Shown here: positions 1 to 64,000 of the stretch, piece after piece | How positions within the stretch are numbered: the first letter of the stretch is position 1 | How the letters are laid out: every line of letters starts with the position of its first letter | DNA from: Limnochorda sp. L945t | GTDB lineage: Bacteria; Bacillota; Limnochordia; Limnochordales; Geochordaceae | NCBI RefSeq assembly: GCF_035593305.1 | Contig: NZ_CP141615.1 | Coordinates: forward strand, 2,697,722 to 2,761,721 | DNA length: 64,000 bases | Reading direction: 5' to 3' | The notes under the pieces: generated by a model | Seen by the model: the letters and a program-made list of their open reading frames with translations, nothing else | The model's database searches: none | What the model was told of the DNA's origin: nothing | Made by a program: the position numbers and the translations under genes

Positions 1-1557
1 GAGAACTTCTACCGGTGGAACCGGGCCTCCAATCTCCAGGAGTTTCGCGAGGGGCTGCGCTACTTCGACGCCGCCTCGCAGAACTGGGCGTACGCCGACG
101 TGGAGGGCAACATCGCCTACTTTGCCGGGGCGGAGCTGCCCCTGCGGGAGGACCTGGAGGCCGGCGCGGTGGACGGCGGGCCATCGTTCGCGCCGTGGCT
201 GTTGCGGGACGGCACGGGTTTGCGCCGTCATGACTGGATCGCCTGGCCGCCGGGCGAGGCGCTTCCGGGCGACCAGGGCATCCCCTTCCGGGTACTGCCC
301 GAGTCGGAGATGCCGCACGTCGTCAATCCCGCCCAGGGCTTCATCGTTTCCGCCAACAACGACCCCGTAGGGGTGACGGCCGGCGGAGACCCGCTGGCGT
401 GGCGCAGAGCCTCCGGCGGCATCTACTACCTGGGGCCGGCGTTCAGCCCCGGCTTCCGAGCGGCGCGCATCACCGAGCGCATCCGGGAACGGGCCCGGCA
501 GGCGGGCAAGCTCACGGTGCAGGACGCCATGGCCATCCAGAGCGACGTCGTGGAGCTCGAGGCGAAGCGCTTGCTGCCTTTCTTGCTGCGAGCCTGGGAG
601 CGGGCCGGCCTCGGGGAGAAAGCGGTGCCCCAGCTGGCAGCCCTTCGCTCCTCCCGGATGGCGGAGGCCATCGGTTACCTGCAGGATTGGGACGGCTCGA
701 CGCCCACGGGACTGCCGGAGGGGTGGGATGGCTCGCCCGGCGTCGCCATTGCTTCCCATGGCCCGGGACAGGCGGTGCGCCCCGCCCACGAGCCGTCGGT
801 GCAGGAGGTCCGGGCCAGCGTGGCGGCCACGTTGTTCAACGTGTGGGTCGGGCAGCTCATCCGGGCCACCGTGGATGCGGCCGTGACGAGAGTCTCCCCG
901 GACCTTCCCTTGCCCGACGGGACGATGGCGGTCAAGGCGATCCTCTACCAGCTGGAGCACTTCGACCGCACCCGGGGCAAGGGCGTTTCGGGCCTCCAGT
1001 TTTTCGACGTGCCCGACCTCGCCCTCGACCCGGCCGACGAGCGGGATCTGCTGCTCTTGAGCAGCCTCGACAGAGCGCTCGGGCTCCTGACGGGGCCGGT
1101 CTTCGAGCCCGCCTTCGGCAAGGTACGGGATCTGTCGGATCTGCGGTGGGGCAAACTGCACCGCCTGGTGCTGGCGCATCCTCTCGGCGGGACCTTCGGC
1201 ATCCCGCCCGCGGGAGGCTTCGACGCCCCGGAGTACGCCGCCGGGCTTCCCGTGGACGGGGGATTCGAGGTGGTCGACGCGTCGGGCTTCGACCCCAGAG
1301 CCACCACGCCCCAGGCGTTCCGCTTCAGCGGCGGGCCGTCGATGCGCCTGGTCGTGGAGATGAGACCCGGCGCCGTCACCGCTTATAACGTCATCCCCGG
1401 CGGGCAGGCGGCCGGTGCAGGAGCGGGCCCGCACTTCGCCGACCTATTGCCCGCCTGGCTCTCCAACCAGGCGTACCGGATCCCGTTCACGCAGCAGGAG
1501 GTGGAGGCGGCGGCAGAGCGAGCGTGGGTCATGTCGCCTGCTGCCGGACAGCCCTGA
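1..1557 (+). CDS. Penicillin acylase family protein, 5'-truncated
   Basis: The reading frame is open from the first base, so the gene starts upstream of the window; 518 C-terminal residues are present. Near the left edge YADVEGNIAYF, and further on NPAQGFIVSANNDPVG, are signatures of the N-terminal-nucleophile penicillin amidase family (penicillin and acyl-homoserine lactone acylases, S45). These hydrolyse amide-linked acyl groups, usually in the periplasm or outside the cell. The signal peptide, alpha chain and autocatalytic Gly-Ser cleavage site that creates the nucleophile would lie upstream and cannot be checked. A GTG at 100 could be mistaken for the start, but homology runs through it. 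A strong terminator follows 12 bases after the stop. The substrate cannot be predicted. Confidence 0.85.
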   Translation, partial: ENFYRWNRASNLQEFREGLRYFDAASQNWAYADVEGNIAYFAGAELPLREDLEAGAVDGGPSFAPWLLRDGTGLRRHDWIAWPPGEALPGDQGIPFRVLPESEMPHVVNPAQGFIVSANNDPVGVTAGGDPLAWRRASGGIYYLGPAFSPGFRAARITERIRERARQAGKLTVQDAMAIQSDVVELEAKRLLPFLLRAWERAGLGEKAVPQLAALRSSRMAEAIGYLQDWDGSTPTGLPEGWDGSPGVAIASHGPGQAVRPAHEPSVQEVRASVAATLFNVWVGQLIRATVDAAVTRVSPDLPLPDGTMAVKAILYQLEHFDRTRGKGVSGLQFFDVPDLALDPADERDLLLLSSLDRALGLLTGPVFEPAFGKVRDLSDLRWGKLHRLVLAHPLGGTFGIPPAGGFDAPEYAAGLPVDGGFEVVDASGFDPRATTPQAFRFSGGPSMRLVVEMRPGAVTAYNVIPGGQAAGAGAGPHFADLLPAWLSNQAYRIPFTQQEVEAAAERAWVMSPAAGQP

Positions 1558-1568
1558 GACAAAAAGGG

Positions 1569-1596
1569 GCGGCGGGCCCAATGGCCCGCCGCTTTT
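1569..1596 (+). terminator. Rho-independent terminator after the acylase gene
   Basis: A perfect 10-bp GC-rich stem (1569-1578 with 1583-1592) and a 4-base loop are followed by TTTT. It lies 12 bases downstream of the stop at 1557, as expected for an intrinsic terminator. Confidence 0.85.
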
Positions 1597-1647
1597 GCCT
1601 TGCGCACGGGGGGCTTGCCGTACGCGCAGCGCAAGAATGAAGGGGTG

Positions 1648-1788
1648 CTAGAACGCTCCGACCAGTCCTAGCGCGCAGGCCGCACAAAGCCCCGCGGCCG
1701 CCAGCGCCATCCCCACGAACGCTACCGAAATCGCCGTCGCAATCGCGGCACAGACCGCACCGCAGAACCGGCGCTTGACCTCCGTCAC
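1648..1788 (-). CDS. Possible small single-span membrane protein (46 aa)
   Basis: A short GTG-initiated frame encodes a basic N-terminus (TEVKRR) followed by a long hydrophobic stretch rich in Ala, Val and Cys (four Cys in all), resembling a one-pass membrane peptide. A G-rich stretch lies upstream of the GTG, and a TATACT hexamer on the minus strand (1814-1819) sits at a reasonable distance for a -10 element. The frame is open further upstream, but that part is Arg- and Pro-rich and looks non-coding. No family recognised. It could be chance; the coherent hydrophobic profile and the promoter-like box are the only support. Confidence 0.3.
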   Translation of the reverse strand: MTEVKRRFCGAVCAAIATAISVAFVGMALAAAGLCAACALGLVGAF

Positions 1789-1937
1789 TGCCTCATCGCC
1801 CCCCGCCGAGGCGAGTATACGGCCGGGCGCTTGCCAGACCGTTGCGCGGCGCTTGCAAAAAGCTTGCGAGGAGTACGGAAGCCGCGCCGGGAAAGGACAT
1901 CGACAACGTTTCGCGTGGAGAGGGTCGGCCACCGGAT

Positions 1938-3203
1938 ATGGCACCGCGTGGAAAAGTCGTACTCACGGCCGTGGCGGCGCTCGCCGGAGCGATGGCACAA
2001 GCCCTCGCTCCCGGAGTGCGGGCCGGCGCCCCGCCGGCTCCCGCGCCGGAGCAGGTCGTGCAGGCCGCCTGGCAGGCCGTCGCGGACCATTACTTCGACT
2101 CCACGTACGGGGGCGTCGACTGGCAGCGAGCCCGGGCGACCTACCTACGCCGGGCCGCCGAGCCCGGCGCCGACGGATATGCCCTCGCGTCGGAGATGGT
2201 CGCCCTGCTGAAGGATCCCGGCACTTACGTCCTGCGGCCGCAACAACGGGCGAAGCTCGACGAAGAGGAACGCCGGCTCCGGGTCGACGTGGTGGGGATC
2301 GGGGTGCTGCTCAGCGCCGGACCCGGCGGCACTCCTATGGTGCGCCAGGTCTTGCCCGGCGGGCCCGCCCAGCAGGCGGGCGTGCGCCAGGGGATGCTCG
2401 TGCTGGAAGTGGACGGGCAGGACGTGCGCAAGCTGTCCATCACCCAGGTGGCTGACCGGATCCGGGGCGCCGCGGGTACGAAGGTCCGCCTGGTCGTCAT
2501 GGCTCCCGGGGGCGCTCGCCAGGCCTTGACCCTGACCCGGCGAGCCGTCTCGAGCGCCCCTCAGCCGTCGGGCCGGCTCCTGCAGGGGGAAAACATCGGC
2601 TACATCTACCTGCCCCACTTCCACGAAGGGATGGAGACGGCGTTCCTGGCAGAACTGCGCAAGCTGATCCGGACCCGGGCGCTCATCCTCGACCTGCGCA
2701 CCAGCTTTTCCGGGGGGTCGCTCGGGACCCTGTCCCACATCGCGGGGTTGCTGGCCGAAGGGCAGGCGCTGGGCATCCTGACGAGCCGGGAGGAGGTCTT
2801 CCCACTGCCGGCGGTCAAGGCCGAGAGCTCCTCCAACCCCCTCGTGCCCGCTCCCACGGCTATCGACGCGTACGCCAGGCCTGTGGCCGTCCTCATCGAC
2901 GAGAGCACCACGTTCGGCATCCTGGCGTTCGCGCTTCAAGAGATGGGGCGGGCAGTGCTGGTGGGACGTCCCACCCAGCCCGCAACGGGCGATACCCAGC
3001 AGCGCTGGGAGCTTCCGGGCGGGGGCCTCATCCAGGTGACGTCGGGGCGCTTTTTCTCCTCCCGGGGCCGCCCGCTGGTAGGCCCGGTGGTGCCCGACGT
3101 CACGGTGCCCATGGACGATGAGTGGCTGCGTGCCTGGTACGACGGGTCAGACCTGGACGTCCGGCGGGCGATCCAGGCGTTGCGGCAGCGAGGCGCCGTC
3201 TGA
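1938..3203 (+). CDS. S41 (C-terminal processing peptidase)-like protein, probably catalytically inactive
   Basis: ATG at 1938 gives 421 residues and a normal signal peptide (basic MAPRGK, hydrophobic core, Ala-rich cleavage region), so it is preferred to the longer frame from 1842. A helical N-terminal region is followed by a PDZ domain (about residues 116-195, with VGIGVLL and PAQQAGVRQGMLVLEV) and an S41-like core (LILDLRTSFSGG). CtpA enzymes carry a catalytic Ser in a SASE-type motif followed by a Lys in a GKG motif. Here the equivalent stretch is ESTTFGILAFAL and the Lys region is VGRPTQPATGDTQQ, so neither Ser nor Lys is in place. It is probably an exported peptide-binding pseudoprotease. 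Its last 57 bases overlap the convergent FtsH-like gene. Confidence 0.8.
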   Translation: MAPRGKVVLTAVAALAGAMAQALAPGVRAGAPPAPAPEQVVQAAWQAVADHYFDSTYGGVDWQRARATYLRRAAEPGADGYALASEMVALLKDPGTYVLRPQQRAKLDEEERRLRVDVVGIGVLLSAGPGGTPMVRQVLPGGPAQQAGVRQGMLVLEVDGQDVRKLSITQVADRIRGAAGTKVRLVVMAPGGARQALTLTRRAVSSAPQPSGRLLQGENIGYIYLPHFHEGMETAFLAELRKLIRTRALILDLRTSFSGGSLGTLSHIAGLLAEGQALGILTSREEVFPLPAVKAESSSNPLVPAPTAIDAYARPVAVLIDESTTFGILAFALQEMGRAVLVGRPTQPATGDTQQRWELPGGGLIQVTSGRFFSSRGRPLVGPVVPDVTVPMDDEWLRAWYDGSDLDVRRAIQALRQRGAV

Positions 3204-5006
3204 GCCGACCGCTGCAGGTATCTGTTGTGGCGGCGCCCCGGAGCGCCCGTCCGCTCCGTCGAGCTGCCCGTCGTCGAACAGCCGGGCCAGTTCGGCGATT
3301 TCAGGGCCGGTGATCTCGTGGCGATCGAGCAGCCGGCGGGCGATGGCGTGTACCAGGGGCGCGTTGGCGGCGAGCAGCTCCGAGACCTTGGCCTTCTCCC
3401 GCTCGAGCAGGCGGTTGATCCGGGCCTTCAGCTCGTCGTCGGGGGCGCCGGCGCCCAGTGCCCGGTACGAGTAGAGGGTGCCGTCCATCCCGTAGGTGCC
3501 GATGTAGGAGGCCGCCAGGCGCGTGGCCGTCTCGAGGTCCCCCGCAGCGCCCGAGAGGCGGGTGCCGAGGAACAGCTCCTCGGCGGCCCGCGCCGCCAGG
3601 CTCACCTGGATATTGGCGAGCAGCTCCTCCTGGGTCGTGGAGTAGCGTTCGACGACGGGGCGCGTGGCGGAGAACCCCAGCGCCTCGCCGTGGCGGATGA
3701 TGGTGGTCTTCACGATGCGTTCGTGAGGCAACAGGCGCAGCTGGGCGACGGCGTGCCCCGCCTCGTGGTATGCCACCCGGCGGCGTTCCTCGGGCAGCAT
3801 GGAGCGCAGGGGCTGCTTGAGGCCCCACTCGTGCACTTCCCGGGCGTAGGTGATGTCGTCGTACGTGACCCGCCTGCGGCCGTCGAAGTGGGCCTTGACC
3901 ACTGCCTCGTTGATGACGTGGCGGATCTTGGCCGGCGTGTAGCCCACCATGTCGGCCGCCAGCTCGTCGAGACGCTGCTCCAAGCCGGGGTCGTGGGCGA
4001 CCTTGCCCAGGTAATACTGGATGACCTCCTTGCGCCCCTCGAAGTCGGGCGGCCCCACCACGATCTGCCGGTCGAAGCGCCCCGGCCGCAGCAGGGCAGG
4101 GTCCAGCACCTCCGGGGCGTTGGTCGCCGCCATGGTGAAGACGATGGGCTGGGGGCCAGGCGCCGGCCGGAACCCCAGGCGCCGCAGGAGCCGCGCCCAC
4201 CACCGGGTCTCGAGGCGCGGCGGATCCATTTGGAGCAGCAGCTCGTTGAGCAGCCCCATGCCCCCGAATATGGGAAACGCCGCCCCGGCCCGCTGGTTGG
4301 TGCGACTCACGCCGATGGCGTCGAACTCGTCGAGGAAGACGATGCAGGCGCCGTGCTCGAGGGCGAGCCGGCGCGCCTTTCGGTACATGTTCATGATCTT
4401 CAGGTTGGAGACCCCGAAGAACATGTTTTGCACGCTGGCAGCCGAGAGGTAGCCGAAGGGAACTCCCGCCTCCGAGGCGATAGCCTGGGCCAGGTAAGAC
4501 TTACCCGTGCCCGGGGGTCCGACCAGCAGCATCCCGCGGGAGACCTCGCCACCCATCTGTTTGAAGCCCGTCACACCCTTCAGGAGCGTGACGACGCGCC
4601 GGGCCTGCTCGAGCACCTCCGGGTTGCCCCGGTAGTCGTCGAACGTGACGCCCGTCTCTCCGGGCTCGATCCAGTAGATCTGGGCCCGGCCCAGGAACCA
4701 GAAGATGGCCACGAACTGGATGATGGCCATGAAGATGAAGAGCAGGATGCTGAAGACCTGGCGGGCGACCGTGAGGGTCCACGCCAGCGTGGTGCCCGGG
4801 TCGAGGAAGTACCAGCGTGTGTAGAGCGCGGCGGCCACCAGGGCCCACAGGAGGGCCCGCCACCGGATCCACCATACCCGCCACCGGTTGGCCCCGGCCG
4901 CCGGTCTGGCCCGGGTGCGGCCGCGGACAGCTCTGGGCGCCTTTGCCGGGCCAGGCGCCGGTGCGGGGGGCGCTGATGGCGCCGGAAGAGCTGCCACCGG
5001 CCTCAC
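3147..5006 (-). CDS. FtsH-like membrane AAA+ zinc metalloprotease
   Basis: 619 residues. Two membrane spans (about 51-68 and 84-105) are joined by only about 15 residues, so the usual FtsH extracytoplasmic domain is nearly absent. The AAA+ module has Walker A GPPGTGKS (163-170), pore motif FFGV, Walker B IVFLDE (222-227) and the RPGRFDR arginine-finger region. The M41 protease has HEAGH (414-418) and the third zinc ligand Asp490 in GAAGDLETAT. All catalytic residues are intact, so ATP-driven degradation of membrane or cytosolic proteins is expected. The N-terminus is a 40-residue Pro/Ala/Arg-rich tail. The GTG start has GAGAGGGG upstream. The minimal periplasmic part suggests a paralogue rather than the housekeeping FtsH. 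Confidence 0.9.
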   Translation of the reverse strand: MRPVAALPAPSAPPAPAPGPAKAPRAVRGRTRARPAAGANRWRVWWIRWRALLWALVAAALYTRWYFLDPGTTLAWTLTVARQVFSILLFIFMAIIQFVAIFWFLGRAQIYWIEPGETGVTFDDYRGNPEVLEQARRVVTLLKGVTGFKQMGGEVSRGMLLVGPPGTGKSYLAQAIASEAGVPFGYLSAASVQNMFFGVSNLKIMNMYRKARRLALEHGACIVFLDEFDAIGVSRTNQRAGAAFPIFGGMGLLNELLLQMDPPRLETRWWARLLRRLGFRPAPGPQPIVFTMAATNAPEVLDPALLRPGRFDRQIVVGPPDFEGRKEVIQYYLGKVAHDPGLEQRLDELAADMVGYTPAKIRHVINEAVVKAHFDGRRRVTYDDITYAREVHEWGLKQPLRSMLPEERRRVAYHEAGHAVAQLRLLPHERIVKTTIIRHGEALGFSATRPVVERYSTTQEELLANIQVSLAARAAEELFLGTRLSGAAGDLETATRLAASYIGTYGMDGTLYSYRALGAGAPDDELKARINRLLEREKAKVSELLAANAPLVHAIARRLLDRHEITGPEIAELARLFDDGQLDGADGRSGAPPQQIPAAVGSDGASLPQRLDRPPDVQV

Positions 5007-5083
5007 CCACGTCCCCTCTCGATGCTTGCCTCGATTATAGCCCGTAGCGTGCCGCTCCGGGGCAAGATATCGCCCGGGAGGGC

Positions 5084-6361
5084 ATGCACGTGCGCCCCGA
5101 CACCATCCGGTGGTTCGCGGTCCTGAGCCTGGTCCCGTTCATCATGGTGCTCGGCAATTCCATGCTGATCCCGGTCCTGCCCGCGATCCGCTCTCACCTC
5201 CACCTTACCATGGTCCAGACCGGCCTGGTGATCACCGCCTTCTCTCTGCCGGCCGCGGTCACCATCCCGTTCGCCGGCGCCCTGTCCGACAGGGTGGGCC
5301 GAAAGGCCGTCATGGTGCCCGCCCTGGTGCTGTACGGCATCGGAGGCATCCTGGCGGGCCTGAGCGCCTGGCTGCTGCCGGGCAGGTTCTGGCCCATCGT
5401 GGGCGCCCGGGTGCTCCAGGGCATCGGTGCCGGCGGCACGTACCAGCTGTCGATGGCGCTGGTCGGAGACATGTTCCAGAGCACGGAGCGCAGCCAGGCC
5501 CTGGGCTGGCTCGAGGCTTCCAACGGGCTCGGCAAGGTGGTGAGCCCGCTTCTGGGAGCACTGGCGGCGCTCGCCTCCTGGTTCTTGCCCTTCTTCCTGT
5601 ACGGCGTGCTGGCGCTGCCGGTCGCCTTCGGCGTGCACCGGGCAGTCAGGGAGAAGGCGCCCCGGCGGGAGGAGGGCGGCGTTGCCCGCTACCTGCGCCA
5701 GATCCCGGAGATCGCCCGGCGGCGGGGTGCCGCCCTGTCGGCCGCCTACGGGGCCGGCATGCTGCTGTTGTTCGCGCTGTTCGGCCTGCTCAGCTTGCTC
5801 AGCGACGAGCTCGAGGCCCGCCATCGCCTCTCGCAGCTCGCGCGGGGCGGCATCATCGCCATCCCGGTGGGGATGATGGCCATCGCCTCATTCACGAGCG
5901 GCCGCTCTCTGCAGACCCGTCCCGAGCGGCTCAAGCCCCTCTCCGTCATCGGGCTGATCTGCGCCGCGGCGGCCCTGGGGGCGCTGGCGTTCGTCAGCCG
6001 GCCGTTGTGGCTCACGATTGCGCTATCGGCGCTGCTCGGGCTCGGGACGGGCCTGACGCTGCCGGCGGTCAACACGCTCATCACCGGTGCCGTCTCCCGT
6101 GACCACAGGGGGGTGGTCACGGCGTTCTACGGCACGGTCCGCTTCGGTGGGGTCGCGGTGGGGCCTCCGCTATTCGGCCTTGCGACGCAGGCTACGGCCA
6201 GGCTCGCCGTCTTCGCCGGCACGGCGCTTGCCCTGGCCGCCCTCGCCTGGGCGCTATCGGTCGTCCGGGTCTCCTCGGGGCCGAGCCCCGCACAGGCCGG
6301 TGGCCCCGCTCAGTTGGCCCCGGCGCCGGGAGGGGTCAAAGGCCAGCCCGACGAGACCTGA
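5084..6361 (+). CDS. MFS transporter
   Basis: 425 residues with about 12 hydrophobic helices in two halves. The major-facilitator loop 2-3 motif GALSDRVGRKAVM is present, as is a GxGxGGTYQ-type helix-5 segment typical of drug:proton antiporters of the Bcr/TetA type. It probably exports a small molecule across the inner membrane using the proton gradient; the substrate is unknown. ATG at 5084 is only a few bases from GGGAGG; the in-frame GTG at 5090 has better spacing and may be the true start. It is divergent from the FtsH-like gene across a 77-base gap that must hold both promoters. Its last 52 bases overlap the convergent parB-like gene. Confidence 0.85.
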   Translation: MHVRPDTIRWFAVLSLVPFIMVLGNSMLIPVLPAIRSHLHLTMVQTGLVITAFSLPAAVTIPFAGALSDRVGRKAVMVPALVLYGIGGILAGLSAWLLPGRFWPIVGARVLQGIGAGGTYQLSMALVGDMFQSTERSQALGWLEASNGLGKVVSPLLGALAALASWFLPFFLYGVLALPVAFGVHRAVREKAPRREEGGVARYLRQIPEIARRRGAALSAAYGAGMLLLFALFGLLSLLSDELEARHRLSQLARGGIIAIPVGMMAIASFTSGRSLQTRPERLKPLSVIGLICAAAALGALAFVSRPLWLTIALSALLGLGTGLTLPAVNTLITGAVSRDHRGVVTAFYGTVRFGGVAVGPPLFGLATQATARLAVFAGTALALAALAWALSVVRVSSGPSPAQAGGPAQLAPAPGGVKGQPDET

Positions 6362-7482
6362 CGCCCGTCCTGGAGCATGGCCGGGGGGTGGGTACCATGC
6401 TTGTGCTTCTTGCGTCTCGCCCTCCTGGCAAGCTCCTTGGCAGCCCGACGCATCGCCTCCCGGCGCCGCGCCGCCAGAGAGGGGTCGTCCACCTCCCGGG
6501 CAAAGGCGATGACCTCGGCGATCCACCGGCTCAGGGTCTCCAGGTAGGCGACCAGGTCCCGGCGCTGTTGCGGGGTGATCGAGACCAGGGCGCCGCCTGC
6601 CAGGGCGGCGAGCACCCGGCGGAAGCGATCGAGCGCTGCGAAGAGCTTCGAAAAGCCCGCGGGCACCTCACCGGCCCCGGCGCTCTCCTCCGCGCCGCCC
6701 GGAGCGTTCCGGCCAGCCGGCTGGCCATCGGCCGCCGCAGCCGCGCCGTCGCCCACCGAAGCCATCAACGGCTCGGCGAGCATCTTGTGCCGGCGGTCGG
6801 AAGAAGCATGGCCCCGGACCATGCGTACTGCCTGCTGGATGTTGACGTTGGGCCCGTTGCGCACCAGCTGGGCGACCTGGCGCGTCTCCGCCTTGCTGAG
6901 ACGGTACTCCAGGACCGCGTCGAGAAGGACGGTCGCGATCCCGGGGCTTCCCAGCCGCGCGGCCAGCGCCTTGGCTTCTGCTACGTGCGATAACGTGAGC
7001 GGGGAGTCTCCCCCGGCGAAGTTGTCGACCAGGGCCGCCTGATGGCGCTCGTCGAGATCCAGCACGTCCAACCAGTCGGTCAGGGTGGTGCGGGGCACCC
7101 CGAGCCGGGCCGCCGCGGCAGCCTTGCTCAGGTGCTCCTGCTCCATGAAGGAGTGGATGGCCAGCGCGCGTTCCATGGGATTGAGATCCTCGCGCTGCAG
7201 GTTTTCGATGAGCTGTATCTGGTGGGCGGTCCCCCTCAGGTCTCGCAGCACCAGCGCCGGCACCGTGTGCTCACCGGCCCGCTTGGCCGCCCGCAACCGG
7301 CGCTCTCCGGAGATCAACCGGTAGCTGCCGCCCTCGAGAGGTGTCACCAGGACGGGATGCAGCATGCCGACTTCTCGCAAGGACTGGGCCAACCCGTCGA
7401 GAGCATCGTCACGAAACGTACGGCGCACCTGGTTGGGGTCCACCACGATCCTGTCGATGGGAACCAGGCGGTACTCCGCCAC
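6310..7482 (-). CDS. ParB/Spo0J-family DNA-binding protein
   Basis: 390 residues. The N-terminal ParB CTPase domain carries GERRLRAA (CTP/phosphate contact) and ENLQREDLNP, followed by a helix-turn-helix region (AAARLGVPRTTLTDWL). The C-terminal part is low-complexity with a long helix and a Lys/His-rich tail, and may dimerise. The family clamps DNA at parS sites for chromosome segregation or nucleoid occlusion (ParB, Noc). The GTG start is set by a strong AAGGAGG about 8 bases upstream (7491-7497). No parA/soj is adjacent and no parS-like palindrome was spotted here, so this may be a Noc-like or accessory ParB rather than the origin Spo0J. Confidence 0.85.
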   Translation of the reverse strand: MAEYRLVPIDRIVVDPNQVRRTFRDDALDGLAQSLREVGMLHPVLVTPLEGGSYRLISGERRLRAAKRAGEHTVPALVLRDLRGTAHQIQLIENLQREDLNPMERALAIHSFMEQEHLSKAAAAARLGVPRTTLTDWLDVLDLDERHQAALVDNFAGGDSPLTLSHVAEAKALAARLGSPGIATVLLDAVLEYRLSKAETRQVAQLVRNGPNVNIQQAVRMVRGHASSDRRHKMLAEPLMASVGDGAAAAADGQPAGRNAPGGAEESAGAGEVPAGFSKLFAALDRFRRVLAALAGGALVSITPQQRRDLVAYLETLSRWIAEVIAFAREVDDPSLAARRREAMRRAAKELARRARRKKHKHGTHPPAMLQDGRQVSSGWPLTPPGAGAN

Positions 7483-7671
7483 GGCCCGAACTTACCTCCT
7501 TCGTGCTCGTGCCAGTCCAAGCCATGGCTCGCAAAACGGGCGACCGTCCGCTGGAGGCCAGGCAAGATGGGGTGTTGCCGCCCTACAAGATTCAGGCCGA
7601 ATCGGCGTTTCCCTCTTCATTTCGGGAATGGAAGCGGGTATCGCGGGATGGCCGTGGGCGGGGCAGGCTCG

Positions 7672-7706
7672 AAGAAACCGGTGCCTCCGCCAAACGGAGG
7701 CACCGG
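7672..7706 (-). terminator. Intrinsic terminator after the envelope-protein genes
   Basis: A 12-bp perfect stem (7678-7689 with 7695-7706), read on the minus strand, is followed by TTTCTT. It lies about 35 bases downstream of the stop of the secreted-protein gene at 7741 and separates that unit from the parB-like gene. The rest of 7483-7740 shows nothing beyond the parB ribosome-binding site. Confidence 0.8.
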
Positions 7707-7740
7707 GGGTGATCCACGAGCGGCGGGGTACGTCCCAGCG

Positions 7741-8775
7741 TCACAGGACGACCGCGTCGATGACGGGGGCCTCTTTCCACCCCGGGGCCGGCCCGATGGA
7801 GGCGACCAGGACCGTGCCCGGGTCGAGCTTGCGGGCGCCGCCCTGTACCAGCAGGCCCGTCGGCGCGGCCACCGGGCCGCTCAGCCCGGCACCCACCATG
7901 CTCACGCCCTGCCCGGAGCTGACGGCCTCGTCCAGGCCAAGCGTGGCGCCCAGGAGCGTCCCGTCGATGGCCCACACGAGCCCGGAGGCGCTGAGCTTGC
8001 CGGCCCGGCCCAGGCTCGGCGACTCCACCTCGTCCACGGTCGCGATGCCGACCGCTCCCCGCGGCAGCACCAGCGCCCCGTCCACGCGGAGATCGTCCAT
8101 CACCACGAAGTGCACCCTCTGCCCCACGGAGCTGGCGCTCCCCCGCTCGTTGCTGAGGGTCCCGAGCAACTGTACCCGGACGTTGCCCGTGTTGCGGGCG
8201 ATCTTGACGACCTTGGTCTGGATGGGTGTCGGCGCCGTGCCGCCCCAGACCTCACGGCCCAGCCTGTCGACCCGGTCGAGGATGCCGCCCGGCTGCTCTT
8301 TGCCGTAGAGCAGGGTTTCGAGCCAGGCGACCCGCTCTTGTAGCGACTTGAGCGGGGGCTCTGCCGGCGACTTCGGCAGATCCACGCTCTTGTTGCGGCT
8401 GGCCAGCTCCCACTCGTACAACGCCTGGTTGATGGTCCACTCCACCGCCAGCTCCTTGCTGAAGACCGATCGGTTGGGGTCGCCCAGGCTCACCACCTGC
8501 AGGAGCTGGTCGACCCGCCCGACCAGGCTCGGGCTGACCTTCTGCTGCCAGTCAGCCCCGTACAAGAGCGTGGTCACCGCGTCCACCTGGTCGCGCAAGC
8601 CCGTACCTGCCGGGGGCTCTTTGCCCGTGACGGCCGCATAGATGCGCTGGATCTTCTGGCTCAGGGGCACGCCCGTCACCGCCGCGCGCGCCCCGCCGGC
8701 CCACCCCACCGCCAGCAATACCCCGACCAAGACCACGAGACCCGCTGCCACCGAGCCCGTCCGTCGGCTCCTCAT
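7741..8775 (-). CDS. Uncharacterised secreted protein with LYG-type repeats
   Basis: 344 residues from ATG at 8775, which has AGGAGGG upstream; a longer TTG-initiated frame to 8826 is less likely. An Arg-rich start and hydrophobic segment form a signal peptide or N-terminal anchor ending near GGARAA. Three related segments follow (KIQRIYAAVTGKEPPAG, DAVTTLLYGADW, VAWLETLLYGKEQPGG), each a short helix ending in LYG or a similar turn. The C-terminal half is beta-rich and resembles domains that carry a surface-exposed parameter (RGAVGIATVDEVES). No family recognised. It lies 47 bases downstream of the SLH-barrel gene and just before a terminator, so it is probably the last gene of that envelope transcript and may be a partner of the barrel. 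Confidence 0.75.
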   Translation of the reverse strand: MRSRRTGSVAAGLVVLVGVLLAVGWAGGARAAVTGVPLSQKIQRIYAAVTGKEPPAGTGLRDQVDAVTTLLYGADWQQKVSPSLVGRVDQLLQVVSLGDPNRSVFSKELAVEWTINQALYEWELASRNKSVDLPKSPAEPPLKSLQERVAWLETLLYGKEQPGGILDRVDRLGREVWGGTAPTPIQTKVVKIARNTGNVRVQLLGTLSNERGSASSVGQRVHFVVMDDLRVDGALVLPRGAVGIATVDEVESPSLGRAGKLSASGLVWAIDGTLLGATLGLDEAVSSGQGVSMVGAGLSGPVAAPTGLLVQGGARKLDPGTVLVASIGPAPGWKEAPVIDAVVL

Positions 8776-8822
8776 CTCAGCCAAGCCCTCCTCTTGCCTC
8801 CCCGAAGGGGGGTCGTAGACCC

Positions 8823-10715
8823 TCAAAACCGCAGGTTGAACTGGGCGCTGGCGGCGTTGGAACGCCGGTCTCCCGGCGGATCACCGAAGTCGATGAGCTT
8901 GTACCCGAGCAGCACGCTTGCATACGGCGTGAGCGTATAGCTCATGGCCGCGCTCGCCTCCAGGGAAGGTGGCATCGACGCGTACGCGTCGCGCTCGCCC
9001 GCCCACGTGACTCCCATGCTCAGCCTGGTCCGGTCCGCGCCCCACCCGACAGAGACCGTAGCCCGGCGCCCTTTGACCAGGTCTTCCACCGAAATCAGCT
9101 CGTAGTCCGCCTGCACCATGCCGCCCGGGAGCGACCCGATGCGGATCCCCACCGAACGCAAGAGCTGCGGCGCGGGATCCGCCTGATCGGGCGAAGTGGC
9201 CGGCCGGCGCTCGCCGGCTCCGGCCCGCAGCTGGACGTCTCCCATCTGGATCGTTGCGTCCACGCCGACCTCGGAGCCCGGCTGGACCTGCCCGAGGGCA
9301 CTCTGGAAACCCGGCTCGACCTTGCCGACGCTGGCGCCCAGGCGCACATCGCCCAGGCGCAGCGTGGCGCCGACCCGCATGGCTGCGGAGACGAGCGGCA
9401 TGGCCCACAGGTTTTGCGCGTACTCGCCGGAGATGGACAACCACGGGAGGGGAGAGTACCGGCCCATCAGGGAGGTGACGGTCTGCCCCTTCTCCAGCCC
9501 CAGCAGCTCGTCCGGCTCCGAGCCTGCCCGCACGAGCGCGGCCCCCACCACGATCTCACGGCTGAGCACGAGGCTGCCATCCAGGACGGCGATCGTGCTG
9601 GCCTTCGTCTCGCCGGCGGGGGAGGGAACCAGGCCATCCGTGGCCTCCCGGGCCACCATGAGGCTCGTGCGCCCCCCGTTGCCCAAAAGACGAGCTTCGA
9701 TGCCCTGGAGGCTGAGGGTCCCGTCGTCGTCGCGCAGCGCGTAAGACTGGCCCAAGGGCGATGGGATAGGCCCGACCCGGGCCCACAGCCACTGGTCCCC
9801 ACCTCGCATCAGGACCGCGCCGTAGCCCTCCGCAGCTCCGTCCTTGGGGTTGACGCTCAGCCTGGCGTCCGCGTCCCACCTGCCGGGAGCCGTGGACCCG
9901 AGGCTCAGTCGGTACGAAGGGGTCACGCTGACAACGGGCTCCGGCCGGGAGACCGGAGTGGAGGTGCCGCCGGCCGGCGTGGGCTCCAGCAGAGGCTTTC
10001 CTGCCGCGGCCACGTCCGGAGCTGCCGGATCGACCGTCACCGGAGCGAGCGCGGACCCGGACTCCGCTCTGCCCGACCCGCCCTCGCTCGCGGGAGCAGC
10101 GGGACGCCCGGCCGCAGGTCCCTTGGTCGTCGTTTGCTGGATCATCCACGCGGCTCCCGGGCTGACGGTGAGGGGACGGGCAGCGACCGCACCCTCGGGG
10201 AGCCGGCCATCCTGCCCTGGGATGGCATACCCCAGCACCATCAACTCGGGCGCCAGCTCCTGGCCCAACCGGGCCAACACGTCGGCCAGCGCGACCTCTT
10301 GCCCGGAGTCGACCCCTGCCTTGTCGAGCAACCCCCGCGGATCCAGCACGGTGAACGAACCGGCCGGCCCCTGGGTCTGCGGCCGGGCCAGGCCGAAACG
10401 GCGGAACGCGTCGACCACCAGCATGGCCGCCTCATACCGGCTGATGGTCCGCTCCTGGTCGAACAGGCCCGGGCTGTACTCTACCACGAGCCCCGAGCGG
10501 ATCAGGCTCTCGAGGGCCGAATAGACCCAGTGGCCGGCCGGCACCTCGGCCAGCGGCCCGTAGACCGCCACCCCGGGCCAGGCCGTCGTGGAAGGCGCGC
10601 TCGCAAGAGCCACTCCTGCCCCGCCCGCCGGCGCGGCAGGGAGGACTCCCACCGACGAGAGAAGGAGCCACGCACAGGCCACGCGCCGAGCCACGCCGTG
10701 CACGACGGGTCTCAT
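8823..10715 (-). CDS. SLH-domain outer-membrane beta-barrel protein
   Basis: 630 residues: signal peptide, then one SLH domain (about 50-110; VPAGHWVYSALESLIRSG, ISRYEAAMLV), a Pro/Ala/Gly-rich spacer, and a C-terminal region of alternating hydrophobic strands ending in QFNLRF. A C-terminal Phe after a strand is the classic barrel-insertion signal read by BamA. SLH domains bind secondary wall polymers or peptidoglycan, so the protein probably bridges wall and outer membrane, like OmpM of Negativicutes, but with a spacer instead of a long coiled coil. ATG at 10715 has GGGGAGGG. Upstream is the RNase H-fold gene, downstream the secreted LYG-repeat protein. Pore function is inferred only. Confidence 0.8.
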   Translation of the reverse strand: MRPVVHGVARRVACAWLLLSSVGVLPAAPAGGAGVALASAPSTTAWPGVAVYGPLAEVPAGHWVYSALESLIRSGLVVEYSPGLFDQERTISRYEAAMLVVDAFRRFGLARPQTQGPAGSFTVLDPRGLLDKAGVDSGQEVALADVLARLGQELAPELMVLGYAIPGQDGRLPEGAVAARPLTVSPGAAWMIQQTTTKGPAAGRPAAPASEGGSGRAESGSALAPVTVDPAAPDVAAAGKPLLEPTPAGGTSTPVSRPEPVVSVTPSYRLSLGSTAPGRWDADARLSVNPKDGAAEGYGAVLMRGGDQWLWARVGPIPSPLGQSYALRDDDGTLSLQGIEARLLGNGGRTSLMVAREATDGLVPSPAGETKASTIAVLDGSLVLSREIVVGAALVRAGSEPDELLGLEKGQTVTSLMGRYSPLPWLSISGEYAQNLWAMPLVSAAMRVGATLRLGDVRLGASVGKVEPGFQSALGQVQPGSEVGVDATIQMGDVQLRAGAGERRPATSPDQADPAPQLLRSVGIRIGSLPGGMVQADYELISVEDLVKGRRATVSVGWGADRTRLSMGVTWAGERDAYASMPPSLEASAAMSYTLTPYASVLLGYKLIDFGDPPGDRRSNAASAQFNLRF

Positions 10716-10753
10716 TTCCCTCCCCGAACCTCAAGGGCTGAGTTCGTGGTACG

Positions 10754-10782
10754 GGGCGCCGACCCTTCGACCGGCGGCGCCC
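10754..10782 (-). other. Stem-loop between the RNase H-fold gene and the SLH-barrel gene
   Basis: An 8-bp perfect stem (10754-10761 with 10775-10782) starts right after the stop codon at 10783. On the minus strand it has no U-tract, so it may be a processing or mRNA-stability element rather than a terminator. Confidence 0.45.
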
Positions 10783-11199
10783 TTATTCCTGGAATTTCTC
10801 GCGCAGGAACCGTTCGGCCAGGATGACCGCCGTCCAGTCGTCCACCGGCTCCGGCGGGGTGCGCATCCCTATCGGGACGAGTCTCCACAGGCCCCGGGGA
10901 GGGTGGGCCTGGAAATACCGGCGCCTGGCCAGCTCCGACGTGTGGGCCTCTTCCACCACCTCGACCCCGCCCAACCGGCCCACGGAGGGGAGTTGCTCCA
11001 GGCGGCGGCGCACCTCCCGCGCGCCCGTCCGGTTGCCCAGCACGACGGCAGCGGGGGCGAACTGCTCGATGAGTGCCCCTACCCGGGCTTCGACCTCGCC
11101 CGACGCTACGATCTCCTTGTGGAGCACCACCCCGTCTTCCCGGACGGCCGCCACCCCGCACTTGGCCCTTCCCGGGTCGACTGCCAGCACGACCCTCAC
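10783..11199 (-). CDS. RuvC/YqgF-like RNase H-fold protein
   Basis: 138 residues. The N-terminal VVLAVDPGRAKCGVA is the beta-hairpin and first acidic residue of RuvC/YqgF-type RNase H-fold nucleases; later VVEEAHTSELARRRYF supplies Glu and the C-terminal PVDDWTAVILAERFL supplies Asp on a helix, so a DED-type metal site looks intact. The family resolves Holliday junctions or processes RNA; the specific role here is unknown. The GTG start at 11199 overlaps the upstream stop as GTGA, which implies translational coupling to the SLH-coiled-coil gene, an unexpected partner for a nuclease. A much longer open frame continues upstream over that gene but is its shadow. Confidence 0.75.
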   Translation of the reverse strand: MRVVLAVDPGRAKCGVAAVREDGVVLHKEIVASGEVEARVGALIEQFAPAAVVLGNRTGAREVRRRLEQLPSVGRLGGVEVVEEAHTSELARRRYFQAHPPRGLWRLVPIGMRTPPEPVDDWTAVILAERFLREKFQE

Positions 11200-12554
11200 G
11201 ACACGCTCCCCGACATCGCCCGGGCTCCTTCTCCCGGCCACCGTATCACCTGCAACTCCAGCAGCCAGCGGGCCTGCACGCCTCCGGCCCCGTCCCAGTC
11301 GAGCCGGAGCCGCGCCGCGCTCCCTTTCCCCGTCCATCCCAGCGGTACCCGCGCCTCGAGGGACCACCGGGTCTGCGCGCTCCTGTCGCTCTCGCCGGCC
11401 GCAGGCCACGCCCGCTCTACCGTGCCTGCGAGCGAGGCAGGGACGAACCCCGGCTGCCAACCCAACGCGGCCAAAACGAACGGGCCCGGCCCTGGTATTT
11501 CGACCAGAGGCGAAATCGGCCTCGCCCCGCTCGGGCCAGGCCGGGACTCTCCCACGCCCGCCCGGACCAGAACCTCCACACCGGGCACGAGCGACCGGCG
11601 CCAGGCAACAAAGTGGCGTACCGCTACACGGATTCGAGACGACCCTGTCATTTCCAGCCGGCTGCCCAGGGCCATGCTCGCGTCGAGAAGAGGCCCGCCT
11701 CGCCACTCGAGGTGGGCCGCCATCGCCGTCTCGGGCGCTTCTCCTGCCCTGCCTCCCGCCGTCCAACCGACGAAGCCGTCCGCCCACCGGCCGGGCAAGA
11801 AAACCCGCAGGCCGGCGCTGACGCCGGACCCTGCCAGTCTCTCGCTCCTCAAATCGGACGCATATCCTGCCAGCACCGCAAGCGAGCGGGCATCCTCCTG
11901 TGCGGCTGCCAGCATGCCGTCGAGCCTCTGCTCCGCGCCGGCGACCCGCATCCGCAACTGCTCCGCTGTGCCGGCAGATACGCGCAGGGTCTCGTGCGTC
12001 TCCTGGAGGGTCGCATCGAGTCCCCGTACATGCGATTCTAGCGCCTCGAGCCGCGAGGCGAGCCCTCGTTCCCGATGGGTGAGCATGGCATCCACCCGGC
12101 CGGCCACCACCGCTTCGATGGCCGCGCGGATCTCGTCCGTTACCTCGAAGGGCCGCTCGACCTCCACCCGCTCGACGACCTGCGGCTGCTTTTCCACGAT
12201 GACCCGTTCGACGATGGGGGGCGACGAGATGCGCACTTCCTCCTGCAGCGCCGCTCGGAGCCGGTCGAACATCCGCGACGCCATCACCGCGGCCTCGTAA
12301 CGGGTGAGCGCTCGGGAGCCGCCAAACGTCCCGTCGGGGTACCCCTCTGCCACGCCTGCCGCCGCCAGACGGCTGATGGCTTCGCAGGCCCAGTGACCCT
12401 CCGGGACGTCGACGAACTCCCCACCCTCCGCCGCCCATGCGCTCCCGGCGGCCACCGACACTAACGCCGCCAGACCGGCCGCCGCGGCCGCCGCTCTTGC
12501 TCCTATCCCTCGCCGGCCGCCGGAAGGGGATAGATTTACTAACGCCCTCGTCAC
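11196..12554 (-). CDS. SLH-domain coiled-coil envelope protein (paralogue 1)
   Basis: 452 residues: signal peptide ending AWA, SLH domain (FVDVPEGHWACEAISRL, EGYPDGTFGGSR), a VEKQPQV/VERPFEVTDE module, a coiled coil (about 150-220), then a beta-rich C-terminus that could be a small barrel but does not end in Phe. The N-terminal 130 residues closely match the upstream paralogue. SLH-coiled-coil-barrel architecture is that of OmpM, which ties the outer membrane to the wall in diderm Firmicutes; this assignment is inference. GTG at 12554 has GAAGGAGGG about 10 bases upstream. It overlaps the RNase H-fold gene by 4 bases. Confidence 0.8.
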   Translation of the reverse strand: MTRALVNLSPSGGRRGIGARAAAAAAGLAALVSVAAGSAWAAEGGEFVDVPEGHWACEAISRLAAAGVAEGYPDGTFGGSRALTRYEAAVMASRMFDRLRAALQEEVRISSPPIVERVIVEKQPQVVERVEVERPFEVTDEIRAAIEAVVAGRVDAMLTHRERGLASRLEALESHVRGLDATLQETHETLRVSAGTAEQLRMRVAGAEQRLDGMLAAAQEDARSLAVLAGYASDLRSERLAGSGVSAGLRVFLPGRWADGFVGWTAGGRAGEAPETAMAAHLEWRGGPLLDASMALGSRLEMTGSSRIRVAVRHFVAWRRSLVPGVEVLVRAGVGESRPGPSGARPISPLVEIPGPGPFVLAALGWQPGFVPASLAGTVERAWPAAGESDRSAQTRWSLEARVPLGWTGKGSAARLRLDWDGAGGVQARWLLELQVIRWPGEGARAMSGSVS

Positions 12555-12575
12555 GAAAAAAGCCCTCCTTCGGGC

Positions 12576-12610
12576 CCGATGGCGGCCCGGCCAGGCCGGG
12601 CCGCCATCGG
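12576..12610 (-). repeat. Long perfect inverted repeat between the two SLH genes
   Basis: 17-base arms (12576-12592 and 12594-12610) around a single base form a very stable hairpin in the 75-base gap. On the minus strand a second short GCCC/GGGC pairing follows that would enclose the GAAGGAGGG ribosome-binding site of the next gene and is trailed by six T residues. It could be a terminator with read-through, or an attenuator of paralogue 1. Confidence 0.7.
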
Positions 12611-12629
12611 CACAGGGCTCATGGCTCCC

Positions 12630-13574
12630 CTACTTGACGACGATACCCGCCACCGCGAGCAACCCCACGATGACCAGCGCGACGGTCAGGCGCTGGTTGG
12701 CCGTGCGAAGCGCCTGTACTTCCTTGCTGACGGAGGCCAGCTCGCCCTGCGCGACCGCCTGCTGCTCCAGGTTGGTCACCCGCTGGCTCAGCTCCGCGAT
12801 GGAGCCGCTGAGCTCCTCCACGCGCCGATCCAGCACCGCCCGGATGGCGTCGACGTCCCCCCGCAGCGCGGCCACGTCAACGTCGAGGCCCTGGAGGCCG
12901 AGCACCGGCCCGACCTTCTCCTGGATCGCCGCATCGATGGCGTCGCTGACCTCCTTGCTCTTGGCCACGTCGGCCGCCAGTCCCTGCAGCCGCTCCGGCG
13001 AGAGCTGTTGCTGCACCTGATCCGCGACGACCGCCGCGATGGCGGCCCGGACTTCATCGGTCACCTCGAAGGGCCGCTCCACGACCACCCGCTCCGTCAC
13101 CTGCGGTTGTTTCTCCACCACGACGCGCTCGACGGTCTTGGGCTCGGCTGCCGCCAGCTTCTCCTGGACCATCCGGTCCAGATCCTGTGCCAGAGCCTCA
13201 CGGGCTGCCATGATGCTCTGCTGGATCTCGGCGGTCGCCCTCGCCATCACCCGCTGGCTCACGTCGCCGGCCACCTGAGCCGACAGCCCCTGGACCTCGC
13301 CCGCTACGTCTTGCTTGATCACGTTTTCGAGCCGGCCCAACATCCGGGAGAAAATCATAGCCGCCTCATACCGGGTCAGCGTCCGGGAACCCCCGAACGT
13401 GCCGTCCGGATAGCCCTCCACCAGACCCGCCGCTGCCAGGTTGCTGATGGCCTCATAGGCCCAGTGGCCCTCCGGTACGTCGACGAAGCTCCCGCCCTCC
13501 GCCGCCCAGGCGGCCGGTGCCCCTACCGCCAGCACTACCACCGCCAGCACGATCGTCAGGGCCCTTCGCACCAT
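12630..13574 (-). CDS. SLH-domain coiled-coil envelope protein (paralogue 2)
   Basis: 314 residues from ATG at 13574, which gives a proper signal peptide (MVRRALTIVLAVVVL...AWA) with GGAGG upstream; the frame to 13688 is unsupported. After one SLH domain comes a helical coiled-coil region, the VEKQPQV/VERPFEVTDE module shared with the neighbour, more coiled coil with heptads up to LEQQAVAQG, and a C-terminal hydrophobic helix (LTVALVIVGLLAVAGIVV) ending in Lys. Instead of a barrel it ends in a membrane anchor, so it could link wall to one membrane through a rod of coiled coil. Family recognised only at the level of SLH protein. Confidence 0.8.
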   Translation of the reverse strand: MVRRALTIVLAVVVLAVGAPAAWAAEGGSFVDVPEGHWAYEAISNLAAAGLVEGYPDGTFGGSRTLTRYEAAMIFSRMLGRLENVIKQDVAGEVQGLSAQVAGDVSQRVMARATAEIQQSIMAAREALAQDLDRMVQEKLAAAEPKTVERVVVEKQPQVTERVVVERPFEVTDEVRAAIAAVVADQVQQQLSPERLQGLAADVAKSKEVSDAIDAAIQEKVGPVLGLQGLDVDVAALRGDVDAIRAVLDRRVEELSGSIAELSQRVTNLEQQAVAQGELASVSKEVQALRTANQRLTVALVIVGLLAVAGIVVK

Positions 13575-13908
13575 GTCGACCTGCAACCCCCTCCGTTGCG
13601 GAAATGGCTCGGCCCCAAGACTCAACGCCGGGCTGCCAGCCCCTCCCCTGATCCGGCCCGAAGGTAGGCCGCCTGCGGCCGGCGGCACCTAGTGGGACAA
13701 ATGCCAAGCCACGACATTAGCTGGATTCTGCGGACCCCAGCCAGGTCCTGCTATCGGCGGTGAGCTCCTGCCACTTTCGCCAGCAACAGGGGTGCCAATT
13801 CCTGCCGTCGTAGCGGTTTGGGTCGAACTCGCCGGCAGGCGCGGCCGGATGCGGGAGGATGCCGGATGAGACGGCCCGGCGTGACGCCGGGCACGCGCGG
13901 CGGGGCCG
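13575..13908. other. Non-coding gap upstream of SLH paralogue 2
   Basis: No credible gene in these 334 bases. They hold the paralogue 2 ribosome-binding site and, at 13875-13891, a 7-bp hairpin (arms 13875-13881 and 13885-13891) that lies downstream of the DUF3084 gene on the minus strand and could be a weak terminator, although its T-run is poor. The SLH promoter presumably lies here, but no clear -35/-10 pair was found. Confidence 0.5.
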
Positions 13909-15225
13909 TTACGAGCCCGAAGCCCCGCCGGGCAGCACCTCGAGGTGGATGACCAGGGGGCCTTCGGTGTTGTACGTGTCACGCACCGCAATCGCCCGTA
14001 CCGTCGCCGGCCGGTTGAGCTGCTGCAGCTGTGCGACCACCCGGACGAACTCGTCGGCACTCACGAGCTTGCCCACCGTCCCATCGGGACCGGTGACCAT
14101 GGAGCCGTAGCGGATCGCCACCTCGTTGGCCTGCCGCAAGAGCTCCAGCACCTGGTCCTCGATCCGCCCCTCGGACGGGTCGACGCGGCCCTCGGTCACC
14201 GTCTGGCCGGCCCGGAAGGCCAGGCTCCGGGGCACCAGCTCGATATGCACCACCACGGGCTCGCCGGCCAGAGTGTTGCGGTCCACCCTCGCCCGCACCA
14301 CCCAGGTGCCGCGGCCGGAGGCCAAGAGTTGCACCCCGTCGTCGAACTCCTTGGGCAACAGCCGCACGATGCCCCCGGAGGCGGCGGCCGTGCCGTCGCT
14401 GCTCTTCCCGTCGGACGGAGGGATGCCCGCCCGGGCCTGCGCCGCTGCCTCCACGCGCTTGAGGAAGTCGAGGAGCTGAGCCTCGGCGGCTTTCGCGTCG
14501 CCCTGGGACGTCAGGACGGCGGAAAGCAGGATCTCGTCGCGGCGGAAGACCACGTTGCCGTACTGCAGCCGCTGGGCGGTGTTCCACAGCGCCAGGATGG
14601 CCTCGCTCAGCTGCTGTTCCGTTTGTTCCAGCGAGGCAACCTGCTGCTGCAGCTCCTGCACCCGCCCCGCCAGCGTCTCGCCCAGCTGTTCCAACTGGCG
14701 CACCCGCGCGGTCTGGAACGAGAGGTTCTTGCGAGTCTCCTCGAGGCGCTCTTGGGCCGTCTCCAGCTCGGAACGGCTGCGCTGCAGGTCAGACTGGACC
14801 TGCGCCAGCACGGCGCGCGCCGCCGCCAGCTCCTGTTCGGCCCTGCGTTGCTCCTCGAAGGCCGCATCCCGCTGGCGCACTGCAGCGTCGCGGGCCTTGG
14901 TCGCCTCGACCAGGGCGGCCTGGCGCTCGTCCAGCTGCTGCTGCAGGGCCCGGAGGTGGGACCGGTTTTGGGCCAGCATGCGCTGAATCTCGTCGATGCG
15001 GAAGATGGCCGTCCGTACCTCGCCCGAGACGGCCGCGAGGATGCCGAGGGAGGCGCCGGCGATGATGATGCCGGTCAGCACCGTCACGACGACGGAGGTG
15101 TGGCGGGGCCGCAGGCCGAACAGGGTCAACCGGCGCCGGCCCACGCGCCGGCCCACCCGGTCGCCGATGAACGCGATGACCCCTGCCATCGCCAGCAGCG
15201 ACGCGACCAGGGCCACGCTGTACAT
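13909..15225 (-). CDS. DUF3084 domain-containing membrane coiled-coil protein
   Basis: 438 residues. Two N-terminal membrane spans (about 1-20 and 45-68) flank a basic loop containing LFGLRPRHTSVVVTVLTG, a hallmark of DUF3084. A long coiled coil (about 75-215; repeated ELE/QQL heptads) and a mixed C-terminal domain follow (GNVVFRRDEILLSAVL; AIRYGSMVTGPDG). The family is found mainly in cyanobacteria and diderm Firmicutes and its function is unknown; its place directly after lptB suggests an envelope role. ATG at 15225 has GGAGGCG upstream, and the gap to lptB is about 90 bases. Confidence 0.85.
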   Translation of the reverse strand: MYSVALVASLLAMAGVIAFIGDRVGRRVGRRRLTLFGLRPRHTSVVVTVLTGIIIAGASLGILAAVSGEVRTAIFRIDEIQRMLAQNRSHLRALQQQLDERQAALVEATKARDAAVRQRDAAFEEQRRAEQELAAARAVLAQVQSDLQRSRSELETAQERLEETRKNLSFQTARVRQLEQLGETLAGRVQELQQQVASLEQTEQQLSEAILALWNTAQRLQYGNVVFRRDEILLSAVLTSQGDAKAAEAQLLDFLKRVEAAAQARAGIPPSDGKSSDGTAAASGGIVRLLPKEFDDGVQLLASGRGTWVVRARVDRNTLAGEPVVVHIELVPRSLAFRAGQTVTEGRVDPSEGRIEDQVLELLRQANEVAIRYGSMVTGPDGTVGKLVSADEFVRVVAQLQQLNRPATVRAIAVRDTYNTEGPLVIHLEVLPGGASGS

Positions 15226-15317
15226 CGGGCTCGCCTCCCTCCACTCCCGCCCCGGGCTCTCCTACCATCCCGGGGCGCCTTGCGCCCTGCGCGGCGCTCC
15301 GCAGGGCAACGGCCCCG

Positions 15318-16045
<728 letters not shown>

Positions 16046-16049
<4 letters not shown>

Positions 16050-17005
16050 TCCCCCTCCCCGGCGGCTCGGGCCGCCTGCCGCCGGGCTACCATCTGCCGT
16101 AGTCCTTGCTCCAGGGAGATTCTCGCCCGCCAGCCCAACAGCCTTTCGGCCTTGCGGGCGTCGAGCCGGCTGTGGCGGATGTCGCCCGGCCTGGGCGGGG
16201 CGAAGGTGAGGGGCGGCGGCCCCTCCTTGCCGGCGGCCGACCAGAGCGCGTCGGCCAGGTCCAGCACCCGGCTGGCGAGGCCCGTGCCGATGTTGAGCGC
16301 GCAGTTGCACGCGGTCTCGGCGGTCAACGCCCGCGCCGTGGCCTCGGCCACGTCGTCGACGAAGACGAAGTCGCGGCTTTGCTGGCCGTCGCCGTGTACC
16401 ACCAGCGGCCGGCCGGCCTCCAGCAGCGCCATCCACCGGGCCACGACGCCCGCCTCGCCGTCCGCGCTCTGGCGAGGCCCGTACACGTTGGCGTACCGCA
16501 GCGCCACCCACCCGATGCCCGCCTGTTGGGCCATCACGCGCAGGTAATGCTCCGCGGCGAGCTTCGAGGCGCCATACGGGGAGACGGGCAGCAGGGGGTG
16601 CCGCTCGTCGACGGGCAAGCATGCGGGCATGCCGTAGACGGCGGCCGACGAGGCGAGTACCACCCGTCGCACCCCGCCCCGCGCGCAGGCCTGCACGACC
16701 GCCACGGTGCCCAGGACGTTGACGCTCAGGTCATGGCCCGGATCGCGCACGCTCGCGGCGACGCTGACCTGAGCGGCGAGGTGCGCCACCGCCTCGGCCC
16801 CGAACGTCTCGATGAACCGGCCGGCCTCCGGCGACCGCACATCGGCCGGGATCAATTCGCACGACGCCGGCACGTTGGCCGCCCGGCCGGTCGAAAGGTC
16901 GTCTATGACCCCCACCCGCCAGCCGTCGGCCTCGAGCCGCTCGACCACGTGCGAGCCGATGAAGCCGGCCCCTCCGGTTACGATGACCCGCCCGGGGCGC
17001 CCCAT
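16046..17005 (-). CDS. NAD-dependent sugar epimerase/dehydratase (UDP-glucose 4-epimerase-like)
   Basis: 319 residues of the extended short-chain dehydrogenase fold. The N-terminal VTGGAGFIGSHVVERL binds NAD, SSAAVYG provides the Ser/Thr and YGASK the catalytic Tyr-Lys pair; RYANVYGPRQ and RDFVFVDDVAEA are typical of GalE/WbpP-type enzymes. It acts on a nucleotide sugar, probably to supply a sugar for LPS or a wall polymer; which sugar is uncertain. ATG at 17005 is preferred because GGAGGGG sits at proper spacing; a TTG at 17017 lies too close. It lies between the MsbA-like gene and lptB, overlapping lptB by 4 bases. Confidence 0.85.
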
Positions 17006-17060
17006 GTCCCCCGCCAACCCCTCCGCGGCCGGGCGCCGCCGGAAGATACCGCCACGACCC

Positions 17061-18797
17061 TCAGGCCGTCACGGCCTGGAGCCTGTACAGCCGCGAGTAG
17101 AGCCCGGCGCGCGCCATCAACTCGTCGTGCGAGCCGATCTCGACGACGCGGCCCGCCTCCATGACCACGATGCGATCGGCCCGGCTGATGGTGGAGAGGC
17201 GGTGCGCCACGATGAACGTCGTGCGCCCCTTCATCAGCCTGGCCAGCGCCTCCTGCACCAGGGCCTCCGACTGGGCATCGAGGGAGCTGGTCGCCTCGTC
17301 CAGGATCAAGATGCGGGGATCCCGCAGCATGGCCCGGGCGATGGCCAGCCGCTGCCTTTCGCCCCCGGAAAGCCCTGCCCCCAGGTCGCCGAGGACGGTG
17401 TCGTACCCCTCCGGAAGCCGCTCGATGAACGGCGCGGCGTTGGCCAGCGTGGCCGCCTCCTCGATCTGGCGGCGGCTCGCCCCGGGGCGGCCGATGGCGA
17501 TGTTTTCGGCCACGCTCAGGCGAAACAGCACCGTATCCTGCGGCACCACCGCCACCAACCGGCGCAGCGAGCCCAGCTCGACGCTCCGCAGATCGCGCCC
17601 GTCCAGCAGCACGGCGCCCTCGGTCGGGTCGAAAAAGCGCGGCAGCAGGCTCACCAGCGTCGTCTTCCCCGCGCCGCTCGGCCCCACCACCGCGACGACC
17701 TCGCCCGGCTCGACCCGCAGGTTCACGCCGTGCAGCGCCTCGATGCCACCGTCTTCGTACCGGAAGCTCACGTTGCGAAACTCGACCGCGCCTCTCACCC
17801 GCTCGGGCACCAGCTCCACGGCCCCCGGCCCCTGCACGGCCTCGGGTGCCTGTCGCAGGATCTCGGCCGCCCGGTCGGCCGCCGCCACGCCTTGTTGCAT
17901 CTGCGTGTAGATGCGCCCGATGCTGGAGACCGGCCCGCTCACCATCCCCAGGTAGGAGAGAAACGCCACCAGCTGCCCCATGGTGATCCGGCCGGTGAGC
18001 ACCTCCCGGGCGCCCATGTAGACCACCACCGCCATCGCGCCGAGCATCAGGAGTTCGACGACGGGGGAGACGGTGGCCATGACCTGCGTCGACTTCATGG
18101 CCGCATGGAAGCCCTGTTCGTTGGAGCGGGCGAAGCGGCGGCGCTGCTGTTCTTCGACGGTGAACGCCTTGACCACCCGGATGGCGCTCAGGCTCTCGTG
18201 CAGGATGCCGGCCACGTCGGCGATCCGCTCCTGGACCTCTCGGGTGTAGCGGCGGATGAGCCGGCCGTACAGCTCGACCGCCCCGCCGGCCACCGGCAAG
18301 ATCAGGAAGGCCAGGGCGGCGAGCTTCCAGTGCACCGAGAAGAGCACCACGGTCGTGCCCACCAGCGTGGCCGCGTTGCGCACCAGCTCCGAGAGCCCCG
18401 GGGTCAGGGCATTTTGGATGACGGTCAGGTCCGACGTGATGCGGGAAACCTGGTCACCGACCCGCTGGCGCTGGAGGTACGCGATGGACAGGCCCTGGAG
18501 GTGGTCGTGCAGCCGGGCCCGCAGGTCCGCCACGGCCCGCTGGCCCGCATACGAGGTCAGGTAGGTCGATCCGAACTGGGTGAGCGCTCGGGCCAGATAG
18601 ACCAGCACGGTCCACAGCAACACCCGGTGCAGCTCGGCCAGGTCGCGCTGCACGAGCACGCGGTCGAACAGCCCCTGGCCGATCAGCAGGGGCAGGCTGA
18701 GTTCACCGCCGACCGTGACCAGGAGCAGCAGGATGCCGGCCACCAGGGGCAGCGCGTAGTGGCCTACCTGCCGGGCCAGCAGGCGAGAGCCGTTCAC
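17061..18797 (-). CDS. MsbA-like ABC transporter (permease-ATPase half-transporter)
   Basis: 578 residues. Six membrane helices in the first 310 residues are followed by an ATP-binding domain with Walker A GPSGAGKTT, Q-loop VVPQDTVLF, signature LSGGERQR, Walker B RILILDEATSSLD and H-loop IVAHRLST. Length and layout match MsbA, which flips the lipid A core to the outer leaflet of the inner membrane; the position among lipid A genes supports that role, though multidrug homologues look alike. The GTG start at 18797 overlaps the upstream stop as GTGA. The frame extending to 19277 is a shadow of the lpxB-like gene. Confidence 0.88.
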   Translation of the reverse strand: MNGSRLLARQVGHYALPLVAGILLLLVTVGGELSLPLLIGQGLFDRVLVQRDLAELHRVLLWTVLVYLARALTQFGSTYLTSYAGQRAVADLRARLHDHLQGLSIAYLQRQRVGDQVSRITSDLTVIQNALTPGLSELVRNAATLVGTTVVLFSVHWKLAALAFLILPVAGGAVELYGRLIRRYTREVQERIADVAGILHESLSAIRVVKAFTVEEQQRRRFARSNEQGFHAAMKSTQVMATVSPVVELLMLGAMAVVVYMGAREVLTGRITMGQLVAFLSYLGMVSGPVSSIGRIYTQMQQGVAAADRAAEILRQAPEAVQGPGAVELVPERVRGAVEFRNVSFRYEDGGIEALHGVNLRVEPGEVVAVVGPSGAGKTTLVSLLPRFFDPTEGAVLLDGRDLRSVELGSLRRLVAVVPQDTVLFRLSVAENIAIGRPGASRRQIEEAATLANAAPFIERLPEGYDTVLGDLGAGLSGGERQRLAIARAMLRDPRILILDEATSSLDAQSEALVQEALARLMKGRTTFIVAHRLSTISRADRIVVMEAGRVVEIGSHDELMARAGLYSRLYRLQAVTA

Positions 18798-20047
18798 GGC
18801 CCGACGCCTGCCCCGGCGCCCAGGCGGCCCAGCACGTAGGCGGCCATCCGCACAGCCGCCCCGGGCGGGCCCATCGCCCGGCGAAGTTCCTCGCCCAGGC
18901 GGCGGCGCCGGGGGGCGTCCTGGAGCAGCGCGGCCACCTCGGCCGCCACGTTCTCGGGGGTCACGGTCCCGACGAGCTGGGGGGAGAGGACCCGGCCGGC
19001 CCGCCGGGAAGGTACCGAAAGCGGCCCGACCCGGCGCGCCCCGCGCCGTACGATGGCAGCCTTGATACCCCGTCCCACCAGAGGGAGCGAGCCCACCAGG
19101 CCCGGCACCCCTTCCAGCGGGATGAGATCCGGCCGCTGGAGCGGCAAGATCGTCACGGTCGGAACCCCTAACACCCCCAGCTCCGCCGTCACCGTCCCGG
19201 GCACGGTGATGGCCACGTCGCACTCCAGCATGGCCTGCGTACGGCGCATCCCGGTCCAGTCCTCGTCCGTGACCCACTCGACCCGCGCTGCCGCCTGCGG
19301 GCCCGCGTCGGCGAGCGCCTCCTCCACCGCCCTGCCGGAGGCATAAGGAGAGCGCACCGCCACTACCCGCAGCTCCCGGCCGGCCAGCCGCTCTCGCACC
19401 ATCCCGGCCGCACGCAACAGCAGCGGCAGGACCCAGCGTACCTCAAAGTCCCGGCTTCCCGCAAACAAGCCCACCGTGAGAGGGCGCTCGAGGCGAGCAG
19501 CGGCGCCCGTTTCGGCCTCTGGCAAACTTCGCCGGCGCTGCTCGATCGCGTCGACCACCAGGTCGCCGGCCACCTCCACCCGCCGGGGGGAGGCGCCCAT
19601 CCCGACCGCCCGCCGCCGGGCGGACTCGTCGGGGACGAAAAACCGCTCGTAGGCCCAAAACCAGCGAGCACGCCCCTCGGTATACGCCACCGCCGCATAG
19701 CCCAGGCGCCTGGCGACGACCGCGGCGTAGAAGAGATCCCCCCCGAGGAACACCACCATGCCCCGGCGGGCAGGCCGGTAGCGATCGGGCAAGCGTCCCC
19801 GGAGCACGAACTGCCACATCTCACGGGGTCCCAGGAGCAGGTCCCAGCCGCCCATCCGCTCCAGGGCCTCGCGCTCGCGCCCGGAGGCAAAGTTGCACGG
19901 CGGCGTCCAGACGACGACCCGGACGTCCCGGCGCCCACCGCTGTCCCCGCCGAGCTGCTCGCGCAGCGCCCCCAGGACCGGGAAGAGCCACCCCGAGATT
20001 TCGCCGGGCCCGTTGGCCGTCAGCACCAGGTCGGCCGGCGCGCTCAC
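18794..20047 (-). CDS. LpxB-like glycosyltransferase (second copy, diverged)
   Basis: 417 residues. It starts ADLVLTANGPGEISGWLFPVLGAL, matching in register the VAGEASGD region of LpxB, and keeps the late PGTVTAELGVLGVPTVTILPL segment equivalent to SGTATLQAALWQVPMVVVY in its neighbour. The GT-B fold and gene order suggest a membrane-associated glycosyltransferase derived from lpxB by tandem duplication. The catalytic region has changed (NGPGE in place of GEASGD), so the acceptor may differ, for example another sugar on lipid A. The GTG start overlaps the lpxB stop (GTGA), and its own stop overlaps the MsbA-like start. Confidence 0.75.
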   Translation of the reverse strand: MSAPADLVLTANGPGEISGWLFPVLGALREQLGGDSGGRRDVRVVVWTPPCNFASGREREALERMGGWDLLLGPREMWQFVLRGRLPDRYRPARRGMVVFLGGDLFYAAVVARRLGYAAVAYTEGRARWFWAYERFFVPDESARRRAVGMGASPRRVEVAGDLVVDAIEQRRRSLPEAETGAAARLERPLTVGLFAGSRDFEVRWVLPLLLRAAGMVRERLAGRELRVVAVRSPYASGRAVEEALADAGPQAAARVEWVTDEDWTGMRRTQAMLECDVAITVPGTVTAELGVLGVPTVTILPLQRPDLIPLEGVPGLVGSLPLVGRGIKAAIVRRGARRVGPLSVPSRRAGRVLSPQLVGTVTPENVAAEVAALLQDAPRRRRLGEELRRAMGPPGAAVRMAAYVLGRLGAGAGVGP

Positions 20048-21174
20048 GGCCTCGCGGCCTCCAGGATGAGGCGGGCGGCCCGAGAGGCGGCTCCGGGCTG
20101 CCCGAGGCGGGCTCGCACCGCGGCCAGCGCCTCCCGTTCCTGTTGAAGCCGTTGCGGCGAGGCGAGCCTCGCCAGGACCGACTGGGCGACCCGGTCCGGC
20201 CGCACCGCGTGCTGGAGCAGCTCCTCGACGACCTCGGAGCCGCAGACGACGTTGGGCAGGGAGACGTGCGAGATCCGCACGAGCCGCCGGGCCATCTGGT
20301 ACGTCGGCTCCGAGACGCGGTAGACCACCACCATGGGCACCTGCCACAGCGCCGCCTGCAGCGTCGCGGTCCCCGATGCCACCACGGCGACGTCGGCCAC
20401 CGCCAGGGATCGCCAGATGCCGCCTCCGACCAGGCGAATGCCGAGGTCACGCTGCGCTTTGCCCCCGACGTGCTCGAGCAGGGCGGGATCGATGCCGGGC
20501 GCCACCGAGGCCACGAACTCGACCTGCGGCCGCCTGGCCCGGATGAGCGCGGCCGCCTCCACCATGACCGGGTACAGGCGCTCGACCTCCTGGATCCGGC
20601 TGCCCGGCAGCCACGCCACCACCCCGCCGGCACCGCTCAAACCGAGATCGGCCAACGCCTCGCTCCGTGAGGGCCGGGGAGGCACGTCGTCGAGGATGGG
20701 ATGGCCCAACCAGTGCACCCCCCGGGCTCCGGCCTGCTCGTACAGCGGCACCTCGAAGTCGAAGGCGCATACCACCCGGTCCGCGAACGAGGCTACCGAC
20801 CGGGCCCGCCCTGCGCCCCACGCCCAGACGGCCGGGGCGATGTAGTAGACCACCGGCACGCCCAGGTGCCGCAGCGCCGGCCCGAGGCGCAAGTTGAACC
20901 CCGGGAAGTCGATGAGCACCGCCACGTTGGGCCGGAGGCGCCGGGCCGCCTCCACCAGGCGCGCCAGCAGACGCCGGAAGAGCGGGATCTGCCGGATCGA
21001 CTCGGCGAAGCCCACCGTGCCGCGTCCCGTCACGTCGTAGACGAGGTGCACGCCGGAGCGCGCCATCGCCGACCCGCCCATGCCGAAGCAGGAGAGGGGC
21101 GACCGGATGCTGCGCAGCGCTCCCACGAGCGCAGCCCCGTAGGCGTCGCCCGACGCCTCGCCGGCCACCACCAT
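20044..21174 (-). CDS. lpxB: Lipid-A-disaccharide synthase LpxB
   Basis: 376 residues from ATG at 21174. VVAGEASGDAYGAALV, CFGMGGSAM, DFPGFNLRL, PAVWAWG, WLPGSRIQEV and SGTATLQAAL are strong LpxB signatures. The enzyme joins UDP-2,3-diacylglucosamine and lipid X at the inner membrane to form the lipid A disaccharide. ATG at 21174 leaves a short N-terminus; a CTG at 21195 overlapping the lpxI stop (CTGA) and preceded by GGGGGG would add seven residues and preserve the pattern of 4-base overlaps seen at neighbouring junctions. The annotated start is therefore provisional; identity is firm. Confidence 0.93.
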   Translation of the reverse strand: MVVAGEASGDAYGAALVGALRSIRSPLSCFGMGGSAMARSGVHLVYDVTGRGTVGFAESIRQIPLFRRLLARLVEAARRLRPNVAVLIDFPGFNLRLGPALRHLGVPVVYYIAPAVWAWGAGRARSVASFADRVVCAFDFEVPLYEQAGARGVHWLGHPILDDVPPRPSRSEALADLGLSGAGGVVAWLPGSRIQEVERLYPVMVEAAALIRARRPQVEFVASVAPGIDPALLEHVGGKAQRDLGIRLVGGGIWRSLAVADVAVVASGTATLQAALWQVPMVVVYRVSEPTYQMARRLVRISHVSLPNVVCGSEVVEELLQHAVRPDRVAQSVLARLASPQRLQQEREALAAVRARLGQPGAASRAARLILEAARP

Positions 21175-21191
21175 GACCCGAGTGCCTGCCG

Positions 21192-22049
21192 TCAGCGAGC
21201 GCCCCCCGCCCGTTGGACGCCGACCACGGCGATGCCGGCCTCGTCCGCGACCTTCAGCGTCCGCTCCCGGTGAAGCAAGAACGCGCACCCCGCCTCGACC
21301 GCCAGGCACGACGCGCCGGCGCCGGCCATGGTGCGCACCGTGCGCGGTCCCACGACCGGGGTGTCGAACCGGGGATCCTGGCGCGGCCGGCTGACCTTGG
21401 CCACGACGGCCCCGCTTCCGCCCAGCCGGCCCGCGCGCCGGATGGTCGCGTCGGTGCCCTCGGCGGCCGCCTCCACCGCCAGCACGACCCCGTCCTTGAC
21501 CACCACGGTCTGCCCGATGTCGAGCGCCGCAATGCCCCGGGCAAGGCTCATCCCCCGCTCGAGGTCGCGTTGCTCTCGATGGGTGGGCGCGCGCCGCGAC
21601 AGCACCCCTGCGGGAAAGAGGAGGTCCTCCAGTAGCTCCCGCTGGGGAGCGAGCCGGAAGCCCTGGCCCTCCAGCACCCTGGCCACGGCGCGCGAGAGAG
21701 CCTCGTCGCCCCGGCCCTGCCCGTCGGCCAGCAACCGCAGCACGTCCTGCGCGGCCGCCTGCTCCAGCAGGGTGGAGGCCTGCAGCCGGTGTACCTTGCC
21801 CACGGCGTAGACGTCGTGCACGCTGGCTGCTTGCAGGCAGGCCATGGCCTCGTCCCACCCGGCCTCGGCGACGTCGACCCAGCGCACCCGCCCGTCGCGC
21901 CCGGCCCCCGCCCCGGCCATCGCGCAAGGCGCTCGCGCACGACGGGCGCCTAAAGAGGCGACGACGACCCCCAGCCCTCGCGCGAGGGCCCTCTCCACCA
22001 GCAGGCGGGGTAGCTCTCCTTGGCCGGCAAAGACCCCGATCCAGGTCAC
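21192..22049 (-). CDS. lpxI: UDP-2,3-diacylglucosamine pyrophosphatase LpxI
   Basis: 285 residues. N-terminal IGVFAGQGELPRLL, central ALDIGQTVVVKDG and EGTDATIRRAG, and C-terminal GPRTVRTMAGAGASCLAVEAG define the LpxI (DUF1009) family. It cleaves UDP-2,3-diacylglucosamine to lipid X and UMP and replaces LpxH in many bacteria outside the gamma- and beta-Proteobacteria. GTG at 22049 overlaps the lpxA stop as GTGA. It sits in pathway order between lpxA and lpxB. Confidence 0.93.
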   Translation of the reverse strand: MTWIGVFAGQGELPRLLVERALARGLGVVVASLGARRARAPCAMAGAGAGRDGRVRWVDVAEAGWDEAMACLQAASVHDVYAVGKVHRLQASTLLEQAAAQDVLRLLADGQGRGDEALSRAVARVLEGQGFRLAPQRELLEDLLFPAGVLSRRAPTHREQRDLERGMSLARGIAALDIGQTVVVKDGVVLAVEAAAEGTDATIRRAGRLGGSGAVVAKVSRPRQDPRFDTPVVGPRTVRTMAGAGASCLAVEAGCAFLLHRERTLKVADEAGIAVVGVQRAGGAR

Positions 22050-22846
22050 CGGATCACTCCCCGGTGGCGCTCCCGCACGAAGCGCACCAGCTCCCGGACC
22101 TCGTCGACCGGTGGCAGCTCCCGCTCGATGCGAGCGACGGCCTCCTCGAGACGCAGGCCCGACTCGTAGATCAGCCTCAGGGCCGACTCCACGGCCGCCA
22201 CGACGCCGGCATCCAGCCCGCGGCGCCGCATGGCCTCCTCGTTGATCCCCGCCACGCTCGCCGGGTTGCCCGCCACCACGACGTACGGAGGCACGTCCCG
22301 TCCCACCATGGCGTGGCCCTCGATGCGGGCAAAGCGCCCCACGTGCACGAACTGATGCACCCCGGCCAGGGGCCCTATCTCCGCGCCGTCGTCCACCACG
22401 ACGTGGCCCGCCAGCGCGGCCCCGGCGCCGAGCCGGACCCCGTCGCCCACCTGGCAGTCGTGGCCCACGTGGGCGCCGTCTTCGAGGACGTTGCCGTTGC
22501 CGATCGTCGTGACCCCGTGCCCGCCGGGCGTGCCGCGGCTTATCGTGACGTAGGCGCCGATACGGTTAGCGTCCCCGATCACGAGGCGGGTCGGCTCGCC
22601 CCCGTACTTGAGGTCCTGCGGCTCACCGCCCAGCACGGCGCCCGTCCCGATCCGGTTGTCCCGCCCGATGCTCGTGGGTCCCTTGAGCACCACGAAGGCG
22701 TCGAGGCGGGTCCCGGCGGCGACCGTCACGCCCGGCTCGATCACCACGTACGGCCCTATCGCGACCGACTCGTCCAGCTCGGCGCCCTCGGCGACCACGG
22801 CCGTGGGATCTCTCGCAACGGACGTCCGGCTCCGGCCCGTGCTCAC
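22046..22846 (-). CDS. lpxA: UDP-N-acetylglucosamine acyltransferase LpxA
   Basis: 266 residues. Left-handed beta-helix hexapeptide repeats (for example IGDANRIGAYV, VGDGVRLGAGAAL) and the catalytic region AHVGHDCQVG, where His129 aligns with the E. coli general base. The C-terminal helical domain is present. LpxA adds a hydroxyacyl chain from ACP to the 3-position of UDP-GlcNAc, the first step of lipid A synthesis. The GTG start at 22846 overlaps the fabZ stop (GTGA), giving the common fabZ-lpxA coupling. Acyl-chain length cannot be judged by eye. Confidence 0.94.
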   Translation of the reverse strand: MSTGRSRTSVARDPTAVVAEGAELDESVAIGPYVVIEPGVTVAAGTRLDAFVVLKGPTSIGRDNRIGTGAVLGGEPQDLKYGGEPTRLVIGDANRIGAYVTISRGTPGGHGVTTIGNGNVLEDGAHVGHDCQVGDGVRLGAGAALAGHVVVDDGAEIGPLAGVHQFVHVGRFARIEGHAMVGRDVPPYVVVAGNPASVAGINEEAMRRRGLDAGVVAAVESALRLIYESGLRLEEAVARIERELPPVDEVRELVRFVRERHRGVIR

Positions 22847-23286
22847 CCTTGACCCCCCGATCCGTCAATGGCCGCGAACAAGAAGTCCGCTTCGCACACG
22901 GGCTCTCCGTCTACCAGCGCCTGGCCCGACACGGTCCCCGCCCGGCCGCGCAAGCGCACCGTACGCGCCTCCAGCCGCAGGACGTCTCCGGGCACGACCG
23001 GCCTTCGGAAGCGCGCCCGATCGATGCCTGCCAGGAGAGGCAGCTTGCCGTCTTTGGCGATGAACGGGTACAGCATGACCGCCGCGGCCTGGGCCATGGC
23101 CTCCAGCATCAGCACTCCCGGCATGATGGGACGCTCGGGATAATGCCCCGCGAAGAACGCTTCGTTGATCGTGACGTTTTTCACGGCGACCACCCGCTGC
23201 CCCTCTTCCAGCTCCAGGACCTTGTCCACGAGCAGAAAGGGGTAGCGGTGAGGAATCCGCCGCCAGATCTCGGCGATGTCCAGCAT
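22843..23286 (-). CDS. fabZ: 3-hydroxyacyl-ACP dehydratase FabZ
   Basis: 147 residues with a hot-dog fold. IPHRYPFLLVDKV near the start and GHYPERPIMPGVLMLEAMAQ carry the catalytic His and Glu. FabZ dehydrates 3-hydroxyacyl-ACP for chain elongation and so competes with LpxA for the same substrate, which explains why the two genes are coupled. ATG at 23286 has GGAAGGG upstream; lpxC ends five bases before. Confidence 0.94.
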   Translation of the reverse strand: MLDIAEIWRRIPHRYPFLLVDKVLELEEGQRVVAVKNVTINEAFFAGHYPERPIMPGVLMLEAMAQAAAVMLYPFIAKDGKLPLLAGIDRARFRRPVVPGDVLRLEARTVRLRGRAGTVSGQALVDGEPVCEADFLFAAIDGSGGQG

Positions 23287-23290
23287 GTGC

Positions 23291-24127
23291 TCATCCCTTC
23301 CATTCCGTTGGTCGGAGTGCCTGCCAGATCCGGGAGGCGAGCCTCGCCGTCAGCTCGTGCCCGGCCCGGATCGCCACGACCCTGGCCTGCAAGGGGCCGG
23401 CGAGGGCCAGGTCTCCGATGAGGTCCAGCACCTTGTGCCGGGCGATCTCGTCGGCGAACCTGAGCGGCGTCACGGGCCCTTGCGGTCCCACCAGTACCAC
23501 GTTGTCCGGTGTGCCCCCCAACCCGAGCCCGTGCCGGCGCAGCTGCTCCACCTCGTCAAGGAACGCCACGGTCCTCGCCGGCGCAATCTCCCTGCGGAAC
23601 ACCTCGGGCGTGACGTCGAACTCGACGAAGGCGTCCTGGAGGCCCGGTCTGTCGGCGGTGAACAGGAAGCTCACCCGTAAGCCCTCGCCCGGCGCCGCCA
23701 GGATGAACCTCTCCCCGTCGCCCACCCAGACGACCTCCGGGAGGCGGCGGCTCCTCGACGGCGCGTCCTGCTCGACGACCCCTGCCCGGTCGACCAGCTC
23801 CACCCACCGGGCCGCGCTGCCGTCCAGGGCCGGGATCTCGGGCCCGTCCACCTCGATCCGGACGTTGTCGATCCCGAGCCCCGCCAGGGCCGACAGCAGG
23901 TGCTCGACGGTCATCACCCGGGCGGCCGGGCTCGCCAGCGCCGTACAGCGGGGCACGGGGGCGCGCGAGCGCACCGATACCTCGATCTCGGCGGGCGGGC
24001 TCACGTCGGTACGCACCAGGCGCAGTCCGGAACCGGGTGGCATGGGCGCCAGTTTGACGCGGGCGGGCCGGCCCGTGTGAAGGCCCGTCCCTTCCACCGT
24101 GACGGATCGGGCAAGCGTCGTTTGCAC
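23291..24127 (-). CDS. lpxC: UDP-3-O-acyl-GlcNAc deacetylase LpxC
   Basis: 278 residues. The start is taken at GTG 24127 because VQTTLARSVTVEGTGLHTG matches the canonical LpxC N-terminus and GGTGG lies just upstream; the frame to 24184 runs into the ABC gene. Zinc ligands are seen in TVEHLLSALAGLGIDN and RHKVLDLIGDL, the catalytic His in AGHELTARL, and a conserved Glu-rich loop before it. LpxC is the committed step of lipid A synthesis. In Proteobacteria FtsH degrades LpxC; an FtsH-like protease is encoded at 3.1-5.0 kb, but a link is untested. Confidence 0.94.
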   Translation of the reverse strand: MQTTLARSVTVEGTGLHTGRPARVKLAPMPPGSGLRLVRTDVSPPAEIEVSVRSRAPVPRCTALASPAARVMTVEHLLSALAGLGIDNVRIEVDGPEIPALDGSAARWVELVDRAGVVEQDAPSRSRRLPEVVWVGDGERFILAAPGEGLRVSFLFTADRPGLQDAFVEFDVTPEVFRREIAPARTVAFLDEVEQLRRHGLGLGGTPDNVVLVGPQGPVTPLRFADEIARHKVLDLIGDLALAGPLQARVVAIRAGHELTARLASRIWQALRPTEWKG

Positions 24128-24149
24128 GGTCCACCCAGCCCGCCGCGCC

Positions 24150-27053
24150 TCAGATGGCGACCAGCTCGGCAAGCCGCCGGCCAACCGGCGACGCCGGCTC
24201 CGATAGGACGCGGCGGGGCTCTCCTTCTTCGACGATCCTCCCCGCTTCCATCAGCACCAGGCGCTGACCGACGCGGAGGGCAAACCGCGGCTCATGGGTG
24301 ACGACGAGCATCGTGGTTCTCAACCGGCGGATGAGTTCCTCCATGAGGCCCAGGAGCTCGGCCACGAGCAGCGGGTCGAGCTGGGAGGTGGGTTCGTCCC
24401 ACAGCACGACTTCTGGATCGGTCACGAGGGCTCGGGCGATGGCCGCGCGCTGGCCCTCGCCCCCCGAAAGTTGGGAAGGCAACCGCCCCGCGGCCGCCTG
24501 CATGTCCAGCGCCTTCAACCAGTGCCACGCGGCCTCCCGGGCCTGCTCCCAGGGAAGGCCGGCAGCCGTGGCCGCCAGCGCCACGTTGTCCAGGACGGGG
24601 AGATGGCTCACCAGCTGGGGGCGCTGGAACACGAGTCCCACCCGCCGGCGCATGGCCTGCCGGGGGCCGGGGGCCATGCGGTGGAGGTCCTGGCCGTCCA
24701 TCAGGACCCGGCCTTCGTCGGGCTCCACCAGCCCCTTGAGGCAGCGCAAGAGCGTGGACTTGCCGCAGCCGGACGGTCCCATGACGACCACCGTCTCCCC
24801 CCGCCCGAGCGACAGCGAGACCCCGTCGAGCGCCCGGTGCGACTCGAAGCGCTTGACGAGCCCTACCGCCTCGAGCGCGGGCGCACTCGTCCCTTCGCCG
24901 GCAGGAGCCGGCTGCCCGCGTCCCGGGCGTGAGGCGGCCTGCGCCACCGCAGCGGGTGCAGAACGAGGCGGGCGCCGGGAAGCGGTCCAGGCCAGGACCC
25001 ATGGCCGGGACTCCGGCGCCACCACGTACTCGAGGACGGCCGGCAGGCTCAAGCCTGCCGCCCTTGCTGCCTCCACGGCGTCGCCGTCCACCGGCGCCAG
25101 GCGCTCGTGCCACCACCCGGCCGCCAGCCCCGCCAGGGCGCCTGCACAGGAGACCGCCCCGATCCAGGCGCCTTCCTGCCCCCAGAAGGCCATCGCCCCG
25201 GCGAGCGTGCCCATCACCAGGCCGCTGCCCGCGCCGGCCAGGGCCATCCGGCGACGTGCGCGCGCGAGGGCGCGGCGGTCGCTTCCCCGCCGGGCCGCCA
25301 GGTGGACCGAAGTCCATACCGCCCAGTCGTTGACCAGGCTCCATGCCACCAGCAAGGCCGCGGCCAGCGCGGCGGCCACCTTCGAGGCACGCTCTACCAG
25401 TTGCAGCACCAGCGCTCGCGGGCTCGGCGAGGCCGTACCCGCCGGCGACACCCAGGCGCGCATGGGCCCGAGCCCGGGGCGGGCAGCCAGGGCGCGCTGC
25501 ACCGCTTCCGGGACCATCGCACCGGGGGCACCCTCCACGACCAGTTCCACGCCGGAGCCGCCGGCCGCCGCCACGTCGCCGGACTGTTCGAGGAGGGCGA
25601 GCGCCGAGGCCACCTCCCGGCCGCTCAGGGCGGGCAGCTCCTGGCGCAAGGTGCGCACGTGGTCGAGGAGATGGGGAAGGTCGGCCTGGCGGAGCGCGTC
25701 GACCTGCTGGCGGAGTCGCGCGATGCGCCCCTGGAGGTCCGCGATGCCGGGAGAGCCCGGAGGGGAGCTTTGCGGTCTGGCGCCGGGACTTTCGAGAAGG
25801 GCGTTGAGCACCAGGGCGACCAGGGTGCCCTCGACCGGGTCGGCTCCCCACGCCGCGCGGTCGAGTTGGGAGGCAGCCTCCTGCAAGCGGTCGAGCGCCT
25901 GCGCCACCTCTCGAGAGGCTCCGTCGGCAGCGTCGAGGGCCGAGGAGGCCCCGGAGCCGAGCTCCTGTACCCGCCGCACCAGCGATTCGGTGGCTTGCAG
26001 CGCAGCCTCGATGCGCAGCCGGCCCCCGTCCACCACGGCGGTGCCGACCAGCTGGCCCGAGTGCCTGCGTACCTCGACCGTCTTGCCGAGCAGGTCCACG
26101 GACGACGCCGGGTCGTCCAGGAGCACCGCCACCGGGCTGCCGCTCGGCCCGGGCAGCACCCGGGCGGCGAGCCTGCCGACCTCCACCTCTTCCCCGCCCG
26201 CCAGCGGCGGCGACAGGTCCTGCCTGGGCTCGATGCGGGCCACGGTGGCGTACTGCAGGAGGAAGTCCCGCATGCGGCCGGCCCACCGTACCGCGGCCGC
26301 TCCGCTTCCTTCGGCCACCGGCCCCGCGTACGCCACCTTCGGGCGCCCCGGCATGGCCGAGACGGCCGCCGATACGTCCTGTGCCAGCCGGCCGAGCCCG
26401 CTCTGGCCCGGCGCCGGCGATCCGGCGGGTACCTGGGGGCTCACCCGGATGACCCGGTAGCCTCCCAGCCACTCGTCGAGCCGCGCCCGCACCCGGGAGA
26501 GCTCCTCCGGGCGCCGCAGCACGAGGACGAGATCGCTCCCGTGGAAAAACGTGTACGCCACGCCCCGGTCGCGTTCGGCCTGGTCCTGGACCCGAGCGGC
26601 GATGGCCGGATGGAGCCGGCTCACGACGATGGAGGGTTCCACGAGGGGCACCCAGGCCACCACCCCGGGAATGCCCTGCAGTTCGCGGCCCAGCCGTTCG
26701 AAGGAGGGGCCGGTGCGCATGGACGGCGGCAGGGAGAGCAACACCACGGCGCTCCCCGCCGCGGTCGGGCCGGTTCGCACCCGGGCGCCCGGGTAGCGGC
26801 TGGCCGCCAGCTGCTGGATGGCGCCGCGCGCCTCCCCGAGCCGATCCTCTTGGACCTGCACGAGCACGTCCCACCGGCCTGCCTCGCCGAGCGCCAGCTC
26901 CACGGTCGTGGCCAGCGCCCGTTGCATCCCCCAGGAGACCGCGGTGGACCCCGCTCCGGCCAGGAGGGCCGCCGCCAGGATCCAGGTGACGAAATGACGC
27001 CAAAGCCCGGCGCGAGCTCTGGCCTTACCGGTGCGTCCGGCCAGGTGTGCCAT
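24150..27053 (-). CDS. Single-chain FtsX/MacB-like ABC permease fused to a C-terminal ATPase
   Basis: 967 residues. One membrane helix (about 22-44), a large extracytoplasmic region (45-550) containing helical stretches at about 345-400 and 440-500, three membrane helices (about 557-577, 603-623, 628-647) with a basic loop between helices 2 and 3, a Pro/Ala linker, and an ATPase from residue 726: Walker A GPSGCGKST (758-766), Q-loop VFQRPQLV, signature LSGGEGQR, Walker B VVLWDE, H-loop VVTHEPRF. Topology is type VII (MacB, FtsX, LolC), but the ATPase is C-terminal, opposite to MacB. ATG at 27053 has AAGGGG. It sits between lptA and lpxC and has its own promoter. The substrate is unknown; lipoprotein, lipid or envelope mechanotransmission are possible. 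Confidence 0.85.
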   Translation of the reverse strand: MAHLAGRTGKARARAGLWRHFVTWILAAALLAGAGSTAVSWGMQRALATTVELALGEAGRWDVLVQVQEDRLGEARGAIQQLAASRYPGARVRTGPTAAGSAVVLLSLPPSMRTGPSFERLGRELQGIPGVVAWVPLVEPSIVVSRLHPAIAARVQDQAERDRGVAYTFFHGSDLVLVLRRPEELSRVRARLDEWLGGYRVIRVSPQVPAGSPAPGQSGLGRLAQDVSAAVSAMPGRPKVAYAGPVAEGSGAAAVRWAGRMRDFLLQYATVARIEPRQDLSPPLAGGEEVEVGRLAARVLPGPSGSPVAVLLDDPASSVDLLGKTVEVRRHSGQLVGTAVVDGGRLRIEAALQATESLVRRVQELGSGASSALDAADGASREVAQALDRLQEAASQLDRAAWGADPVEGTLVALVLNALLESPGARPQSSPPGSPGIADLQGRIARLRQQVDALRQADLPHLLDHVRTLRQELPALSGREVASALALLEQSGDVAAAGGSGVELVVEGAPGAMVPEAVQRALAARPGLGPMRAWVSPAGTASPSPRALVLQLVERASKVAAALAAALLVAWSLVNDWAVWTSVHLAARRGSDRRALARARRRMALAGAGSGLVMGTLAGAMAFWGQEGAWIGAVSCAGALAGLAAGWWHERLAPVDGDAVEAARAAGLSLPAVLEYVVAPESRPWVLAWTASRRPPRSAPAAVAQAASRPGRGQPAPAGEGTSAPALEAVGLVKRFESHRALDGVSLSLGRGETVVVMGPSGCGKSTLLRCLKGLVEPDEGRVLMDGQDLHRMAPGPRQAMRRRVGLVFQRPQLVSHLPVLDNVALAATAAGLPWEQAREAAWHWLKALDMQAAAGRLPSQLSGGEGQRAAIARALVTDPEVVLWDEPTSQLDPLLVAELLGLMEELIRRLRTTMLVVTHEPRFALRVGQRLVLMEAGRIVEEGEPRRVLSEPASPVGRRLAELVAI

Positions 27054-27080
27054 GACCGCCCCTTTTCCCGACCCGGGCGC

Positions 27081-27090
27081 AGTATACCAT
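27081..27090 (-). promoter_or_regulatory. Extended -10 promoter for the ABC fusion-lpxC unit
   Basis: The minus strand reads TGGTATACT, a perfect extended -10 (TGn plus a TATAAT-like hexamer at 27086-27081). It lies about 28 bases before the ABC-fusion start, leaving a leader of about 20 bases that includes AAGGGG. No good -35 is seen, which is acceptable for an extended -10. It would let the lipid A genes be transcribed separately from the lpt genes. Confidence 0.5.
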
Positions 27091-27130
27091 CCGGTGGCGC
27101 CGGGGCCGGGAAAAGTTGCTGGATGTCATG

Positions 27131-27871
27131 TCAATCGCCGGACCGGGATGGGAGTTGCTGGATATCCGCCGGCCCGAAGAAGCGCACCTGCTCCGTCTTG
27201 ACGTCGTACTCGACCCGCGACGCCCGGCTCAGCTCGAACCGGTCGAACAGCGCGTGGACGCCCTGGTTGGCCGAGGTGAGGACCACCTTCTCGGCGTTGC
27301 GGTCGTACACCAGGTCATCCCCGCTCGCCTCGAGCCTGGGATCGTCCTGGCGCACCTGCACGCTGCCCCGGGCGACCAGCAGGCGCTTGGCCTCGTCCAT
27401 CTCGATGGTCTCGGCGGTGAGGGTGCGCAGGTGCGCGCCGCGCTGTTCCCCTTTGGTGAGCGCCCACTCGTCGACGCGAGCGGAGCCCGACAGGCGCGCC
27501 CTGTCCTGCTGGTACCAGGCGTCGAGCCGTTCCGCCTGGGCGTCCACGTCCGGCCGGTACACGCGCACGGAGCCGGTCATCACCGCCACCCGGCCCTCGG
27601 GGTCCCACTCCAGGCGGGCCCCCTCGGCACGCCAGCCGCTCCACTCCACCACGACGCGCCCCTTGGGCGGCATGAAGATCATGCGCTGCCTGGCCGGGTC
27701 CCACTGCCCGGTCAGCTCGTCCTGTGATGCTCCCACGATCCGGATCCGTACGGGTGCCTGCTGGCCGGCTGGGCCGGGAGCGGACGGTTGGGCCGCCGCT
27801 TGCGCCGCCGCCCCCTCCGCCGCCAGCAGCACGCCCAGGGACGCCGCGACGACCGCCCTACGCAGCCGCAT
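27131..27871 (-). CDS. lptA: LPS transport periplasmic protein LptA (OstA-like)
   Basis: 246 residues: signal peptide (MRLRRAVVAASLGVLLAA) and an OstA/LptA beta-jellyroll with repeated strand pairs (AEGARLEWDPEGRVAVMTG, ETIEMDEAKRLLVARGSV, DDLVYDRNAEKVVLTSA). LptA forms the periplasmic bridge that carries LPS from LptC to LptD. ATG at 27871 overlaps the lptC stop as TGATG. The ostA fold is clear, although LptA and LptC domains look alike; order and length favour LptA. Confidence 0.85.
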   Translation of the reverse strand: MRLRRAVVAASLGVLLAAEGAAAQAAAQPSAPGPAGQQAPVRIRIVGASQDELTGQWDPARQRMIFMPPKGRVVVEWSGWRAEGARLEWDPEGRVAVMTGSVRVYRPDVDAQAERLDAWYQQDRARLSGSARVDEWALTKGEQRGAHLRTLTAETIEMDEAKRLLVARGSVQVRQDDPRLEASGDDLVYDRNAEKVVLTSANQGVHALFDRFELSRASRVEYDVKTEQVRFFGPADIQQLPSRSGD

Positions 27872-28671
27872 CACGAGCTGCCACCCGCCTCCGTGGGATC
27901 CGCCATGGTATCGCCCTCCACCTCTACCGGCCCGATGAACCGCATGGCCCCGGTGCCGGGCTCGTACTCCACCCGCTCCGCCCGGGCCCGCAGCCTCCCC
28001 GGATCGTCCACCGTGACGCCCCCCGAGAGGTGGATCACCCGGGTGTTGACGTCGATCTCCATGCGGGGGGAGCGGATCGTCATGGAGCCGTGGTGGATGA
28101 CCGTCGAGGCGTGGGTCCAGAGGAGTTCCCGGTCGGGCTCCCAGGTCAACTCGGCGCTCTCCATCACGTCCGTCCCGTACGCGAGGCGGAATCGTCCCTT
28201 CAGCACGAGCCGCCCGCTCTTTTCGTCGAACCGGCCCCCATCCCCCTCGAACGTGACCAGGGTCTCCCCCTCCCGGTAGAAGACCCCGTCCTTGACGTCC
28301 CGGAACTGCACCTCCCGTGCCGGCTCGGGGAGCTCGATGCGCTCCGCCCGCAGCTGCCACTGCCGCTCACCCCGGTGGCGCCCCACCAGGTGGATGTCGA
28401 GGCTTCGCACGCCCGGCGCCGGGGGCGCCGCCGGGCCCGCGGTCTCCCCGCCGGCAGGGGGCTCCGCTCCCGGCGGCGTTTTCCACGGGTGGAAGGCGCC
28501 AGACCAGATCCCCACGCCCGCCGCCCCCACCGCCAGCGCGGCGAGCACGGCGACGGCCCTTCGCCGCCTGCGGGAGCGGCCTTCGCTGGCCCTGGTCCCG
28601 GCCCGGGCCGGCGCCCGGGTTTGGCTCAGTTGCCCGGAGGCTTCTCCAGGGCGTGGAGCAACTGTTGCCAC
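27871..28671 (-). CDS. lptC: LPS export periplasmic protein LptC
   Basis: 266 residues. A basic Arg-rich cytoplasmic tail (SRRRRR), one membrane span (AVAVLAALAVGAAGVG), a Pro-rich spacer, then an LptC/OstA beta-sandwich (REVQFRDVKDGVFYREG, GGRFDEKSGRLVLKG, YEPGTGAMRFIG). LptC receives LPS from LptB2FG and passes it to LptA. The start is placed at GTG 28671 because GGAGGAG lies 7 bases upstream; this overlaps lptD by 46 bases. A CTG at 28629 overlapping the lptD stop is the alternative. The longer open frame upstream is a shadow of lptD. Confidence 0.83.
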   Translation of the reverse strand: MATVAPRPGEASGQLSQTRAPARAGTRASEGRSRRRRRAVAVLAALAVGAAGVGIWSGAFHPWKTPPGAEPPAGGETAGPAAPPAPGVRSLDIHLVGRHRGERQWQLRAERIELPEPAREVQFRDVKDGVFYREGETLVTFEGDGGRFDEKSGRLVLKGRFRLAYGTDVMESAELTWEPDRELLWTHASTVIHHGSMTIRSPRMEIDVNTRVIHLSGGVTVDDPGRLRARAERVEYEPGTGAMRFIGPVEVEGDTMADPTEAGGSS

Positions 28672-31028
28672 TGGCTCTCCTCCGTCAGGCTGTCGGGCCG
28701 GATCGCCCCCACCGCCACCTCGGCCCCCTCGAACGCCTTGATCTGGTACCCGAGCGCCCAGCGCTGGGCCGACGGGTCGTAGCGGAGCCCGATGGCCCGG
28801 CAGTCCTGGTCGAGGGCCACGCCCACCTCGCTCGACACCCAACCGCCCAGCTTGGTGTCCCAGCTGCCTCCGGCCGAGACCACCCACTCGGGCAGCACCC
28901 GCCACGAGAGCTGGAGGTCGGCCCGCTGCACCCGGCTCTCCACAGGCGCGTAGAGGGTCCCGAGCTTGAGCGTCAGCTGGCCCGGTACCTGCCAGCTGAC
29001 GCTGGCCGCCATCTGGTCGACGGCCTGTAGAGCCGGCGCGTAGCGAGCCGCCACCTGCACCCGGCCCTGCCTCGGAGCCCACTCGAGCTGGCCGGTCACG
29101 CTCTCGAGCTCGCCCTGCCCCGCGTCGTATACCGCCGTCCAGCCCAGGCCCACCTCTCCGGCCTTCGCCCGCGTCGAGGCGGTCACCTCCTGCCACGCGC
29201 CCGTCGCGACATCGTAGGTGGAGGTCAACGACAGGCTGAGCGGGCCCCCCACGCCTGCGGCGAACCCCAGGTCTATGGCCTCTTCGTAGCTGGCCTGATC
29301 GAACTGGAACGGGGGCACCGCCCGCTCGCCGCCTTCGCCCGGACCGGCGATCACCCGCAGCGGGTCGGTCAGGCGGTAGCCGGCGCTCGCGTAGGTGCCG
29401 GGGGTCAGGTAGTACCGGGCCGACCCGCTCGCCTTGAGGGCCAGCTGTCCCGACCCGTTGTCGTAGCGCGCCCCCCACAGACTCGAGTCGGCCTTGAGCT
29501 CCCACGGGCCGTGGCGGACCGGGCGCAGGCTGATGGCGGGTTCGAGGGTGAGGCGCCAGGCGGACGTTTGCTGCGCAGAGCCGTCCACCAGCCGCCGTTC
29601 CGTGAAGTGCCCTGCGCCGGCCCGTAGCTCGATCTGTCCCGGCAGCGCCCCTGCCCAGCGCGTCACCGTTCGAGAGGCGCGCAGCTCGGGCAGGGTGACC
29701 AGGCTTTCCCAGGCCGTCTTGCGCTCGGGATCGGCGTAGAGGTCAGGGTGGCTGACGCGGCCGGCGGAGAGCTCGATCTGGCCGTCCCCCGACTTCCAGG
29801 CGAGCGTGCCGACCGCATCCCACAGCGAACGGGCAGGCTGGTCGGGAAGGCGGGCCAGATCCCAGCGCGCGTGGAGCCGGCCGCTCAGCGGACCGCCGGC
29901 AGGCGGCGCCACCTCGAAGCTGCCCACCGAGGCGCCGGTCAGCGCTTCGGGCACTTGGACGGGGCGGCGGCCCGAGGCGAGCAGCGAGAGCCGCACGCCC
30001 CAATCGGGAAGCGAGCCGGAGGCGGTCCACCATCCGAGGTACTGGAGCCGGCCGTCCAGGTCTTGCCGGGCCACCTCGTTGCGAGAGGTGAGGGCACCCC
30101 CGCCGGCCACCAGCTGGCCTTCGGTGCCGGCCCGCACGTCGGGAGGGAAGCCTCCGTGCTCGCCGAGCGTGGTCTCGCCGAAGACCGCGGCAAAGCTCCT
30201 GCCGTCGTCGTAGAGAGCCTGGTACAGCCCGAGCCCCGCGCCCAGGCGCTCGAAGTAGCTGGCAAGCACGTAGCCGTAAGTGCTTCCGGGGCCCATGTAC
30301 GGCAGGCGTGCCCGCACAAACCACCCTTCCCTCTGGCCGTAGCCCACCTCCGGAGGCACGAAGCGGCCCGCACGGGGGTTGACCAGGGAGAAGTGCAGAT
30401 ACGGCCAGTAGAAGATGGGCACGCCGCTCTCCCAGAAGACCGCGTGGTACGCCGCCACCTCCTCGCGGGGGCGCACCACCAGGCTGCTCACCGTCACCCG
30501 GTAGTGCGCGTGCTCCATCGGAAGCGGGCAGGTGGTCAACGTGGCCCCCTCGGCCTCGATTCGGTCCTCCCGCCCCTCGAGGCGCGCCGACTGTAAGAAG
30601 ATGGGCCCTTCGACACCGTCGGTCTCCACCGTCGCCGCCGCCTGGCCGACCACGGCGTTGCCCGACGGCAGGTCGAGGTGCAGCGTCTCGCCGGTGAGGG
30701 TCTCGCCCGGGCGACGGGCCCGGACGTTGCCCGACAGCCACGCTTGCTGGAGGGTGTCGTCGTAGCGCAACCTCTCGGCCTGTACCTCGAGGTCCTTCCA
30801 GAAAAGGGTAAACCCGCCGGTCACCACGACCACGGGAGGCCGCACGTCGGCGACGGCCCCGTCCTTCAGCTCGAGCCGCAGGCCCTCCGGTCCCTCGACG
30901 GCGGCAGAGGACGCACCCGCAAGGGACGTCCGACCGGCCCCCGCCAGCGCCAGCGTGGCAAGGGCCGCGACCACGAGGACCCGCCATGGCGCTACCCGCC
31001 CCCCCTGCGCCGGCCTGCGCTCCTGCAT
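28626..31028 (-). CDS. lptD: LPS assembly outer-membrane protein LptD
   Basis: 800 residues. Signal peptide, N-terminal OstA-type jellyroll (GGFTLFWKDLEVQAERLRY, RPGETLTGETLHLDL), then a long beta-barrel with repeated strands (PEVGYGQREGWFVRARLPY). LptD with the LptE plug inserts LPS into the outer leaflet. Only two cysteines are present, Cys167 (TTCPLP) and Cys743 (DQDCRAIGLRY), the positions of the E. coli Cys173/Cys725 pair that locks the jellyroll to the barrel. ATG at 31028 follows the lptF stop by two bases, with GGAG upstream. No lptE is visible nearby. Confidence 0.88.
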   Translation of the reverse strand: MQERRPAQGGRVAPWRVLVVAALATLALAGAGRTSLAGASSAAVEGPEGLRLELKDGAVADVRPPVVVVTGGFTLFWKDLEVQAERLRYDDTLQQAWLSGNVRARRPGETLTGETLHLDLPSGNAVVGQAAATVETDGVEGPIFLQSARLEGREDRIEAEGATLTTCPLPMEHAHYRVTVSSLVVRPREEVAAYHAVFWESGVPIFYWPYLHFSLVNPRAGRFVPPEVGYGQREGWFVRARLPYMGPGSTYGYVLASYFERLGAGLGLYQALYDDGRSFAAVFGETTLGEHGGFPPDVRAGTEGQLVAGGGALTSRNEVARQDLDGRLQYLGWWTASGSLPDWGVRLSLLASGRRPVQVPEALTGASVGSFEVAPPAGGPLSGRLHARWDLARLPDQPARSLWDAVGTLAWKSGDGQIELSAGRVSHPDLYADPERKTAWESLVTLPELRASRTVTRWAGALPGQIELRAGAGHFTERRLVDGSAQQTSAWRLTLEPAISLRPVRHGPWELKADSSLWGARYDNGSGQLALKASGSARYYLTPGTYASAGYRLTDPLRVIAGPGEGGERAVPPFQFDQASYEEAIDLGFAAGVGGPLSLSLTSTYDVATGAWQEVTASTRAKAGEVGLGWTAVYDAGQGELESVTGQLEWAPRQGRVQVAARYAPALQAVDQMAASVSWQVPGQLTLKLGTLYAPVESRVQRADLQLSWRVLPEWVVSAGGSWDTKLGGWVSSEVGVALDQDCRAIGLRYDPSAQRWALGYQIKAFEGAEVAVGAIRPDSLTEESQWQQLLHALEKPPGN

Positions 31029-31030
31029 GG

Positions 31031-32116
31031 CTACTCCGCCCACTCCGCCCGCAAGAAGAGCCAGGCGGCCGCGGCCAGGTAGAGCAAATTGGGCATCCAT
31101 GCGGCCGCGAGGGGCTCGACGGCACCCGAGTTGCCCAGAGAGCGAAACAGCGCGAACACCACGTAGTACAACAGCACGAGCCCCAAACTCGCCGCCGCCC
31201 CGAACGCCCGGCCTCCGCGCCGCCCGTAGAGGCTGAGGGGAAGCCCGAGCAGGGTCATCACCAGGGCAGCCATGGGCAGCGAGAGCTTGATGTGATACTC
31301 GACCCAAAGCGAGCGGGCCACCACGCCGGCCTTGCGCAGCCGGCGGATCTCGTCGCCGAGTTCCCGGCGGCTCATCTCCTCGGCGCTCTTCTGGGAACCC
31401 AGGTACGCCTCGGTGGGTTCTGCGAGGGTCATTTCGTAGCGCTTCATGCTGGACTCCACCTGGACGAACCCGTCGGCGTCGAGGCGCTTCATCGTGACGT
31501 CCTCCAGGTGCCAGGTACGGCCCTCGTACCAGCCGCGCCGGGCCGTGTAGATGACCGGGAAGCTGTCGGGGCGCAGTTCGTAGACCAGCGCGTCCAGGAG
31601 CTCCCGGGTCGACCGGTCGACCCGGCGCACGTAAAACCAGTGAGTCGGGGTGCCCCGGAAAAAGACGTTTTCGGAGATGGCAGGGACGGGATCGGCCAGG
31701 ACGGCCCGGCGCAACATGATCTCGTACCGGTGGTTGGCCTGAGGCACCACGTACTCGTTGAGGGCGTACGTGAGGACGCTGATCGCGGCGCCCAGGAGGA
31801 GGACGGGCAACCCGATGCGAGCCACGCTGAGCCCGGCGCTGCGCATCACGGTCATCTCGCCGTCTCGCACGAGCCGACCGGCAGAGAGCAGCGTCCCGAA
31901 GAGGGCGGCGATGGGAAGGGCGATGCTGAGGGCGGCCGGCACCTTGAGTGCCAGGAGCGAGAAGGTCACCGCCGGGTCGGCGCGCTGCACCACCAGCAGG
32001 TCCGTCAGCTGGAAGATGGTGCTCGTGATCAGCAACAAGACGAAGCCGACGGCTGTTACGAGAAAGGGTCCCAGGAATTCCGTTGCGACGTAGAGATCGA
32101 GCCGCCGCAATGGCAA
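31031..32116 (-). CDS. lptF: LptF/LptG-family LPS export permease
   Basis: 361 residues of the YjgP/YjgQ family: three N-terminal helices (FLGPFLVTAVGFVLLLI; LSIALPIAALFGTLLSAGRL; IGLPVLLLGAAISVL), a periplasmic jellyroll (about 130-250) and three C-terminal helices. The GRLVRDGEMTVMRSAGLS segment is the coupling helix contacting LptB. It extracts LPS from the inner membrane. Only one such gene occurs here, whereas Proteobacteria use a LptF-LptG heterodimer. TTG at 32116 has GAGGAG four bases upstream; a TTG two codons later is also possible. Confidence 0.9.
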   Translation of the reverse strand: MPLRRLDLYVATEFLGPFLVTAVGFVLLLITSTIFQLTDLLVVQRADPAVTFSLLALKVPAALSIALPIAALFGTLLSAGRLVRDGEMTVMRSAGLSVARIGLPVLLLGAAISVLTYALNEYVVPQANHRYEIMLRRAVLADPVPAISENVFFRGTPTHWFYVRRVDRSTRELLDALVYELRPDSFPVIYTARRGWYEGRTWHLEDVTMKRLDADGFVQVESSMKRYEMTLAEPTEAYLGSQKSAEEMSRRELGDEIRRLRKAGVVARSLWVEYHIKLSLPMAALVMTLLGLPLSLYGRRGGRAFGAAASLGLVLLYYVVFALFRSLGNSGAVEPLAAAWMPNLLYLAAAAWLFLRAEWAE

Positions 32117-32131
32117 GAGCTCCTCGCTCTC

Positions 32132-33124
32132 TTACGGGGCGGCCGTCATGAGGCCGAGCTGGTGGATCCCTCCGTAGATCTCCCCACCCATGTACGTGTA
32201 GCTGATGGCCCAGTTGCCCCCGGGCATGCGCACTCCCAGCCCCGCCAGCCAGCCGGTCCCCGAGCCGCTGGCCGCCTCCACGCCCAGCCGCAGCGCGACC
32301 GGCCGGCCCGGGTAGAGGCGCACTTCCCCGCGGGCCGCACGATGCCCGGTGGAGTTGAACAGGTCGCTCGCGTCCGCCTCGACAATCAGGTACGGATTGG
32401 GCTGGTACCCGAGCCCCGCATGGAAGGTGGGCGTGAGCAGCACGATGCGGCCGGCCGAGCCGCCGGGGCTCTCTGCCGGCCCACCCGGCCCTGCCTGCCA
32501 GACCTCCAGCACCCGCCGGACGCTCAAGCCGGCCACGAGCTGATCACCGAGCGCCGACACGAGCCCGACGTCCACCCCGAGGTAATGGTCGTCCCGCGTC
32601 GGGTAACCGCGCTCGCCCGGCAGAGGAACGCGTACCCGGCGGTAGTGGACGTCGAGGCCCAGGCCCGTCGAGTGCGACATGGTCACCGCGTACGTGTAAC
32701 CGGCCGCCAGCTCGGAGGCGGGGGCGCCGGGCGCGAGCGAAACTTCGGCGTCCCTGCCGCCGGACTTGGCCCAAAGGGCCCACCCCTCGCCGTCGCGGCC
32801 CTGCGCGATACCCGCCGCGTGCACGTACGCCGGGTTGCGCCGGGCGGTCTCGCCGGAGCCCACGGTGGCGCTCACGCCCCACCGCATGCCCTCCAGGAAG
32901 GCGGGCCCGGCGGGGTTGGAGAAGATCCGCAGCGGCTCGTCGGGGGCCGCGGTGGTGGCCATGCCCTCGAACAGAGCCGTGGCCTCCGGCACCCGGGGGG
33001 ACTGCTCGGCCAGCGTTCCCGCCGTGGCCCACGCCCACGCCAGCCCCAAGAGCAAGGCCGTCGTCGCGGCGCGCCGGGTTGCCCGTGCCTCAAAAGACCG
33101 CGCTGATGTTGATGCCCGTAGCAA
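32132..33124 (-). CDS. Putative outer-membrane beta-barrel protein, unknown family
   Basis: 330 residues from a provisional TTG at 33124. A hydrophobic signal-like segment (TTALLLGLAWAWATAG) is followed by EPLRIFSNPAGPAF, which resembles the NPAG motif of PorV/FadL-like barrels, and then by alternating beta strands (GVSATVG, GYTYAVTMSHS, GLGLDVHYRRVRV, GLGVRMPGGNWAISYTY). It ends in a beta strand but without a terminal Phe. It overlaps the next barrel gene by 35 bases and lies between lpxD and lptF, so a role in LPS or outer-membrane assembly is likely but undefined. The start is weakly supported. Confidence 0.65.
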   Translation of the reverse strand: MLRASTSARSFEARATRRAATTALLLGLAWAWATAGTLAEQSPRVPEATALFEGMATTAAPDEPLRIFSNPAGPAFLEGMRWGVSATVGSGETARRNPAYVHAAGIAQGRDGEGWALWAKSGGRDAEVSLAPGAPASELAAGYTYAVTMSHSTGLGLDVHYRRVRVPLPGERGYPTRDDHYLGVDVGLVSALGDQLVAGLSVRRVLEVWQAGPGGPAESPGGSAGRIVLLTPTFHAGLGYQPNPYLIVEADASDLFNSTGHRAARGEVRLYPGRPVALRLGVEAASGSGTGWLAGLGVRMPGGNWAISYTYMGGEIYGGIHQLGLMTAAP

Positions 33125-33764
33125 GGGCGAGGTACCCCCTGTCCATCACCCCGACGTCGACCTGGACGCCCGGCCCCCACTGCAGCGTGGCGCCCGCGTT
33201 GAGGGTCGCCCCGTCGAAGTCCATCCCGAGGGTCACCACCGGGGTGGCCAGCGCCCCCGGCCGGCGGACCGTGACCGGGTTGACGACCGCGCTCACGCCT
33301 GCGAACAGCCCCGCACGCTCACCCACACGGCCCCCCAGGTGGGCCCGCAGGTAGCGGGGGCCCGGCAGGCTGTGGCTGGCCACGACGTACCCGGACAGCC
33401 CCTCGATGCCCACCGCCATGGCAGGCAAAGCGTCCTGCTCTTTGAGGAAGCGGTAGTGGGCCAGCAGCCCCGCGCGGCTCGTGTCCGGAGCCCCAGCCTG
33501 CTCGGCCGGGCTCACCACCCCGCCCAGCTCGAGCTCGTCGGTGAGCTGGTAACGAAGATAGCTGTATACCGGAGATCCGCCCGCCACGTGCAGCCCGGCC
33601 GTGAACTGCCGCGCCGCCCCGCCGTCTGCGGTGGGGATGTTGACCACCCCTGCGCCGCGGCTGCCGCGCAGGCTCGTCGCCCGCACGCCTTGCGCTGCGG
33701 CCGGCAACCACGCCACCGCCACGGCCAGCACCAGCGCGACGCCCCTCCCTGCTCGCCCGCTCAT
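33090..33764 (-). CDS. Putative small outer-membrane beta-barrel protein
   Basis: 224 residues: signal peptide (MSGRAGRGVALVLAVAVAW...AAAQ), then beta strands with GAGVVNIPTADGG, a sequence reminiscent of YjbH-type domains, and a C-terminal LATGINISAVF ending in Phe, the BamA recognition signal. Eight to ten strands are likely. ATG at 33764 overlaps the lpxD stop as ATGA and has GGGGGAGG upstream. Position between lpxD and lptF suggests an envelope-assembly role. No known family can be assigned with confidence. Confidence 0.7.
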   Translation of the reverse strand: MSGRAGRGVALVLAVAVAWLPAAAQGVRATSLRGSRGAGVVNIPTADGGAARQFTAGLHVAGGSPVYSYLRYQLTDELELGGVVSPAEQAGAPDTSRAGLLAHYRFLKEQDALPAMAVGIEGLSGYVVASHSLPGPRYLRAHLGGRVGERAGLFAGVSAVVNPVTVRRPGALATPVVTLGMDFDGATLNAGATLQWGPGVQVDVGVMDRGYLALATGINISAVF

Positions 33765-34837
33765 TGACCTCCCCCTCGTGACTCCGGGCCATCCCCCTCG
33801 CCCGCCACGCCCAGGCGCCGCTCCAGCCGCTCCAGGCGCCGCAGCAGCTCCGGGAGCTTGCGGCTCAGGGCCCACACCCGTATCGCCTCGCCGTGGGGGA
33901 TGGCCGGCATGCCGGCCAGGCGCGCCCCTGGCTCCACGTCTCCGATGACGACGCTGCGCCCGGCGATCACCGCGCCGTCGCCGATGGTCACGTGGTCGGC
34001 CACCCCGACCTGCCCGCCCAGGACGACCCGTGCCCCCAGGCGCACGGAGCCGGCGATCCCGACCTGGCCCACCACCAGGGAGTGAGGCCCGATCCGGACG
34101 TTGTGCGCCACCTGCACCAGGTTGTCGATCTTGGTGCCCTCGCCGATGACGGTGGCGCCCGCGCTCGCCCGATCGATACAGGCATTGGCGCCGATCTCCA
34201 CGTCGTCCTCGATGATGACCGTGCCGGCCTGGGGCCTGCGCCGGTGGCGCCCCTCCCGGGTCGTGAAGCCGAATCCCTCGGAGCCGATGACCGCCCCCGC
34301 GCCGACGCGCACGCGCCGGCCTATCTGCACCCGCTCCCGCACGACAGCCCGGGCGTGGATGATGCTCTCGTCGCCGATGGTCGCGTCGTCGCCCACGATG
34401 GCTCCGGGAAAGAGCACCACGCCGCGCCCCAGGCGCGCCCTGTGACCGACCACCGCAAAAGCGCCGATGCGGACCCCTTCCCCCAGTGCGGCGTCGGGAG
34501 CGATCGTCGCCCGGGGGTCGATGCCGGGCTCGGGAAGCCACGGCTGCGGGGCGAAGAGCTCGAGGATCTGGTCCCACGCCTCCCGGGGCTCGTCCACCTC
34601 GATACAGGTCTGCCCGGCCACCAGCTTGCCGGGCGGCACCAGTACGGCGCCCACCTCCCGGCCGGCCAGCGCCCGGGCGTACCGGGCGCCCACCGCCATC
34701 GTGAGGTCGTGGGGCCCTGCCTCCTCGACGGGAGCCACCCCCCGGATCCAACCCCGGGGGTCTCCGCTCGCTAACCGTCCCCCGACGCGGCGCGCCACCT
34801 CCTCGACCGTGAGGGTGAGGCGCTCGCCGGGCATCAT
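33761..34837 (-). CDS. lpxD: UDP-3-O-acylglucosamine N-acyltransferase LpxD
   Basis: 358 residues. N-terminal uridine-binding domain, then left-handed beta-helix repeats with GSEGFGF, GANACIDRASAGATVIGEGT, KIDNLVQVAHNV (catalytic His) and AGMPAIPHGE. LpxD adds the second acyl chain after LpxC. ATG at 34837 has AAGGAGG nine bases before. It follows skp by 13 bases, the bamA-skp-lpxD order seen across diderms. Confidence 0.94.
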   Translation of the reverse strand: MMPGERLTLTVEEVARRVGGRLASGDPRGWIRGVAPVEEAGPHDLTMAVGARYARALAGREVGAVLVPPGKLVAGQTCIEVDEPREAWDQILELFAPQPWLPEPGIDPRATIAPDAALGEGVRIGAFAVVGHRARLGRGVVLFPGAIVGDDATIGDESIIHARAVVRERVQIGRRVRVGAGAVIGSEGFGFTTREGRHRRRPQAGTVIIEDDVEIGANACIDRASAGATVIGEGTKIDNLVQVAHNVRIGPHSLVVGQVGIAGSVRLGARVVLGGQVGVADHVTIGDGAVIAGRSVVIGDVEPGARLAGMPAIPHGEAIRVWALSRKLPELLRRLERLERRLGVAGEGDGPESRGGGQ

Positions 34838-34850
34838 GTAGCGCCCTCCT

Positions 34851-35426
34851 TCAGCGGGACGACGAAGACGGCTTTTCCGTGCTACCAGACGTCTTGATGC
34901 CGAGCTCCAGGAGCACCTGATCGGTGATGTCCCGGCCTCCCCAGATGACCAGGTTCTTGTCGAGCACTGCCTCGAGCCCCAGGCGAGCCGCCACCCGGCC
35001 GATGGCATCCTTCACCTTGGGGAGCCGCTGGTTGATCATCTCCTGCTTGCGCTGATCGAGCTGCTGCTGGTAGCGAGCGAAAAGGGCCTGCTTCTGCTGT
35101 TGGTACTGGTTGCGGAGGTTTTGCTTCTCGGCGTCGCTCGCACCCTTCACCTTCTCGTTGAGTTCGGCGTCGAGCGCGGCCGCCTCCTTGTCGAACTGCG
35201 CCTGCAGCCGGGCGGTCTCCTGGCGAAGGGGTTCGCCGAGGGCAGGCTGCAGGTACTCGGTCGCCACCCGGTCGAGGTCCACGGCACCGATCGTCGCCGG
35301 CGGGTTGTTGGCGGCCCGGGCCGCCGACCAGGCGACGCTCCCGAACCCCAGGGCCACGGCGACGGCTGCCGCCGCCCACAGCGCCCACGGGGGCCTTCGG
35401 TTCAACCAAACTCGGACACGCTGCAT
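34851..35426 (-). CDS. skp: Periplasmic chaperone Skp/OmpH
   Basis: 191 residues: a membrane or signal segment (ALWAAAAVAVALGFGSVAW), then IGAVDLDRVATEYLQ, followed by a long Gln/Glu/Lys-rich coiled coil (about 65-140) and a C-terminal ITDQVLLELG strand. This is the OmpH family: trimers that hold unfolded outer-membrane proteins on the way to BamA. The C-terminal tail is Ser-rich. ATG at 35426; the gene follows bamA by 28 bases. The uncleaved-looking N-terminus could leave it anchored. Confidence 0.88.
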   Translation of the reverse strand: MQRVRVWLNRRPPWALWAAAAVAVALGFGSVAWSAARAANNPPATIGAVDLDRVATEYLQPALGEPLRQETARLQAQFDKEAAALDAELNEKVKGASDAEKQNLRNQYQQQKQALFARYQQQLDQRKQEMINQRLPKVKDAIGRVAARLGLEAVLDKNLVIWGGRDITDQVLLELGIKTSGSTEKPSSSSR

Positions 35427-35454
35427 GCCCCGGTCCCAGCCTTCCGTGGATCGT

Positions 35455-37356
35455 TCAAAACTGCTGGCCGATGCTGAAGTGGAACTGCCCCGAGCTCTCC
35501 CGGGTCATGCCGTAGTCGAGGCGGATCATCCCGAGAGCGCCGATGTCGATCCGTAGCCCCAGGCCCGCATCCCACTTCAGATCGCGCAGGTCGACCTGCT
35601 CGCCGTCTTTCCACGCCATCCCGCTGTCGAAGAACAGGACGCCGGAGAGCATCTCGTAGATGGGGAACCGGTACTCGAGGTTGCCCATCGCCATCCGGGT
35701 ACCCGAGAAGGTGCCGTAGCCGTACCCCCTCAGGGACTCGGCGCCGCCGAGGCGGAAAAGCTCCTGGTCGGGCGGCTGGGGGTCGAACGAGATCAGGTCG
35801 CCCAGGCTGATGCGGCCGGCGATCACGTGCTGCCACGTGCCGAACAGCTGCACCGGCACGTACTGGCTGTACGAGCCCTCGAACTTGTTGAAGTGGAAAT
35901 CGCCGCCGAGCCCGGCCACCTCGGCCGACAGCCGCAGCCGCTGCCCCGTCGAGGGGTTGAACGGGTGATTGCTGGTGTCCGTCATCGTGCTCAGGCGCAC
36001 GCTGCGCAGGGTGCCCTCCTCGATGCCGGACGGCCCCGACCCTTCGACCAGGGGCGCCTCCCACTTGTTCTGGGTGAAGGTGAGGTACCCCCGGGTGAAC
36101 TCGGAGAGCGGGCGCCCCAGCGTCACCTCGCCGCCGTAGCGGCGGTCCCAGTACTGAGGCCCACCGGGATTGTTACTGTCCAGGGGCTTCTTCGCCTGCT
36201 CCCAGCTGAGCTTGAAGCCGAGCGACGTGCCGCTGCGGTCCACGTACGGCTCGGTGAAACTCACCTGGTAGCGCTGCGCGTTGGCGCCGTAGTTGATGGC
36301 GAGCCCGACCTGCTGGGCCCTGCCGAGGAAGTTGGCGTCCGAGACGTCCAGCAGGCCAGCCGGGCCCTCGTGCTGCGACCAGGTGATCCCCATCTGGATG
36401 TTGCCGGTCCGCCGCTCCTTGACGCTGACCTGGACGGCCACCTCGTCGGGCTTGTCGGGGATGCCCTTGAGATCGGCGTTGACCTCCTCGAAGAGCTGGA
36501 GCATCAAGACCCGCCGCAGGCTCTTCTCCAGGTCCGCGCGCTGCAGCACCTCGCCCGGCTTGATGGAGAGCTCCCGGGTGATGACGTACGGCCTGGTCTT
36601 GTTGTTGCCCGTGACGTCGATGCGGCCGACGCGAACCGGCAGCACCTCCACCGTCAGAGTCCCCTCGTCGTCCAGGTCGACGCTCCCCGGGGACGTGAGG
36701 ACGCCGTAGCGTTGCCATATCTTCCCAGGCAGGTCCTGCAGCTGGCGCGTGATGGTGGGCCCATGCGCCACCTTGCCGGTGGGCAGCTCCAGCAAAGCCC
36801 CCAGGCTTGCCGGCGTGGCCCCCGCCTTCGCCAGGAGCGGAGCGACCTCCGGTTGGGCGTTGACGATGACCTTGCGCAGCACGGGGTTTTCGGTGACGGT
36901 GAAGATCACCCGCACCGGCACCGGCTCCCCCGGGCCCGTGCCCGAGGAGAGCGTGATGCTCTGAACGTCCACGGAGACGCTGCGGAAGTAGCCCATCGCC
37001 AGGATGGCCCGCTGATCGGCCTGAATGTCTTCTCGAGAAAGGCTCTTGCCCGGTTGGGTATGGGTGATGGCGTCGAGGATCTGCGACGCCGGCACCTCGT
37101 TGTTGCCGCTGACCACGACGGCCCGCACCATGGCCGGGGGAAGGGCCTGTTGCTGCGCGGGGGACTGCCCGGGCGGTGCCCCCTGGGCCGGCGGCGCCTG
37201 GGCACTTGCCACCGCTGCCCACGCTGCCACCGTGGTCACCGCCAGGATGGCGACCGCTATCCGGAGCACGGGGGCCCTGGTCCGCCGGATACGTGCCGTC
37301 AACGAGGATCCGCCACCTTCCGCTGCGCTGGAGGGAGGTACGACCGCTGCCGTCAC
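35455..37356 (-). CDS. bamA: Outer-membrane protein assembly factor BamA (Omp85)
   Basis: 633 residues. After an N-terminal signal region come three POTRA domains (from about 75: VRAVVVSGNNEVPASQIL; ENPVLRKVIVNAQ; VGRIDVTGNNKTRPYVI), fewer than the five in E. coli, then a 16-strand barrel with FTEPYVDRSG and the lid-lock LRGYGYGTF, ending FHFSIGQQF with terminal Phe. It inserts barrel proteins including LptD and the SLH barrels encoded here. GTG at 37356 has AGGGTGA upstream. It follows tamB by 45 bases. Confidence 0.93.
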   Translation of the reverse strand: MTAAVVPPSSAAEGGGSSLTARIRRTRAPVLRIAVAILAVTTVAAWAAVASAQAPPAQGAPPGQSPAQQQALPPAMVRAVVVSGNNEVPASQILDAITHTQPGKSLSREDIQADQRAILAMGYFRSVSVDVQSITLSSGTGPGEPVPVRVIFTVTENPVLRKVIVNAQPEVAPLLAKAGATPASLGALLELPTGKVAHGPTITRQLQDLPGKIWQRYGVLTSPGSVDLDDEGTLTVEVLPVRVGRIDVTGNNKTRPYVITRELSIKPGEVLQRADLEKSLRRVLMLQLFEEVNADLKGIPDKPDEVAVQVSVKERRTGNIQMGITWSQHEGPAGLLDVSDANFLGRAQQVGLAINYGANAQRYQVSFTEPYVDRSGTSLGFKLSWEQAKKPLDSNNPGGPQYWDRRYGGEVTLGRPLSEFTRGYLTFTQNKWEAPLVEGSGPSGIEEGTLRSVRLSTMTDTSNHPFNPSTGQRLRLSAEVAGLGGDFHFNKFEGSYSQYVPVQLFGTWQHVIAGRISLGDLISFDPQPPDQELFRLGGAESLRGYGYGTFSGTRMAMGNLEYRFPIYEMLSGVLFFDSGMAWKDGEQVDLRDLKWDAGLGLRIDIGALGMIRLDYGMTRESSGQFHFSIGQQF

Positions 37357-37401
37357 CGGCTCACCCTACTTCGTGCACCGGGCCGCGCCTCCTCTTGTCA
37401 C

Positions 37402-40400
37402 TTAAAAGCTCAGCTGCCAGTGTAGCCCCAGCCGCAAGCCACCGCTCTCGGCCCAGGCGGCCCTCCATGTCAGGTTAGGGCTCAACTGGAAGGAGAGGTC
37501 CACCTCCTGGTCCGAACCGCTCCCCAGGAGCGCGCGCCCGTACCTGACATAGACCCTCGAAGGGGCGAGGTACTTTCCGAGGGAGAGCCACAGGCCCCTG
37601 TCGCCGCCGGCGGGAATGATCCAGAGTTCGTCGAGACCGAGGCTCTCCCGCACCGCCCGCTCCAGGGGATTCATGGCCCAGACGGCGAGCTGCTCGTTGA
37701 CCCGGTTGACCCACTGCTCGCCCGGCCCGTCGCTGGGCGGGGGCAGGAGCAGCGCGATCAGCTGCTCCCGGGTCATCTCGGGGCGGGAGCTGAGCTTGAG
37801 CTTCGAGACGTCGGATGCCTCGCCCTGGACGTCGATCTGGACGGGCCCACCATCCTGCCCGGTCGTCGACGCCTCGAGGTTGAGCTCGGGCACCATGCCG
37901 CGGCTCTTGCTGAAGTTGAGGGTGCCGCTCGTGATGCGGAACTCCCGCCCGAAGTAGCGCAGCCTCGCCTGGGAGAGCTGCACCGTCCCCTCCAGCGCCG
38001 GCACGGCCGTGGTACCGGTCAAGAGCAACGTGCCTTGCGCCAGCCCGGACCCACCGAGCGCCGGCACGTCGAGGCGCACCGGCTCGACGGCCTCGAGGGT
38101 GACGTCCAGGGGGATGCCCGCCGAGAAGGACGGCCTGCCTTCCGTGGCCGCGGGCGCCTCCGGGGGCTGGCGCGACGGCACGGGGCCGACCTTGGGGGCG
38201 GGGCCTGCCGGCGAAGGCTGGCCCGGGGCTCCGGCGAACGGGCTGCCGCCGGCCCAGACCAGGAAGCGCCCCCGGCGCACGGCGAGCTTCCCGGAAAGGG
38301 TGGGCCAGCGCTCCGGCGAGAGGACGCCGGACCACCGGAGCTCCCCGTCAAACAGCCCGGAAAGCTCCAGGCTCTCCACCGGCCGTCCTCCGATCGATGC
38401 CTGCCGTACCAGCAGGCGCAAGTCGACCGGGTCGAGAGCGACCGGCCAGATCGACGCGAGGCCGGCACTGCCCGAGAGGGTCAAGCTCCCACCCGTCGCC
38501 AGCCGGGCCTGGCCCGTCTCCACCCGGATGCTGCGCCCCTGGATACCCAGGGCCACCGCCACGTCTTCGAGTGCCGTCAACCGCCCGTCGGCGGAAGCGA
38601 CCCGCTGCGCCTGGAAGCGCAGCCCGCCCCTGGCATCGGGTGCATCCAGGCGCCCCGTGATGGCCAGCTGCCCGGTCAGCCCACCTCCCTGGATCTCCCA
38701 CTGCGGCATCCACTCCCGCACGAGCTCCAGGGGAAAACGCTGCATGGTGACCTGGACGTCCAGGTTGGTGGGGCGCGACGTGACCCCCGGCCACGGTACG
38801 GGGACGAGGCCCGCCGCCCTGGCCACCTCCTGGCCCTGAACGTCGATACGAAGATCCTGCAGCCGCAACCCTTCGGGAAGCATGACCAGCCGGCCGGCGG
38901 CGGAGGCGCCAGGTGGGACCCCGGCCGCCTGGGCAAGGCGCAGCTGGACCTGCCCGGACCACTTCTGCATGTCCACGTCGGCGCTCAGCGAGCCCTCCAG
39001 CTCGCCGCCCTTGATCCGCGCTCCGGTGACCACCCACCGGCTCGCCCCCAGATCCGCCCGCAGCGGCACCGTCACGTCGCCGAGCTGCCGGTCGAAAGCC
39101 GCCAGGTGGCGGGCGCTCAACTGCCCGGTCAGCACGCCGCCCCGGAGCCGGCCGGAGAAAGCCGCCTGACCCCGCACGCCGCGCAGCCACGGGCGCAGGG
39201 CGACCCCGCCCAGGTCGATGAGGTCGCCGGTCACGGCGTAGGCGTCGGGACCGGTGCGGGCCATCTCCACCGTCCCGTCCGGGCCGTCGAAGCGGGCCAC
39301 CACGACGATCGGCTGGGGCTGCGCGCCCGAGAGCGTCCAGACGAGGCGCGTCTCGAAGCTGCCGGTCAGCTGCCCGCGGGGAGCAGGGGGACGGGAGCCT
39401 CCCGCGGGCTCGCCCCCGGGCGCTCCCGATGGGCGCAGCATGGCGGAGACCGCGGTCACCGCCTCGGTCGAGGCTACCCCTTCGAGCTTCCCCGACAGGT
39501 CCAGCACGACCTGCGCGTCCTGCAACGCCGCGCCCGCCGCCGCCGGAGCGGACGGCCCCCACCATACCTTCGAGGAGATGGTCAGAAGACCACTGCCCAT
39601 CTCGACCGTAGCCGGCTCGACGCTCAGGCGCCCCTCGCTCACGTTGGCCTCCACGGAGAGCGCGGCGCTACCGGCGGCCACGTCGAGCAGCCGCCCCGAG
39701 GGCGCGTGGACCTCGCCCGAGACCCGCCACGGCCCCGAGGCCGACCCGGTCACCTCGCCTCGAGCGTCCACGCTGCTGACGCGGTAAGCGGGCCACCAGG
39801 GCACGTCATCCATGGGGGTGAGCCCCGTGAGCTCGAAGGGAATCGCCGTCGTGAACGGCCACTCCCCGCTGACCTGCCCCGAGAAGCGCCCCTGCACGTT
39901 GCCCTTGGTCAGGCGCCCGTCGGCGATCTGCACCGCACGGGGCTGCTGCACCACGGTGAAGCTCGCTACGGCGCCGATCAGGTGCTGAGGCCACACCCGT
40001 TCGGCCGCTGCCGGAGCCTTCCCGGTCGCCTCCAGCCGGACCGCCACGGGAGGCAGCCCCTGAGCGAGCCACGGGCCCTTGGCCGTGAAGCTCCCTCGCA
40101 AAGCCGGCAGCTCGGCCGACGCATCCGTCTCCACGGCACCGTCCAGAGCCAGGTTGAGCGTACCGTCGCGAGCCAGGGCCACCGCTGCCTGCGCCGAAAG
40201 GCGCAGCCCCTTCGTTCGCGCCGCCAGCCGCTGCACGTCCACCCGATCGTCGCTCACCGAGGCCGAAAAGATCGCCTCGACGTCCCCGAGGGTAACGGTG
40301 CCCTCGGCGCTGAGCGCGCCGTCGGCCCCGCGCCGGAGCTGTCCGCGCGTCTGCCACCGGGTCCGGGCACTCGCACCGGACCCCGGGCCGCCCAGCTCTT

Positions 40401-40992
40401 CCCAGGTCCCCTCCAGGCTCCACGAAAGCGCGTCGCCCGGCTTCATCCACTCCAGCTGGGAGCGGTTGGCCTGCACCCATTGCATCGCCCGCAGGACGGC
40501 ATCCCTGGCACTCTTGACCATCTCCGAGACGGACGGGGGAGCCGCCTTCTTGTCGGGCTCCTTGCCGGCCTCCTCGGCAGCCGCGGGCGGATCCGGCGCC
40601 CTGGCCGAGGTCCGCACCAGCACCTGGCTGGCCTCGAGACGCCGGATGGCCCGCTCCGGATGGGCGTAATTGGCGACGATCGCGGGAAGGTCGACGCCCA
40701 CCTTGATGCCCGGAGCGAACAGGCGTGCCTGCTCGTCCATCACGATTTGTACCGGAGCCACCCGCACGCCCGGCGGGAACGTGAGCGAAACGCTCCCGAC
40801 CCGCACCGTCTGGCCGGTTCCGCCGGCAGAGGCCTCGATCGCTCTCGCCACGGCCATGCTCAGGCGCCGGTTGATGACGGGAAGTGCCCATGCCCCTGCA
40901 GCCAGCGACGACGCGACGAAGGCCGCCAGGGCTACCAACAGCCACCAGCCGCGGGTGCGCCGGATCCCGGATGAAACGTGAGCCTTCTGCAT
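37402..40992 (-). CDS. tamB: TamB-family intermembrane transport protein
   Basis: 1196 residues. An N-terminal membrane anchor (GWWLLVALAAFVASSLAAGAW) is followed by a very long repetitive beta-rich region (AsmA/TamB beta-taco) and a C-terminal DUF490 domain (ITSGTLNFSKSRG, EMTREQLIALLLPPPS, ending HWQLSF). TamB bridges inner and outer membranes and is thought to carry phospholipids and aid barrel assembly; in diderm Firmicutes it is the main such candidate. ATG at 40992 was chosen over TTG 41007; neither has a strong ribosome-binding site. It sits directly upstream of bamA. Confidence 0.9.
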   Translation of the reverse strand: MQKAHVSSGIRRTRGWWLLVALAAFVASSLAAGAWALPVINRRLSMAVARAIEASAGGTGQTVRVGSVSLTFPPGVRVAPVQIVMDEQARLFAPGIKVGVDLPAIVANYAHPERAIRRLEASQVLVRTSARAPDPPAAAEEAGKEPDKKAAPPSVSEMVKSARDAVLRAMQWVQANRSQLEWMKPGDALSWSLEGTWEELGGPGSGASARTRWQTRGQLRRGADGALSAEGTVTLGDVEAIFSASVSDDRVDVQRLAARTKGLRLSAQAAVALARDGTLNLALDGAVETDASAELPALRGSFTAKGPWLAQGLPPVAVRLEATGKAPAAAERVWPQHLIGAVASFTVVQQPRAVQIADGRLTKGNVQGRFSGQVSGEWPFTTAIPFELTGLTPMDDVPWWPAYRVSSVDARGEVTGSASGPWRVSGEVHAPSGRLLDVAAGSAALSVEANVSEGRLSVEPATVEMGSGLLTISSKVWWGPSAPAAAGAALQDAQVVLDLSGKLEGVASTEAVTAVSAMLRPSGAPGGEPAGGSRPPAPRGQLTGSFETRLVWTLSGAQPQPIVVVARFDGPDGTVEMARTGPDAYAVTGDLIDLGGVALRPWLRGVRGQAAFSGRLRGGVLTGQLSARHLAAFDRQLGDVTVPLRADLGASRWVVTGARIKGGELEGSLSADVDMQKWSGQVQLRLAQAAGVPPGASAAGRLVMLPEGLRLQDLRIDVQGQEVARAAGLVPVPWPGVTSRPTNLDVQVTMQRFPLELVREWMPQWEIQGGGLTGQLAITGRLDAPDARGGLRFQAQRVASADGRLTALEDVAVALGIQGRSIRVETGQARLATGGSLTLSGSAGLASIWPVALDPVDLRLLVRQASIGGRPVESLELSGLFDGELRWSGVLSPERWPTLSGKLAVRRGRFLVWAGGSPFAGAPGQPSPAGPAPKVGPVPSRQPPEAPAATEGRPSFSAGIPLDVTLEAVEPVRLDVPALGGSGLAQGTLLLTGTTAVPALEGTVQLSQARLRYFGREFRITSGTLNFSKSRGMVPELNLEASTTGQDGGPVQIDVQGEASDVSKLKLSSRPEMTREQLIALLLPPPSDGPGEQWVNRVNEQLAVWAMNPLERAVRESLGLDELWIIPAGGDRGLWLSLGKYLAPSRVYVRYGRALLGSGSDQEVDLSFQLSPNLTWRAAWAESGGLRLGLHWQLSF

Positions 40993-41123
40993 AGCGATGA
41001 CCGTCAAGGGGATTCTTCGGATCTTCTGCTCTTCCCGCCTAGGAAAGCTTCCAATGGTTGGCGCTAAGTGCCAGCATACGCCAACGCGTGGTCAGATGCC
41101 AGGGGTGCGCGGCCGATCGGGAC

Positions 41124-43226
41124 TCACGTCCCGGACGACCCGGCGGGCCCGGCCGGCGGCTTTTGGGACGGCGCAGCGCCGTCGCCGCCGTTGGACTCGG
41201 AGGGGGACGCGGCCTCCACGATCTCGAGGTCGAAGTCGGCGCTGCCCTCGACGACCCACGGGGTGAGCAATGTGGCCTTGACCGGCTCCCCCGGCTCCCG
41301 TGGGGCCGCCTTCTCTTGCTTACCCTTGGCGCCCTGGCTCTCCGGCGGCATCCGGCCGGTCGAAGCGGCCGGCGGATCCTGCGCCCCGGTCGGATGCCCG
41401 TCGGGTGTACCCTGCACGTCGAAGCCCGGGTAAAACTCGGCCACGACCTGGTTGTTTTTCTCCCGCTCGCTGAGCGCCTCGATGAGCTTGTCGAGGCTGC
41501 TCGGCACCTGTTGCTGCTCCTGGTCGCCCTGGGCGCCCTCGTCCTGGGTGCCCGCCGGAGGCGCCTCGCCCGTGATCAGGCTCGCCACCTCCGGGGGCAA
41601 CGTGAACGCCGCCGCCGACCCTCCCCGCACGGTGACCGTCACCGTCCCGGGCAAGGCGTCCTTGGGGATCTGCAGCGTGAGGATGCGGGTCTGGCGCTGG
41701 CCACGATACGGCAGCAGCTCGACCTCTACCCCCACCCGGTCCCCGGGCCGTGCCGTCTTGGCCAGCGGCTGGGCCTTGACGATGGCAGCCGTCTGGCGTC
41801 CGGGGTCGACCTCTACCTCGAGCTGTACCGAGCGCACCCCGATGTCCTGGAACCTGTTGAACATCAGCGCCTGCAAGGTGTCGAGGAAGTCTCCCAGCAG
41901 CCGGGCCGACACGTCGAACCGGCTGTAGTACATGTTGTCGCGGCTGTAGGTGCCGCCGTCCGGGAGCTCCTTGCCGGTGATGCGGAAGATGACCCGCGCC
42001 GTGCCCGGGCCGATGCGGTCGAGCCCCCGGTCGAGCGCCTCCAGCGACGTGATGGCCACCAGGGGGATGGTCAGGAGTTCGTCGCGCACCACGCTCGCCT
42101 TCAACGTCCGCGAGCGGTTGGACGCGCGATCGGTGAGCGTCACGGCGAGCTGGACAGCATCGGGCATGACCCCGGTCCGCCCGGCCACCGCCGCCCGGCG
42201 GTCCTCCCGCAAGACGCCCGTGGTCGTCATGAGGCTCCCCAGCTTGAAGGGCACGTTGACCGCCTTGACGGTCCGGAAGATGTACGCCGGGCCGGCGAAG
42301 AAGTCGACCGCGCCGGCCTGCAGGAAGGGGTGCCCGAATCCCACGAACCGGTCGCCGTCGACGTAGGTGACCGTACCGATGGCCGTCAGCTCCACGTCGC
42401 CCTGCACGAGGCTCACGCCCAACGCGCTACCGGGTTGCAGGGGAGGAGCCGGCCCGAGGTCGGAAGAGGCGGCGCCCGTGGGTGCCGCCAGGCCCGTCCC
42501 TGCAGCGGCGCCGGCCCCGCCCGGTACCATCAGCAGCCGGTACGGAGCGAACAGCCGCTCGATCGCGGCCGTGGCGCGAGGGCCGAACCCGGACAGCATG
42601 AGAGGGGTGGAGACGGGCACCATCACGGCCGTGTCGCGGCCTGCGCCGAGCTTGATCCGGCGGGCATCCGAGGCGTCCCGGGCGAAGGCGACCCGGCGGT
42701 AGGCGGGCAGCCCTGACGTCGCCGCTCCCGCCGCACCCTCCGAGCGCACTGGAACCTCCGTCGACAGCCGGTCGAGCACCTGGAGCATGTCGCCGATGGG
42801 CGTCACGAAGCCGACGCTGTGGTCGGTGAACTCGAACCCGAAGCCGATGGCCCCCAAGAGCCGCCCGTTGACGTAAACCGGGCTGCCGCTCATGCCGGCC
42901 GCGATCCCGCCGGTGCGCTCGATCGGGGCCCCGCTCACCTTGACCAGGATCAGGTCGCCCGCCGGCCCTGCCCGCCGTACCACTCCGAGGACGTCCACAT
43001 CGAAGCGCTCGATGCGGGTGCCCTCCACCACCGTCAGGCCGTATCCCTTGAGCCCGGGCTTGACCTCGTCCAGCGGGTAGATGGCAGCCGCTGCCCCGAA
43101 GGCCGGGCCGGCTGCCACGGCGACGCCCACCAGCGCTGCGAGGATCGCCCACCACACCACGATCCCGCCGCGGCGGCTGTCGCTTCGCAGCTCTCCCGCC
43201 GCGGGGGACCCGCCCCTGTGCCGCAC
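41124..43226 (-). CDS. SpoIVB-type S55 domain protein, large form
   Basis: 700 residues. One N-terminal membrane span (VVWWAILAALVGVAVAAG), then the S55 core: GLKGYGLTVVEGTRIERFDV and AAGMSGSPVYVNGRLLGAIG with the nucleophilic Ser. GFGHPFLQAGAVDF and a beta-rich region (about 400-560) follow, and a Pro/Gly/Glu-rich tail. B. subtilis SpoIVB (426 aa) has a PDZ domain before its S55 domain and its His precedes the Ser; here the GHPF motif follows the Ser, so this belongs to the wider S55-like family rather than classical SpoIVB. GTG at 43226 has AAGGA. It lies between flgJ and tamB; an envelope role is likelier than sigma-K signalling. Confidence 0.75.
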   Translation of the reverse strand: MRHRGGSPAAGELRSDSRRGGIVVWWAILAALVGVAVAAGPAFGAAAAIYPLDEVKPGLKGYGLTVVEGTRIERFDVDVLGVVRRAGPAGDLILVKVSGAPIERTGGIAAGMSGSPVYVNGRLLGAIGFGFEFTDHSVGFVTPIGDMLQVLDRLSTEVPVRSEGAAGAATSGLPAYRRVAFARDASDARRIKLGAGRDTAVMVPVSTPLMLSGFGPRATAAIERLFAPYRLLMVPGGAGAAAGTGLAAPTGAASSDLGPAPPLQPGSALGVSLVQGDVELTAIGTVTYVDGDRFVGFGHPFLQAGAVDFFAGPAYIFRTVKAVNVPFKLGSLMTTTGVLREDRRAAVAGRTGVMPDAVQLAVTLTDRASNRSRTLKASVVRDELLTIPLVAITSLEALDRGLDRIGPGTARVIFRITGKELPDGGTYSRDNMYYSRFDVSARLLGDFLDTLQALMFNRFQDIGVRSVQLEVEVDPGRQTAAIVKAQPLAKTARPGDRVGVEVELLPYRGQRQTRILTLQIPKDALPGTVTVTVRGGSAAAFTLPPEVASLITGEAPPAGTQDEGAQGDQEQQQVPSSLDKLIEALSEREKNNQVVAEFYPGFDVQGTPDGHPTGAQDPPAASTGRMPPESQGAKGKQEKAAPREPGEPVKATLLTPWVVEGSADFDLEIVEAASPSESNGGDGAAPSQKPPAGPAGSSGT

Positions 43227-43240
43227 AGGCTGCCGTCCTT

Positions 43241-43738
43241 TCAGACGAGGGCGCCTCTGCCCGAGGTCACCCCCTGCGTGGAGCGAGCATTCTCCCCGGA
43301 ACGCACCGCCCCCTCTGACGCGTCACGGGAAAACTGTTCGAGGAGAAGGTCCGCCAGCTGTCCCGCTCCATGCTCGACCAGCATGCCCGCCAGCATGTCA
43401 GTGAACCACCCGCCGTACACGCCGGACGCGAATCCCTCACCGAAGAGGCCCGAACCACTCCCCGGCTTCAGCGTCTCGTCGATCAAGGTGGCCCACAACC
43501 GGGCCTCCAGCTGCCGGGCGGCCCAGACCAGCCCCTGCCGATCCATGGGGATTTGATCCGGCCGCATGCCGCCGGGAGGCTCGACGTCCAGCATCTCCTG
43601 CGCCAGGACGTCCGCGAAGCGCCCTCCCTCCGCCCCCGGACCGGACGGCCGCGCCGCCGCGGCCCCGCTGCTCGGCCTTCGCGCAATTTGCCCCGCGATC
43701 GGCCTGCTCCATGAGCCCACTGCAGAGGCGGCCTGCAC
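43241..43738 (-). CDS. flgJ: FlgJ-type flagellar rod-binding protein
   Basis: 165 residues. The central LEARLWATLIDETLKPGSG, FGEGFASGVYGGWFTDML and ADLLLEQF match the rod-binding (FlgJ N-terminal) domain that caps the growing flagellar rod. The peptidoglycan hydrolase domain of Salmonella FlgJ is absent, as in many other phyla. GTG at 43738 comes two bases after the flgI stop begins and has GGAGG upstream. Confidence 0.85.
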   Translation of the reverse strand: MQAASAVGSWSRPIAGQIARRPSSGAAAARPSGPGAEGGRFADVLAQEMLDVEPPGGMRPDQIPMDRQGLVWAARQLEARLWATLIDETLKPGSGSGLFGEGFASGVYGGWFTDMLAGMLVEHGAGQLADLLLEQFSRDASEGAVRSGENARSTQGVTSGRGALV

Positions 43739-43739
43739 G

Positions 43740-44885
43740 TCACTGCACCTCCAGGCGGGCGTAAAGCGCCCCGGCGGCCTGCATCGCCTCGAGGATGGCG
43801 ATGAGATCCTTCGGCGCCACCGCCGCCGCGTTGAGCGCGTCGACCAGCTCTCCGATGGTGGCTCCCGAGAGAAGCGCCACGTGGCTCTCCGGCTGCTGCA
43901 GGTCCCCCGGCCATGCCGCGGGCGCCGGCTGCGCGCCGACCTGCACCCTTACGGCGCCGTGGGACACCGCCACCGGTGCGATGCGTACCTGGTGGCCCAA
44001 CACCACGGTACCCGTCCGCTCGTTGATGACGACCCGCGCCGCGATGGCGGGGGTGATGGTCAGCTCCTCGATCCTGGCCAGGAGTGCCGCCGGGTCGTTT
44101 TGATAAGCCCGCGGCAATCTCACCGTGACCACGGCGCCGTCCGAGGTGAAGGCGGAGGGCGATCCCAGGGCCTGGTTGATGGCCTGGACGACCCGGGCTG
44201 CCGTGACGAAGTCGGGGTCGTAGAGGACCAGCCGGATCGCGCCTTCCTGCGCGACCGTCGCGTCCACGGCGCGTTCGACGATGGCGCCCGACGGGATGCT
44301 GCCCACCGTGGGGTGCACCCGTTCCCGGGTCAGCGAGCGGGCGGTCGACCCGCCGAGGATCAGGCTCCCCTGGGCCACCGCGTAGACCTCGCCGTCGGCG
44401 CCGGTGAGCGGCGTCTGCAGCAATACGCCACCCGCCAGGCTGCGGGCGTCGCCCATCGAGGAGACCGTCACGTCGAGCCGGTCCCCCGGCCGGGCCAGGG
44501 GCGGGAGCAGGGCCGTCACCATCACTGCGGCGACGTTGCGGGGGCGCAGCAGGGCGGGGTCGATGTTGAGGCCGAAGTTGCGCAGCATGTTGGCGAACAT
44601 CTGCACGTGCACCGCTGACGTCCGGCCGTCGCCGGTCCCGTCGAGCCCTACGACCAGCCCCATGCCGACCAGCTGGTTGGGCCTCAGGCCCTCCACCCGC
44701 ACCAGGTCCCCCACCCGTACCATGGGCGCCTGCATCGCCTGGGCCTGCCCCGCCGGGGTCCCTTCCGGCGCCGGGGCACCCGCTTCCTGCGCCTCGACCG
44801 GCGCGAAGGTAGCGCCGGCCAGGAGCATCCCGAGCGCCGCCCCCCACAGCAGGCCGCATCCCTTCTCCTTACCTGCGAGCCTCAT
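43740..44885 (-). CDS. flgI: Flagellar P-ring protein FlgI
   Basis: 381 residues: signal peptide, then VRVGDLVRVEGLRPNQLVGMGLVVGLDGTGDG, the FlgI hallmark, seen here in pieces (VGMGLVVGLDGTGDG), and the C-terminal LVDALNAAAVAPKDLIAIL. FlgI polymerises into the peptidoglycan ring around the rod. ATG at 44885 is preferred (GGGAGGG at good spacing); ATG 44900 is possible. Monoderm Firmicutes lack this gene, so its presence supports an outer membrane. Confidence 0.93.
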   Translation of the reverse strand: MRLAGKEKGCGLLWGAALGMLLAGATFAPVEAQEAGAPAPEGTPAGQAQAMQAPMVRVGDLVRVEGLRPNQLVGMGLVVGLDGTGDGRTSAVHVQMFANMLRNFGLNIDPALLRPRNVAAVMVTALLPPLARPGDRLDVTVSSMGDARSLAGGVLLQTPLTGADGEVYAVAQGSLILGGSTARSLTRERVHPTVGSIPSGAIVERAVDATVAQEGAIRLVLYDPDFVTAARVVQAINQALGSPSAFTSDGAVVTVRLPRAYQNDPAALLARIEELTITPAIAARVVINERTGTVVLGHQVRIAPVAVSHGAVRVQVGAQPAPAAWPGDLQQPESHVALLSGATIGELVDALNAAAVAPKDLIAILEAMQAAGALYARLEVQ

Positions 44886-44936
44886 GGCCGGCCCTCCCAT
44901 GCTCGTCCCTCAGCCTGCGCCGCCCGCGTCGCACCC

Positions 44937-45578
44937 TCAAAACAGCCATCCGAACATCCGGGTGAGGATGCCGGGCTTTTGCGGAGCTCCCAGCGCCCCA
45001 TCTCCCTGGACGGAGATGCGGGCATCCGCCACGTAGGTGGAAAGGACCGTGTTGTCGCTCGAGATGTCCTCGGGGCGGACCACCCCGGTCAACACGATCT
45101 CCTGCTTCTCCTCGTTGATGACGATCGTCTGGCGTCCCTCGATGGCCAGCGCACCGTTGGGCAGGACCTCGGTCACCCTGGCCGTCATCTGCGCCTTCAC
45201 GCTGCCCGTCCGGGCCGAGCGGCCGTCGCCCTTGAACTCCGTGGAGCCGGAACCCCCGATGAGGGGCAGCGCCTGCAGCAGCCCCTGCCCGGGGCCCACC
45301 TGGAGCTGGCCGTCCCGCGTGGAACCGGTGGAAGCCGAAGCGGCGGCTTCGGCCCGTTCCACGATGATGATGGTGAGCAGATCCCCCACGCCCCGGGCAC
45401 GGGCGTCGGCGAACAGGCCGATGGCGCCGCCCTTCTTCTCGGCGCGGGCCCACAGCGACTCCGCCTGCGCCCCGGACGAGCCTGCCAGCGCGCCGGCCGC
45501 GGCCACGGCGAAGGCCAGGCCGCAAGCAGCCGCCACCCTACCCAACCGCTTCGCCCCGCACTGCATCGGCAGTCTCAC
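44937..45578 (-). CDS. flgH: Flagellar L-ring protein FlgH
   Basis: 213 residues. After the signal peptide: ESLWARAEKKGGAIGLFAD, RGVGDLLTIIIVE and VLPNGALAIEGRQTIVIN, VVRPEDISSDNTVLS are FlgH signatures. It forms the outer-membrane ring of the flagellum. E. coli FlgH is a lipoprotein; here no lipobox Cys follows the hydrophobic core (the site reads LAGSSGAQA), so it is probably a soluble or directly inserted form. The C-terminus ends in Phe (MFGWLF). Confidence 0.92.
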   Translation of the reverse strand: MRLPMQCGAKRLGRVAAACGLAFAVAAAGALAGSSGAQAESLWARAEKKGGAIGLFADARARGVGDLLTIIIVERAEAAASASTGSTRDGQLQVGPGQGLLQALPLIGGSGSTEFKGDGRSARTGSVKAQMTARVTEVLPNGALAIEGRQTIVINEEKQEIVLTGVVRPEDISSDNTVLSTYVADARISVQGDGALGAPQKPGILTRMFGWLF

Positions 45579-45584
45579 TCCCTG

Positions 45585-46481
45585 CTACGGCCCCTGGCCG
45601 ATGACGGCCTGCTCCGTGCTCACCAGCAGCGCCTGCACGACCGCTTCGGAGCTGGCGCTCTTGACCGGCACGTACTCTCCGACCCGGGCGGCTCTTTGGG
45701 TCACGGCCCGCACCTGCACCGTGATGGCGCCTCGCCGGACGATCAGGGTCACCGGGGTCCCGGCTGCGACGGCAGGGCCGCCCTCCGCGACCGGGCCGGC
45801 GTCGGGCGGCGGGTCTGCCACCTGGGGGAAGGTGCCGGCCGCCGGGGCACCCGCTTCCGCGAGGGTCGTGCGGATCCAGTACCGCCGGCTCGACGACGCT
45901 CCCGAGATCTCCAGCACGAAGACGGCCGTGCCGGCCCGCAAGAACGGCGGGCCGTCCACGACCCGCACCGAGGGTTGGGCCGAGTCGGACACCATGTCGG
46001 CCGCCATCGCGACATCGGCCACCCGCAGGGCAGCTCCCCGCTGCTCGGCTCCCTGCCGGGAGGACAGGTACGCCTCGATGGCCTGCACCACCCGCTCCCT
46101 GTCGACGGGTAAACCGGCGCGCTCGACGAGCACTTCCGCCGGGCCCGGGACCCACGTCACCGCCGCCGGGTCGATGATGCGGGCCTGGCGCAACCGGAGC
46201 ACCACGAACTCCCGGCTGATGGACCGCGAAAGCCCGGGCAGCGGAGCCGGGCCGATGAAGATGCCGGCGATCTGCTGCCACGCCTCCGGGTCGCCGCCTT
46301 GCAGCTCGGCGACGTCGGCCAGCCGCACCTCGGGCGCCTCCACCCGGGCCTGCGCCCGCAAGGCCAGCTGCACGCCCTCGCCGGGCACCGGCGTGGCCCA
46401 GGCCGGCTGCGCCGCGCCGGCCGCGAGGATGCCTGCCGCGAAAAGCGCCGCCGTCCACCGCCCGAGAGCTCCGCCCATCAT
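45585..46481 (-). CDS. flgA: Flagellar P-ring assembly chaperone FlgA
   Basis: 298 residues: signal peptide, an N-terminal domain (VEAPEVRLADVAEL) and a C-terminal SAF domain (VTLIVRRGAITVQVRAVT, ARVGEYVPVKSASS, VVQALLVSTEQAVI) as in FlgA. The chaperone helps FlgI assemble in the periplasm. Six bases separate it from flgH. It is somewhat longer than the usual 220-240 residues because of an Ala/Pro-rich insertion. Confidence 0.88.
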   Translation of the reverse strand: MMGGALGRWTAALFAAGILAAGAAQPAWATPVPGEGVQLALRAQARVEAPEVRLADVAELQGGDPEAWQQIAGIFIGPAPLPGLSRSISREFVVLRLRQARIIDPAAVTWVPGPAEVLVERAGLPVDRERVVQAIEAYLSSRQGAEQRGAALRVADVAMAADMVSDSAQPSVRVVDGPPFLRAGTAVFVLEISGASSSRRYWIRTTLAEAGAPAAGTFPQVADPPPDAGPVAEGGPAVAAGTPVTLIVRRGAITVQVRAVTQRAARVGEYVPVKSASSEAVVQALLVSTEQAVIGQGP

Positions 46482-46499
46482 CCCTCGCCCCGCTCAGCC

Positions 46500-47288
46500 T
46501 CAGCGCCGCAGGTTGTTGGCGGTGTTGAGCATGTCGTCCGACGCCTGGATCGCCTTGGAGTTGGCGTCGTACGCCCGTTGGGCCAGGATGAGGTTGACCA
46601 TCTCCTCGACCACCTGCACGTTGGAGATCTCCAGGAAGCCCTGGGCCAGGGACCCGAACCCGTCGAGCCCCGGCTGCCCCACGATGGGCTGGCCGGAGGC
46701 GGCCGTGGCGAGGAAGAGGTTGCGCCCGTAGTTGCGGAGCCCCGCCGGGTTGACGAACCGGGCGAGCTCGAGCTGGCCGACAGTTTGCGGCTCGTTGCTG
46801 CCCGGGTTGATCACGGAGACGGTGCCGTCGCTGGCCACCGAAACTTCCATGGCCTCCGGCGGGATGACGATCTCGGGTTCCAGCGCGAAGCCGTCGGAGG
46901 TGACCAGGCGCCCCTCGCTATCCTTCTTGAAGGCGCCGTCGCGGGTGTAGGCGACGGTACCGTCCGGCATGAGGATCTGGAAGAAGCCGTCCCCTTCGAT
47001 CACCAGGTCGAGAGGGTTGTCCGTCTCGCGGAACGTGCCCTGCGTGAAGATCTTCACCGTCGCCACGGGCCGCACCCCGTGCCCGACCTGGAGGCCCGTG
47101 GGGATCTCCGCTCCGGCCGTCACGGGCGTCCCGGCGAAGCGCAGGGTCTGGTAGAGGAGGTCCTGGAAGTCCACCCGGGATTTCTTGAAGCCCCCGGTAT
47201 TGACGTTGGCCAGGTTGTTGGCGATGGTGTCGATGGTGAACTGCTGCCCCACCATCCCCGAAGCCGCCGTCCACAACGAACGCATCAT
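46500..47288 (-). CDS. flgG: Flagellar distal rod protein FlgG
   Basis: 262 residues. N-terminal [16 protein letters not shown] and [19 protein letters not shown], central [10 protein letters not shown], and C-terminal [26 protein letters not shown] are diagnostic of FlgG and flank the D1 fold. In Bacillus the equivalent gene is flhP. The double ATG at 47288/47285 has GAAGGG upstream. It precedes flgA and follows flgF across a 193-base gap that holds only a weak hairpin. Confidence 0.92.
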
Positions 47289-47481
47289 GGCCCTTCGTCC
47301 TGCCACCCTTCTCCGACGTGCCGGCGTACAGGAGGCGGGGAGCCGGTGCGATACGTGGGCGCCGCTTCGGTCGTTCGGCGGCGCAGGGCTTCTCGGGGGG
47401 AGGGGCTGGCACTGCCCCTCTCGGCGAGTCCGGCCCGGCGTCTCGGCTTTCCCGTCCCTGACGCTCGTGCTGCCCGGCGCG

Positions 47482-48243
47482 CTACGAGACGCGCCCGATC
47501 TGCGCGATCAGCGACCCCGTCATCTCGTCCTCGGCGCGGACGGCTTGCTGGGCCGCCTGATAAGCCCGCAGGCCCGCGATCATCTGAACCATGGTCTCCA
47601 CCACCGACGTCGCAGAGCCCTCGAGCATGCCCTGCCGGATCGTGCCTGCCGCAGCTACCACCGGTCCGGACTCGGCGGTGGGACGGAAGAGGTTGCTCCC
47701 TTCCCGCACCAGCCCCTGGCGGTCGGGCACGTCGACCAGCCCGATCCTCCCCAGCAAGGCTCCGGTGGTGGCGTCGAGCACCTCACCCTGCTCGGTGACG
47801 GCCAGCGCCGCTCCCTGGGCCGTGCCTGCCTGCACGGGCCCCTCAGGACCCAGCACGAGGTACCCATCAGGGGTCGCCAGCCGGCCCTGGGCGTCGATCA
47901 CGAAGTTGCCGGCCCGGGTGAGCCGCACTCCCGCCGGGGTCTGGACCGCGAAAAAGCCGTCGCCCTCGATCGCCAGGTCAAGCTCCCGGCCCGTGTAGCG
48001 GATCGGTGCCGGTTCCCAGCGCAGGTACGACCGGTCGAGGTAAGCCCCGGTGCCGGCCATCCCTCTCGGCGAGCGCGTCGCGCCCAGCTCCTCGTGGATG
48101 AACAGCTCGGGAAACGCGCGGATGGGCGCATCCTCGGTGCGGTATCCGGGCGTCTGGGCGTTGGCCAGGTCGTTGGCGAGCAGGTCCTGGCGCCGGGCGT
48201 AGACCAGCATGGCGGACGCTCCGGTGTAGAGCCCTCGGATCAC
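47482..48243 (-). CDS. flgF: Flagellar rod protein FlgF
   Basis: 253 residues. [48 protein letters not shown] and [24 protein letters not shown] mark a flagellar basal-body rod protein (FlgF; flhO in Bacillus). GTG at 48243 lies downstream of AAGGAGG at a rather long spacing (13). It follows mbl, as in B. subtilis, and precedes flgG. Confidence 0.9.
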
Positions 48244-48362
48244 GGGCGCCTCTCCACCTCCTTCCCGCGTGGTCGCACTAATAGGGTCGGCCTGGGTCCA
48301 GGACCCCTTGAGACCGCGGGAAAAGAGGGAAGCCAGCGTCAGGGAGCAGGCGGCAATCGCCG

Positions 48363-49388
48363 TTACACGACGCGGGCAACGGCGACGGGCACCCTTCCCC
48401 GCACCTGGTGCATGACGTCCAGGATGCGGCCCGTGCCGCGGGCCACGCACGTGATGGGGTCGTCGGCCACGTGGACCGGGATGCCGAAGGCGCGGGCCAT
48501 CGCCTTGTCGAAGCCGCGCAACAACGAACCTCCGCCGGTCAGGACGAGGCCGCGTTCGTAGATGTCGGCGGCCAGCTCGGGCGGGCACTGCTCGAGCACG
48601 CCCCGCACGGCCTCCATGATCGCCTCTACCGGCTCGAGCAAAGCGGTGCGCAACTCGGCCGGTTGGACCACCACCGTGCGCGGCATGCCGGAGACGCTGT
48701 CCTGCCCGCGCACCGGCGTCGGCATCAAGGAAGCGTCGAGCTCGGGGGCCACGCTCCCGGCCTGCAGCTTGAGGTCCTCCGAGGACCGCTCCCCGATCAC
48801 GAGGTTGTGCTGGCGCTTGAGGTAGCGGGCGATCGCCTCGTCCATGTGGTCGCCGGCGATCCGCACCGAGTCGGACACCACCTCCTGGCCCATCGAGATG
48901 ATGGCGATGTCGGTGGTGCCGCCGCCTACGTCGACGACCATGTTGCCCCGGGGCTCCTCCACCTCGAGGCCGGCCCCGATGGCGGCGGCCATCGGCTCGG
49001 AGACGAGGCGGACCTCCCGGGCACCCGCCTGGCGGCAGGCGTCGACGACGGCCCGGCGCTCCACGTCGGTCACGGCGGAAGGTACGCAGGCGACCACTCG
49101 CGGGCGGATCCAGGTAGGCTGGCCCACGGCCTTGCGCAGGAAGTAGCGGAGCATGAGCTCGGTGACCTGGTAGTTGGCGACGACGCCGTTGCGCAGCGGC
49201 CGTACCGCCACGACGTGGCCCGGCGTACGGCCCAGCATCTCCCGGGCTGCCTGCCCGATGGCCAGCACCCTTTGCTCGCTCTCGTCGAGCGCCACGACCG
49301 AGGGCTCCTGCAAAACGATGCCCTTGCCCCGAACGTAGACGATGACGCTCGCCGTACCCAGGTCGATCCCGACGTCGGCGCTCAGCAT
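48363..49388 (-). CDS. mbl: MreB-family actin homologue Mbl
   Basis: 341 residues. VGIDLGTASVIVYV (phosphate 1), VVDVGGGTTDIAIIS (phosphate 2), IAGDHMDEAIARYLK and LVLTGGGSLLRGF are MreB/Mbl motifs. The filaments organise lateral cell-wall synthesis at the inner membrane. The order spoIIID-mbl-flgF-flgG supports Mbl. It has an N-terminal extension of two residues only. ATG at 49388 with GGAG upstream. Mreb and Mbl cannot be separated by sequence alone. Confidence 0.9.
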   Translation of the reverse strand: MLSADVGIDLGTASVIVYVRGKGIVLQEPSVVALDESEQRVLAIGQAAREMLGRTPGHVVAVRPLRNGVVANYQVTELMLRYFLRKAVGQPTWIRPRVVACVPSAVTDVERRAVVDACRQAGAREVRLVSEPMAAAIGAGLEVEEPRGNMVVDVGGGTTDIAIISMGQEVVSDSVRIAGDHMDEAIARYLKRQHNLVIGERSSEDLKLQAGSVAPELDASLMPTPVRGQDSVSGMPRTVVVQPAELRTALLEPVEAIMEAVRGVLEQCPPELAADIYERGLVLTGGGSLLRGFDKAMARAFGIPVHVADDPITCVARGTGRILDVMHQVRGRVPVAVARVV

Positions 49389-49585
49389 GGGTCAGGCTCC
49401 ATTTCTTACTTCGGGCGTTGCCGCTTCCGGCCCGGACTCCGGTGGGCGCATCCCACTTGCTGGATCTCCTGGCATCCAAGCGCTGATTCGACAGAAGTCG
49501 ACGGATTCCCTGGCTTCGAAGACCGCCTACCGGGTGAATCGGCACAAGGGGCGGAGAGGTTCAGAACTTACACGGCGTGGTGCCG

Positions 49586-49846
49586 TCAGGAAACCTTGCG
49601 CTCCTTGTGGTACTTGGCCCGCGTGGCCTCTCCCCCGCGGATGTGGCGTTCGGCCTTGTTGCGATCCAGCACCCGCTTGACCTGGCGAGCGAGGTCCTTG
49701 TTGAGCCGTGGCAAGCGTTCGGTCATGTCCTTGTGGACCGTGCTCTTGCTCACGCCGAAGACGGTGGCGGCCTGCCGCACGGTCGCCCTCGTCGAGATGA
49801 TGTAGTGGCTGATGTCGACCACCCGCTTGCGGATGTACTCCCGCAT
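49586..49846 (-). CDS. spoIIID: Sporulation transcription factor SpoIIID
   Basis: 86 residues, almost the B. subtilis length (93). A helix-turn-helix (ATVRQAATVFGVSKSTVHKD) and basic C-terminus (RHIRGGEATRAKYHKE) match SpoIIID, which switches mother-cell expression during sporulation, acting in the mother cell after sigma-E. ATG at 49846 has GGAGGGG. It lies between the SpoIIQ-like gene and mbl, the Bacillus order. A possible sigma-E promoter lies upstream. Confidence 0.93.
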   Translation of the reverse strand: MREYIRKRVVDISHYIISTRATVRQAATVFGVSKSTVHKDMTERLPRLNKDLARQVKRVLDRNKAERHIRGGEATRAKYHKERKVS

Positions 49847-49875
49847 GCAGCGCCCCTCCGGCCTCTTTTTGCCGA

Positions 49876-49905
49876 ATGCATATGGGCCGAGAAGGGCCGA
49901 TATGT
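49876..49905 (-). promoter_or_regulatory. Possible sigma-E-type promoter of spoIIID
   Basis: On the minus strand ACATATC (49905-49899), a 14-base spacer and CATATGCAT (49884-49876) resemble the sigma-E -35 (xATATT) and -10 (CATACAxT) pattern at the right spacing, about 30 bases before the start. In B. subtilis spoIIID is a sigma-E gene. The match is partial. Confidence 0.35.
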
Positions 49906-49996
49906 TTCGAAGCTGTGCGATGCGGGCCGCCAGGACGGAGGTAGGGGCGGCGGCCCCGGGCGGCAGTGCGCCCGGGCGACCGCCGCGTCTCGCTTC

Positions 49997-50949
49997 TTAC
50001 GGGCCCACGGGCGAAGGAGCTTCGTCCAGGCCGTCAGAGGATGCCGACGCCTGCGCCGTGGTGGGCTGCGTACCCGTGGCCGGTTCGTCCGCCGGAGCCA
50101 CCCGGTAAGACGCCGCCGGCATCACGGAGAGCGGGTTGACGCTTTCCGTGCCGTGGCGCACGCTGAACGACACCACCGCCCTCACCGACGAGCCGGCCTC
50201 CTCCGCGCCGGCCGCGCCCCCGACACCGTACGCCCCGGCGAGGGCGGGCATTGCCTCGGGCAGCCGCGGCCCGTAGCCGATGACGGCCCCCCGTTGCACC
50301 CTCTGCCCCGGCTGCACGCGAACCCGGGAGAGCCCGCCGTAGATGGTCACCCATCCCTGGCCGTGGTCGATGGAGACGCTGAACTCCCCGGATCCCGCGT
50401 CCACCGACGCCACCGTGCCGTCGGCCGCCGCCCGGATCGCCGAGGAGGAGCCCACCGCCAGTTCGATCCCCGGCAGATAGGTCCAGTCTCCCCGGTCGGG
50501 GTTGCGGCGCCATCCGGCGGTCGCTACGACCATGCCGTCGGCGGGCCAGACCAGTTCGCCCGGCAGGGCCAGGCCCTGGGGCTGCGCTCCTTGCGTGGAG
50601 GCGCCGGCGGGTCGCGAGGGGGGCGCCAGGGACCCGGCACTGCTTCCCGTCTCGCCGACCGCGCCGGGCTGCGGGCGGGCGGCTTCGAGGGAACCGAGGC
50701 TGGCCTGCTCCGTGCCGGTCATGCGGGCCGGCCCCTGGAGCGACGGGGCGAGGGGCCCCCGGACCAGGAGCCCGATCCCGGTCCCCACGACGAACAGCGC
50801 CCCCAGGGCAGCGGCCCGCCTCGTGGCACCGGGGCGGCGCAAGGCCCCGGTGAAAGCGGCGGCTCGCCGGGAGAGCCGGCTCCACCAGCCCCGGTCGTGA
50901 CCGCCCGAGGCGCCCGCCCCCGGGTTGTTGGACTTGGACGTCGCATTCA
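49997..50949 (-). CDS. SpoIIQ-like LytM/M23 protein, metal site degenerate
   Basis: 317 residues. A basic cytoplasmic N-terminus, one membrane span (AAALGALFVVGTGIGLLV), a low-complexity linker, then an M23 fold: LVWPADGMVVATAGWRRN, YLPGIELAV, AAADGTVASVDAG, GWVTIYGGLSRVRVQPGQRV. Active M23 enzymes carry HxGxD and a later HxH; here these positions read YLPGIEL and SFSV, so zinc is probably not bound. SpoIIQ in B. subtilis is likewise a non-catalytic LytM that docks to SpoIIIAH across the septum. Adjacent spoIIID supports this. ATG at 50949; GGAGGGG is about 13 bases upstream. Confidence 0.78.
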
Positions 50950-50974
50950 TGGATGGACATCCCCTCCCGGAATG

Positions 50975-51005
50975 GAAGGATGCCCCTCGACGCCTCGTTT
51001 CATTC
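50975..51005 (-). promoter_or_regulatory. Possible forespore (sigma-F/G-like) promoter of the SpoIIQ-like gene
   Basis: The minus strand carries TGAATG (51005-51000), an 18-base spacer and CATCCTT (50981-50975), similar to the sigma-G consensus TGAATA/CATACTA. It is 26 bases before the start, giving a leader of about 19 bases. This is a partial match, but it fits the expected forespore expression. Confidence 0.3.
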
Positions 51006-51118
51006 AATCCTGGCACCAGTAAGTTCCAGAAGGACATGCTGGCGCGACTCCCAAGTAACTGACAGAGCTAGGCACAATTCCCAGGCATGACTTTCCATTC
51101 AGGGTTGGGGGGACCGCC

Positions 51119-52192
51119 TTGTCCATCCTTTTCGTCTCTCGCATCCGGCGCCGGATCATGGCGCCTTCCTCGAGACGGCGCCTCTACCTGGGGGCCATGG
51201 CTACGCTCCTGTCGGTGGTGGTGTCGGGCTGCTTCTTCGGCCCGGTAACCATCGAGGGGCAGGTCGTAGACGCGACGACGGGAGCTCCCATCCCCGGCGC
51301 CGTCGTGACGGCCGCAGGGCGAACGTACACGTCGGAAGACGGCAGCTTCACGTTGAGAGGGCTACCGGAAGGGCTCATCCGCGTCCAGGCCGAGGCTGCC
51401 GGTTACCAGCCCGGCTATCGACAAGTCGATGCGAGGGCCGGCGCGCCGGTTTCCGTGACGATCCAGCTCCAGCCGCTCGGCCCGCCCGACCTTGACCATC
51501 CGGCCCCGCCCCCAGGCGGCCAGCAGCCGCCGCCCCCGGATACCGAACCTCCACCGGCTCACCCGCTCGCGAGCCTGTCGCTGCGGGTCGTGGACGGGGT
51601 GAGCGGCTACCAGATCCCGCTCAGCCGGTATACTGTCAAGGTCAACGGGCAGACGTACCAGGGATCGACCGGCGGCCTCCGGATCGGCGGTCTTCCCGTG
51701 GGCAGCGTGACGCTTGAAGTCCGCTCCCGGTATTTCCAGACGCGCTGGGTGACCGTGAGCCTCTCGCCAGGGGCCAACGATCGCACCGTCACCATGGACC
51801 CGATCTTCCCGGCAGGCGACGTGGAACTGCTGGCTCGCCTGGTGGTGGCCGAAGCCGGCGGAGAGCCCTACGACGGGCAGGTCGCGGTCGCCGCCACGGT
51901 GCTCCACCGGGTGGAAAGCCCCGATTACCCCGACACCCTGGCCGGGGTCATCTACGACAACAGCTGGGCCCCCCAGTACGAACCCGTCTACAACGGCTAC
52001 ATCTGGCAGGTGTGGCCGGACAGCGAGACCTGGGCCGCCGTCGTCGACGCGCTCAGCGGCCGGGATCCCTCGCTGGGGGCCACCGGTTTTTTCAACCCCG
52101 AGACGGTACGGCAGCGAGACCCGTACTATGAATCGTGGGTGTGGACGAGGCCGGTCACCGCGAAGATCGGCCATCACTGGTTCTTCATTTGA
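51119..52192 (+). CDS. SleB-type cell-wall hydrolase lipoprotein with Ig-like domains
   Basis: 357 residues. The N-terminus is basic and ends in a lipobox-like VVSGC, suggesting a lipoprotein. A carboxypeptidase-regulatory-like domain follows (VDATTGAPIPGAVVTAAGRTY, SEDGSFTLRGLPEG), a Pro-rich hinge, a second PEGA-like beta domain, and a C-terminal Hydrolase_2 domain (LLARLVVAEAGGEPYDGQVA with the catalytic Glu; ATGFFNPETV; KIGHHWFF), as in SleB/CwlJ lytic transglycosylases that degrade spore cortex. TTG at 51119 has GGGGGGA; ATG 51158 is an alternative. It is the only plus-strand gene between 6.4 and 64 kb. Confidence 0.8.
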   Translation: MSILFVSRIRRRIMAPSSRRRLYLGAMATLLSVVVSGCFFGPVTIEGQVVDATTGAPIPGAVVTAAGRTYTSEDGSFTLRGLPEGLIRVQAEAAGYQPGYRQVDARAGAPVSVTIQLQPLGPPDLDHPAPPPGGQQPPPPDTEPPPAHPLASLSLRVVDGVSGYQIPLSRYTVKVNGQTYQGSTGGLRIGGLPVGSVTLEVRSRYFQTRWVTVSLSPGANDRTVTMDPIFPAGDVELLARLVVAEAGGEPYDGQVAVAATVLHRVESPDYPDTLAGVIYDNSWAPQYEPVYNGYIWQVWPDSETWAAVVDALSGRDPSLGATGFFNPETVRQRDPYYESWVWTRPVTAKIGHHWFFI

Positions 52193-52232
52193 AGCCGGCC
52201 CGGGGAGAACGGAGCTCGTCCGCAAAGAAGAG

Positions 52233-52261
52233 CCGGAGGGGAGTTCAAAACTCCCCTCCGG
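52233..52261 (-). terminator. Intrinsic terminator of the ATP synthase operon
   Basis: A 13-bp perfect stem (52233-52245 with 52249-52261) with a 3-base loop follows the atpC stop, and on the minus strand it is trailed by CTCTTCTTT. It also sits behind the plus-strand hydrolase gene and may work in both directions, though the plus-strand T-run is poor. Confidence 0.8.
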
Positions 52262-52266
52262 GACGC

Positions 52267-52686
52267 TCATCGCCGTTCTTCTTCGGTACCCGCCGCCCGC
52301 AGGCGGTTGAGCGCCCTGGCCAGCGCCCTCTCCGCCCGGGTTTGGTCGATGTGGGCCGCCCGGCTGCGAAGCCGCTCGAGCGCCCGATCCCGGGCCGCTT
52401 TGGCCCGCAACACGTCGATCTCCTCCGCGAGTTCGGCCGTGTCGGCCAGGATGGTCACCCGGTTGCCCGAAACCTCCATGAAGCCGCCGCTCACGGCCAT
52501 CTTGCGCTTCGGGCCGTGGTAGCGGCCAAACTGCACGATGCCCAGGGACAGCGCCGCGACCATAGGGGCATGGTTGGCGAGCACCCCGAGATACCCGCGG
52601 TCGGTGGGGGCGACCACGGCCTCCACCCGCTCGCGCAGCACGACCCGCTGCGGCGTCACGACCTCCAGCTGCATGAGTTCGGCCAT
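52267..52686 (-). CDS. atpC: ATP synthase F1 epsilon subunit
   Basis: 139 residues: beta-sandwich (MQLEVVTPQRVVL, GVLANHAPMVAAL, AVSGGFMEVSGNRVTILAD) plus a C-terminal helical hairpin (from RAKAARDRALERL). It couples the c-ring to F1 and can inhibit ATP hydrolysis. It is the last gene of the operon; eight bases separate it from atpD. Confidence 0.94.
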   Translation of the reverse strand: MAELMQLEVVTPQRVVLRERVEAVVAPTDRGYLGVLANHAPMVAALSLGIVQFGRYHGPKRKMAVSGGFMEVSGNRVTILADTAELAEEIDVLRAKAARDRALERLRSRAAHIDQTRAERALARALNRLRAAGTEEERR

Positions 52687-52693
52687 GGCCGGC

Positions 52694-54181
<1,488 letters not shown>

Positions 54182-55201
54182 TCACACCTGGGCCGCCAGC
54201 GCCTCGGCGCCGCCCACGATCTCGGCGATCTCCCGGGTGATGCCTGCCTGGCGGGCCCGGTTGAAGGAGAGCGTCAGCGACTCGATCATCTCCTCGGCGT
54301 TGTCGCTGGCGTTGTGCATCGCCGTCATCCGGGCCCCGTGCTCGCTCGCCTTGGCCTCGATCAACGCCCGGTAGACCTCCACGTCCAGGTAGCGCTCCAG
54401 CAAGACCCCGATGACGTCCTCCACCGAGGGCTCGTAGATGTAAGGCGGTTGCCATCGTTCCGGCTGGCGGTGCCGCCCGGCCCGCTCGCCGGTTCGCCCG
54501 GCCGCCCGCTGCTCGGCGCCGGGGCGCTCACCATCCAGCGCCAGCAACACCGGCCCCCCGCCGCCCTGGATGTTGACCCGCATGGGCTTCGGCCCTTCCT
54601 GCGGGATGGGGAGCAACGGGTACAGGACGGGCCGGTGCACCACGCTCGAAACGAACTGGCTGAACAGGAGCGCCACCCTATCGAACTGCCCCGCCACGAA
54701 CGGCTCCACCAGGCTGCGGGCTATCTCCCTCGCCTTGGTGAAGCTCACCTCGTCGCCGAGGTACAAGAACTCCCGAAAGGCCGGCCTTCCCGACCGCCGC
54801 AACCAGTCTCGCACCTTGCGCCCGACCGCGACGACCTCCACGTGCCCTCCCTGCTGCTCCTCGAGCCGGAGCACGGCGTCGAGGGCTCGGCCGAGGTTGG
54901 CGTTGTACCCGCCGGCAAGGCCCCGGTCGGCGGCAATCGCGCATACGAGGGTGTGGCCGCCCGCCTTCTGCCGCAGCAGCGGGTGATTCCTGGCCAGCTC
55001 CGGGCGTGCGGCCAGCGTGGTGGAGACGACCCGGGCCAGCACGTCCGCGATGCGGTTGGCGAACGGCCTGGCCGCCACCACCTGCCCCTGGGCACGTCGC
55101 AGCTTGGCCGCGGAGACCATCTCCATGGCCTTGGTGACCTGCTGCGTGCTCTGCACGCTCTGGATGCGCCGCTTGATGTCCCTGGTCGATTGCCCTGCCA
55201 T
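54182..55201 (-). CDS. atpG: ATP synthase F1 gamma subunit
   Basis: 339 residues: central stalk with MAGQSTRDIKRRIQSVQSTQQ and the C-terminal TAMHNASDNAEEMIESLTLSF helices. It is about 50 residues longer than most; the extra stretch, about 205-255 (LDGERPGAEQRAAGRTGER), is charged and low-complexity and lies between the Rossmann domain and the C-terminal helix. ATG at 55201; 38-base gap to atpA. Confidence 0.94.
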   Translation of the reverse strand: MAGQSTRDIKRRIQSVQSTQQVTKAMEMVSAAKLRRAQGQVVAARPFANRIADVLARVVSTTLAARPELARNHPLLRQKAGGHTLVCAIAADRGLAGGYNANLGRALDAVLRLEEQQGGHVEVVAVGRKVRDWLRRSGRPAFREFLYLGDEVSFTKAREIARSLVEPFVAGQFDRVALLFSQFVSSVVHRPVLYPLLPIPQEGPKPMRVNIQGGGGPVLLALDGERPGAEQRAAGRTGERAGRHRQPERWQPPYIYEPSVEDVIGVLLERYLDVEVYRALIEAKASEHGARMTAMHNASDNAEEMIESLTLSFNRARQAGITREIAEIVGGAEALAAQV

Positions 55202-55239
55202 CTTCGCTCGCCCTAGCTACTTGGTGACCGCTTGCGCGT

Positions 55240-56772
55240 TCAACCGGCCGCCTTGGGTGGCTCGGCCGCCTGCATGCGGGCCTTGACTTCCTGAATGGCC
55301 GCTTTCAACTGCTGGATGAGGTCGTCGTCCAGCGCCTTCTTCTCCCGGATTTGCTGGAGAAGGGAGGCGCGCTGCGTGCGCAGGTACGCCAGGAACTGCC
55401 GCTCGAAGGGCTGGACCTGCTCCACGGGCATATCGTCGAGGAACCCGTTGACGCCCGCGAAGATGACGGCGACCTGCTCCTCGACGGGCATGGGCTGGTA
55501 CTGGCCTTGCTTGAGGATTTCGGTGACCCGCTCGCCCCGAGTCAGCCGGGCCTGCGTGGCCCGGTCGAGGCTGGAGCCGAACTGCGCGAAGGCGGCCAGC
55601 TCCCGGTACTGGGAAAGATCCAGGCGCAGGCGGCCCGCCACCTGGCGCATCGCCTTGACCTGGGCGTCGCCCCCGACCCGGCTCACGGAGCGACCGACGT
55701 TGATGGCCGGCCGGATACCGGCGTAGAAGAGGTCCGTCTCCAGGTAGATCTGCCCGTCGGTGATGGAGATGACGTTGGTCGGGATGTACGCCGAGATGTC
55801 GCCGGCCTGGGTCTCGATGATCGGAAGGGCCGTGAGCGACCCTCCGCCCAGCCGGTCGTCCAGCTTGGCGGAGCGCTCCAGCAGGCGGCTGTGCAGGTAG
55901 AAGATATCGCCCGGGAAAGCCTCCCGGCCGGGAGGGCGGCGCAGCAAGAGCGACAGCTCCCGGTAGGCGGCGGCGTGCTTGGAGAGGTCGTCGTAGACCA
56001 CCAGCACGTCCTGACCCTTGTACATGAAGTACTCGCCCATGGCGCACCCGGCGTACGGGGCGATGTAGAGAAGGGGCGCCGGCTCGCTGGCGGTGGCCGA
56101 AACCACGATGGTGTACTCCATCGCGCCCTTCTGGCGCAGCACGTCCACGACCCCTGCCACCGTCGACGCCTTCTGGCCGATGGCCACGTAGATGCAGATG
56201 ACGTCCTGGCCGCGCTGGTTGATGATGGTGTCCACCGCCAGGGCGGTCTTGCCCGTTTGCCGGTCGCCGATGATGAGCTCGCGCTGCCCCCGCCCGATGG
56301 GGATCATGGAGTCGATGGCCTTGAGGCCGGTCTGCAGGGGCTGCTGCACCTTCCGGCGGTCGATGACGCCCGGCGCCTTTGCCTCCACGGGCCGGAACGT
56401 GTTCGTCTGGATCGGGCCCTTGCCGTCGAGCGGCTGGCCCAGGGGGTTGACGACCCTGCCGATCAGGGCCTCGCCCACGGGCACCTCGATGATGCGCCCC
56501 GTGCGGCGTACCGGGTCGCCCTCCTTGAGGTGGGAGTACGGCCCGAGGAGCACGACGCCGATGTTGTCCTCCTCGAGGTTGAGCGCCATCCCGTAGAGAT
56601 CGCCGGGGAAGAGTAACAGCTCGCTCGCCATGCACTCCGACAGGCCGTGCACCCGGGCGATCCCGTCGCCGACCATGATGACGGTGCCGACCTCTTCGAC
56701 GGCCGGCTCGGCCTCGAAGCGCTCGATCTCCCGCTTGAGCACCGAGGTGATCTCTTCTGGCCGAATAGTCAC
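55240..56772 (-). CDS. atpA: ATP synthase F1 alpha subunit
   Basis: 510 residues. GDRQTGKTA (Walker A) and [32 protein letters not shown]; the non-catalytic nucleotide-binding subunit of F1. GTG at 56772; five bases after atpH. Confidence 0.96.
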
Positions 56773-56777
56773 CGCAC

Positions 56778-57365
56778 CTAACCTGCCTTTCCGTCCAGCG
56801 AGGCGGGGGAGGGCCGGATGGGCACGCTACGCAGTGTCTGGTGCAGGCGCGCCAGCTGCCGCGAAAGAGTGCCGTCGATGCGCACGTCCCCTGCCCGGAC
56901 CGCGAGCCCCCCGATCAAGTTGGGATCGACGCGCTTGGAGAGCCTCACTCCCCGCGCGCCCAGGAACCTCGCCAGGTGAGCCTTGAGGGACTCCTCCTCC
57001 TGGGGGTCCAGCGGCGTGGCACTCTCGACCTCGACCCGCACCACGCCCCGGATCCGGTCGGCCTCCTGCAAGAACTGATCAAAGATTTGAGGGAGCAGTG
57101 TCTCCCGCCCCTTGCGGGCCACCAGGCCGAGGAAATGGTAGACGAGCGGCGACACCTGATCTCCCAGCACCCGGCGGAGCGCTTGCACCTTCGCCTGCGG
57201 GGATAGGTGAACGTGGTACCAGGCCCTGCGCACCTCCGCCTGCGCCCGGAACGCCTCCATCACCCGGGCCAGCTCCTGCTCGACCTCGTCGAGCCTCCGG
57301 CGCTCGGCCGCCAGCTCGGCCAGCGCCAGAGCATAGCGGCGCACGAGCACCCGGCGCCCCATCAA
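56778..57365 (-). CDS. atpH: ATP synthase F1 delta subunit
   Basis: 195 residues. [20 protein letters not shown] and the C-terminal [22 protein letters not shown] are typical. It joins F1 to the b-subunit peripheral stalk. The start ATG at 57365 overlaps the atpF stop as ATGA. Confidence 0.93.
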
Positions 57366-57910
57366 CGCCGCTCACCCACCTGCTCGATGAACTCCCGGGC
57401 AAGCCGCCGCTGGTCGTCGTCCGAGATGTTGCGCCGCAACAGGTGCTGCGCCGCATCCACCGCCAGCGCCGCCGCCTCGTCGCGGATGGCCGCGACCGCC
57501 TGCTCCCGCTCCATCCGGATCTCGGCCCTCGCCTGCTCGAGCATGCGGCGGGTCTCCTCCTCCGCCAGCTTCAGCCGGCGCTGGCGCTCCTGCTCGGCCG
57601 CCTCCAGGGCCCGCTGGAGCTCTTGCTGCGCCCGCCTCCTGGCCTCCTCGAGGGATGCCCGCATCTCGTCCCGCAGCTTCTCCGCCTCCGCGCGAGCCTG
57701 CCGGGCACCGTCCAGCGACTCGCTCACCTCGGCCTCCCGCTTCTGCAGCACCTCGCCCAACGGCTTGAACAGGAACCGGGTGAGCAGGTACAGGACGATC
57801 AGCACGTTGATGACCTGGGCCAGGAAGGTCACCACGTTGAACTGCAAAGGCGTCTGCGCTGCCCCTTCGGCAGCCGCCAGGAACATCGCACTCGACGCTG
57901 CCCACTCCAT
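57362..57910 (-). CDS. atpF: ATP synthase Fo b subunit
   Basis: 182 residues from ATG 57910. One membrane helix (TFLAQVINVLIVLYLLTRFLF) followed by a long charged coiled coil (Glu/Arg/Ala-rich, 35-160) that forms the peripheral stator. GTG 57934 is an alternative start; neither has a strong ribosome-binding site. A 136-base gap to atpE holds no other gene. Confidence 0.92.
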   Translation of the reverse strand: MEWAASSAMFLAAAEGAAQTPLQFNVVTFLAQVINVLIVLYLLTRFLFKPLGEVLQKREAEVSESLDGARQARAEAEKLRDEMRASLEEARRRAQQELQRALEAAEQERQRRLKLAEEETRRMLEQARAEIRMEREQAVAAIRDEAAALAVDAAQHLLRRNISDDDQRRLAREFIEQVGERR

Positions 57911-58046
57911 GAAATGGACCCGCCCCGCTTCCACTCATAGGCCCGCCAGGGGCCGGGAGAGTCGGGGCCGGCACCCCGCACGCGGGGGCCGGCACCCGTT
58001 TTTTCCCTGTGCCACGGCCTCGTACGCGCGATCCGCTATCGGGGCC

Positions 58047-58271
58047 TCAGCCGACCGTGATCTTACCGGACAGGATGTACGCAATCACGAACGAGAAGAG
58101 CGTCAAGGCCTCCATGAACGCCAGGGCAATGAGGAGAGCGCCGCGGATCTCGCCGGCAGCCTCGGGCTGCCTCGCGATGCTCTCCACCGCCCGGGTGGTG
58201 GCCCAACCCTGACCGAACGCCGACATCATGGCCGGAAGCGCGATGGCCAGGGTCACCGCCAGGAATTCCAC
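58047..58271 (-). CDS. atpE: ATP synthase Fo c subunit
   Basis: 74 residues: two membrane helices joined by the RQPE polar loop, with the ion-binding Glu54 in helix 2. Gln21 (GQG) of the Na+-type motif is kept, but the residues after Glu are Ala55-Leu56 and Phe59 instead of the Ser-Thr and Tyr used by Na+ rings, so proton coupling is inferred. GTG at 58271 has AAAGGA. Confidence 0.95.
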
Positions 58272-58356
58272 CTTTCCTTTCGCCCCCTTCCCGCGCCAAC
58301 ACGTTGTCGCAAGTCACCATGCACCAGCCCGCGCATCGGTACGCCGCCGCGGGGCC

Positions 58357-59061
58357 TCAGTGATGGCCCATGGCCGTGGCCACGTAAACGGAAGTCAGTG
58401 TGGCGAATATGAGCGCCTGGATGAACCCGAACAACACCTCGAGCAGCATGACCGGTGTTGGCGCGAGGACGGGCACCAACACGAACAGCGCGGCGACCAC
58501 CATGTCGCCGCCGAACAGGTTACCGAAAAGACGGACGGAAAGCGAGAAGACCTTGACCAATTCCTCGATGAGGTTCATGGGCAACAGGAAGGGGAACGGC
58601 TCCAAGAAGCGGCGCAGGTACCGCCGCACGCCCACCGCCCGGGCCGCGAAGACCTGGACCAGGATCAGGTCGGTGACCGCAAGCCCGGCGGTCGTGGAGA
58701 TGTCGGTGGTGGGGGGCACGACGCCGGGTATGAACCACGCGTAGTTGAGGCCCAGCACCAGCAGGAAGAAGGTGCCGATCAGCGGCACCATCCGCCGGTC
58801 CGAGTGCCCCAACGACTGCTCCAGCAGTCCCTCGATGAACCGGTAGTATACCTCGGCCAGCGTCTGGATCCCCCTGGGACGCTCCTGGAGGTGACGCCCC
58901 GCCCAATAGGCGAGGACCCCGATGATGAGCACGACCACCCAGCTGTTGACCACCGACGTGGTGATGGTGTAAGGGCCGACGTGCCACAACGGCCGGGGCA
59001 GGATCTCCGTCACCACGTCCGACATGGCGGACAGTCTGGACTGCATGAATCGCTCCAGCAT
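58357..59061 (-). CDS. atpB: ATP synthase Fo a subunit
   Basis: 234 residues, five to six membrane helices. The essential Arg177 lies in VFSLSVRLFGN, followed by the conserved AALFVLVP and LLEVLFGFIQALIFATLT. It forms the ion channels next to the c-ring. ATG at 59061 starts two bases after the atpI stop. Confidence 0.95.
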   Translation of the reverse strand: MLERFMQSRLSAMSDVVTEILPRPLWHVGPYTITTSVVNSWVVVLIIGVLAYWAGRHLQERPRGIQTLAEVYYRFIEGLLEQSLGHSDRRMVPLIGTFFLLVLGLNYAWFIPGVVPPTTDISTTAGLAVTDLILVQVFAARAVGVRRYLRRFLEPFPFLLPMNLIEELVKVFSLSVRLFGNLFGGDMVVAALFVLVPVLAPTPVMLLEVLFGFIQALIFATLTSVYVATAMGHH

Positions 59062-59063
59062 AC

Positions 59064-59549
59064 CTAGCTCCCCGATTGCTCCCCGCCGGCACGGCGCCGC
59101 CGCGTCCGGTACGGCATGGAGATCACGTGCGCCACCAGGTCAGCCAGCAACCCACCGAGCGTGCCGAGGAGAAACGCCAGGCCGCGGCCCGAAGCCCACC
59201 ACAACACCGTCCCGGCCAGGGCCAGCCGGGCCATGGAGGCGGCAACCACCCACAGGGCGCCCGGTCCGCCCTCTTGCCACCGCAGCATGGCCCACCGCAT
59301 CAGGTGGCGGTTGGCCAGGGCCACGGTGCCGCCGGCCAGGACGCCCCCCGCCGCGGCGGTGCCCGCGGCCATGGCCGCAACAGCCGTCCCTGCGAGGACA
59401 ACGGCGACCAGGGTCCCTCCCCGATCCTGCACGGCCCACTCGAGCCCGGCCGTCGACGCCTTGTGGGGAAAAGTCTCGCCGGCTCTCGCCGCCGGCCGCG
59501 CCTGCCCGATCAGTCCCCCGGCTCCTCTCGCTCCCGCGCCGCTCTGCAT
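59064..59549 (-). CDS. atpI: AtpI-like ATP synthase-associated membrane protein
   Basis: 161 residues with four hydrophobic segments (LVAVVLAGTAVAAMAAG; AAAGGVLAGGTVALA; MARLALAGTVLWWASG; LAFLLGTLGGLLADLVAHV) after a polar N-terminus. Position between atpZ and atpB and the four-helix layout match AtpI, thought to assist c-ring assembly or Mg2+ supply. Sequence identity to AtpI is weak by eye. Confidence 0.7.
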   Translation of the reverse strand: MQSGAGARGAGGLIGQARPAARAGETFPHKASTAGLEWAVQDRGGTLVAVVLAGTAVAAMAAGTAAAGGVLAGGTVALANRHLMRWAMLRWQEGGPGALWVVAASMARLALAGTVLWWASGRGLAFLLGTLGGLLADLVAHVISMPYRTRRRRAGGEQSGS

Positions 59550-59684
59550 GCGGCTCTTGCGCTACTTTTCACGATCGACCCCATGACTTCGGGGCGACGC
59601 TAGAATCTACGCTACGGGTGGCCACCTTCCTTTGAGAATTCGGCGATGAGGATGCCCGGCCCGAGCAAGTCGGAGCGCGGCCCG

Positions 59685-59948
59685 TCAGCGCCGGTCCATC
59701 TTCTCGAGCCGCATGATCTCCCGGACCAGGGAGACGAGCGAAACCACGATGGCCAGGATCACGCCCGCCAGGCTCAGCCAGGGCTCCGTCCCCCACCGGC
59801 GGTCGAGATACTGCCCACCGAGGATCCCCGCGACCAGCGCCGCGGCCGTGTTGAACCCCCATGAGAGGATCGCGGCGTACCGCCCCATGTCACCCAGCGC
59901 TGAGCGCCCGCGCGAGGGCTTCGGTTTCTTATCGCCCGGCTGCCCCAC
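59685..59948 (-). CDS. atpZ: AtpZ/AtpI-family protein
   Basis: 87 residues: a basic N-terminus, then two membrane helices (AAILSWGFNTAAALVAGILGG; LSLAGVILAIVVSLVSLVREI) around YLDRRWGTEPW, as in AtpZ, a partner of AtpI in ATP synthase assembly. GTG 59948 is chosen because GGAGG lies five bases upstream and the promoter at 59987-60015 would start transcription around 59980; the earlier GTG at 59975 would be nearly leaderless. Confidence 0.75.
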   Translation of the reverse strand: MGQPGDKKPKPSRGRSALGDMGRYAAILSWGFNTAAALVAGILGGQYLDRRWGTEPWLSLAGVILAIVVSLVSLVREIMRLEKMDRR

Positions 59949-59986
59949 GGGCGCCTCCGGAGATCCTGGATCCACGAGCCCAGCGC

Positions 59987-60015
59987 ATTATACTGGGACC
60001 GCTTACTGTTTGCAA
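59987..60015 (-). promoter_or_regulatory. Sigma-A promoter of the ATP synthase operon
   Basis: On the minus strand TTGCAA (60015-60010), exactly 17 bases, then TATAAT (59992-59987): a near-consensus housekeeping promoter. It overlaps the last codons of wecB and starts the atpZ-I-B-E-F-H-A-G-D-C transcript. Confidence 0.8.
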
Positions 60016-61196
60016 TCTCCCCGCCCTCCCTCTCCGGCGCCCGGCGTTGCTCCAAAGGGCTCCACTTCCCCGTCGTCCAGGGCGAGGGCTTTCTTGAGCG
60101 CCTGCACGATGCGCTTGGAGGCGCGCCCGTCGCCGTAAGGGTTGGCCACGTGCGCCATGGCCTCGTACGCGGCCCGGTCGGACAGGAGCTCCGACGCTAC
60201 CCCGACGATCCGGTCAGCCTCGGTGCCCACCAGTCGAGCGCAGCCCGCCTCGACGCCCTCGGGCCGCTCCGTGACCTCCCGCAACACCAGCACCGGCTTG
60301 CCGAGAGCCGGCGCCTCCTCCTGGATGCCCCCGGAATCGGTCAGCACCAGGTAGGCCGCTTTCAGGAGCGGCACCCACTGGACGTAGTCGGGCGGATCCA
60401 GGAGCACCACCCGTTCTGCGCCGCCGAGCTCCTCCCACGCCACGGACCGGACGGCCGGGTTGGGGTGGACGCTCACCACGGCCGCCACGTCCTCGAACAT
60501 CCCGACCAGCCGCTTGAGCGCCCGGAACACGGAACGGTGCGGCTCCCCCCAGCTCTCCCGCCGGTGGGCCGTCACCAGGAGCAACCGCCGGCCCGCCTGC
60601 AGGTGCTCTATCACCCCGGGCTGAGCGATGGGCAGGTCGCGCCGGGCGATCTCCAGCAGGGCGTCGATGACCGTATTGCCCGTCACCCAGATCCGCCCCG
60701 CCTCCACCCCCTCCGCCGCGAGCCGGCGCCCTGCCCGCGGCGTCGGCGCGTAGTGCCAGCTCGCGACGACGCTGGTCAGGCGGCGGTTGATCTCCTCGGG
60801 GAACGGATTGTACGGGTCGTCGCTGCGTAACCCCGCCTCCACGTGCCCGACGGGGATGCGGCGATAGAACGCCGCGAGCGAGGCGGCGAACGTGGTCGTG
60901 GTGTCGCCCTGCACGAGCACCACCTGGGGACGATGCCGGTCGAAGACCGGGTCGAGGCCGGTCAGCGTGGCGCTGGTGACGTGGCTCAAGCTCTGGCGGG
61001 CCACCATGATGTCGAGGTCGGCCACGGGCTCGAGCCCGAAGACCTGCAGGACCTGGTCGAGGATCTCCCGGTGCTGGCCGGTGACGACCGGCCGGACGTC
61101 AAACGAGCCGTCCGCCTCAAGAGCCTTGATAACGGGCGCGAGCTTGATGGCCTCGGGCCGGGTGCCGAAGATCGGCATGACCACCACTGCGCCCAT
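60003..61196 (-). CDS. wecB: UDP-N-acetylglucosamine 2-epimerase WecB/MnaA
   Basis: 397 residues. IFGTRPEAIKLAPVIKAL, GDTTTTFAASLAAFY, VEAGLRSDDPYNPFPEEINR and DSGGIQEEAPALGKPVLVLR are signatures of the non-hydrolysing epimerase that makes UDP-ManNAc for wall polymers or surface glycans. ATG at 61196. Its first 80 bases overlap the end of wecA. SLH domains often bind pyruvylated ManNAc-containing polymers, so its product may serve the SLH proteins encoded at 8.8-13.6 kb (inference). Confidence 0.93.
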   Translation of the reverse strand: MGAVVVMPIFGTRPEAIKLAPVIKALEADGSFDVRPVVTGQHREILDQVLQVFGLEPVADLDIMVARQSLSHVTSATLTGLDPVFDRHRPQVVLVQGDTTTTFAASLAAFYRRIPVGHVEAGLRSDDPYNPFPEEINRRLTSVVASWHYAPTPRAGRRLAAEGVEAGRIWVTGNTVIDALLEIARRDLPIAQPGVIEHLQAGRRLLLVTAHRRESWGEPHRSVFRALKRLVGMFEDVAAVVSVHPNPAVRSVAWEELGGAERVVLLDPPDYVQWVPLLKAAYLVLTDSGGIQEEAPALGKPVLVLREVTERPEGVEAGCARLVGTEADRIVGVASELLSDRAAYEAMAHVANPYGDGRASKRIVQALKKALALDDGEVEPFGATPGAGEGGRGDCKQ

Positions 61197-62274
61197 CCGC
61201 CCATCCTTCCCCTTCTACCCGGTGAGGCCGCGAGCGCTGGTCCCACGCGACCCGCACGATCATCATGGCCGCCACGGCCAGGAGGCCCAGCGGCGGCACC
61301 AGCGACATCCGGCTCTGGGGCGTTACCAGCAGGGCCAGCGACCCCAGGGCGGCGCTGACCCCGTACAGCGCGAGCACCACCTGCCGCGGAGCCTGCCAGC
61401 GTGCAAGCAACCGGTAGTGCAGGTGTCCGTTGTCGGCCTCGCCCAGGGGCCGGCGCGCCATGCTCCTGCGCACCACCGCCCACGCCGTATCGAACAGCGG
61501 CACGCCCAGGCTCAGCACGGGCACCAGCATGGCGAGCACCGCCGGGCCCTTCGCCGAACCCAGGGCGCTGGCAGCGGCGAAGGCGAAGCCCAGGGTAAGT
61601 GCCCCGCTGTCTCCCATGAAAATGCGCGCCGGAGAGAAATTGTACCGCAAGAAGGCGACACATCCTGCCGCCAGCACCATCAACAACGCCGCCGGGTCGG
61701 CCAGGCCGCGGCTTGCGGCCGCCAAGAGGGTCGGGACCGCAGCGATGGCCACGACACCCGCCGCGAGCCCATCCAGCCCATCCAGCAAGTTGACGGCGTT
61801 GGTCACGCCCACCAGCCACAGCAGCGTGATCGGCACCGACCAGGGCCCCAGGTAGACGATCTGCTCCAGACCATGCGGGCCGCCGATGAACGACGGCAGC
61901 GAGAGGAACTCGATCCGAAGCCCCAGCGCCACCGACACGCCCGCCGCCAGCAGCTGGCCCGCCAGCTTGGCCCGGGGGGTCAACGTACGGAGATCGTCGA
62001 TCAACCCCACGGCGAAGATGATGACGACGCCGGCACCCACGCGCAGCAGCATGGAGCTCGGTTCGCCCAGCATCCACAGCACGGCCCCGCCCGCCACCCA
62101 GCCGAGGAAGAGAGCGATCCCTCCCAACCGCGGCACCGGCTTGGGGTGCAGGTGCCGCCCCTCCGGCCGGTCCAGCAGCCCCCTGGCCCTGGCCCAGCGC
62201 TCCACCGCCGGCGTCAGCACCCACACCAGTAAAAAGGCGGCCGCAGCGGCCGCCGTTGCGCTGAGGTAGTCCAT
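61117..62274 (-). CDS. wecA: Undecaprenyl-phosphate GlcNAc-1-phosphate transferase (WecA/TagO family)
   Basis: 385 residues with about ten membrane helices. PVPRLGG, GLIDDL, NAVNLLDGLDGLAAG, NFSPARIFMGDSG and GHLHYRLL are the catalytic and UDP-sugar motifs of the family. It starts lipid-linked glycan synthesis on undecaprenyl phosphate. ATG at 62274 has GGGGGT upstream. The last 25 residues are a Gly/Arg/His-rich tail that overlaps the wecB start, and may reflect a recently lost stop codon or a frameshift. Confidence 0.92.
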   Translation of the reverse strand: MDYLSATAAAAAAFLLVWVLTPAVERWARARGLLDRPEGRHLHPKPVPRLGGIALFLGWVAGGAVLWMLGEPSSMLLRVGAGVVIIFAVGLIDDLRTLTPRAKLAGQLLAAGVSVALGLRIEFLSLPSFIGGPHGLEQIVYLGPWSVPITLLWLVGVTNAVNLLDGLDGLAAGVVAIAAVPTLLAAASRGLADPAALLMVLAAGCVAFLRYNFSPARIFMGDSGALTLGFAFAAASALGSAKGPAVLAMLVPVLSLGVPLFDTAWAVVRRSMARRPLGEADNGHLHYRLLARWQAPRQVVLALYGVSAALGSLALLVTPQSRMSLVPPLGLLAVAAMMIVRVAWDQRSRPHRVEGEGWADGRSGGHADLRHPARGHQARARYQGS

Positions 62275-62335
62275 GTCAACCCCCAAGACCCCGCTCCGGG
62301 ACGCCCCGCCACGCCCTCAGCCGGGCGTCGCCGGG

Positions 62336-62965
62336 TCACCGCGTGCCATAAAGCCGGTCTCCGGCATCTCCCAGGCCGGGCAGGATGTAGCCGTGGGAAT
62401 CGAGCCGCTCGTCCACGGCCGCCAGATACACGTCCACGTCCGGGTGATGCTCCTGCAGCGCCCGCAGCCCCTCCGGCGCCGCGATGAGCGCCATCACGCG
62501 TATGCTGCGGCCTCCCCGGTTCTTGACGTACCGCACCGCTTCCACCACGGAGCCGCCCGTGGCCAGCATCGGGTCGCAGATCAGCACGTCTCGCTCGGCG
62601 ATGTCGGTGGGGACCTTGCAGTAATACTCCACCGGCCGCAGCGTCTCGGGGTCCCGGTAGATACCGATGTGCCCCACCTTGGCGGCCGGGATGAGCTGCA
62701 GGACGCCGCCCACCATCCCCAGGCCGGCGCGCAATATGGGCACCACCGCCACCTTCTTGCCCACGAGCGCCTTGCCCGTCGTGGTGGTCAGCGGCGTCCG
62801 GACCTCCACCGTCTCCACCGGGAAGTCCCGGGTCACCTCGTAGGTGATCAGCATGGATATTTCTTCGAGCAGCTCCCGGAACTCTTTGGGGCCGGTCCTC
62901 TCGTCGCGCATCAAGGTCAGCTTGTGCTGTACCAGCGGATGCTCGATGACGTGGATCGCGCTCAT
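62336..62965 (-). CDS. upp: Uracil phosphoribosyltransferase
   Basis: 209 residues. [40 protein letters not shown] (PRPP loop) and the C-terminal [11 protein letters not shown] are Upp signatures; it makes UMP from uracil and PRPP. ATG at 62965 has GAGAGGGG. In B. subtilis upp also lies upstream of the atp operon. Confidence 0.95.
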
Positions 62966-63005
62966 GCGACCGCCCCTCTCGTTCCAGCTGCGGGCAGGCG
63001 GGCTT

Positions 63006-63914
<909 letters not shown>

Positions 63915-63964
63915 GGCCGACGCCTCCTACTCGCTCCCCTCGCCGCGCCCGCCGGCGGGACATG

Positions 63965-64000
63965 CTAGTCCGAGGAGGATGCTGCCGTGGATGCCGCGCC
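63965..64000 (-). CDS. Possible C-terminal end of an upstream gene
   Basis: A minus-strand frame is open from the window edge to a TAG at 63965 and gives 11 residues (GAASTAASSSD). In related genomes a Sua5/YrdC gene often precedes the phosphatase, but this fragment is too short to assign. On the plus strand AGGAGG with a downstream GTG or ATG also occurs here, so a divergent gene is equally possible. Confidence 0.2.
   Translation of the reverse strand, partial: GAASTAASSSD

Follow-up and report, generated by a model that had tools for sequence, protein, structure and literature searches.

What is the role of two small overlapping genes that lie between lpxD and lptF/G in the outer-membrane gene cluster of the bacterium Limnochorda sp. 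L945t? Their products, named here P1 and P2, were described in a first-pass annotation, made from the DNA letters alone, as barrel proteins of unknown family, whose fixed setting among the lipopolysaccharide (LPS) genes was taken as a hint of an outer-membrane partner for LPS or phospholipid transport, for example a functional substitute for LptE or an outer-membrane lipid channel. The window considered below is the whole analysed stretch of 64,000 nucleotides from the L945t genome, which is a single contig of 3.31 Mb.

Gene Order at the Locus

All genes of the cluster in the window are located on the minus strand. TamB (37402..41007), BamA (35455..37356), the Skp/OmpH chaperone (34851..35426) and lpxD (33761..34840; TIGR01853, 9.6e-101; position of the start codon provisional) are followed by P1 (33090..33764), P2 (32132..33124), the lptF/G permease (31031..32116; PF03739, 1.6e-91) and an LptD homologue (28626..31307), which was recognised by NF002997 over a short stretch (E 2.7e-11) and remained below the cut-off of the Pfam LptD profile. 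LptC, LptA, an LptB-type fusion, lpxC and then lpxA, lpxI and lpxB complete the order. The fusion (24150-27053) joins an LptB-type ATPase to an N-terminal stretch of ~715 amino acids having no notable Pfam match; in other families the two parts are separate adjacent genes.

The structure of the gene pair was confirmed as originally read. Both open reading frames are present, P1 with 224 residues and a C-terminal Phe, P2 with 330 residues, an NPAG-type motif and a TTG start codon. They overlap by 35 bases (33090..33124), and the lpxD stop is coupled to the P1 start by ATGA (33761..33764), preceded by GGAGGT. Both are real genes, since two further genomes of the L945t family carry orthologues (~49–54% identity) arranged in this order. 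The 35-base overlap recurs in the loci L038 and L039 and is replaced by gaps in more distant families; therefore, it is lineage-specific. Long plus-strand reading frames over P1 and P2 were taken as GC-rich shadow frames. One relative of P1 with 97% identity was found by a contig scan in a Limnochordaceae MAG. The P2 of the Bu05 MAG (L002:8641-9630) diverges from the L945t reading near the C-terminus in a manner resembling a frameshift or assembly error.

Families of P1 and P2

It was found, with high confidence, that both proteins belong to already known families, contrary to the initial description: P1 is of the YjbH/GfcD type and P2 of the PorV/FadL type. The YjbH Pfam profile (PF06082) matched 28 of the 31 P1 family members at E ≤ 0.1, the best value being 5.5e-11. 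L945t P1 taken alone gave E 0.0033 and 16.7 bits with this profile, below the cut-off of 24 bits, so its membership rests on its family; pairwise, it gave no match to YjbH. A profile of 77 P1 sequences scored 63.6 bits against E. coli YjbH and 48.1 bits against GfcD, while the controls (2000 shuffled copies and BamA, LptD and P2 sequences) reached 6.6 bits at most. Using hhalign, the whole of P1 was aligned to residues 1-277 of 698 in YjbH/GfcD (E. coli K-12 b4029 and b0984), i.e., from the signal peptide to the ..NF strand (97.6%, E 2.7e-12), and P1 ends at the same terminal ..F strand as the first barrel of YjbH (residue 275-277 of 698). The search of PDB sequences with the P1 profile gave no match.

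P1 is thus predicted to be an outer-membrane barrel, on the basis of this homology, a pattern of ~12 candidate strands, a signal-peptide-like start (residues 1 to ~25) and the terminal Phe, which closes the C-terminus ...NISAVF in L945t and occurs in 22 of 31 family rows. Alternating hydrophobicity exceeds that of shuffled sequences in both the P1 and P2 families, and the early prediction that both are barrels is upheld by family homology and strand pattern. In the P1 tree, the groups of sequences follow lineage and context, the deep branches being weakly supported. AlphaFold models, built from two near-identical sequences each, had pLDDT of 29.6 (P1) and 28.6 (P2) and were discarded.

The PorV_fam profile (NF033709) matched 22 of 25 P2 family members (best 1.4e-20), FadL (PF03349) matched 16 of 25, and the P2 profile found PorV 6h3i in the PDB at E 1.4e-7; L945t P2 alone gave no Pfam or NCBIfam match. 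The sequence SNPAG occupies P2 residues 69-73, P71 and A72 being invariant; in FadL-type barrels, NPA marks the N-terminal hatch. The strand pattern of P2 gave ~12 candidates, and barrels of the PorV/FadL type have 14 strands and a lateral opening. P2 of L945t ends in ...TAAP and the P2 proteins of family f1 in ..P, whereas a terminal Phe is present in 20 of 25 rows. The possibility that P1 and P2 are homologous to each other was rejected (hhalign 16.5%).

Distribution and Gene Neighbourhood

By profile, P1 is near-universal in Limnochordia (65 of 73 genomes, a single copy in each) and is situated just upstream of lptF/G in the loci showing both genes. It was also detected in 58 of 398 Bacillota genomes, 44 of the 58 being outside Limnochordia. 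Forty regions around the homologues outside Limnochordia were considered. Clusters of the BamA-Skp-lpxD type account for 22 of them; P1 comes immediately after lpxD in 21 of these, and P2 is next in 7. These loci resemble those of Negativicutes and Halanaerobiia, gene order being the sole basis of this likeness. Owing to its single-copy presence in 65 of 73 Limnochordia and its place directly after lpxD in 21 of 22 loci, P1 seems to be an old component of the outer-membrane cluster of diderm Firmicutes, and its conserved place is wider than could be known from one sequence.

The other 18 homologues adjoin unrelated genes, for example in the order speE-speB-P1-argS (from protein starts), and weaken a strict tie between P1 and Lpt. 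The fixed setting noticed at first holds across Limnochordia and beyond. The first-pass annotation named homologues outside an LPS-locus context as evidence against its reading, and such evidence exists in part: these 18 P1 homologues and the P2 paralogues elsewhere in the L945t genome. One non-cluster carrier of P1 (G091, 306 kb covered) has BamA and an LptD-like gene; in another (G096), no outer-membrane marker was found in the ~21% of the genome covered. Genes similar to speE/speB, argS and pyrG occur repeatedly near P1 homologues in L113, L114, L120, L124, L126 and L129, and a patatin-Omp85 fusion is encoded near a P1 homologue at L118:1655-3883.

P1 and P2 might also be general diffusion or structural barrels, serving for uptake of small molecules or as membrane filler, and stand in the cluster by chance. 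This suggestion agrees with the non-cluster settings of P1, its loss in some lineages and the nature of P2: the P2 profile matches four places in the L945t genome and 14 in G004, so this PorV/FadL-type family is multi-copy. Nevertheless, Limnochordia genomes carry a single copy of P1, which follows lpxD even in lineages that have diverged widely, and three polar residues (E109, R140 and H142) do not vary within the P1 family, whether or not lpxC is present. We consider a chance placement of general barrels fairly unlikely.

Relation to Lipid A and the Lpt Bridge

The lpxC gene was found in 30 of 61 Limnochordia genomes. P1 is present in 25 of the 30 with lpxC and in 28 of the 31 without it (Fisher p 0.47). 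Two of the latter, G038 and G042, are fragmentary and carry lpxD at the locus, so that ~29 genomes were counted as lpxC-less; after this reassignment, P1 occurs in 26 of 29 lpxC-less genomes vs 27 of 32 others. The ~30 lpxC-less Limnochordia mostly keep P1, lptF/G and LptD. In those of their loci that were read, no lpxD lies between Skp and P1, and lptF/G and an LptD-like gene follow downstream; a profile of 11 such LptD sequences matched PDB LptD at 7.5e-17. In lpxC-less G027, the order LptB, FabZ-type, LpxB-like indicates that lpxC, lpxA and lpxI are missing at the cluster position where L945t has them. The lpxC-less set includes G013, G016, G020, G024, G027, G030 and G064 (the last one from its locus only), and LptC, LptA, LptB, a FabZ-type gene and an LpxB-like gene are also kept in the lpxC-less loci L042, L057, L059, L090 and L099.

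The opposite case is represented by G005, G006, G008, G010 and G012 (three f4 and two f2 genomes), which have lpxC and lack P1 by profile. In those of their loci that were read, lptF/G comes directly after lpxD, and neither P1 nor P2 nor an LptE above the cut-off is encoded at this place; therefore, P1 is dispensable for an Lpt cluster. Since P1 is kept without lpxC and is missing in five lpxC-positive genomes, it is neither needed for lipid A nor dependent on it.

These data bear on the proposal that P1, P2 or both serve specifically in LPS transport, substituting for LptE at LptD. The position between lpxD and lptF speaks for it, as does the search for LptE (PF04390), which gave none over the cut-off in the 61 genomes. 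The P1-less genomes are among these 61, and P1 and P2 themselves gave no match to PF04390. At the same time, the distribution of P1 is unrelated to lpxC and contradicts an LPS-specific role from both sides; lpxC-positive lineages having no recognisable LptE are also devoid of P1; and P1 and P2 contain no cysteine for an LptE-like lipid anchor, so neither is an LptE-type lipoprotein. Such a function is, in our opinion, very improbable. Thus, the LPS/LptE interpretation is mostly not supported, while the conserved place in an outer-membrane cluster is supported.

Two other genes were rejected as lipid A markers: LpxK, found in only one of 73 Limnochordia, though about half carry lpxC, is uninformative (absent in 72 of 73), and LpxB is kept in lpxC-less genomes.

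Comparison with Known Systems

GfcD was predicted to have two barrels, one of 12 strands at the N-terminus and one of 13 strands, open laterally, at the C-terminus, and was modelled as a lipid-anchored exporter of polysaccharide (PMC11494523). P1 differs from YjbH/GfcD in having neither the middle domain nor the second, laterally open barrel, as well as in the lack of cysteine and in its gene neighbours. Because the gated C-terminal barrel is absent, the gating suggested for GfcD does not extend to P1. The suggested function of an outer-membrane lipid channel is weakened for P1 for the same reason; P2 may have such a function.

P1 could assist polysaccharide secretion as an accessory barrel, the function suggested for YjbH and GfcD in E. 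coli. Besides the homology and the GfcD model mentioned above, a Wzz-type gene downstream of the cluster in lpxC-less G027 is in line with this suggestion. Only a single genome showed this Wzz link, the gated barrel is absent from P1, and no yjbEFG/gfcABC-type gene, including any yjbF/yjbG (gfcB/gfcC) type partner, was found among the L945t window neighbours scanned. Participation of P1 in polysaccharide secretion is considered quite unlikely. Regarding P2, its family shares with PorV/PorQ (NF033709) and FadL (PF03349) the profile match and the N-terminal NPAG motif, and no type IX secretion genes were recognised among the P2 neighbours scanned.

An earlier paper on Negativicutes and Halanaerobiales described their conserved outer-membrane locus, whose TamB-BamA-Skp-lpxD-lpt order is shared by L945t (PMC5007114). 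Its main-text passages on the cluster list three unexplained new proteins, COG0816, COG4372 and COG0750, and name no YjbH-type barrel. In a Veillonella study, two other proteins were proposed as possible equivalents of LptE (PMC5491611). In open-access main texts, nothing was found on YjbH together with Negativicutes, and none of the papers listed for the YjbH domain had a title on diderm Firmicutes; P1 may be listed elsewhere. P1 is apparently a widespread, unnamed part of the outer-membrane cluster of diderm Firmicutes.

Proposed Role and Significance

We suppose, with the chances about evenly balanced, that P1 and P2 are accessory outer-membrane barrels of the ancestral cluster of diderm Bacillota, handling a glycan or amphiphile. 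Both proteins would be exported by Sec to the outer membrane and probably folded by the adjoining Skp/BamA (TamB) machinery. P1 corresponds to the first, N-terminal (12-strand) barrel of YjbH/GfcD standing alone, and P2 to a barrel of the PorV/FadL type that carries the NPA hatch motif. They may display on the surface, or handle, a glycan or amphiphile whose route is the Lpt bridge or lies next to it, and would participate neither in the recognition of lipid A nor in the plugging of LptD. This functional part of the explanation is tentative and somewhat doubtful.

For Limnochordia without lpxC and without cluster copies of lpxD, lpxA and lpxI, it can be suggested that the retained LptF/G-LptD-LptC-LptA-LptB bridge exports some glycolipid that is not lipid A and may be synthesised with the LpxB-like enzyme still present, with P1 and P2 as outer-membrane partners of this export. 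This suggestion is speculative and rather unlikely. A precedent for Lpt without LPS is provided by the spirochaete Borrelia burgdorferi, which reportedly lacks LPS, keeps the Lpt bridge and was proposed to carry a glycolipid as cargo (PMC10353723).

If these views are correct, a conserved outer-membrane barrel stands unnamed in the very cluster that was used to argue for the two-membraned origin of Firmicutes, and natural lineages with Lpt and P1 but without lpxC offer a direct test of Lpt cargo besides lipid A.

A second, remoter LptF/G homologue (29–32% identity) was noticed in G005, G006, G008, G010, G012 and G029; it is located ~20 kb from the first one or, in G012, on another contig.
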